DNA from: Phycisphaerales bacterium
GTDB lineage: Bacteria > Planctomycetota > Phycisphaerae > Tepidisphaerales > Tepidisphaeraceae
Assembly: GCA_020853095.1 (NCBI GenBank)
Contig: JADYZN010000069.1
Location: 1 to 32,052, forward strand
Length of the DNA: 32,052 bases
Direction: 5' to 3'
Part shown: one piece after another, positions 1 through 32,052 of the stretch
Layout: the number at the start of each line of letters is the position of its first letter
Numbering within the stretch: the first letter of the stretch is position 1
Made by a program: the position numbers and the translations under genes
Notes under the pieces: generated by a model
Told to the model about the DNA's origin: nothing
The model's database searches: none
Seen by the model: the letters and a program-made list of their open reading frames with translations, nothing else

Positions 1-90
1 ACTCCGGGGGAGGGTTGGGGAGGGGGCTCGCGCGGGTGATGCTCTGGGAAAACCCCCACCCTACCCTCCCCCGGAGTACCGGGGGAGGGG
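1..90. repeat. GC-rich nested palindromic intergenic repeat (left end cut by window)
   Basis: Two nested inverted repeats are visible. The inner one is perfect: an 11-base arm at 64-74 (CCCTCCCCCGG), loop AGTA, and its complement at 79-89. The outer one pairs about 1-26 with 53-77 imperfectly. The element lies downstream of the minus-strand gene ending at 147 and could also act as its transcription terminator. Palindromes of this composition are often dispersed in intergenic DNA of GC-rich bacteria, but the copy number here is unknown. No gene is seen in 1-146. Confidence 0.6.
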
Positions 91-146
91 AAAGGAGGGC
101 TTCACCGATCCACATGCGATTGCCCTGTTTGAGCCATCTGGCCCGA

Positions 147-869
147 TCAGTGCATCCGGTTCACCATCAGATACCCGATCACAGCCACGGCCGTCAGGGC
201 CGCCGCCGAAAGGACGATGGCGATGGCCAGCATGGTGGTGAAACGGGTGTTCTGCCGCTGCAAGACCCGTTCCAGATCGCTGTCGCGGCGGGAAAGATTG
301 TCGCGCAGGTTTTCCAGCACCTGCGCGCTGGCCTGTGAGCTTTTGCTGACCCCCTGCATCGCCGAGCCGACGCCGTGCAGGGCATCGGTGATCTTCTGGT
401 CCTGCATGTTCAGGCCATCAACGCTTTGTCGCAACTCTTCCAACGCCTCGTGTTGCCGGCCGCCGGTTTCGCTGACGCGCTGAAGTATGTCGGACAGCTT
501 GGATTGCTGATCGTTCTGGCTGGACAGTTGCTGGTGAATCGCCTTGAGCATCTCCCCCTGGATGCGGCCGGCTTCGGGGATGGATTGGATCGCCTGCGGC
601 AGATGCGACAGATACCCCAGCAGCTCATCCTGCCGCTGGCCCTGGCGTTCGAGGTTGTCGCGCACCGCCGACATCAGGTCGGTCAGCGTCGAAAACCCAT
701 CCTGCAGATTGGCGATCGCCTGGTCGCGTTTGGCCCACGGACGCAGAAACGTGCTTCCTTGCGACTGCACCGGTTCGATGGCGCCGCCATTGTCATCCAG
801 GACGTTGACCTCGCGCCCGCGTCGAAACCAGTTGCCGATCCGTCCGATGAAGGTGGATTGTTCACCCAT
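147..869 (-). CDS. Tail-anchored coiled-coil protein of unknown function
   Basis: A 240-residue protein I do not recognise as a named family. After a basic N-terminus (residues 1-25) it is almost entirely polar and heptad-like, rich in Gln, Leu, Arg and Ser from about residue 45 to 205, so a long coiled coil is likely. The C-terminus has one hydrophobic segment (about 211-236) ending in NRMH, which predicts a tail-anchored inner-membrane protein with the coiled coil in the cytoplasm. The start is well supported: on the minus strand AGGAGG sits six bases before the ATG. It is transcribed divergently from the ABC-transporter operon with about 97 bp between the two starts. The composition recalls methyl-accepting or chromosome-organising coiled-coil proteins, but no signalling or enzymatic motif is visible. 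Confidence 0.8.
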   Translation of the reverse strand: MGEQSTFIGRIGNWFRRGREVNVLDDNGGAIEPVQSQGSTFLRPWAKRDQAIANLQDGFSTLTDLMSAVRDNLERQGQRQDELLGYLSHLPQAIQSIPEAGRIQGEMLKAIHQQLSSQNDQQSKLSDILQRVSETGGRQHEALEELRQSVDGLNMQDQKITDALHGVGSAMQGVSKSSQASAQVLENLRDNLSRRDSDLERVLQRQNTRFTTMLAIAIVLSAAALTAVAVIGYLMVNRMH

Positions 870-928
870 CTTTGGCCTCCTGCACCAAATCCCATTCGAC
901 CTGTCGCCACAAAGCGCCCGACCGCCCT

Positions 929-957
929 TTGACAGCGATTTTCCGCAACTTTACCAT
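929..957 (+). promoter_or_regulatory. Sigma-70-type promoter candidate for the ABC operon
   Basis: A perfect TTGACA at 929-934 is followed after 17 bases by TACCAT at 952-957. Initiation about seven bases downstream would fall at about 964-967, the position of the ATG at 967, which has no Shine-Dalgarno sequence. The transcript may therefore be leaderless. Confidence 0.5.
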
Positions 958-966
958 CGCCCGCCG

Positions 967-1869
967 ATGGGTCAATCGCAAACTTTTCGCCGGGTGATTC
1001 TTTGCGCGCTGCTGGCGGTCGTCGTCGCATGGTTCACCGGTTGCAAACGATCTCCCACCGTCATTTCCGCCGCCCAGCGCCCCGTCGTCGCCAGCCTGGT
1101 TCCGGCCGCCACCGATTTGATCCTTTGCATCGGCGCCGGCGATCACCTGGCCGGCATCAGCAATTTCGACCATGAACGCCCCGAACTGGCCGGCCTGCCC
1201 CGCGTGGGCGATTATCAATCCGTGGACTGGGAACGACTGGAATTGATCCGCCCGCAAATCCTGTTCATTTTTCAAAAACCCGACCGCATCCCTGAAGGCA
1301 TGCGCCAAAAAGCCGACGCCCTGGGCATTCGGTTGATCAACGTGCGGACCGAGCGGCTGGAAGACGTTTTTTCCGCGATGAAAATGCTCGGCCATGAGTT
1401 GAACGAACCCGCCAAAGCCGATGCGTCCATCGAACGATTGCGAAACCAACTGGATCGCGTTCGCCGGCGCGTCTCCGGTTTGACGCCGGTCAAAACCCTG
1501 TTCGTCTTCGACACCGCCGCCCGAAATGTCGTCGGCCCGGACACCTGGCTGGACGACCTGCTGACCATCGCCGGCGGCCAAAACGCCGCCTCCGAATTCA
1601 ACAACCGCTACCCCGAAATCGACCCCGAAAAGCTCAAGTCGCTGGCCCCCCAGGCGATCATCCAGCTCCTGCCCGATGCCACGCCGCAGGTGCTGCAACA
1701 GGCAAAACAACGCTGGGAATCGCTCAATGAACTGGCCGCGGTGAAAAACAACCGCCTGATCACCCTGACGGACTGGTACATCATGCAGCCGGGATGCCGG
1801 GTGGGCGACCTGGCCGAACAATTCGCGGATTTTCTTCATCCGCAACCCTCCAACGGGAACGCGCCGTGA
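967..1869 (+). CDS. ABC transporter substrate-binding lipoprotein, BtuF/FecB-type
   Basis: A 300-residue periplasmic binding protein of the helical-backbone family that handles cobalamin, haem or ferric siderophores. It delivers ligand to the permease encoded next. Residues 8-25 form a hydrophobic signal peptide ending in a lipobox-like FTGC, with Cys26 as the probable lipidation site. The mature protein begins with the BtuF-like stretch RPVVASLVPAATDLI and GDYQSVDWERL, typical of lobe 1. The segment around residues 186-215 (VVGPDTWLDDLLTIAGG) is typical of lobe 2. I chose the ATG at 967 because it directly precedes the signal peptide. Its stop overlaps the next gene's GTG by 4 bp. No cobalamin riboswitch fits in the short upstream gap, so the substrate is undecided between B12, haem and iron chelates. 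Confidence 0.88.
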   Translation: MGQSQTFRRVILCALLAVVVAWFTGCKRSPTVISAAQRPVVASLVPAATDLILCIGAGDHLAGISNFDHERPELAGLPRVGDYQSVDWERLELIRPQILFIFQKPDRIPEGMRQKADALGIRLINVRTERLEDVFSAMKMLGHELNEPAKADASIERLRNQLDRVRRRVSGLTPVKTLFVFDTAARNVVGPDTWLDDLLTIAGGQNAASEFNNRYPEIDPEKLKSLAPQAIIQLLPDATPQVLQQAKQRWESLNELAAVKNNRLITLTDWYIMQPGCRVGDLAEQFADFLHPQPSNGNAP

Positions 1870-2879
1870 AACGATGGGGCATCGCCCAACTGCTGCTGAC
1901 GACCGGCCTCAGCATCGCCCTGTGGCTGGTGGCGGCGATCGCCTGCACCTGCGTCGGCTCCACCGGCATCCACTGGCCCGCTCCCGGCCAGTGGTCGTAT
2001 CGACTGGAACCGGTCATCCTCTCATCCCTCGTGGGCGCAGCGCTGGCGGCGGCGGGCGTCGTCTATCAGGCCATCCTGCGAAACCCGCTGGCCGACCCGT
2101 ATCTGCTGGGCGTCAGCACCGGCGCCTCCCTGGCGGGATACCTGTGGAAACTGCAATTCATCGCCACGCTGCTGGGCGCGCTGGGGCTGGGCGCCGCCGC
2201 CGTCAGTCAACAGTTGTTCGCCTTCGCCGGCGCGCTGGCATCGGTGGCGATCGTATTGGCGCTGTCCAGCCGCCGGGGACGACTCGAACCCCTGACGCTT
2301 CTGCTGGTCGGCGTCATCGTCAACGCCGTCAACGCGGCGATTTTTCTGCTCATCAGCACCATTTCCCGTGATTTGACGGCCGTCCCCACCTTTTTGATCG
2401 GCGGCATCCAGACCAACCTCTCGAATCAGCAAATCGCCTCCGCCGCGGTCGCCATCGCCATCGGCTGGATCCTCCTGATGTGGATCGCCGGACACCTCAA
2501 CACCGCCATCCTCAGCGAAGGCGAAGCCCAGTCTTTGGGCGTTCGCATCCACCGCCTGCGATGGACCGCCATGGTCGTCGCATCCCTGATCACCGCCTCG
2601 GCCGTCGCGATCAGCGGCCCGATCGGATTTGTCGGGCTGGTCTGCCCCCACCTGGCCCGGCTGGTGGTCGGTTCCGATCATCGACGGCTTCTTCCGATCT
2701 CAACCGCATTGGGCGCGGCATTGCTGGCCATCGCGGACGCCGCATCCCGATTGATGATCGGCAGCGCGCAAACCTGGCTTCCCGTGGGGGTGCTGACGGC
2801 CCTGCTGGGCGGGCCTTTCTTCCTGGCATTGCTCTGGCAAAATCGCCGCCGGATGGCCCTGGCGGAGGGGCTGTCATGA
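1866..2879 (+). CDS. ABC transporter permease, FecCD/BtuC family
   Basis: A 337-residue integral membrane permease of an iron-chelate/cobalamin importer. It is very hydrophobic, with about nine or ten membrane segments. It carries the family landmarks QAILRNPLADPYLLGVSTGA (about residues 70-89) and, near the C-terminus, GPIGFVGLVCPHLARLVVG, the loop that contacts the ATPase. The start is the GTG at 1866, translationally coupled to the preceding stop (GTGA overlap). The frame is open further upstream, but that part lies within the previous gene and does not resemble the family. The 3' end overlaps the ATPase start by 4 bp (ATGA). Length is normal for the family. Confidence 0.92.
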   Translation: MKRWGIAQLLLTTGLSIALWLVAAIACTCVGSTGIHWPAPGQWSYRLEPVILSSLVGAALAAAGVVYQAILRNPLADPYLLGVSTGASLAGYLWKLQFIATLLGALGLGAAAVSQQLFAFAGALASVAIVLALSSRRGRLEPLTLLLVGVIVNAVNAAIFLLISTISRDLTAVPTFLIGGIQTNLSNQQIASAAVAIAIGWILLMWIAGHLNTAILSEGEAQSLGVRIHRLRWTAMVVASLITASAVAISGPIGFVGLVCPHLARLVVGSDHRRLLPISTALGAALLAIADAASRLMIGSAQTWLPVGVLTALLGGPFFLALLWQNRRRMALAEGLS

Positions 2880-3652
2880 CGCTGCTGTCGGCCAATCAAC
2901 TTTGCTTTTCATATGGCCGGCGGCCGGCGCTGGATCAGGTGAACATCACCCTGTCGGCCGGCGAAGTCGTCGCGTTGATCGGCCCCAACGGATCGGGAAA
3001 AAGCACCCTGATCAAACTGCTGCTGGGCCATCTTTCCGGCAGCGGCCAGATCCACTGGAACGACCAGCCCCTGCAACGATGGTCCCGGCGCGAACTGGCC
3101 AAACTGGTCGCGTATCTGCCTCAATCGCCGCAAACGGATGTGGATCAACGGGTTGTGGACGTGCTGAGGCTCGGCCGCGCGCCGTATCTTGGCCCCTTTG
3201 GACTGGAAAGCGAACGCGACCTGCGCATCGTCCGTCAGGTCAGTCAAACGTTGGGGCTGGATGAACTGCTTAACCGCGGCATCGACGAACTTTCCGGCGG
3301 CCAGCGACAATCCATCTTTGTCGGCCGATGTCTCGCCCAGGAGCCAAAGGCGATGCTCCTGGATGAGCCGAACACCTTTCTGGACCTCGCCCACCAGATG
3401 GATTTGTTCAAACTGCTGCATCGCCTGTCCAAGGAACAATCCATGGCGGTCCTCGTCGCATCGCACGATCTGAACCTCGCCGCCGCCTTCGCCGACCGGC
3501 TGGTGCTGATCTCCCAGGGCCGCATCATCTCCTCCGGCCCGCCCGATCAGGTGCTGGACCCCAAAATCCTCTCCGACACCTATCAAATCCCCATCGAACG
3601 CATCGACCGCCCCGGCAAGCCCCCGCTGGTCTTTCCAAGGTTTGATGATTGA
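2876..3652 (+). CDS. ABC transporter ATP-binding protein, BtuD/FecE-type
   Basis: A 258-residue cytoplasmic ATPase that powers the importer encoded by the two preceding genes. All nucleotide-binding motifs are present: Walker A GPNGSGKS (residues 36-43), Q-loop Gln83 in YLPQSP, signature LSGGQRQ (139-145), Walker B AMLLDEP (159-165) and switch His197 in ASHDLN. The D-loop reads NTFLDL in place of the common TSHLDL, a mild variation. The ATG at 2876 overlaps the permease stop (ATGA), so the three genes form a coupled operon. The last 35 residues (Pro/Arg-rich, ERIDRPGKPPLVFPRF) are a usual extension in importers of this class. Substrate as for the binding protein: cobalamin, haem or ferric siderophore. 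Confidence 0.92.
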   Translation: MTLLSANQLCFSYGRRPALDQVNITLSAGEVVALIGPNGSGKSTLIKLLLGHLSGSGQIHWNDQPLQRWSRRELAKLVAYLPQSPQTDVDQRVVDVLRLGRAPYLGPFGLESERDLRIVRQVSQTLGLDELLNRGIDELSGGQRQSIFVGRCLAQEPKAMLLDEPNTFLDLAHQMDLFKLLHRLSKEQSMAVLVASHDLNLAAAFADRLVLISQGRIISSGPPDQVLDPKILSDTYQIPIERIDRPGKPPLVFPRFDD

Positions 3653-3682
3653 TCGCCGTGCTTTCCCTCGATGCCGATCCAG

Positions 3683-3691
3683 TGCTATGAT
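3683..3691 (+). promoter_or_regulatory. Extended -10 promoter candidate
   Basis: TGCTATGAT at 3683-3691 is a TGn extended -10 with five of six hexamer bases conserved. It lies 36 bases before the ATG at 3728. No good -35 is seen, as expected for an extended -10 promoter. An AGAAGGA Shine-Dalgarno follows at about 3715-3721. Confidence 0.35.
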
Positions 3692-3727
3692 CCAAGGTCC
3701 GTCTTTTTATCGCAGAAGGAAACTTTT

Positions 3728-5020
3728 ATGACCGCCGCCATCCAACCCGATGCCATCCAACTGACCCCCGAACAGATCAACCGCTACAAACGCCACCTGA
3801 TCCTCCCCGAAGTCGGCATGGAAGGGCAGAAAAAGCTCCTGGCCGCCAAAATCCTGTGCATCGGGGCCGGCGGACTCGGATGCCCGATCTCGCTCTATCT
3901 GGCCGCGGCGGGCGTCGGCACCATCGGCTTGGCGGACGTGGACGTGGTCTCCCCTTCCAATCTTCAGCGCCAGGTTCTGTTTGGCAAAAGCGACATCGGC
4001 GTGGAAAAAGTCACCGCCGCCGGCAAAAAACTCAAGGATCTCAACCCCGACCTCAAACTCATCGAACACAAAACGGTCGTCAACAGCTCCAACGTCATGG
4101 ACCTGATCAAGGATTATGACATCATCATCGACGGCACCGACAACTTCCCCACCCGCTACTGCGTCAACGACGCCTGCGTGCTCCAGAAAAAACCCAACGT
4201 CTACGGCTCGATCTTCCGTTTTGAAGGCATGGTCACCGTCTTCGCCCCCCACCTGACCAACCCCGACACCGGCGAAAAAGGCCCCTGCTATCGCTGCATG
4301 TACCCCGAACCACCGGACCCCGGTTCGGTCCCCAGCTGCGCTGAAGGAGGCGTCCTGGGCGTCATCTGCGGAACCATCGGATCGTTGCAGGCCACCGAAG
4401 TCGCCAAGCTGATCCTCGGCGTCGGCCGGCCGGTGATCGGGCGGCTGGTCACTTACAGCTCGCTGGACATGGAATTTCGCACCTTCAAAGTCCGCCGCGA
4501 CCCCAACTGCCCGATCTGCGGCAATCACCCGACCATCACCAAGCCGATTGACTATGAGCAATTCTGCGGCGTGCCGATCCTCGACCCCAAATCCCTGGCC
4601 GAAACACAGGCCGAGGTGCAAAACGCCAAGGGCAACGGCCAGTCCCGCCCAAACCTCGACGAACGCGGCCTGCCGCCGGGCTATGCGTACAAACCCGACT
4701 GGGAAGTCACCCCCCGCCAGGTCAAATCCATGCTCGATGAACGCAAGCCGTTCGTCTTCATTGATTGCCGCCTGCCCAACGAATACGCCATCACGCACAT
4801 CGATGGAACCAAACTCATCCCCTTGCAGCAGATCGCCCAGCATTTTGAAGAGCTGCGCCTCCACGCCAACGACAAGATCGTCGTCCACTGCAAGAGCGGC
4901 GCCCGATCCCTGCAATTCACGCAGGCCCTGCGACAGGCCGGTTTCAAGGACGTTCACAGCATGGCCGGCGGCATCCTCCTGTGGAACAAGGACATCAACC
5001 CCGGCGGGCCACAATATTGA
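3728..5020 (+). CDS. MoeB/ThiF-type sulfur-carrier adenylyltransferase with C-terminal rhodanese domain (MoeZ-like)
   Basis: A 430-residue cytoplasmic E1-like enzyme. Family members adenylate the C-terminal Gly-Gly of a ubiquitin-like sulfur carrier (MoaD, ThiS or CysO) and, with the rhodanese domain, convert it to a thiocarboxylate. Residues 15-270 are the adenylation domain, with the ATP-binding GAGGLG (46-51), conserved IIDGTDNFPTRY (132-144) and two CxxC zinc pairs (Cys187/Cys190 and Cys261/Cys264). A conserved Cys204 lies in SCAEGG. Residues 328-425 form the rhodanese domain with the active-site loop HCKSGAR (Cys388). No carrier gene is adjacent, so the pathway (molybdopterin, thiamine or cysteine) cannot be decided. 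The start follows a good Shine-Dalgarno and drops 19 in-frame upstream codons without conserved sequence. Confidence 0.93.
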   Translation: MTAAIQPDAIQLTPEQINRYKRHLILPEVGMEGQKKLLAAKILCIGAGGLGCPISLYLAAAGVGTIGLADVDVVSPSNLQRQVLFGKSDIGVEKVTAAGKKLKDLNPDLKLIEHKTVVNSSNVMDLIKDYDIIIDGTDNFPTRYCVNDACVLQKKPNVYGSIFRFEGMVTVFAPHLTNPDTGEKGPCYRCMYPEPPDPGSVPSCAEGGVLGVICGTIGSLQATEVAKLILGVGRPVIGRLVTYSSLDMEFRTFKVRRDPNCPICGNHPTITKPIDYEQFCGVPILDPKSLAETQAEVQNAKGNGQSRPNLDERGLPPGYAYKPDWEVTPRQVKSMLDERKPFVFIDCRLPNEYAITHIDGTKLIPLQQIAQHFEELRLHANDKIVVHCKSGARSLQFTQALRQAGFKDVHSMAGGILLWNKDINPGGPQY

Positions 5021-5046
5021 CGGGATATTGCCATCTTACCATGTTT

Positions 5047-5088
5047 GTCGCGCGCCCTACGCGCGGCGCGACGCCGTTGCGATTTTTT
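5047..5088 (+). terminator. Possible intrinsic terminator
   Basis: A GC-rich stem (GTCGCGC at 5047-5053 pairing with GCGCGAC at 5066-5072) lies 27 bases past the stop of the preceding gene. It is followed after ten bases by T6 at 5083-5088. The gap between stem and T-run is longer than ideal. Confidence 0.35.
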
Positions 5089-5109
5089 GCACCTTTTTCT
5101 CCGTGTTGC

Positions 5110-5118
5110 TGGTATAAT
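5110..5118 (+). promoter_or_regulatory. Extended -10 promoter for the GH133-FGGY pair
   Basis: TGGTATAAT at 5110-5118 combines a TGn extension with a perfect TATAAT. TTGCAC lies upstream at 5087-5092, but the 20-base spacer is too long to be a good -35. Start near 5125 gives a leader of about 23 bases that carries AAGGAGG. Confidence 0.55.
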
Positions 5119-5147
5119 CTTTGCAGTCGCCTCAAGGAGGAGCTGCG

Positions 5148-7175
5148 ATGAACCAGACCACACCATCTCCAACCTTTGATGACCTGATCGACCAGGAATG
5201 GCTGGCCGTCAATCACATTGGAGGCTATGCCTCCTCCACCCCCATCGGACTCAATACGCGCAAATACCACGGCCTGCTGGTCGCCTCGATGCTGCCGCCG
5301 GTGCGACGAATGGTCATTTTGTCGCGGGTCGAGGAGACCGTTCATCGCGAAGGGTGGCCTTATGCCCTCTCCTGCAACGAATATCCGGACACCATCCACC
5401 CCGAAGGCCATCGCCTGCTGAAGGCGTTCGACGCTTATCCGTATCCCCGCTGGGCTTATCAGGCGGAAGGCTGGACGCTGCAAAAGGAATTGCGGCTGCT
5501 TCGCGGCCACAACACCGTCTGTTTGACCTACACGCTGCTGGCCAGCGACAAACCCATCGAGCTGGAACTGCGCCCCCTGTTCGCGCTGCGCATCATTCAC
5601 GAACTGATGTACCAGTGGAACGGCCAGCTCGACGCCCTGCCGGCCGGCAAAAACCAATATCGCATCCCACCCACCTCCCACACCCCCGAAGTCTTTTTCG
5701 CCCACGAGGGTGATTTTGACCCCCAGGGCCACTGGTATCTGAACACGATCTATCGGCGCGAGCAGGAACGCGGCTATGGCGGCCTCGAAGACCTCTGGAT
5801 GCCCGGCACCGCGCGCTGGACGATCCAGCCGGGACAAAGCGTCCACTTCGTCTGCTCCACCGAGCCGATCGACCTGCCGCGCGTGCTTCATAAGCTCGAC
5901 CATCAATACGCGGTGGCCTCAAGCCCGCCGGGTCTTTCGCACAACACCGAACTCGATTCGCTGATTCGCGCCGCCGACCAGTTTGTCGCCTTTGGCCGCG
6001 ACCATTCCACCACGCTGCTGAGCGGCTATCCCTGGGCGGCGGTCTCGGTGCGCGAATCCCTGATCGCCTTCCCCGGTTTGCTCCTGGTGAGCGGACGGCT
6101 CAACGAAGCACGCAGTTTCCTGCAAACCCTGGCCGGCCAGCTTCGCAACGGCCTGCTCCCCTCCTGTTTCCCACTGGCGGCCGGCCCGCTGCGATATGAA
6201 TCGGCCGATACTTCGCTCTGGTTTGTTCACGCGGTCTATCAGTATCTGAGATATGGCGGGGATGAATCGTTTGTGCTGCGGACGCTTTGGCCGGCGTTGG
6301 AACAAATCATCGAATCCCATCTGGCCGGCACGGACCTTGGCATTCGTATCGCCGCCAATGGACTGTTGTCCAGCCACCATGCCGGCGTCCCATCCACCTG
6401 GATGAACGCCTGCGTGGGCGATTGGGTGGTCACACCGCGGTATGGACAGCCGATTGAGCTTAACGCATTGTGGTACAACGCTTTATGTATCATGTCCGAA
6501 TTGGCCGCGCGGCTGGGTCGAACCACTCTGGCCGAACGGTTGACCGGCCATGCCCGGCAACTGCATGAAGCGTTTAACGCCCGTTTCTGGAACGAGGCCG
6601 CCGGCTGCTGCTACGACGTGATCGACGAACAAGGACGCGATGTTTCGGTCCGGCCCAACCAGTTGCTGGCGATGAGTTTGCCTTTCGCGGTGCTCGAATT
6701 GAACCGCCACGAGGCGGTCCTGCGCAAAATCACCGATGAATTATTAACACCCTTCGGCCTGCGCAGTCTGTCTCCAAGGGATCACGCCTACCAAGGCCGA
6801 TATGGAGGCGATCTGCTCTCCCGCGATCGGGCGTATCATCAGGGAAGCGCCTACCCTTGGCTGCTGGGGCCGTACATCACCGCGACCTTGCGGCTCAATG
6901 GCCGAAGCGCCGCCACCCGAAAACAGGCCGGCCAGATTCTGGCTCCGCTGCTTCAATCCATGCCCGGCCGCTTTGGCCTGATCCCCGAATTGTTCGATGG
7001 CGATGCCCCCCACCACCCCGGCGGGCTTGTGGCATCGGCCATCTCCACCGCCGAACTGTTTCGCGCCTACGCCGAAGACATCCTGGACTTAAACCCCGAC
7101 CATCCTTCGTTCAATTCCACCCACCGCATCCCCGTCGCCACAATCATTCTGCAAAACATCCCCAACCTGCCCTGA
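5148..7175 (+). CDS. Glycogen-debranching-enzyme homologue (GH133, amylo-alpha-1,6-glucosidase-like) with altered catalytic motifs
   Basis: A 675-residue cytoplasmic protein with the bacterial debranching N-domain (residues about 15-260; signature HIGGYASSTPIGLNTRKYHG) and the (alpha/alpha)6 C-domain (about 270-665). Active members remove the alpha-1,6-linked glucose stub from glycogen limit dextrins. Several hallmark positions differ. The usual WGRD reads SVRE (Glu303). The usual TWMDA reads TWMNA (Asn420, codon AAC at 6405-6407). The usual QAWS near the C-terminus reads ASAIS. The neighbouring TPRYGQPIELNALWYNAL and PELFDGDAP are normal, so the gene is not decaying. It may be a regulatory or glycan-binding pseudoenzyme or have changed specificity. 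The start follows AAGGAGG at ideal spacing. A sugar kinase gene follows after 12 bp. Confidence 0.85.
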   Translation: MNQTTPSPTFDDLIDQEWLAVNHIGGYASSTPIGLNTRKYHGLLVASMLPPVRRMVILSRVEETVHREGWPYALSCNEYPDTIHPEGHRLLKAFDAYPYPRWAYQAEGWTLQKELRLLRGHNTVCLTYTLLASDKPIELELRPLFALRIIHELMYQWNGQLDALPAGKNQYRIPPTSHTPEVFFAHEGDFDPQGHWYLNTIYRREQERGYGGLEDLWMPGTARWTIQPGQSVHFVCSTEPIDLPRVLHKLDHQYAVASSPPGLSHNTELDSLIRAADQFVAFGRDHSTTLLSGYPWAAVSVRESLIAFPGLLLVSGRLNEARSFLQTLAGQLRNGLLPSCFPLAAGPLRYESADTSLWFVHAVYQYLRYGGDESFVLRTLWPALEQIIESHLAGTDLGIRIAANGLLSSHHAGVPSTWMNACVGDWVVTPRYGQPIELNALWYNALCIMSELAARLGRTTLAERLTGHARQLHEAFNARFWNEAAGCCYDVIDEQGRDVSVRPNQLLAMSLPFAVLELNRHEAVLRKITDELLTPFGLRSLSPRDHAYQGRYGGDLLSRDRAYHQGSAYPWLLGPYITATLRLNGRSAATRKQAGQILAPLLQSMPGRFGLIPELFDGDAPHHPGGLVASAISTAELFRAYAEDILDLNPDHPSFNSTHRIPVATIILQNIPNLP

Positions 7176-7187
7176 TCGGATCGGCCT

Positions 7188-8489
7188 GTGTCATTGCTCG
7201 CCCTTGATTTCGGTTCCTCCTCGATCAAAGCCGCGATTTTGCAGGGAACCAGCATCGTCGGTGAACGCGCCCGCGCCGCCTATCTCACCCACTACGATGG
7301 CCCCCGCGCAGAGGTCCATCCCGACGACCTGTTGCAGGCGCTCCAAAATGCCTTGCGCCAGCTTGGTGGCCGGATTCGCCAGGTGGATGCCATCGCGCTG
7401 TCCACCATGTCCCCCGCGTGGGTGGCGATGGATCGGCATGGCAAGGCATTGACGCCGATCGTAACCCACCAGGATCGACGCAGCGTTGATATCGCCCGCG
7501 AGATGGAAAAACGTTTTGGCCGACGCCGATTGTTGCGCTGTTCGGGCAATCGCCCCATCCCCGGCGGAATCAGCTCGACAACCTGTGCGTGGTTCGCGAA
7601 ACATCATCCGTCGATCTTGCGCAAGTCCAATCTGATCGGACACTTAAATACGTTTTTGCACCGGCAACTTGCCGATGGAAGGGTGATTGATCCATCCAAT
7701 GCCTCCTTTACGGGATTGTATCAAACCGTTCGACTGGGGGGTTGGAGCGATGAATTGTGCGAGTTGGCCGGTGTTCGACCTGAACAACTGCCCGACATCC
7801 TGGACGCCGACAAAATTGGTGGAACCATCACCCCCGCCGCCGCACGGGCATTTGGCCTGAAAGCCGGCACGCCGATGCTGGTCGGGCTGGTGGATACCAG
7901 CGCCGCCATGCTGTTGACCAACCCCCATCCGGGCAGTTTGATGAACGCCTGCGGATCGACGGATGTGCTGGCGTTGTGCACCGATCATCCCCGCCCGCAC
8001 GATCAACTATTGACCCGCGGGCTGGGGGTTGGACGGCTGTGGATGGCGGTCGGGACAATCGCGGCGGCCGGCTCGTCGTTGACCTGGGCACAAAAACAAT
8101 TCTTCCCCGACTTATCTGACAAACAATTTTTCGGCCTTTTAAGCCGGTTGATCCGTTCCAAACAGTGCGATGGGAGCGTGAATTTTGAGCCTTATCTGGC
8201 CGGCGACCGCAATACCCTCGAACAACGCCAGGCTTCGTTCACCGGCCTGACCCTCGCCACCACACGCGACCAGATGTTGCTGGCGATCGCCCGGTCCCTG
8301 GCCAAGGCCAGCGCCGATCGTCTGCCTTTGCTCGAAAAACTGTACGGGCGTTTGAAACCGCACATCACCCTCACCGGCGGCGCGGACAAGGCCCTGCATC
8401 ATCTCCTGCACCACGATTGGCCCGATCGGTTCCAATTCCACCGCATCTCGGATGCCACGATGCGCGGATTGGGAAAATTGATTTCGTAA
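7188..8489 (+). CDS. FGGY-family carbohydrate kinase
   Basis: A 433-residue ATP-dependent sugar kinase of the FGGY family (xylulokinase, gluconate kinase and relatives). The N-terminal phosphate-binding motif LALDFGSSSIKAAIL (residues 4-18) and the second-domain motif LVGLVDTSAAML followed by MNACGSTDVLAL (about 225-260) are clear, with the catalytic Asp in GLVD. A C-terminal adenosine-motif-like LTGGADKALHHLL lies at about 395-407. The protein is 50-80 residues shorter than typical xylulokinases, mostly in the second half, and the substrate cannot be told. The start is GTG at 7188, 12 bp after the GH133-like gene, so the two are probably co-transcribed. It converges with the minus-strand gene ending at 8491. 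Confidence 0.85.
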   Translation: MSLLALDFGSSSIKAAILQGTSIVGERARAAYLTHYDGPRAEVHPDDLLQALQNALRQLGGRIRQVDAIALSTMSPAWVAMDRHGKALTPIVTHQDRRSVDIAREMEKRFGRRRLLRCSGNRPIPGGISSTTCAWFAKHHPSILRKSNLIGHLNTFLHRQLADGRVIDPSNASFTGLYQTVRLGGWSDELCELAGVRPEQLPDILDADKIGGTITPAAARAFGLKAGTPMLVGLVDTSAAMLLTNPHPGSLMNACGSTDVLALCTDHPRPHDQLLTRGLGVGRLWMAVGTIAAAGSSLTWAQKQFFPDLSDKQFFGLLSRLIRSKQCDGSVNFEPYLAGDRNTLEQRQASFTGLTLATTRDQMLLAIARSLAKASADRLPLLEKLYGRLKPHITLTGGADKALHHLLHHDWPDRFQFHRISDATMRGLGKLIS

Positions 8490-8490
8490 C

Positions 8491-9078
8491 CTATCGCCTG
8501 GGAAACTGAGGCCGCAGTTGATCGGCCGGGCGCTCGGCGATGCGCAACGCGGTGATCCGCCACAACGTCCACCCTTTGCCAAAATCCTGCCATTCAAATT
8601 TCCACGTGCTGGTGAATGGCCGGCCCATCGTCGCCTGCTGGTCGGTATAGAGCGTCAGCGTGACCGTGATGAGCGAATCCCGCTGAACCGCCTCCGTGCC
8701 CAAAACCCGCGCGGTGGTGAACTGGTACATCTCCTGGGCGCGTCGGGCGGCCTGAACGATGTCCTCGCGATTGGAATAGATGGTGATCGAGGAATTGATG
8801 GCGACGCTGGCGCGCGGGTCCAGCAACGATTGAAACGTCGTCCAGTCTTTTTGCTGGAAGGCCGCAATCAACGCCCGTGTGTTTTTCAGGCATTTTTCGG
8901 CCGGCGTGTCCACAAAATAGCTGACGGCCATCAACGCCATCCCAACAACCACCACCCCCAGGCCGATGGTTCGCAATCGAAACTGTCGGCGGGAATTGCT
9001 GGTGATGAACAAGGCCGCCCCCGCCAGCAGGATCATCGCCGGCAGCCACCACGGGGTATCGAACAGCAATTCGCGCAT
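8491..9078 (-). CDS. Membrane protein with two N-terminal helices and an NTF2/SnoaL-like domain
   Basis: A 195-residue protein with hydrophobic segments at about residues 10-27 and 37-56 separated by a basic loop (SNSRRQFRLR). A soluble domain of about 130 residues follows. The soluble part (AFQQKDWTTFQSLLDPRASV, a central VTLTLYTDQQ strand, and TSTWKFEWQDFGKGWTLWRI) has the look of an NTF2/SnoaL-fold domain with its cone-shaped sheet. No catalytic residues can be assigned. By helix topology the domain probably stays on the same side as the N-terminus. Its stop lies one base from the stop of the convergent kinase gene. It is divergent from the Maf-type gene with about 62 bp between starts. 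Function unknown. Confidence 0.75.
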   Translation of the reverse strand: MRELLFDTPWWLPAMILLAGAALFITSNSRRQFRLRTIGLGVVVVGMALMAVSYFVDTPAEKCLKNTRALIAAFQQKDWTTFQSLLDPRASVAINSSITIYSNREDIVQAARRAQEMYQFTTARVLGTEAVQRDSLITVTLTLYTDQQATMGRPFTSTWKFEWQDFGKGWTLWRITALRIAERPADQLRPQFPRR

Positions 9079-9140
9079 TGAAATTACTCAATCAAACCGG
9101 GTTGCAGGTCCGATAAACAGCAACAGCGTCATCCACGCAT

Positions 9141-11096
9141 ATGGAACGTTATCGACCCGCGCCAATGACCACAAGTGTAGACCCATCCTATCGTTACATC
9201 CTGGAACCCGAGGCGCCCTATCTGCGTAACCTGGCGGCGTTGTGGGCGGTGGACCCGGAATTGGCACGGCAAATCGAGGCCATCGACGAATCTTACGCGA
9301 TCGAACCCGCCAAATCGGGCGAGCCAACCGTCGCCCTCACCAGCCCGGCCGGCCGGAAAATTTATCTCCACAGCCGCCATCAACCGCTCGATGAAGCTCA
9401 AAAACTGATCGAGCCGATGGATGCCACCCGGTGCATGGCGTTTCACGTCCACGGATTCGGTCTGGGTTATCACGTTGAGCAACTTTTCGACAAAATCAGC
9501 CGCGAAGGAATCATCGCCATCCTCGAACCGGACCTCCGCCTGTTGCGGACGGCCTTTGAACATCGCGACCTGTCCCGGCTGATCGAATCCAAGCGGATTT
9601 ATTTCTTTTGCGAGCCGAACAAAACCCAGTTGCTGATCAAACTGACCTCCTGGGCGGCGATGTTCACGATGGGATTCGCGAAAATCGAACACGCCCCCAG
9701 CGTGCAGGCCCGCCCCGATTTTTATGCGTCGATGCAGGGGTGGATCGACGATTTTCTGGCGTATTGCCGCACCAACATGAACACGCTGGTGCTCAATGGC
9801 AAACGAACCGCGGAGAACCTGGCGCGCAACATCGGCTGGTACGCCGCCACGCCGGGACTGGGCCGGCTGGCCGGGCGATACAAGGGAATGCCGGCCATCA
9901 TCGTGTCGGCCGGGCCGTCGCTGCGAAAAAACAAACATCTGCTCAAAGGGCTGGAAAACCGGGCGGTCATCATCGCGGTGCAGACGACGTTGCAGCCATT
10001 GCTGGAGATGGGCGTCGAGCCGCATTTTGTCACCTCGCTGGACTATCACGAGATCTGCACGCGGTTTTTTGAAAAATTGCCGACGACGTTGCGCACCGAA
10101 CTGGTGGCCGAGCCGAAGGCGGCCAGCGCCATCTTCAACATGATGCCCGGACCGATCACGCTGCTGGGCAACGAATATTGCGAACAGTTGCTGCTCGAGA
10201 TGCAGCCCCGGCGACCGCGACTGAACGCCGGGGCCACGGTGGCCCATCTGGCCTATTATCTGGCCGAGCATCTTCAGTGCGATCCGATCGCCTTCGTGGG
10301 ACAGGATTTGGGGTTCAGCGACGGGTTGTGCTATACGCCGGGAACCAGTTACGAAGAGGTCTGGCGCCCTGAATTGTCGAGATTTTACACCACCGAAATG
10401 AAGCAGTGGGAGCAGATCGTGCGCGACCGCCCGATCCTGCGGCGGATACCCGATCAGCAGGGTCGCCCGATGTACACCGAGGAGCGGCTGTTCACCTATC
10501 TTCAGCAATTTGAGAAGGATTTCGCGGCCGCGCCAGGCACGATCATCGACGCCAGCGAAGGGGGCGCGCTGAAGCGCGGGGCGAAAATCATGAACCTGGC
10601 CGACGTGATCGAGCAATACTGCGACCGGCCGGTGCAACGGCTGGAAGATCATCCCGGCCAGGACTGGAACACGCTTGGGCGGTGCATCTCCAGCATCCAG
10701 CAGCGTCGATCCGAAGCCGCGCAGGTGGGCGACATCGCCCGACATACGCTGCCGCTTCTTGAAGACATCCGCGACCACGTTCACGACCAGCAACGGGTCA
10801 ACCGCACCATCGCACGGATCGACCAATTGCGGGCGAAAATGAACGACCTGGGGCATTGCTACGAGCTGATCTCGCAGTTGATGCAGAACACCGAGCTGGA
10901 TCGATTCCAGCAGGATCGCAAAATCGAAGCCGAAAAGGTGGAGGGAATCGAACGGCAGCGCCGGCAGGTTCAGCGGGATGTGGACAACGTGCGCGGCGTG
11001 ATCGAGGCATCGGGCGAATTCGTGAAGCTGATGGATGATGTGCTGGCCCGGCTGGACGAGATGCAAAATCGCCATCCGATCGGGAGGGCGGCATGA
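9141..11096 (+). CDS. Maf/DUF115-family motility-associated glycosyltransferase-like protein
   Basis: A 651-residue protein of the DUF115/MAF_flag10 (MptE-like) family. Maf proteins in Campylobacter, Helicobacter and Aeromonas transfer nonulosonic acids such as pseudaminic acid to flagellin. Residues 50-220 are the family N-terminal region (AFHVHGFGLGYHVEQLF, IAILEPDLRLLRTAF). The core at about 245-430 contains the nucleotide-binding-like IIVSAGPSLRKNKHLLKGL, HFVTSLDYHE and the diagnostic FVGQDLGFSDGLCYTPGT. Residues 560-640 form a coiled coil. The downstream CMP-sugar synthetase and NeuB genes support a nonulosonic-acid role. No Shine-Dalgarno is seen before either ATG (9141 or 9165); the downstream one, eight codons later, is equally possible. 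The stop overlaps the next ATG by 4 bp. Confidence 0.88.
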   Translation: MERYRPAPMTTSVDPSYRYILEPEAPYLRNLAALWAVDPELARQIEAIDESYAIEPAKSGEPTVALTSPAGRKIYLHSRHQPLDEAQKLIEPMDATRCMAFHVHGFGLGYHVEQLFDKISREGIIAILEPDLRLLRTAFEHRDLSRLIESKRIYFFCEPNKTQLLIKLTSWAAMFTMGFAKIEHAPSVQARPDFYASMQGWIDDFLAYCRTNMNTLVLNGKRTAENLARNIGWYAATPGLGRLAGRYKGMPAIIVSAGPSLRKNKHLLKGLENRAVIIAVQTTLQPLLEMGVEPHFVTSLDYHEICTRFFEKLPTTLRTELVAEPKAASAIFNMMPGPITLLGNEYCEQLLLEMQPRRPRLNAGATVAHLAYYLAEHLQCDPIAFVGQDLGFSDGLCYTPGTSYEEVWRPELSRFYTTEMKQWEQIVRDRPILRRIPDQQGRPMYTEERLFTYLQQFEKDFAAAPGTIIDASEGGALKRGAKIMNLADVIEQYCDRPVQRLEDHPGQDWNTLGRCISSIQQRRSEAAQVGDIARHTLPLLEDIRDHVHDQQRVNRTIARIDQLRAKMNDLGHCYELISQLMQNTELDRFQQDRKIEAEKVEGIERQRRQVQRDVDNVRGVIEASGEFVKLMDDVLARLDEMQNRHPIGRAA

Positions 11097-12709
11097 ACAA
11101 CGTCACCGCGCTGCTCTCTCTTTTGCACGAACCGGCCGACCGGAACAGCGCCACGCGGTTGTTTCGATCCGAACCGGTGCTGTCCTGGACGCTCAGCCGG
11201 CTGGAACGATGCCAGCTTCTGGGGAGCGTCGCGATCCTCTGCTGGGAAGATCAGTTGCCGGCGGTTCGCCCCATCGCCGAACAAGCGTGCGCGTATATCC
11301 TGGCCAAAGGCCCCCGACACAACATCCCGTCCATGGAAGCGATCGCCGCCGGCCGGCGCTGGACCGATGGCTGGCGCGGCGGATTGGCCGGTGCGTGCGA
11401 TTTTGACCTGGGATTCCACGCGACATGGGTCGATGAGGTGATCGGCCAGGCGGGCAGCGATGCGGTGGTGCTGGTTCATCCGGCCGCCGCGCTGGTCGAT
11501 CCCATGCTGGTGGATGGCCTGATCGCCCACGCCAAATCCCATCCGGCCGTCGAGTTGTGCTTTTCACAAGCCGCCGCCGGATTGTCCGGCACGTTGCTGA
11601 AACCCGCGCTGGTGCGAAAATTGTCGGCGGCCGGCGTTCATCCGGGCCGGTTGCTGCACTATCAGCCCGATCATCCGGTGCGCGACCAGATCAGCGGAGA
11701 AGAATGCGCCCCGGTTCCGATGCGGGTGGCACGCACAATCCACCATTTCAAACTCGACACCGACCGGCAGATTCAGCGCATCACCGCCGCCATGCGGTGT
11801 TTCAACGGCCAGTTGATCCGCACCGAGGCCGAGCATCTGGTGCAACAGATGGAATCGACGCCAAGGGTCGATTCGCTGCCGCGAGAAGTGACCGTTGAAT
11901 TGACCTGCCGGCGGGCCACCCGGCCGATTTATCGTCCATCAACCCATTTGAAGCTCGACCGGGCGGACATGACGTTGGACATGGCCCGACGCATTTTCGA
12001 CCAGTTGGCGGCGGCCGATGACATGCGATTGACCTTGGCCGGCGCGGGCGACCCGTTGCTGGCCGGCGACTCGATGGCGATTGTTCGCGCCGCGGCCGAA
12101 GCGGGCATCAAGGCCATCCACGTTGAAACCGACCTGATGGGACTGGATGTGGAATGGGTCCGGATGCTGGGCGCTGTCCCGATCGACGTTTTGTCGGTTC
12201 ACCTCCCCGCCATCACGCCCGCCACCTATGCGGCCATGATGGGCATCGACGCGATTGGACAGGTCATCAACAACGTCCGATTGCTGCTGGAATCGCGACA
12301 ACAACACAACCGGGGCGTGCCGCTGGTCGTGCCGACGTTCATCAAATGCCGGCAAAACCTCGCGGAGATGGAACCGTGGTACGACCAGTGGCTCAAGGCG
12401 CTGGGATCGGCCGTGATCGCAGGCCCCGGTGATTATGCGGGGCAAATTCCGAACCTGGCCGTGGCTGAAATGGCTCCGCCCAAACGTCGTCCCTGCTTCC
12501 GGTTGAATCAACGGATGATGATCTTGAGCGATGGAAGCGCCATCGCGTGCGAGGAAGATGTGCTGGGAAGCGCATCGTTGGGGAACGTCGAAAACGAATC
12601 GGTGGCCCGGTTGTGGAGAAAACTCGATCCAATGCGCGCCGACCACCAATCCGGCCAATGGGGCCGGCATTCTTTGTGCGCAAACTGCAGCCAGTGGCAT
12701 CGACCCTAA
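11093..12709 (+). CDS. Nucleotidyltransferase-like domain fused to a radical-SAM/SPASM-like domain lacking the CxxxCxxC motif
   Basis: A 538-residue two-part protein. Residues 1-270 resemble a degenerate sugar-nucleotide transferase (SpsF/NeuA-like fold: SATRLFRSEPVLSWTLSRL), without an intact GxGxR loop. Residues 285-460 follow the radical-SAM barrel (VTVELTCRRATRP, then MRLTLAGAGDPLLAGDS, then AIHVETDLMGLD), but the CxxxCxxC that binds the catalytic 4Fe-4S cluster is absent and only one Cys remains there. The C-terminus is SPASM-like: CFRLNQRMMILSDGSAIACEED, a GN element, and LCANC at the end. It could bind one auxiliary cluster or none. It is coupled to the Maf gene (ATGA) and followed after 15 bp by the CMP-sugar synthetase, so it should serve the same glycan pathway, perhaps as a scaffold or non-radical enzyme. 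Confidence 0.8.
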   Translation: MNNVTALLSLLHEPADRNSATRLFRSEPVLSWTLSRLERCQLLGSVAILCWEDQLPAVRPIAEQACAYILAKGPRHNIPSMEAIAAGRRWTDGWRGGLAGACDFDLGFHATWVDEVIGQAGSDAVVLVHPAAALVDPMLVDGLIAHAKSHPAVELCFSQAAAGLSGTLLKPALVRKLSAAGVHPGRLLHYQPDHPVRDQISGEECAPVPMRVARTIHHFKLDTDRQIQRITAAMRCFNGQLIRTEAEHLVQQMESTPRVDSLPREVTVELTCRRATRPIYRPSTHLKLDRADMTLDMARRIFDQLAAADDMRLTLAGAGDPLLAGDSMAIVRAAAEAGIKAIHVETDLMGLDVEWVRMLGAVPIDVLSVHLPAITPATYAAMMGIDAIGQVINNVRLLLESRQQHNRGVPLVVPTFIKCRQNLAEMEPWYDQWLKALGSAVIAGPGDYAGQIPNLAVAEMAPPKRRPCFRLNQRMMILSDGSAIACEEDVLGSASLGNVENESVARLWRKLDPMRADHQSGQWGRHSLCANCSQWHRP

Positions 12710-12724
12710 ACACAAGGAGAAACC

Positions 12725-13459
12725 ATGAGCCAACCAAACATACTGGGCATCATTCTGGCGCGGGGCGGCAGCACCGGCCTGCCGGGAAAACACCTGCTGA
12801 ACCTGCTGGGACAGCCGGTGATTCGATACACCTTCGACCATGCCCGCGCCGCACGGCTGTTGACCCAGACCATCGTCACCAGCGACTGTCCCAAAATCCT
12901 CCGTTACGCGCGGGAGCAGGGGTTCCAGACCGTCGCCCGTCCGGCCGAACTGGCCACCGCGGACGCCTCGGTGCAGGACACGATGCTGCACGCGATGCAC
13001 GCCCATGAACGCGGCACCGGATTTCACGCCGACGGGCTGGTGGTGCTGTACGGCAACGTGCCGGCGCGGGGCGATGGGGTCATCGACCAGGGAATCCGCA
13101 TGTTGATCGACACCGGCTGCGACTCGGTGCGAAGCTGGTGCCCGGTCGGCAAATGGCACCCCAACTGGATGGCCAGTCTCGAAGGAGACAAGGTCGTCTC
13201 GCTGCATCCCAACAGTATCCACCGCCGGCAGGATTTGACGCCGCTGTTCCTGCACGATGGCGCGGTCGTCGCCGTCAGCCGGTCTTCGATGCTGCGGGGA
13301 GAGCAATTCCCCGGCGATCCGCACGCCTTTTTCGGCGTGGATCGGCGCGGGTTCCCGACGCAGGTCGGCGAAACGGTCGAGGTGGATCAGCTTCGCGACC
13401 TGTATTGGGCCGAAGCGGTGTTGCGCGAAAAACAATCCTTACAGAAAAAGGTGGCCTGA
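12725..13459 (+). CDS. CMP-nonulosonate cytidylyltransferase (NeuA/PseF/LegF-type)
   Basis: A 244-residue cytoplasmic enzyme expected to activate a nonulosonic acid with CTP. The N-terminal nucleotide loop reads LARGGSTGLPGKHLLNLLG (residues 12-30), close to the family ARGGSKGIPGKN pattern but with Thr for Lys and His for Asn. The later GETVEVDQLRDLYWAEAV (about 216-233) is the usual metal/substrate region with VD..D. The segment where most family members have QPTSPxR reads LYGNVPARG (about 107-115), so it belongs to a divergent subgroup. The ATG follows AAGGAGA with good spacing. The stop overlaps the NeuB-type start (TGATG), indicating translational coupling and a joint role in making CMP-activated sugar for the Maf protein. 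Confidence 0.87.
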   Translation: MSQPNILGIILARGGSTGLPGKHLLNLLGQPVIRYTFDHARAARLLTQTIVTSDCPKILRYAREQGFQTVARPAELATADASVQDTMLHAMHAHERGTGFHADGLVVLYGNVPARGDGVIDQGIRMLIDTGCDSVRSWCPVGKWHPNWMASLEGDKVVSLHPNSIHRRQDLTPLFLHDGAVVAVSRSSMLRGEQFPGDPHAFFGVDRRGFPTQVGETVEVDQLRDLYWAEAVLREKQSLQKKVA

Positions 13460-14511
13460 TGAGCACGATAACCCTTGGCAATCGGCCGGTCGGCCGCGAC
13501 CACGAAGCGCTGGTGATCGCCGAGATCGGCGTCAATCACGATGGCTCGGTCGAGCGGGCGCTGGAACTGGTCAACGTCGCCAAAGAAGCCGGCGCGGACG
13601 CCGCCAAATTGCAGATTTTCACGGCCGAACGTCTGATGCACCGCAGCTCCCGTTTCGCCGATTATCAAAAAGACCGCTGCGCCGAGGCCGACCCGGTGGC
13701 GATGCTTCGCCGCTATGAATTGCCGCGCAAAGGACTTGAACGCATCTGCGCCGCCATGCGCCAGGCGGGCTTGTTGCCGCTGGCGACGCCGTTTTCACCC
13801 GAAGAAGTGGACGTCATCGAGGAGCTGGACCTGCCGGCGATCAAGATCGCCTCGCCGGACCTGGTCAACCGGCCGCTGCTTCAACGGGCCGCCCAAACCG
13901 GCAAACCGCTGTTGATCTCCACCGGCGCCGCGACGATGGATGAAATCGCCCTCACCGCCGGCTGGCTGGCCGAATGGAAGGCGCCCTTCGCCCTGCTGCA
14001 TTGCGTCAGCAGCTATCCCACCCCTGCCGAACAGGCGAATTTGTGCTGGATCGGCGAGTTGGCCGCCCGATTCGATGCGCCGATCGGTTATTCCGATCAC
14101 ACCACCGAGCCGTGGGCCGGCGCCCTGGCCGTGGCCGCCGGCGCGAGCCTCATCGAAAAACACCTGACCTACGACCGCGCCGCCCAAGGCCCCGATCATT
14201 CGGCCAGCAGCGACCCGGCCCAGTTCGCCCAATACGTCTGGATGATCCGCGGCGCCCAACGACTTCGCGGAACCGTCGGTAAACACGTCCTGGAGATCGA
14301 AAACGACGTCCGGCAGGTCAGCCGGCAAAGCCTCGTCCTGCGCACCGAATTGCGCAAGGGACAGGTCCTGCGCGAACACCACCTGACCGTGCAACGCCCC
14401 GGAACCGGCATCCCGGCCGCACAAATCCAGCAGGCCATCGGCCGCAAACTCCGCCGTTCCCTGGACGCCGGCGACATGCTCCAGTGGGACATGCTCTCGG
14501 ATGCCGCCTGA
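13459..14511 (+). CDS. N-acylneuraminate-9-phosphate/pseudaminate-type synthase (NeuB family)
   Basis: A 350-residue PEP-dependent aldolase-like synthase that condenses phosphoenolpyruvate with an amino-hexose to give a nonulosonic acid. Residues 15-285 are the TIM-barrel NeuB domain, with IAEIGVNHDGSVERA, AAKLQIF, PLATPFSPEEVDVIEEL, IKIASPDL, GYSDHT and IEKHLTYDRAAQGPDHSAS all clear. Residues about 290-350 are the C-terminal SAF (antifreeze-like) domain with RSLVLRTELRKGQ-type sequence and RPGTGIPAAQI. Sequence alone does not separate sialic, legionaminic and pseudaminic acid synthases. The genes for UDP-sugar precursors are not in the window. The start ATG shares a base with the preceding stop, and this is the last gene of the 9141-14511 operon. 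Confidence 0.92.
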   Translation: MSTITLGNRPVGRDHEALVIAEIGVNHDGSVERALELVNVAKEAGADAAKLQIFTAERLMHRSSRFADYQKDRCAEADPVAMLRRYELPRKGLERICAAMRQAGLLPLATPFSPEEVDVIEELDLPAIKIASPDLVNRPLLQRAAQTGKPLLISTGAATMDEIALTAGWLAEWKAPFALLHCVSSYPTPAEQANLCWIGELAARFDAPIGYSDHTTEPWAGALAVAAGASLIEKHLTYDRAAQGPDHSASSDPAQFAQYVWMIRGAQRLRGTVGKHVLEIENDVRQVSRQSLVLRTELRKGQVLREHHLTVQRPGTGIPAAQIQQAIGRKLRRSLDAGDMLQWDMLSDAA

Positions 14512-14712
14512 TGACGCGCAAAACCGATATTCTCGGACGATGATGCAGGTTACAGAAACATCTGGAGCTTAAAATATAATCTGAAATTCCAAATCCCATT
14601 TTTACAAATTTTTTTCTCCGTGCCCTCAGTGCCTCCGTGGCGCCCCCGCTTTTTCCCCCTTCAAGTCACCACCGGTTTGTCTCGATAAATCCAATTAGGA
14701 GACCATCGAGCA
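14512..14712. other. Intergenic region with a -10-like site and a possible dispersed repeat
   Basis: About 200 bp without a gene. TATAAT at 14575-14580 lies in an AT-rich patch without a good -35 and could start a leader of about 125 bases for the HDOD gene. The stretch at 14611-14643 (TTTTTCTCCGTGCCCTCAGT, then GCCTCCGTGG) has the repeated CTCCGTG/CTCAGTG/CTCCGTG pattern seen as a dispersed intergenic element in various bacterial genomes. This resemblance is from memory. Confidence 0.35.
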
Positions 14713-15603
14713 ATGTCCACCATCCCCCTGACCAACAACGCGGCCGACAACGCGACGATCGTCCGCGATGCGATCCGCAAAGTCTCCTCCATCGCCACGC
14801 TGCCGGAGATCACCACGCGGATCATCGCCACGGTGGAAGACCCCAACAGCACCGCCCGTCAGCTTCATCAGATCATCGCCCATGATCCGGCCCTGGTGAC
14901 CCGCATCCTGAAAGTCGTCAACAGCGCGTTTTACGGCCTGCCGGGACAGATCGGCTCGATTGAACGGGCCATCGTGCTGCTGGGCCTGAACGCGGTCAAA
15001 AACATAGCCATCGCCGCCAGCCTCGGCCAGCTCTTTCGCGGCGCTGCGCTGTGCGAAGGATATTCCCCGCGCGACCTGTGGACGCATTGCATCGCCGTGG
15101 CCATCACCGCCCGGGCGCTGGCCCGCGAGATGAAACTCCCCATCGCCGATGAGGCGTTCCTGGCCGGCATGATCCACGACCTGGGAATGATCGTTTCATT
15201 GCAGGTCCATCCCGACGCGCTGCGCGAAGTCTGCCGAAAGGTGCAAACCGGCGGCGGCGATTTTTGCGCCGTCGAACAGGAATTGATCGGCGCGGACCAC
15301 GCCCAGCTCGGCATGGCGCTGGCCGAGGCATGGAAATTCCCCCGGCCGTGCCAGTTGGTCGCCGGCTATCACCACCGCCCCGCCGATCTGGCGGACAACA
15401 ATCGAATCCTCGTCACGCTGGTGGCCGTGGCCGACATCCTCTGCTGCCAGGGCAAACAGGGGTTTGATCTGACCGCCCGCCATCAAAACCTCGCTGCATC
15501 GGCGGCGGATTCGATCGGAATCGACCCGGCCGCCATCGAACGGGTGAAAACCAACCTGCCCCAGTTGGTCGAACAGACCCGCACGCTCTTCGCGGCCGCA
15601 TAA
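14713..15603 (+). CDS. HDOD-domain signalling protein
   Basis: A 296-residue protein that is almost entirely an HDOD domain (about residues 22-230), a catalytically inactive relative of HD phosphohydrolases found in bacterial signalling and regulation. Typical landmarks are LPEITTRIIATVEDPNSTA, IIAHDPALVTRILKVVNSAFYG, SIERAIVLLGLNAVKNIA, FLAGMIHDLGMIV and AGYHHRP. Some HD-like residues remain (IHDLG), but the full metal-binding set of an HD-GYP phosphodiesterase is not seen. It has no receiver, GGDEF or membrane part, so it acts as a stand-alone cytoplasmic adaptor. AGGAG sits 11 bases before the ATG. Its target cannot be inferred from the neighbours. Confidence 0.9.
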   Translation: MSTIPLTNNAADNATIVRDAIRKVSSIATLPEITTRIIATVEDPNSTARQLHQIIAHDPALVTRILKVVNSAFYGLPGQIGSIERAIVLLGLNAVKNIAIAASLGQLFRGAALCEGYSPRDLWTHCIAVAITARALAREMKLPIADEAFLAGMIHDLGMIVSLQVHPDALREVCRKVQTGGGDFCAVEQELIGADHAQLGMALAEAWKFPRPCQLVAGYHHRPADLADNNRILVTLVAVADILCCQGKQGFDLTARHQNLAASAADSIGIDPAAIERVKTNLPQLVEQTRTLFAAA

Positions 15604-15640
15604 AGTGCGGTTTATGCTCCACATCCATTGATCCTTCGGG

Positions 15641-15646
15641 TATACT
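15641..15646 (+). promoter_or_regulatory. Possible -10 element
   Basis: TATACT at 15641-15646 matches the -10 consensus at five of six positions and lies 56 bases before the next start codon. No convincing -35 is present at the right distance. Confidence 0.25.
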
Positions 15647-15702
15647 TTTGCGCGGGAAGCATTTCAGTCAAAAACTTTTGGGGGAAGAAATGGAGATTTG
15701 CG

Positions 15703-16170
15703 ATGAACGAGACGCACCATCCCCAGGCCGGCCACCCTCACCCCCCCCATCATGGCCCCACCCATGCCGGGCCAACACACGGCGGCCCCACCCAGGCCGG
15801 CGGCCCGAAGATCGCCGCCATCCCCAACATCAAGCCCGAAGACGTTGACCTGGAGCCACTGGGCCTGGTCGATGAGATCGAGGAGGTGGACGCATCGGCC
15901 GAAAAGAAAATCCGCGCCTTCGGCGTCGCCGACAGCGGCCACCGCCGGCGCGAATGGAAACGCACCCCCCACATGCCCGGCCACGGCGCGGTCCGCGTCC
16001 GCTCGTTTCACGGCAAACTCAGCGATCAGGGAATGGAATACCTCGACAACGCCATCAACGACTGGCTGGACGAACACCCGGACGTCGAAGTCAAATTCGT
16101 CACCAGCACCGTCGGCACCTTCGAGGGCAAAATCCGCGAACCGGCACTGATACTCAATCTCTGGTATTGA
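15703..16170 (+). CDS. Small protein with His/Pro-rich N-terminus and a conserved C-terminal domain of unknown function
   Basis: A 155-residue soluble protein. Residues 4-37 are a low-complexity stretch of His, Pro, Gly, Thr and Ala (HHPQAGHPHPPHHGP and then repeated GPTH/GPTQ units) that could bind metal ions. Residues about 45-70 are acidic. The C-terminal 75 residues look folded and conserved (VRSFHGKLSDQGMEYLDNAI, then DVEVKFVTSTVGTFEGK, then EPALILNLWY). I recall similar ends in planctomycete hypothetical proteins, but no function is known to me. The start is set by GGAG seven bases upstream and by the first Met before the His-rich part. An overlapping ATG at 15690 is in another frame. 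It stands alone between the HDOD and HpsN-like genes. Confidence 0.75.
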   Translation: MNETHHPQAGHPHPPHHGPTHAGPTHGGPTQAGGPKIAAIPNIKPEDVDLEPLGLVDEIEEVDASAEKKIRAFGVADSGHRRREWKRTPHMPGHGAVRVRSFHGKLSDQGMEYLDNAINDWLDEHPDVEVKFVTSTVGTFEGKIREPALILNLWY

Positions 16171-16252
16171 CCGCCAATGCCCGTCAATGGACGACCTTGC
16201 CATGCCGGCGGCACCGGGATGGATATGGTTTCCTTTTGGTAAACTTTTTTCT

Positions 16253-16280
16253 TGTGAAAAATCCGCTCGTCCGCTATGGT
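16253..16280 (+). promoter_or_regulatory. Promoter candidate placing the start at the hpsN-like ATG
   Basis: TTGTGA at 16253-16258 and TATGGT at 16275-16280 are separated by 16 bases. Initiation about seven bases downstream would be at the ATG at 16288, which has no Shine-Dalgarno, so a leaderless transcript is possible. Confidence 0.35.
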
Positions 16281-16287
16281 CTGCCCC

Positions 16288-17553
16288 ATGAAAGTCATCA
16301 AAGATGGCGGACATCGCCTGTTTGAATCGGACCCGGAGACAAGCAAGATCGTCTCGGAGATGCTGCTCGACCTGGAAAAGAACGGGATGGACGCCGTTCG
16401 TCGTTACAGCGAAAAGTTTGATGATTGGAAACCCAAATCGTTCGAGCTGTCGCCGGATGAAATTGCCCGGGCATCATCGGTCCTCGATCCACAGATCGTC
16501 GAGGACACCCGCTATTGCCAGGACAACGTCCGCCGATTCGCCATCGCGCAGCGTGCAACCCTGCTGCCGCTGGAATACGAGGTTCGACCCGGGGCGATGC
16601 TGGGGCACAAGCACGTGCCGGTCAACGCGGTGGGCAGCTACATTCCCGGCGGACGATATCCGATGTTCGGCTCGGCGCAGATGAGCATCATTCCGGCCAA
16701 GGTCGCCGGCGTGAAAAAAGTCGCCGCCTGCACGCCGCCGGTGAAAGGCGAGGGGTACTTCCCCGCGACGATCCATGCCATCAAGTCGGCCGGCGCCGAT
16801 CACATCTTCGTGCTTGGCGGGGTGCCGGCGCTGGCGCTCATGGCATTCGGCATGGGCGAGATGGAACCGGTCGACATTCTCTGCGGCGCCGGCAACAAGT
16901 TCGTCGCGGAGGCCAAAAGGCAACTGTTCGGCCGTTGTGGGATCGACCTGCTGGCCGGCCCGACCGAAATCATGGTGATCGCCGACGCCGGAGCCGATCC
17001 GGCCCTGGTCGCGTGCGACCTGCTCGGACAGGCCGAGCACGACCCCAACAGCGGCGTGGCGCTGATCTGCACCGATGAACCCTTCGGCCGGACGTGCCTG
17101 GCGGAAATCCACAAGCAGTTGACGGTGCTTCCCACGCGCGAAATCGCATCGCAGAGCTGGGCCAACAACGGACGGATTTACGTCGCCGACAGCGATCAGG
17201 AGGCCGTGGAACTCAGCGAGGAGTACGCGCCGGAACACCTGGAATTGCAGGTGCGCAATCCGGACTGGTTCGTCCAGCGGCTGGGGAATTATGGCTCCCT
17301 GTTCATCGGGGAGGAAACCACCGTCGCGTACGGCGACAAGACCATCGGAACCAACCACATTCTGCCGACCAGCCGGGCCGCCCGGTACACCGGCGGAGTA
17401 TGGGTGGGCAAGTTCCTGAAAACCATCACCTACCAGCGCATGACACCGGCCGCGTCGGTGGAATGCGCCAAGGTGACGGCAAGACAATGCCGCGTGGAAC
17501 GAATGCTCGCCCATGCCATCACCGCCGACGTGCGGGTGGAGCGATACTCATGA
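16288..17553 (+). CDS. HisD-fold dehydrogenase, sulfopropanediol 3-dehydrogenase (HpsN)-type
   Basis: A 421-residue zinc- and NAD-dependent dehydrogenase of the histidinol dehydrogenase fold. The zinc ligands known from HisD are present by alignment: Gln248 and His251 (LLGQAEHDP), Asp350 (YGDKTIG) and His409. The catalytic Glu316-His317 pair in PEHLEL is also present. The C-terminal region reads LPTSRAARYTGGVWVGKFLK, which is the HpsN-type sequence and not the histidine-pathway one. HpsN oxidises (R)-2,3-dihydroxypropane-1-sulfonate to sulfolactate. No histidine genes are nearby; an SDR and an XRE-cupin regulator follow, which suits a catabolic cassette. The start could also be the ATG at 16276, four codons earlier. 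The stop overlaps the SDR start (ATGA). The substrate is inferred, not proven. Confidence 0.82.
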   Translation: MKVIKDGGHRLFESDPETSKIVSEMLLDLEKNGMDAVRRYSEKFDDWKPKSFELSPDEIARASSVLDPQIVEDTRYCQDNVRRFAIAQRATLLPLEYEVRPGAMLGHKHVPVNAVGSYIPGGRYPMFGSAQMSIIPAKVAGVKKVAACTPPVKGEGYFPATIHAIKSAGADHIFVLGGVPALALMAFGMGEMEPVDILCGAGNKFVAEAKRQLFGRCGIDLLAGPTEIMVIADAGADPALVACDLLGQAEHDPNSGVALICTDEPFGRTCLAEIHKQLTVLPTREIASQSWANNGRIYVADSDQEAVELSEEYAPEHLELQVRNPDWFVQRLGNYGSLFIGEETTVAYGDKTIGTNHILPTSRAARYTGGVWVGKFLKTITYQRMTPAASVECAKVTARQCRVERMLAHAITADVRVERYS

Positions 17554-18314
17554 GCATTTTTCAGTTGAACGACAAACTGGCGCTGGTCACCGGCGCCGCC
17601 ACGGGCCTGGGACAGGCCATCGCCCTCACGCTCGCCAGGCAGGGCGCGACGCTGGTCCTGACGGACAAGCCGGATGCCTCGTCCGGCCTCGCTGAAACCG
17701 CCGAATTGATTCGCCGCGCCGGCGGCACGTCCACCAGCGTGCCGATTGACGTTCGCGATCTCAAACAAATTGAGAACGCGACCGGCGAGCTGCTCAATCG
17801 GGTGGGACGGGTGGATATTCTGGTCAACAACGCCGGCATCAACCGCCCCAAGGCCGCTCTGGAGGTGGACGTTGAGAACTGGGACGATCACTATCACACC
17901 AACGTTCGCGGCGGATTTTTCATGGCGCAAAAAGTCGCGCCGGCGATGATCTCCGCGGGGCACGGGCGCATCATCTTCATTTCCAGCCAGTCGGGGCTGA
18001 TCGGCATCCCCGGCCAACCGGTCTACTGTTCGACCAAAGGCGCGGTCATCCAACTGGTCCGCACGCTGGGCGTGGAGTGGGCAAAGTTCGGGATAACCGT
18101 CAATTCCGTCGCGCCCACGTTCGTAGAGACCAACCTCACCCGCCAGCGGCTGAAGAATCCCGAGTTTCTCAAATTCGTACTCGGCAAGATTCCCGCCGGC
18201 AAACTCGCCACGCCAGAGCAGGTCGCTTCGGCGGTCGCATTCCTGGCCAGCGACGAGGCGGCGATGGTCAACTGTCACACGCTGTGTGTGGACGGCGGTT
18301 GGACCGCATGGTAA
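17550..18314 (+). CDS. Short-chain dehydrogenase/reductase (SDR), classical type
   Basis: A 254-residue NAD(P)-dependent oxidoreductase. The coenzyme motif GAATGLGQ (TGxxxGxG type, residues 15-22), the structural NNAG (about 92-95), and the catalytic Tyr159-xxx-Lys163 (YCSTK) with a Ser in the preceding SSQSG are all present. An Asp at the end of the second strand (LVLTDKPDA) favours NAD over NADP. Length is typical. It is translationally coupled to the HpsN-like gene, so it probably acts in the same pathway, possibly as the partner alcohol dehydrogenase (HpsO/HpsP are SDRs of dihydroxypropanesulfonate interconversion). Substrate assignment rests on context only; many SDRs of this group act on sugars or polyols. 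Confidence 0.88.
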   Translation: MSIFQLNDKLALVTGAATGLGQAIALTLARQGATLVLTDKPDASSGLAETAELIRRAGGTSTSVPIDVRDLKQIENATGELLNRVGRVDILVNNAGINRPKAALEVDVENWDDHYHTNVRGGFFMAQKVAPAMISAGHGRIIFISSQSGLIGIPGQPVYCSTKGAVIQLVRTLGVEWAKFGITVNSVAPTFVETNLTRQRLKNPEFLKFVLGKIPAGKLATPEQVASAVAFLASDEAAMVNCHTLCVDGGWTAW

Positions 18315-18323
18315 GTCTGCGGC

Positions 18324-18881
18324 ATGGTTCACTTCGGCAAGAAGCTCAAAGCGCTCCGTCAGAAGCGCGGAATGACCCTGGTGTCGCTGGCATCGCAGGC
18401 GGGAATCACCAAGGGATATCTTTCCAAGATTGAATACAGCGCCAACCCGCCGACGTTTTCCACCTTGCAGTCTCTGGCCGGCGCGCTGGAAACGGATGTG
18501 GGTCAGTTCCTGGCCGAAAAGCCGCCCGCCGCGGTGTCACGAAACCTGGAAATTCATCAGCCGGACGAGGGACATTGGCAGGCATCGCACGGGTTGGGCG
18601 GGTATCGCTTTCTGTCGCTGTTGGGCGCGCATCGCGGCAAATACATGTCGCCGTTCCTGATGCGCGTGCCGCCGGGCAGCACCCATTACTTCAAACACGA
18701 TGGCGAAGAACTGCTGTTCGTGCTGGACGGCGACATCGAGCTGGAATACGAGGGGAAGACCCATCCGCTCCGGCCGGGCGCGTCGGCCTATCTCGATTCC
18801 CGCATCCGCCATCGTTTCCACAATCGGACAAAGGCGGATGCTCAACTGCTGGCCGTCAACTTCGCGTATCGACGTTTCTAA
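18324..18881 (+). CDS. XRE-family transcriptional regulator with C-terminal cupin domain
   Basis: A 185-residue DNA-binding regulator. Residues about 5-62 are the helix-turn-helix (LKALRQKRGMTLVSLASQAG, then ITKGYLSKIEYSANPPTFST). Residues about 105-180 are a small cupin barrel (PPGSTHYFKHDGEELLFVLDG, then LRPGASAYLDSRIRHRFHN) that usually senses a small metabolite. Such regulators commonly control the adjacent catabolic genes. Here it follows the SDR stop by only nine bases, so it is probably co-transcribed and may autoregulate the three-gene unit. No operator can be identified with confidence. Length is typical for the class. Confidence 0.9.
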   Translation: MVHFGKKLKALRQKRGMTLVSLASQAGITKGYLSKIEYSANPPTFSTLQSLAGALETDVGQFLAEKPPAAVSRNLEIHQPDEGHWQASHGLGGYRFLSLLGAHRGKYMSPFLMRVPPGSTHYFKHDGEELLFVLDGDIELEYEGKTHPLRPGASAYLDSRIRHRFHNRTKADAQLLAVNFAYRRF

Positions 18882-18891
18882 ACGACTGAGA

Positions 18892-18909
18892 GGAACGGGC
18901 CGCCGTTCC
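18892..18909. terminator. Hairpin after the XRE-cupin gene
   Basis: GGAACGG at 18892-18898, loop GCCG, and CCGTTCC at 18903-18909 form a perfect 7-bp stem ten bases past the stop. There is no T-run, so termination would be weak or factor-assisted. Confidence 0.3.
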
Positions 18910-18980
18910 ATGTCATCCGGCCGAGATCATATCGGATATCAGAACGGTCCCCTCAAGCCCATGTGATGTGGAATCGAATC

Positions 18981-18999
18981 AAGTCGTCTCTCACGACTT
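18981..18999 (-). terminator. Hairpin spanning the stop codon of the UVR-motif gene
   Basis: AAGTCGT (18981-18987) and ACGACTT (18993-18999) form a perfect 7-bp stem with a 5-base loop, overlapping the minus-strand stop at 18991-18993. No T-run follows on the minus strand, so a terminator role is uncertain. Confidence 0.25.
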
Positions 19000-19794
19000 C
19001 GACAAGCTCTTGATCTGGTCGCGCAGCCGGGCCGCTTCCTCGTATTTTTCGGCCTTGATCGCACGCTGCAACTGGGCGTGCAGTTTTTGCAGCGGGTCGG
19101 CCGGCATCTTGCGATGGATGTCGCGCGCGAATTTTTTGAGAACCTTGACCTCGTTGGCCACGTCAAAAGCCTCCTCATGGCCGTATCGTTCAAAAAATTC
19201 CTTGATGCTCGCCAACCCCGCCTGCACCGTCTCCGCCGCGTCGCGATAACGTTCGGCCTTCATCTGGATCGACGCCTGCGCGCGAATGTTCATCATCGTG
19301 ATGTACGGCCGATATTGCTCCAGCACCAGCCGGTCCTGCTCGGCCGATGCGAATTTGCCGCACAGATCGAGCACGCGCAGATTCCTGGCGGTGTCCCGCA
19401 CCACGCCGGTGAAATCCTCCAGCACGAACAGGCTCAGATAGCGGTGGTAATACATCACCGCCTCCTCGCGCAACGAATGGCACTGGTCGCTGCTGAGTTC
19501 AAATCCCGATTCCTTGCCCTCGTTGCTGGTCCGGTGATTGGCCAGCAACGACTCGAAATAATCCAGCAGCGATTCGTGCCCGTGCGGCCGCATTCCATCC
19601 GGCCGGCCGGTCAGTTCCATCTGCAATAATCCGAGGTTCAGCCGCATCTGCAATTTGAGCGTGCCATCCGCACCCGGCACTTTGCGGACGTTGATCGTGC
19701 CGGATTCGTAATCCCACCCCTTGAGCACGGGCGTGATGTCCTTGCTGATCGCCTTGCCTTCGGATTTTTCAGACCGCGGTCTGGAGTCACTCAT
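18991..19794 (-). CDS. UvrB/UvrC (UVR) motif-containing protein
   Basis: A 267-residue soluble protein. The only recognisable domain is the C-terminal UVR motif (about residues 230-263, LQRAIKAEKYEEAARLRDQI), the helical hairpin by which UvrB and UvrC bind each other. The motif also occurs in McsA, ClpC and unrelated proteins, so a repair role cannot be assumed. The central region (90-225) is helical and TPR-like in feel (YHRYLSLFVLEDF, ASAEQDRLVLEQYRP, RYRDAAETVQAGLASIKEFF). Residues 20-80 look beta-rich (LKGWDYESGTINVRKVPGADG). A promoter candidate lies on the minus strand upstream. It is divergent from the metallothionein gene. Confidence 0.82.
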   Translation of the reverse strand: MSDSRPRSEKSEGKAISKDITPVLKGWDYESGTINVRKVPGADGTLKLQMRLNLGLLQMELTGRPDGMRPHGHESLLDYFESLLANHRTSNEGKESGFELSSDQCHSLREEAVMYYHRYLSLFVLEDFTGVVRDTARNLRVLDLCGKFASAEQDRLVLEQYRPYITMMNIRAQASIQMKAERYRDAAETVQAGLASIKEFFERYGHEEAFDVANEVKVLKKFARDIHRKMPADPLQKLHAQLQRAIKAEKYEEAARLRDQIKSLSKS

Positions 19795-19835
19795 AAATCA
19801 CCGGGTGCATTTCTCTTCGACTTGGTTGTCACACC

Positions 19836-19864
19836 ATTTTAGCCCCTGTTTTGTACGCTTCCAA
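19836..19864 (-). promoter_or_regulatory. Promoter candidate for the UVR-motif gene
   Basis: Read on the minus strand, TTGGAA (19864-19859) and TAAAAT (19841-19836) are separated by 17 bases. This puts the start about 35 bases before the ATG at 19794. Confidence 0.45.
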
Positions 19865-19884
19865 ATCCTGTCCGGTTTTTCATA

Positions 19885-19928
19885 TGAACGAATTATTTCG
19901 TTGACACGCCCTGCCCGCGCGGGACAAT
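19885..19928 (+). promoter_or_regulatory. Promoter and palindromic operator of the metallothionein gene
   Basis: A perfect consensus TTGACA (19901-19906) and GACAAT (19923-19928), 16 bases apart, form a strong promoter. Overlapping the -35 from the upstream side is the palindrome AACGAA-TTAT-TTCGTT (19887-19902). With its flank it reads ATATGAACGAATTATTTCG, resembling ArsR/SmtB-family operators (TGAACA...TATTCA type). A repressor bound there would block the -35. The regulator itself is not encoded nearby. Confidence 0.55.
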
Positions 19929-19945
19929 TCAACGCGAGGTTTGCC

Positions 19946-20134
19946 ATGACCCAAACCACAAAATGCGCCTGCAATCGCTGCCAATGCCAGGTCGAGGTCG
20001 GCAAAGGCGTCGTCCGCGATGGCAAAATCTATTGCAGCAACGCCTGTGCATACGATTGCACCGACACCACCTGCGTCTGCGTACACGACCGATGCGAAAC
20101 GCCCAAACCAAACCCCCACAACCCGCACGCCTGA
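19946..20134 (+). CDS. Bacterial metallothionein, SmtA/BmtA family
   Basis: A 62-residue cysteine-rich protein that should chelate zinc, cadmium or copper in the cytoplasm. It has ten Cys (7, 9, 12, 14, 30, 34, 38, 43, 45, 50). The family arrangement CxCxxCxC (residues 7-14), then DGKIYCSNACA (25-35), matches cyanobacterial SmtA (CACxxCLC, then GLYYCSEACA). Compared with SmtA, a zinc-binding His position appears to be Cys38, and the C-terminal cluster is rearranged, with His47 still available. The last 11 residues are a Pro/Asn/His tail. GAGG lies six bases before the ATG. The longer in-frame reading upstream has no family similarity and covers the promoter. It precedes purB by 38 bp. Confidence 0.85.
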   Translation: MTQTTKCACNRCQCQVEVGKGVVRDGKIYCSNACAYDCTDTTCVCVHDRCETPKPNPHNPHA

Positions 20135-20136
20135 TC

Positions 20137-20164
20137 TTGCAAACAAAACCCAACGACTGACAAT
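20137..20164 (+). promoter_or_regulatory. Promoter candidate for purB
   Basis: TTGCAA (20137-20142) and GACAAT (20159-20164) are 16 bases apart. The start would fall at about 20171-20173, at the ATG of purB. No Shine-Dalgarno is present, so the message may be leaderless. Confidence 0.4.
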
Positions 20165-20172
20165 CTATTTTT

Positions 20173-21603
20173 ATGTCCAACGACCGTTACGAATCCCCCC
20201 TGGCCAGCCGCAACGCCAGCGCTGAAATGTTGCGCCTCTTTTCTCCACAATATAAATTCAGCCTGTGGCGCAGGTTATGGCTGGAGCTGGCCCGATCTCA
20301 ACGCGAACTGGGACTGGATCGCATCACCGTGCAGGCATTGGAGCAGATGCGGGCCAAGCTGGAAGAGATCGATTTCGCCCGTGCCGCCGACTGGGAAAAG
20401 CGGCTTCGTCACGATGTCATGGCCCACGTCCACACCTTTGAAGAGGCCGCCCCCGCCGCCAAGGGAATCATTCATCTGGGCGCCACCAGCCAATATGTCG
20501 TGGACAACGCCGACCTGATCATCATGCGACAAGGCATGCAATTGCTGGCCGATCGACTGGCCAACGCCATCGACGCCCTGGCGACTTTCGCATCCAAATG
20601 GAAAGACCTGCCCACCCTCGGATACACCCATTTCCAACCCGCGCAACTGACCACCGTCGGCAAGCGGGCGACATTGTGGGCACAGGACCTGGCCATCGAT
20701 CTGGAAGAACTGGAACATCGCATCGCAACGCTTCGGTTCCGTGGCGTCAAAGGAACCACCGGCACGCAAGCCTCGTTCCTGTCTCTATTTAACGGCGATC
20801 ACGACAAGGTGCTTCAACTCGATCGCATGGTGACCGAGCGGTTCGATTTCGACCATTCGTTTGTCGTCACCGGCCAGACGTATCCGCGAAAAGTGGATGC
20901 GCAGGTTGTTTCCAGCCTGGCCGGCATCGCGGCCAGCGTGCATCGGTTTTGCAACGACATCCGGCTGTTGGCGGGGATGAAACAACTCGAAGAGCCATTT
21001 GAACAAGAGCAGGTCGGTTCCAGCGCCATGGCCTATAAACGCAATCCCATGCGTTGCGAACGTGCAACCGGATTGGCCCGGTTTGTCATCAGCCTCTCCA
21101 CCTCTCCGCTGCAAACCGCGGCCGAACAATGGTTTGAGCGCACCCTGGACGATTCGGCCAACAAACGATTGGCCGTCCCGGAACCATTTCTGGCCATTGA
21201 TGGATGTTTGCAGATTGTCATCAACGTGGCACGCGGACTGGTGGTCTATCCCAAGACGATTGAATCGCAAGTGCAGGCGGAATTGCCATTTATGGCGACC
21301 GAGGAGATTTTGATGGAGGCCGTCCAGGCCGGCGGGGACCGCCAGGAATTGCACGAATTGATCCGTCGACATTCCCAGGCGGCCGCCGAGCAGGTCAAAT
21401 TGCATGGAAAAAGCAATGATTTGATAAACAGGTTGAGTGCGGATGATGCGTTCAAGGGGATCAATTTGTCGCAGGTCCTTGATTCCAAACGATTTATCGG
21501 ACGTGCCCCGCGGCAGGTGGATGAGTGGATCCAACAGGTCGTCGAGCCGATCCGCCGACGGTATACCAAAACCCTGAACCAAACGGTTGAATTAAAGGTC
21601 TGA
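20173..21603 (+). CDS. purB: Adenylosuccinate lyase
   Basis: A 476-residue cytoplasmic enzyme of purine synthesis. It cleaves SAICAR to AICAR and adenylosuccinate to AMP, releasing fumarate in both. The superfamily signature is [12 protein letters not shown] (from Ser283). Other catalytic regions are present: [43 protein letters not shown] and [13 protein letters not shown]. The whole length follows the animal/yeast ADSL type closely (opening [42 protein letters not shown]) rather than the Bacillus or E. coli subgroups. Ala replaces Pro in the signature (human SSAMPYKRNP). It sits alone, without other pur genes. Confidence 0.96.
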
Positions 21604-21640
21604 TCGCTCTAAAAATTTTCTAACGCAAACGATTTTTTGC

Positions 21641-21669
21641 TTGCAGCGCCAGGGAGGTTGAGCTAATAT
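21641..21669 (+). promoter_or_regulatory. Sigma-70-type promoter of the PEP-CTERM gene
   Basis: TTGCAG (21641-21646) and TAATAT (21664-21669) are exactly 17 bases apart. The leader of about 60 bases contains a small hairpin (ATCCAC 21685-21690 with GTGGAT 21697-21702) before the GGAG Shine-Dalgarno. Confidence 0.55.
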
Positions 21670-21735
21670 ACAAGGTACACGAGGATCCACGATGGTGTGG
21701 ATTTTAACGACTGTGCTGACAGGATGGGAGAAATC

Positions 21736-22494
21736 ATGGCCTTTCGAGAGAAAATGAGCGGGGTTTGGACGAAAGCGATTGCTGCGATGGTGGTTTGTGC
21801 CGCCGGTTCGATGGCACAAGCCGCGATTATTTCTTATGGCAATTTTTCGGGTGCGGATGTTGATTACATCGCCGTAACCGAAAGCTCCGGAACCGATGCG
21901 GTTCCGTTGTTTGACACACCGGCCATTATCACCAATTCGCTGGATTTTGATCCCAAGTCATTTGTTTCATACGCCAGCAACGGCACTGCGGATGTGACCG
22001 ATGGCCAGTTGAATTTTGACATCGTCGCCCACGCCGGCAAGGGCATCACCAACGTCACCCTCAATGAAAGAGGCGATTATACGCTGGTGGAAACAGGTAC
22101 CGCATCGACCTCTGTTAACGCGGGCGCGGTTGTATTCGTCAAAATCACTGAAATCAACAACATCCCGTTGGCTGGCAACCAGATCATTTCCATCCCGGCG
22201 GTGAACGCCACCTACCACGATGCACTGCCCGGTGCGGAGGTTTCCACACCGTGGAAATTCCCATTGGGATTACATGTCAACGTCGCTGCCGCTTTGGGGC
22301 CGAATCAAACTGCGACCCGCGTGCAGGTTGTCCTCAACAACACGCTGACGAGCACCAGCGAGGCCTCCACACTGGCCTTTATCGCCAAGAAGGATTTCGT
22401 GGTTGACACGGATGTGACCGTCCCCGAGCCGGCCGCACTGGGAATGCTGGCCATCGCCGGTCTGGCGTTGCTTCGCCAGCGCCGGGTGGACTAA
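21736..22494 (+). CDS. PEP-CTERM sorted extracellular protein
   Basis: A 252-residue secreted protein. Residues about 10-29 are a signal peptide with a probable cut after AQA (GSMAQA|AIISYG). The mature part is rich in Thr, Ala, Asn and Asp with beta-strand character and has no Cys. The C-terminus is a textbook PEP-CTERM signal: VPEPAALG, a short hydrophobic helix (MLAIAGLALL) and a basic tail RQRR. In other bacteria this signal is recognised by an exosortase (EpsH/XrtA-type) in strains making extracellular polysaccharide. GGAG five bases before the ATG at 21736 favours this start over the ATG at 21724. No exosortase gene is in the window. The function of the passenger is unknown. It is a monocistron with its own promoter and terminator. 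Confidence 0.88.
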   Translation: MAFREKMSGVWTKAIAAMVVCAAGSMAQAAIISYGNFSGADVDYIAVTESSGTDAVPLFDTPAIITNSLDFDPKSFVSYASNGTADVTDGQLNFDIVAHAGKGITNVTLNERGDYTLVETGTASTSVNAGAVVFVKITEINNIPLAGNQIISIPAVNATYHDALPGAEVSTPWKFPLGLHVNVAAALGPNQTATRVQVVLNNTLTSTSEASTLAFIAKKDFVVDTDVTVPEPAALGMLAIAGLALLRQRRVD

Positions 22495-22524
22495 AAAACC
22501 CTCCATTTTAAGTACCGATAACCG

Positions 22525-22560
22525 CCGCCGGTCTTTGAAAAAAGACCGGCGGTTGTTCTT
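22525..22560 (+). terminator. Intrinsic terminator of the PEP-CTERM gene
   Basis: A perfect 12-bp stem (CCGCCGGTCTTT 22525-22536 with its complement 22541-22552), a GAAA tetraloop, and then TTGTTCTT. It lies 30 bases past the stop and is the clearest terminator in the window. Confidence 0.85.
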
Positions 22561-22669
22561 ATGCGGCATCTCCTTTTCAGCCGATGCTAACTAGGCAAAG
22601 CCCCCCGGCCGACGAGCCGAATGGGGCGTATGGTATTTCCGCGCACCGGCCTGAACAAAGTGGAGTTGC

Positions 22670-25150
22670 ATGCCCCGTGACATTCCCATCGGCAATGGCA
22701 GCTTTCTGCTGACGTTTGACCGCCAATACCAGATTCGCGACGTTTATTTCCCCCACGTCGGCCAGGAAAACCACGGCGGCGGCGGGCCGTGCCGATTTGG
22801 CGTCCACAGCGACGTTCCCGGCAAATCCAAATCCCGCCTCTGCTGGAGCGGCGATTCAGGCTGGCAGATTCGCCAGCGCTATCTGCGCGACACGCTGACC
22901 ACCAGCGTCAGCCTCGACCATCGTGAGATGCGTCTGTCGATGTATTGCAACGACGTGGTGGACTTTCATCGGCCCATCATGGTCCGCAAGATCAAGCTGA
23001 AAAACCTGGCCGAACACGACCGCGTGGTGAAACTGATGCACCACCAGGATTTCAACATGTTCGGCACCAAGATCGGCGACACGGCCTATTTTGATCCGGA
23101 CCTGCGATCGATCATCCATTACCGCGCCAAGCGATACATCCTGGTGTCGTTTTTCTGCAATGGCGAGCAGCGCATCGACGAATACGCCACCGGCACCAGC
23201 GGTTTCCAAGGGGCCGAGGGAACCTGGCGGGATGCCGAGGATGGCCACCTGCAGGGCAACGCCATCGCGCAGGGCGCGGTGGATTCGACGATCTCCCATC
23301 ACGTTCACCTGGGGCCTGAAGGGGAGCGCACGGTCTACATGGTGATGATCGCCGGCGAATCGCGAGAAGAATTGATCGAACAGCACAAATGGCTGGTGAA
23401 GACCGGCCCGCAGGGGGTGATCGACCGCACCACCAGCTACTGGCGGTTGTGGGTGGGCGGGATGAACATCAACTTCGGCAACCTGCCGGCCAAGGTCGTT
23501 GATTTGTTCAAACGGTCCTTGCTGGTCATCCGCACGCAAATCGACAACGGCGGCGCAATCATCGCCGCCAACGATTCGGACATCATGCAGTTTTCGCGCG
23601 ACACGTATTCGTACATGTGGCCGCGGGATGGGGCGCTGGTGGCCAACGCGCTGGACCTGGCGGGATTCTCCGATACGGCGCGATGGTTCTACACCTTCTG
23701 CAAAAACGTCATCACGGATGAAGGATACTTTTATCACAAGTACAACCCCGATGGTTCCCCCGCATCAAGCTGGCATCCGTGGGTCCTAAAGGGTCAGCGC
23801 GCCATGCCGATCCAGGAGGATGAGACGGCGCTGGTGGTCTGGTCGCTGTGGCGGCACTATTACCGATATCGCGACATCGAATTCGTCCGACCGCTCTGGG
23901 TTGATCTTGTTCAAAAGGCGGCCGACTTCATGGTCAAATACCGCGACCCGGCCACCGGACTGCCGCTGCCCAGTTATGACCTGTGGGAGGAGCGATGGGG
24001 GATTCACGCCTTCACCGTGGCGACGGTGTATGGCGGCCTGAAGGCGGCGCGCAATTTCGCGGTCTGTTTTGGCGACCGCCAGCGGGCGGAAATTTACAAT
24101 CGCGCCGCCGAGGAAATCAAAGAAGGGGCGGCCAAATATCTTTTCAACAAACGACTGAACCGGTTCGTCCGGCGGCTGGTCCCGCGCGACAACCCTACAC
24201 CGGCGGATGATGCGCAGTACGTGGAAAACGTGCCGTTGCGGTCCGATCCGGCCACGGAGGATCTGTTCGAGGTGGATGAAGTGATCGATGCCTCGCTGTA
24301 CGCGATCTATAAATTTCATCTGTTCGAGGCGGATGATCCGCGCGTCGAATCGACGATGCGGACGGTGGAGGACAATCTGTGGGTCAAGACGCGCGTCGGA
24401 GGCGTGGCGCGATACGAAAACGACTATTACCACCGCATCAGCGACGATCTTCAGGCGGTTCCGGGCAACCCGTGGTTCATCTGCACGCTGTGGCTTGCGG
24501 ATTATTACATCACCCGCGCCAAGACGCCGGCCGAATTGAAACTGGCGCTGCCGATCTTTGAATGGGCCGCCAATCACGCGCTGGATTCGGGCGTGCTGGC
24601 CGAGCAGGTCAATCCGTACACCAACGAGCCGATCTCCGTCAGCCCGCTCACCTGGTCGCACGCCACGGTGGTCAGCACGGCCATCAAGTACCTGGAAAAA
24701 CTGGAACAACTGCAAACGTGCGGCGCGTGCAACCAGCCGATCTTCCGCATGCGCCGGCCGGGACCGGCGGAATTGCGCTCACACGTTCATTTTGACCAGT
24801 TTGAAGCCGAATTTGAGCTGCACGAAAACCGCGACCTGTGCTCCTCAATGGGAAAATTCAGCCGCGAAGACCCCCGGACCGGCCGCAGGCAAAACGTCAC
24901 GCTCGCCATCGACACCCGCGACTGCATCGGCTGCGACGTCTGCGTCGCCCATTGCGCCAAGGGCGTGTTGAAAATGATCGACGGCAAGGCCCTGATCGAC
25001 CTGCGACAGATCAACCAGTGCGACATGGATGGAGAATGCGTCGAGGTCTGCCCCACCGACGTGGTCTCGCTGATCGTTCAATCCGAACCCCCCGTCGACC
25101 ACGAGCCGGCCGCCGGCCAGTCCGAGCAAAACGTCGTGGGCGTCGGATAA
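22670..25150 (+). CDS. GH15 glucoamylase-family protein fused to a C-terminal two-cluster ferredoxin domain
   Basis: An 826-residue cytoplasmic protein with no signal peptide. Residues 1-260 are the beta-rich N-domain of prokaryotic glucoamylases (IGNGSFLLTFDRQYQIRDVY). Residues 275-680 are the (alpha/alpha)6 catalytic domain, with MWPRDG (316-321), the acid Glu440 in DLWEER and the base Glu645 in LAEQVNPYT, followed by PLTWSHA. The hydrolase therefore looks active on alpha-1,4-glucans. A linker has a CxxC pair (Cys684, Cys687). Residues 745-800 form a dicluster ferredoxin: Cys752, 755, 758, 762, then Cys784-xx-Asp787-xx-Cys790-xxx-Cys794-Pro. Asp replaces one ligand. The frame is continuous, with no start signal at the junction. 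GGAG lies four bases before the ATG. I know of no such fusion. Confidence 0.9.
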   Translation: MPRDIPIGNGSFLLTFDRQYQIRDVYFPHVGQENHGGGGPCRFGVHSDVPGKSKSRLCWSGDSGWQIRQRYLRDTLTTSVSLDHREMRLSMYCNDVVDFHRPIMVRKIKLKNLAEHDRVVKLMHHQDFNMFGTKIGDTAYFDPDLRSIIHYRAKRYILVSFFCNGEQRIDEYATGTSGFQGAEGTWRDAEDGHLQGNAIAQGAVDSTISHHVHLGPEGERTVYMVMIAGESREELIEQHKWLVKTGPQGVIDRTTSYWRLWVGGMNINFGNLPAKVVDLFKRSLLVIRTQIDNGGAIIAANDSDIMQFSRDTYSYMWPRDGALVANALDLAGFSDTARWFYTFCKNVITDEGYFYHKYNPDGSPASSWHPWVLKGQRAMPIQEDETALVVWSLWRHYYRYRDIEFVRPLWVDLVQKAADFMVKYRDPATGLPLPSYDLWEERWGIHAFTVATVYGGLKAARNFAVCFGDRQRAEIYNRAAEEIKEGAAKYLFNKRLNRFVRRLVPRDNPTPADDAQYVENVPLRSDPATEDLFEVDEVIDASLYAIYKFHLFEADDPRVESTMRTVEDNLWVKTRVGGVARYENDYYHRISDDLQAVPGNPWFICTLWLADYYITRAKTPAELKLALPIFEWAANHALDSGVLAEQVNPYTNEPISVSPLTWSHATVVSTAIKYLEKLEQLQTCGACNQPIFRMRRPGPAELRSHVHFDQFEAEFELHENRDLCSSMGKFSREDPRTGRRQNVTLAIDTRDCIGCDVCVAHCAKGVLKMIDGKALIDLRQINQCDMDGECVEVCPTDVVSLIVQSEPPVDHEPAAGQSEQNVVGVG

Positions 25151-25165
25151 AAACCGTCCCGGCGA

Positions 25166-26233
25166 TTACCGCGTCAAAAACTCCACCGCTTCCTCAACGC
25201 TCGAAAAGATCTTCGTGGCGGTCTCGGTGATGAAAGGCGACGGGGTGGCGCCGCACGTCCAGACGATGTAGACCTCCTTGGCATTTTCGTACGCATGTTG
25301 CAATTCGCGCTCGACGCCCGATGAGAGCGCCGGCTTGCCGTTTGGAAGTTGCGGCACCAGCGAGATGATCATGTCGGACTGGTCGATCATCTTGAAATCG
25401 CGCGCATAGGTCTGGCCCATGATGTCGCCGCAAATCTGGGTCACATCCTGCGTCTTGAGCGCCAGCGGACCTTCCGGGCCGTCGGCCAGCAACGTCGTCT
25501 GCCCCTCCTGCAACGCCTTGAGCGCCAGCGTATGCAGCAGCAGCTCATCCACATCCGATGGATCAAAGCAGATCAGATGCTGGTTCATCGCCTTTTTGAA
25601 ATCGTCGATCTGTTTGAGGATGTCCGGCTGGTCCATCACGTGCGACATCGGAAACGACAAATAGGCCTTCCTGCGCGTCGATTCAAACAGCAGCCGAAAG
25701 ATGGTCCGGGTGGTCAACTCGTGCCGTCCCCGCGAGAGCATGAAAAAATGCCCCCAGCCGCGCAAAATTTTCGCCAGGATCTCGGTGGCCAGCATCTCCT
25801 CTTCGCGCCACACCATGATGTCCTTGAGCGTGTGGTCGATGTCATGGTCGCGCATCAGCCGTTGATGTACCGATTCGACGTTGTCCACCAGCGTCAGATA
25901 CACGTCCGCGTTGAACGCCTTGATCTGGTCGAAATCAAACGCCGAAAACAGACCATGCCGCCAGCGAAACGTCGCGTGGGTGTTCACCAGGACGTGCTCG
26001 TGCTGATCGGCGAACCGCAAAATCTCCTTGAACACCGCCCGCCGCAGCGCGTTGAGCCGGTTGATCGGCAAATTGAGAATCCGCCCCGCCGGAACGTCCG
26101 GCGCTTCGGCGTACATCATTTTCCCCACGTGGCACACGTGCAGATCGTGCCCGGCCGCCCGCGCCATCTGACGCACCGCCTCCAGGTACGGCCCCTTGTC
26201 CACGCCAACTTGTCCGGTCAAAATCGCCCGCAT
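25166..26233 (-). CDS. P-loop kinase-like protein with C-terminal nucleoside 2-deoxyribosyltransferase-like domain
   Basis: A 355-residue cytoplasmic protein. The N-terminus has an adenylate-kinase-like P-loop variant, TGQVGVDKG (residues 6-14), where Asp replaces the usual Gly before Lys. Typical NMP-kinase-like features follow (ILNLPINRLNALRRAVF, VLVNTHATFRWRHG, VYLTLVDNVESVHQRLM). After about residue 185 comes a second domain of nucleoside 2-deoxyribosyltransferase-like (Rossmann) type, ending with MIDQSDMIISLVPQLPNGKP, SSGVERELQHAYENAKEVYIV and FSSVEEAVEFL. The combination suggests nucleotide recognition or salvage, but no substrate can be assigned. I start at the ATG at 26233, seven bases after GAGAG; a GTG two codons upstream is possible. 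TATAAT on the minus strand (26273-26268) is a likely -10. It converges with the GH15 gene, 15 bp apart. Confidence 0.72.
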   Translation of the reverse strand: MRAILTGQVGVDKGPYLEAVRQMARAAGHDLHVCHVGKMMYAEAPDVPAGRILNLPINRLNALRRAVFKEILRFADQHEHVLVNTHATFRWRHGLFSAFDFDQIKAFNADVYLTLVDNVESVHQRLMRDHDIDHTLKDIMVWREEEMLATEILAKILRGWGHFFMLSRGRHELTTRTIFRLLFESTRRKAYLSFPMSHVMDQPDILKQIDDFKKAMNQHLICFDPSDVDELLLHTLALKALQEGQTTLLADGPEGPLALKTQDVTQICGDIMGQTYARDFKMIDQSDMIISLVPQLPNGKPALSSGVERELQHAYENAKEVYIVWTCGATPSPFITETATKIFSSVEEAVEFLTR

Positions 26234-26310
26234 CGCCACACTCTCATGGAATCATCGCCCCATGTCCATTATACGTCGCCAATCACCAATCCTCCGAAAC
26301 CGATTATTGC

Positions 26311-26339
26311 TTGACACAATTGCGAAGCACCTCTAGGTT
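26311..26339 (+). promoter_or_regulatory. Promoter candidate of the DUF151 gene
   Basis: A perfect TTGACA (26311-26316) and TAGGTT (26334-26339) are 17 bases apart. Start near 26346 leaves a short leader with AGGAG at 26351-26355. Confidence 0.5.
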
Positions 26340-26362
26340 TAACGTCGATCAGGAGCATGGCC

Positions 26363-26755
26363 ATGTCGGTGCAGATGGAGCTTCATAAGATCGTCATCAG
26401 TGAGATGAAGGAGCAGCAGATCATCGTCCTTCAGGAAGTCGATGGCGAGCGGACGTTTCCCATCGTGATCGGCAGCGCTGAGGCCCATGCCATCCACCGC
26501 CGGCTCAACGGCGAAACCACCCCCCGCCCGCTCACCCACGACCTGCTGGCCAATGTCATCGGCCAACTCGGCGGAACCGTGGAACGCATCGAAATCACCC
26601 ACCTGCTCGACCACACCTTCTTCGCCGCCATCCATATCCGCCTCAACGGCAAAACCATCGCGATCGACAGCCGCCCCAGCGACGCCATCGCCCTGGGTAT
26701 CGCCACCATGGTTCCGATCTTCGTGGCCGAGGATGTCCTGAAACAAGTCTGCTGA
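26363..26755 (+). CDS. Bifunctional nuclease family protein (DUF151)
   Basis: A 130-residue single-domain protein of the DUF151/bifunctional nuclease family, whose plant members have combined DNase and RNase activity. Bacterial members are small cytoplasmic proteins of unclear role. Landmarks are ERTFPIVIGSAEAHAIHRRL, RPLTHDLLANVI, HTFFAAIHI and the most conserved IDSRPSDAIALGI near the C-terminus. Length is normal. The ATG at 26363 lies seven bases after AGGAG; the ATG at 26357 is too close to it. It is probably monocistronic, since the following 197 bp hold a separate sigma-54 promoter for the ammonium transporter. Confidence 0.9.
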   Translation: MSVQMELHKIVISEMKEQQIIVLQEVDGERTFPIVIGSAEAHAIHRRLNGETTPRPLTHDLLANVIGQLGGTVERIEITHLLDHTFFAAIHIRLNGKTIAIDSRPSDAIALGIATMVPIFVAEDVLKQVC

Positions 26756-26802
26756 ATTATTCAGCATATACTCTGTCGAATTTCAATGACTGCGCATTTT
26801 TT

Positions 26803-26820
26803 AGGCATTTAGAAATGCCT
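26803..26820. promoter_or_regulatory. Palindrome upstream of the amt promoter (possible enhancer site or terminator)
   Basis: AGGCATTT-AG-AAATGCCT is a perfect 8-bp inverted repeat. It lies 47 bases past the DUF151 stop and is centred about 115 bases before the expected sigma-54 start. That suits either a terminator (no T-run follows) or a binding site for a sigma-54 activator. The surrounding 26756-26880 is strikingly AT-rich for this genome, with no gene. Confidence 0.4.
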
Positions 26821-26898
26821 CATATTTACTATTCATTACATAATATAAACTCATATGGAGTAATTACTTACAATCCAATTTGATCCGGCTCACTCCTC

Positions 26899-26915
26899 TT
26901 GGCACGGCAATTGTT
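26899..26915 (+). promoter_or_regulatory. Sigma-54 (RpoN) promoter of the ammonium transporter gene
   Basis: TTGGCACG-GCAA-TTGTT matches the -24/-12 consensus TGGCACG-N4-TTGCW with correct spacing. The only deviation is T for C in the -12 GC. It lies 37 bases before the ATG at 26953. Nitrogen-regulated sigma-54 control of amt genes is well known. Confidence 0.75.
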
Positions 26916-26952
26916 CTTAGGTGATTTGGTTATCTACCCAAGGAGAAGGCCA

Positions 26953-28311
26953 ATGTCGCCTGTAGTGATCAAGAGTGTGACAGACATCAGCAGCGGCGAT
27001 ACCGCCTGGATGCTGACCAGCGCAGCGCTGGTATTGATGATGACCGCGCCGGGGTTGGCGCTGTTTTACGGCGGGCTGGTCCGTCAGAAAAACGTGCTGG
27101 CGACGATGATGCAGAGTTTGATGCTCATGGCGGTGGTCAGCATCGTCTGGGCATTGGTCGGATACAGCCTGGCGTTCGACGTTGGCACGCCGGTGATCGG
27201 CGGGCTGCGGTTTGCCTTTATGCGCGAGGTGGGGGCGGCCCCATGCGAATACGCCCCAACCATCCCTCACACCGCATGGATGGTCTATCAGCTCATGTTC
27301 GCGATCATCACCCCGGCCCTGATCTGCGGGGCGTATGCCGAGCGGATGAAATTCAGTTCGATGCTGATTTTTTCGATTCTTTGGCTTTTGGGAGTTTATT
27401 GCCCGATGGCGCACATGGTCTGGGGCAAGGGTGGATTGTTCAACGCCTTCGCCGGCACGCCCGGCATGAACATCCCCGCGCTCGATTTCGCGGGTGGGAC
27501 GGTGGTGCATGTCAGTTCGGGCGTGTCCGCGCTGGTCTGCGCGGTGGTGCTGGGCCGTCGGCGGGGGCTTGGAAATGGGCCGATCCCGCCGCATTGCCTG
27601 GTGTTGTCGGTCATCGGTGCGGGGTTGCTGTGGGTCGGTTGGTTTGGATTTAACGCCGGCAGCGCCCTGTCGGCCGGCGGATTGGCCGCCAGCGCCTTCG
27701 TGGCCACGCATTTCGCGGCGTCGGCGGGTGCGATCGGCTGGGTGGCGATGGAATGGATCAAAACCGGCAAGGCGACCGTTTTGGGCGCGATCTCCGGCGC
27801 GGTGGCCGGCCTGGTGGTCATCACGCCCGCCAGCGGATTTACCACGGGCATGTACGGCATGTTGATGGGTCTGATCGGCGGCATCGCCTGCTACTGGGCG
27901 GCCACCGCACTGAAATCGAAGCTGGGGTACGACGATGCCCTGGATGCGTTTGGCGTCCACGGCGTCGGCGGAACGGTTGGGGCGCTGCTGACGGGCATCT
28001 TCGCGGTCGCGGCGATCAACGGTAAAAGCGGCTGGATCGAAGGCAACCGCGCCCAGTTCGTGGATCAGTTGACCGCGACCGGCGTGACCTGCCTGGTGGC
28101 CATCGTCGGTTCGCTGGTGCTGCTGAAAGTCACGGACTGGATTTGCAACGGCCTGCGGGTGGACGAGATGCAGGAAATCGAAGGCCTGGATCGCAGCCTG
28201 CATGGTGAGGCGGGTTATGAAATGGATGAGGCTGGTGAATCGGCGAGTCTGGCCGAAGAACCGACCTCAGCCACGGCCGAGGCCGCGATGGCTTTCTCGG
28301 CGGCTTCCTGA
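26953..28311 (+). CDS. amt: Ammonium transporter, Amt/Rh family
   Basis: A 452-residue inner-membrane channel that takes up ammonium. About eleven membrane helices are apparent, opening directly with the first helix after an N-terminus of about 18 residues (WMLTSAALVLMMTAPGLALF). The conserved pore set is present: Asp178 in LDFAGGTVVH, the twin His pair His186 and His336 (DAFGVHGVGGTVGALLTG), and GWFGFNAGSAL. ICGAYAERMKF is also typical. After the last helix comes a cytoplasmic tail of about 55 residues, acidic and Ala/Ser-rich at the end; this region normally interacts with PII protein. AGGAGAAGG precedes the ATG, which I prefer to an earlier in-frame reading through the promoter. No glnK/glnB gene is adjacent. 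A sigma-54 promoter lies just upstream. Confidence 0.96.
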   Translation: MSPVVIKSVTDISSGDTAWMLTSAALVLMMTAPGLALFYGGLVRQKNVLATMMQSLMLMAVVSIVWALVGYSLAFDVGTPVIGGLRFAFMREVGAAPCEYAPTIPHTAWMVYQLMFAIITPALICGAYAERMKFSSMLIFSILWLLGVYCPMAHMVWGKGGLFNAFAGTPGMNIPALDFAGGTVVHVSSGVSALVCAVVLGRRRGLGNGPIPPHCLVLSVIGAGLLWVGWFGFNAGSALSAGGLAASAFVATHFAASAGAIGWVAMEWIKTGKATVLGAISGAVAGLVVITPASGFTTGMYGMLMGLIGGIACYWAATALKSKLGYDDALDAFGVHGVGGTVGALLTGIFAVAAINGKSGWIEGNRAQFVDQLTATGVTCLVAIVGSLVLLKVTDWICNGLRVDEMQEIEGLDRSLHGEAGYEMDEAGESASLAEEPTSATAEAAMAFSAAS

Positions 28312-28343
28312 CGGTCGGGCCAGGAATGCCGAAACGGGGGCGA

Positions 28344-28373
28344 GATGGGACTGGCAGAAATGCCAGCCCCATC
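28344..28373 (+). terminator. Terminator-like hairpin after amt
   Basis: GATGGG-A-CTGGCA, tetraloop GAAA, then TGCCAG-C-CCCATC: a 13-position stem with one mismatch, 32 bases past the stop. No T-run follows, so termination may be factor-assisted. Confidence 0.5.
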
Positions 28374-28415
28374 TGCATTGGCACACACCCGGATCATGTT
28401 TGCGACGAACCTGCC

Positions 28416-28443
28416 TTGAAGTGAAGGGTCAGACCACTATCAT
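28416..28443 (+). promoter_or_regulatory. Promoter candidate of the phosphofructokinase gene
   Basis: TTGAAG (28416-28421) and TATCAT (28438-28443) are 16 bases apart. Start near 28450 gives a leader of about 40 bases with a weak AACAGGAC Shine-Dalgarno. Confidence 0.4.
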
Positions 28444-28489
28444 CGTATGGGAGTTGTATCGTTGTTTCTGATCAGAACAGGACTTTATC

Positions 28490-29701
28490 ATGCTTCACGG
28501 CAATGCGGTGGTGGGACAATCCGGCGGGCCGACCTCGGTCATCAATCAATCGCTGGCGGGCGTCATTCAAGAGGTGAGAAAGCATCCTCAAATTAAACAG
28601 TTGCTGGGGGCCAAACATGGCGTGCGCGGGGTGATCAACGACGATTTCATCCCGCTCAACGACGTATCGGATGAATTGCTTGGCCGGATCGCCATCACGC
28701 CGGCGGCGGCGCTGGGATCGACGCGCGACAAGCCGGATCAGGCCTATTGCGAGAAGATTTTCCGCTCGTTCGAGCGGCACAACGTCCGGTTTTTCTTCTA
28801 CATCGGCGGCAACGATTCGGCCGACACCGCCCGGCTGGTCAACGACCTGGCCCGACAGGCCGGCCACGAATTGCGGACGTTTCACATCCCCAAGACCATC
28901 GACAACGACCTGCGCGTTCACGACCACACCCCCGGATACGGTTCGGCCGCGAAATTCGTGGTCTCGGCCATCATGGGCGACAATTATGACAACCTCTCGC
29001 TGCCGGGAATCAAGGTGGATGTCATCATGGGTCGGCATGCCGGGTTTTTGACGGCCGCCTCCGTGCTGGCCCGCCAGCACGAGGAGGATGGGCCGCATTT
29101 GATTTACGTTCCCGAATCGCCCTTGTCCGAGGAAAAATTCCTGGGCGACGTGGATCGGGTCTATAAAAAGCACAACCGCTGCCTGATCGCGGTGTCGGAA
29201 GGCATCGTCGTCCCCGGCGGCAAAACCTGGGCCGAGCGCATGGAAGAAGGGAAGATGGAGCGCGACAGCCACGGGAACATCCAGCTATCCGGTTCCGGCG
29301 CGCTGGGGGACTATCTGGCGGACCTGATCAAGGCGAAACTGGGGACGAAATTACGGGTGCGGGCCGATACGTTCGGTTACCTTCAGCGGTCGTTTCCGGG
29401 GATGGTGTCGGAGGTGGATTCGCGCGAGGCGCGGATGGTCGGCGAGATGGCCGTGCGATACAGCATGGATGAGAAGAACCTGGAAGGTTCGGTGGCGATG
29501 CGAAGGGTCGGCGAATCGCCTTATCGGGTCGAGACGTTTTTGACGCCTCTGTCCACCGTGGCCAGGGAGACCAAGCACATGTCTCCTGAATTCATCGAGA
29601 ATGGGAACAACATCACCGCGGCGTTTATGGATTATGCCCGCCCGCTGGTGGGTGAATTGCCGCGGGTGGGATCGTTCGAGGAATTAAGGCGATCAAAGTG
29701 A
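28490..29701 (+). CDS. Phosphofructokinase, pyrophosphate-dependent type
   Basis: A 403-residue cytoplasmic enzyme that phosphorylates fructose 6-phosphate. The family motifs are GQSGGPTSVIN (residues 9-19), GGNDSADTARL (106-116), PKTIDND (134-140), GYGSAAKF and MGRHAGF (180-186). In ATP-using PFKs the first region reads GGDGS and the second PGTIDND. Here Asp109 and Lys135 occupy the two positions that mark pyrophosphate users, so PPi is the likely phosphoryl donor and the step may be reversible. No effector-binding duplication is visible. It begins a gene group that continues with lpxD after 15 bp. Confidence 0.9.
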   Translation: MLHGNAVVGQSGGPTSVINQSLAGVIQEVRKHPQIKQLLGAKHGVRGVINDDFIPLNDVSDELLGRIAITPAAALGSTRDKPDQAYCEKIFRSFERHNVRFFFYIGGNDSADTARLVNDLARQAGHELRTFHIPKTIDNDLRVHDHTPGYGSAAKFVVSAIMGDNYDNLSLPGIKVDVIMGRHAGFLTAASVLARQHEEDGPHLIYVPESPLSEEKFLGDVDRVYKKHNRCLIAVSEGIVVPGGKTWAERMEEGKMERDSHGNIQLSGSGALGDYLADLIKAKLGTKLRVRADTFGYLQRSFPGMVSEVDSREARMVGEMAVRYSMDEKNLEGSVAMRRVGESPYRVETFLTPLSTVARETKHMSPEFIENGNNITAAFMDYARPLVGELPRVGSFEELRRSK

Positions 29702-29716
29702 TTCGTTGAACCGACA

Positions 29717-30778
29717 ATGGGAAGGGTTGTGGACGTGGTGGTTACGGTCGGACAAATTGCGCAGCTGCTGAACACCCCTTCGCCGGCCAACGCGCAGGTT
29801 CAGGTCACGGGTCTGAACACGCTGGAGGAGGCCACCGAGAGCGAGCTGTCGTTTTGCGGCGCCGAGGCCTACGTTCGCAAGTTGTCATCCACGCGGGCGG
29901 CGGCGGTCATCGTGCCGCGCAGACTGAAAATCCCCGCCGGCGTCCGGGTGGCGCTGTTGGTCGTGGAGGATGCGGACCTGGCGATGGCGCAGGTGCTGGA
30001 GCGATTCGCGCCACCGGTGCCGCGGCCGGCGCCGGGGGTGGATCGGTCCGCCCGGATCGACCCCTCGGCCGTATTGGGCAATGACATCGCCATCGGCCCC
30101 AACGTGGTGGTTGGGGCGGGTTCGCGTCTGGGCGATGGATGCATCCTGCACGCGGGGGTTTACATCGGGCAGGATGTGATGTTGGGCGATGGATGCGAGT
30201 TTTTCCCCGGGGTGATCGTGCGCGAGCGCATCACCATCGGCAATCGCGTCATCATCCATGCCGGCTCGGTATTGGGGACCGATGGATTTGGCTATCGCTG
30301 GGATGGTCACCGGCACGTGAAAATCCCGCAGATCGGGACGATCATCATCGAGGATGAGGTGGAGATCGGCTCGTGCGTCTGCATCGACAGGGCGAAATTT
30401 TCGACGACACGCATCGGCTTTGGGACCAAGATCGACAACCTGGTGCAGATCGGACACAACGTCGTCGTCGGGCCGCATTGCATCATCGTGGGACAGGCCG
30501 GCCTGGCCGGCAGCGCCAAACTGGGAACCGGGGTCGTTCTGGGAGGCCAGACGGCCGTCAGAGATCACGTGACCATCGGCGACGCGGCCATGGCGGCGGC
30601 CTGCGCGGCCATCGCCGACGACGTGGAACCCAAGGCGGTGGTGTCGGGCATGCCCGCCCTGCCGCATCGCCAGAGTTTGCGCGAACAGGCCGCGCTGCGA
30701 CGGTTGCCGGATTTGGTTGTACAGGTTCGGAAATTACAGGAAGAAGTGGAGTCGCTCCGCAAGGGAATTTCTCCATAG
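29717..30778 (+). CDS. lpxD: UDP-3-O-acylglucosamine N-acyltransferase
   Basis: A 353-residue enzyme of lipid A synthesis that adds the N-linked hydroxyacyl chain to UDP-3-O-acylglucosamine. Residues about 8-105 are the uridine-binding N-domain (TVGQIAQLLN, LSFCGAEAYV). Residues 110-310 are a left-handed beta-helix of hexapeptide repeats (SARIDPSAVLGNDIAIGPNV onward), with the conserved DGFGYRWDGHRHVKIPQIG (189-207) and the probable catalytic His247 in NLVQIGHN. The C-terminal helix (320-348) is typical and coils in the trimer. The start is uncertain: ATG 29717 is used, but GTG codons at 29735 or 29738, just after GGGAAGGG, would give a start closer to the family norm. It implies an outer membrane with lipid A. 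Confidence 0.93.
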   Translation: MGRVVDVVVTVGQIAQLLNTPSPANAQVQVTGLNTLEEATESELSFCGAEAYVRKLSSTRAAAVIVPRRLKIPAGVRVALLVVEDADLAMAQVLERFAPPVPRPAPGVDRSARIDPSAVLGNDIAIGPNVVVGAGSRLGDGCILHAGVYIGQDVMLGDGCEFFPGVIVRERITIGNRVIIHAGSVLGTDGFGYRWDGHRHVKIPQIGTIIIEDEVEIGSCVCIDRAKFSTTRIGFGTKIDNLVQIGHNVVVGPHCIIVGQAGLAGSAKLGTGVVLGGQTAVRDHVTIGDAAMAAACAAIADDVEPKAVVSGMPALPHRQSLREQAALRRLPDLVVQVRKLQEEVESLRKGISP

Positions 30779-30797
30779 AGCAGGAAACGCATCCATC

Positions 30798-31937
30798 ATG
30801 CACATTGAAACGATTGTCATTCATGCCGGCCAGAAGCCCGACCCCGCCTATGGGGCGGTGATGCAGCCGATTTACCAGACCTCGACGTTCGCCTTCAAAG
30901 GGGTGAACAAGCCGGGTGAATTTGATTATTCACGCAGCGGCAATCCCACCCGCAAGGCCCTGGAGGAATGTCTGGCCGCGCTGGAAGGGGCCAAACGGGG
31001 CTTCGCCTTTGGAACCGGACAGGCCGCCGAGATGACGATGCTGGCCTGTTTCAATTCCGGCGACCACCTGATCGTCCACGATGACCTGTATGGCGGAACC
31101 TATCGCCTGCTGACGCAGGTGGTGGCGAAGAACGGCGTGGAGGTCCAGTTCATCAACCTGCGAAACCTCGATGCGCTTCAGAAGGCCATCCGCCCCAACA
31201 CCCGCGGCATCTGGGCCGAATCGCCGACCAACCCGCTGATGAACGTGCTGGATTTGCGCGCGATCGGCAAAATCGGGCGCGAACGCAAGGTCTTAACCAT
31301 CTGCGACAACACCTTTTTATCCCCTTATTTCCAGCGTCCGCTGGACCTGGGGATCGACGTGGTGATGCACTCGACCACCAAGTACATCAACGGCCATTCG
31401 GACGTCGTGGGCGGCGCGCTGATCACCTCCAACGATCAGGCGGCCGAAAAAATCGCCTTTTTGCAAAACGCCATGGGAACCTGCGCCGCCCCGCACGATT
31501 GTTTTCTGGTCCTGCGCGGCATCAAGACGCTGGCGGTGCGGATGGAAGTCCACAACCGCAACGCCCTGGCGCTGGCCCACTGGCTGGAAAAACATCCCAA
31601 AATCGGCCAGGTGCTGCATCCGGGGCTGGAAAGCCACCCGCAACATCAACTGGCCAAATCGCAGGCCACCGGCTTTGGCGGGACGTTCTCGTTCCGCGTC
31701 AAGGGCGGACAGGATCAGGCGTTCAAACTCCTGTCAAACGTCAAACTGTTCACGCTGGCCGAATCACTGGGGGGCGTGGAATCCCTGATCGAACACCCCT
31801 GGACGATGACCCACGTCTCCATGCCCCAGGATGTCCGAAAATCGGTTGGAATCACCGAAGACCTGATCCGCGTCTCGGTCGGCATCGAACACATCGACGA
31901 CCTGATCGCCGACCTGGACCAGGCGATTGGGCGATGA
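30798..31937 (+). CDS. Cystathionine gamma-synthase/lyase-type PLP enzyme
   Basis: A 379-residue cytoplasmic pyridoxal-phosphate enzyme of the Cys/Met metabolism family (MetB, MetC, CTH, MetZ). Typical motifs are IHAGQKPDPAYGAVMQPIYQ (residues 8-27), YSRSGNPTR (44-52), the PLP ring-stacking DDLYGGTYRLL, ESPTNPLMNV and CDNTFLSPYFQRPL. The Schiff-base Lys195 lies in HSTTKYINGHSDVVGG, and LAESLGGVESLIEHP is near the end. Sequence cannot separate gamma-synthase from beta- or gamma-lyase. AGGAAAC precedes the ATG by 11 bases. The last four codons (stop at 31935-31937) overlap a tRNA-like 3' fragment on the opposite strand. Confidence 0.92.
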   Translation: MHIETIVIHAGQKPDPAYGAVMQPIYQTSTFAFKGVNKPGEFDYSRSGNPTRKALEECLAALEGAKRGFAFGTGQAAEMTMLACFNSGDHLIVHDDLYGGTYRLLTQVVAKNGVEVQFINLRNLDALQKAIRPNTRGIWAESPTNPLMNVLDLRAIGKIGRERKVLTICDNTFLSPYFQRPLDLGIDVVMHSTTKYINGHSDVVGGALITSNDQAAEKIAFLQNAMGTCAAPHDCFLVLRGIKTLAVRMEVHNRNALALAHWLEKHPKIGQVLHPGLESHPQHQLAKSQATGFGGTFSFRVKGGQDQAFKLLSNVKLFTLAESLGGVESLIEHPWTMTHVSMPQDVRKSVGITEDLIRVSVGIEHIDDLIADLDQAIGR

Positions 31938-31952
31938 GGGATTCGAACCCCC
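31928..31952 (-). tRNA. 3'-end fragment of a tRNA gene (partial, probable attachment-site remnant)
   Basis: On the minus strand there is a T-arm with a GGGGG stem, the TTCGAAT loop and CCCTC. It is followed by a seven-base acceptor strand ATCGCCC and discriminator A. The matching 5' acceptor GGGCGAT, a D-arm and an anticodon arm are not found in the next 100 bases, so this is not a complete tRNA. Such 3' fragments are left where integrases recombine at tRNA genes. It overlaps the last ten bases of the preceding CDS. Confidence 0.55.
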
Positions 31953-31999
31953 GGCCCATTCACCAAAATTCCAAGAAAATCATACCAGACATCGGACAA

Positions 32000-32020
32000 C
32001 AGGCGCAAAAACAGGCGCAA
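32000..32020 (+). repeat. Short tandem repeat next to the tRNA fragment
   Basis: CAGGCGCAA occurs at 32000-32008 and again at 32012-32020, separated by AAA (period 12). In the frame reading through the tRNA fragment it encodes QAQKQAQ before a stop at 32042-32044, as in spurious proteins that start inside tRNA-derived att sequences. Confidence 0.4.
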
Positions 32021-32052
32021 CTTTCGTCAACCTGGCCCCTCTGACCACGGCG

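Follow-up and report, generated by a model that had tools for sequence, protein, structure and literature searches.

A conserved fusion of a GH15 glucoamylase-type hydrolase with a ferredoxin domain in Planctomycetota and its possible role in glycogen breakdown

Known systems and the fused gene

The inverting hydrolysis catalyzed by enzymes of family GH15 relies on two carboxylates and requires no electrons. To our knowledge, no polysaccharide hydrolase that uses iron–sulfur clusters is known. Clusters do occur in other redox-neutral enzymes: in the DNA glycosylases MutY/Nth and in Bacillus glutamine-PRPP amidotransferase they have been proposed to serve as structural elements or as control points for O2 or redox state, in folds and on substrates unrelated to those considered here, so that the comparison is one of analogy only. 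Dicluster ferredoxins and polyferredoxins (9sfi; MvhB in 9sw6) as well as the Pyrococcus-type ferredoxins (2z8q, 1siz) share their Fer4 motifs with the protein of this study; they are, however, stand-alone electron carriers, whereas its domain is joined to a hydrolase.

That protein is encoded in a 32,052-nucleotide stretch of DNA, hereafter the window, from a bacterium of the Phycisphaerales (family Tepidisphaeraceae; contig JADYZN010000069.1). Judged by sequence, its architecture is almost certainly that of an intracellular-type GH15 glucoamylase extended by a C-terminal ferredoxin domain (Table 1). Both modules are already known; a search covering the open-access literature returned no description of their fusion. 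The initial annotation had read the gene as one uninterrupted frame that retains both catalytic glutamates (440, 645) and carries the motifs CxxCxxCxxxC (752–762) and CxxDxxCxxxCP (784–794). The frame is indeed continuous over 826 codons, the two glutamates align with Glu438 and Glu636 of 1lf6, which we take to be the catalytic pair of T. thermosaccharolyticum glucoamylase, and both motifs lie exactly where they had been placed.

Table 1. Features of the fused gene, in window coordinates with residue numbers of the encoded protein
Feature	Position	Strand	Basis
GH15–ferredoxin fusion gene	22670..25150	+	Single ORF, ATG start, 826 aa; Pfam/NCBIfam matches; fusion shared by 15 genomes of this family
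N-terminal β-sandwich region, ~residues 1–265	22670..23464	+	Strand-rich AF2 model, pLDDT mostly >85; within TIGR01577 match
GH15 (α/α)6 catalytic domain, ~residues 274–672	23489..24685	+	PF00723 290–670; Foldseek 1lf6
WPRD 317–320, presumed substrate-site motif	23618..23629	+	Invariant in fused proteins except L021
Glu440, predicted general acid	23987..23989	+	Aligns with 1lf6 Glu438; kept in all but L021
Glu645, predicted general base	24602..24604	+	Aligns with 1lf6 Glu636; invariant in fused proteins
Linker 673–739 with CxxC knuckle (C684, C687)	24686..24886	+	Full-length homology among the fused proteins of the three groups
Ferredoxin domain, residues 740–805	24887..25084	+	Fer4 dicluster matches; profile against PDB ferredoxins/polyferredoxins; AF2 block pLDDT 85–94
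Motif 1, C752-C755-C758-C762	24923..24955	+	C752, C755, C758 invariant (48/48); C762 absent in anammox
Motif 2, C784-D787-C790-C794P	25019..25051	+	C794 invariant; position 787 is D in 12, N in 3, C in 6, other in 27

Membership in family GH15 is seen in the profile match (PF00723, Glyco_hydro_15, residues 290–670, E 1.3e-26, 93.9 bits against a cut-off of 22), in the (α/α)6 fold and in the presence of both catalytic glutamates. The oligosaccharide amylase model TIGR01577 matches over nearly the full length (residues 13–673, E 1.9e-100), but the score of 337 bits is well below the equivalog cut-off of 820.7. The nearest solved structure is that of the bacterial glucoamylase 1lf6 (Foldseek, E 1.6e-27), which has the same combination of β-sandwich and (α/α)6 fold; it differs in lacking a ferredoxin domain and shares only ∼19% identity with the window protein. 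The full-length AF2 model, built on a 71-row alignment, reached a pLDDT of 85.3 and a pTM of 0.87, and its ferredoxin region (block means 85–94) shows strands and helices in the order typical for ferredoxins; the domain modelled by itself gave a poor result (pTM 0.34) and was left unused. The catalytic pair together with WPRD, to which we assign a substrate-site role from general knowledge of GH15, is retained in 47 of 48 fused proteins, which points to a working hydrolase under selection. The fusion gene is the sole GH15 gene found in the window's genome. Because the protein starts with MPRDIP and without a signal-like stretch, it is likely to reside in the cytoplasm.

Cluster ligands of the ferredoxin domain

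Several Fer4 dicluster models match residues 746–800 with E-values of 3e-5 to 1e-4, each just below its Pfam cut-off, and a family profile of the domain matches polyferredoxins and ferredoxins of the PDB with E-values down to 1.5e-22. The eight cysteines of a dicluster (2[4Fe-4S]) ferredoxin are not complete in the window protein, where position 787 is Asp. We assume canonical ferredoxin topology, in which C752, C755, C758 and C794 would bind one cluster and C762, C784, residue 787 and C790 the other. When 48 distinct fused proteins are compared on this basis, the first ligand set is invariant throughout (48/48). The second is all-Cys in six sequences, which are those of a second Phycisphaerae family (f11) and L021, a divergent copy considered below; in the window's own family (f1) it consists of three Cys with Asp (12 proteins) or Asn (3); and in the anammox-type proteins it is wholly lost (27/27), its positions being occupied by a gap, Trp, a variable residue and Phe. 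Loss of the ligands of one cluster together with retention of exactly those of the other represents strong sequence evidence for bound clusters, and the pattern is likely that of bound Fe-S as opposed to stray cysteines. The conserved unit would thus probably be a single [4Fe-4S] cluster, the second site being dispensable. The Fer4 segment is clearly under purifying selection, as judged from a comparison of the two nearest genomes (dN 0.068, dS 1.09).

The same comparison bears on the earlier emphasis on an Asp-ligated, Pyrococcus-like cluster. Conservation gives no support to Asp787 as a cluster ligand, nor to a Pyrococcus-type site with a conserved Asp at the second ligand position, since the residue varies between Asp (12) and Asn (3) within f1 and is Cys in f11. 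Given this variation and the missing second cluster in anammox, the core function cannot lie in unusual behaviour of the Pyrococcus type, and redox chemistry specific to Asp was rejected in that role. In the alignment, Asp787 has the character of a lineage-specific change at the dispensable second site. The Asp motif is moreover not unique to the window protein, as the polyferredoxin of known structure 9sfi has CDLDGAC.

Spread, history and gene neighbourhoods

The complete fusion is present in 14 genomes of the window's family, including its own, the others showing ∼66–94% identity to the window protein; a class-wide search added one further genome (G153), which brings f1 to 15. In the rest of that family, one genome (G017) has the gene without ferredoxin domain, six lack the gene and several loci end at a contig edge. 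The class-wide search also revealed the fusion in f11, the other families of Phycisphaerae having GH15 alone. Within f68, a family of anammox bacteria, 27 of 33 genomes hold a fused copy, and many hold an unfused GH15 paralogue besides, which suggests that the fused form probably has a role of its own. Among named records, the fusion occurs in Brocadia, Kuenenia and Scalindua, and the window's kin are found among MAGs of Phycisphaerales/Tepidisphaeraceae; unfused homologues of anammox bacteria and Nitrospirota stand at ∼50% identity. Metagenome assemblies make up the bulk of these genomes, as an artefact of assembly or annotation would have it, but the fusion recurs in more than 40 distinct assemblies and in single-contig genomes (G013 of f1, at 7.2 Mb; G501, G381, G538 and G529 of anammox bacteria). 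The artefact was rejected on these grounds, its probability being negligible. What the initial annotation took for a real fusion is one, given its spread over f1, f11 and anammox bacteria, and not two genes joined by sequencing.

A tree of the GH15 part alone rejects the fused proteins as one clade (AU test, p 1.6e-5), with unfused Phycisphaeraceae nested beside the window's family. The linker is informative on this point: a profile of the f11 linkers matches those of anammox bacteria (median 70 bits) and of the window's family (44–52 bits) over most or all of its length, and unfused proteins over its first ∼29 positions only; the latter terminate shortly past the CxxC knuckle. As the linker is homologous across the three groups, we prefer a scenario in which the domain was gained once and later lost in Phycisphaeraceae, G017 and L096 to one in which it was gained several times, and the sequence data support a fusion that is ancient and conserved. 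Locus L096 (3736–5799; labelled Nitrospinota) falls inside the anammox clade and encodes an anammox-type protein minus its ferredoxin domain, with the downstream kinase kept, hence a natural deletion. In L021 (1501–3714; genome G039), all eight Cys are intact, the WPRD segment is deleted, and Glu440 and Glu441 are lost (WEE to WRR), so that the product is likely a pseudoenzyme. The gene type is absent from two other genomes of the L021 family; L021, though a single sequence, gives a hint that the ferredoxin part may persist once hydrolytic function is gone.

Gene context is consistent with glycogen as the setting of the enzyme, as had been proposed initially, and as its probable substrate. A glycogen debranching enzyme directly follows the fused gene in 5/5 f11 loci, and every f1 genome searched encodes a GT3 glycogen synthase (16/16) and a debranching enzyme (16/16). 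Matches to debranching enzyme within the GH15 frame in f11 were discarded as an overlapping-frame artefact of the ORF chosen in L049. GT5 glycogen synthase (GlgA) was found in none of the 25 genomes searched, f1 included; the GT3 enzyme of f1 (G000–G015) is of the eukaryote type, and a long GlgP-type phosphorylase occurs in G004, G008 and G013 only. The window itself encodes a debranching enzyme (GDE_N and GDE_C; 5121–7175, + strand), one of two in the genome, followed by an FGGY sugar kinase (7188–8489).

At the fused gene of the window's family, no conserved operon and no conserved redox neighbour were found. Anammox bacteria display a conserved same-strand cluster in which a hybrid kinase (Tll0287/HAMP/HisKA/HATPase/REC/REC) lies downstream at 18 fused loci, at 14 of them directly adjacent (within ∼25 bp or overlapping); CxxCH was present in 5/5 kinases checked, and rubrerythrin is encoded just upstream at nine loci. 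Receiver proteins accompany the c-haem Cache (Tll0287) hybrid histidine kinase at L067, L070, L085, L092, L100 and other anammox loci. Domains of the Tll0287 type carry c-type haem, and those joined to signalling modules have properties of NO sensors (PMC12889525, preprint). The arrangement of kinase and hydrolase could possibly constitute an operon for signalling from NO to the carbon store.

Elsewhere in the window, genes for an MptE/Maf-like glycosyltransferase, a SPASM radical SAM protein and PseF-like and NeuB-like proteins (9141–14511, + strand) likely form a nonulosonic-acid glycosylation cluster. Convergent to the fused gene is a frame (25166–26239, − strand) with an adenylate-kinase-like (AAA_17) N-terminus and a weakly nucleoside deoxyribosyltransferase-like C-terminus. 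A 428-aa frame (26917–28203, − strand) without Pfam/NCBIfam match is perhaps no gene, because the opposite strand carries an overlapping 470-aa frame.

Possible roles of the cluster

Since hydrolysis by GH15 uses no electrons, the cluster would have to be regulatory, docking or structural; and since close homologues in Phycisphaeraceae and G017 do without the ferredoxin domain, it is not needed for hydrolysis as such. We place the probability that a cluster responsive to redox state, NO or O2 regulates glycogen hydrolysis by the GH15 enzyme at roughly 0.45. The protein would then be a cytoplasmic exo-α-glucan hydrolase of the glucoamylase/oligosaccharide-amylase type, active in glycogen breakdown, whose C-terminal domain may function as a regulatory redox switch. 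Its essential element would be one [4Fe-4S] cluster on C752, C755, C758 and C794, and the second site of the window's family (three Cys plus Asp/Asn) might hold a [3Fe-4S] or a labile [4Fe-4S] cluster. By reporting reduced ferredoxin, O2/ROS or NO, the cluster could alter activity, stability or partner binding, such that glycogen is mobilised as energy or redox state demands. Redox gating of glycogen breakdown had been raised in the initial annotation, and it stays the leading idea. The anammox operon with its haem sensor, a line of evidence independent of that annotation, argues for the link to redox and NO; it counts against regulation that the sensor operon is seen in anammox bacteria only and not at the window's own gene. 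Doubtful, at lower odds, is the wider proposition that throughout Planctomycetota the redox/O2/NO state of the built-in Fe-S cluster switches glycogen hydrolysis directly, in anammox bacteria together with a kinase operon sensing NO or redox state through haem, which would make the enzyme the first Fe-S-regulated glycoside hydrolase.

The ferredoxin domain might instead attach the enzyme to a complex for electron transfer or to a ferredoxin-dependent sugar-oxidizing enzyme, with glucose channelled and electrons perhaps passing between the partners while hydrolysis remains untouched. By profile the domain is a normal ferredoxin, and the two POR_N-family proteins encoded in the window's genome make a ferredoxin pool plausible. 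We nonetheless consider docking unlikely: none of the three groups shows a recurrent linkage of the fused gene with an oxidoreductase gene, three f1 genomes (G006, G013, G015) have the complete fusion but no POR_N match, and the single cluster kept in anammox proteins argues against a multi-cluster wire. A role in stabilising or dimerising the hydrolase, without redox function, is rather unlikely as well. For the clusters of some DNA glycosylases a structural role has been argued, and here the cluster domain sits beside an otherwise complete enzyme, which exists in homologues without the domain, and the second cluster can be lost; those same unfused homologues, however, indicate a fold stable without the domain, and the anammox operon pairs the fused gene with a redox/NO sensor. 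Far less probable is a protein that is mainly ferredoxin or sensor, its GH15 part reduced to a glycogen-binding anchor, as the eight Cys of L021 beside its lost glutamates and WPRD segment might suggest; L021 is one sequence, and the other 47 fused proteins keep their catalytic residues.

Among anammox bacteria, storage of glycogen has been described and NO is a central intermediate. The existing proteins form a natural series (two full clusters; one cluster and an altered one; one; none) in which the role of each cluster is testable. The conserved fusion, if regulatory as we favour, would tie the redox or NO state of the cell directly to the use of its carbon store in environmentally important bacteria, anammox bacteria included.
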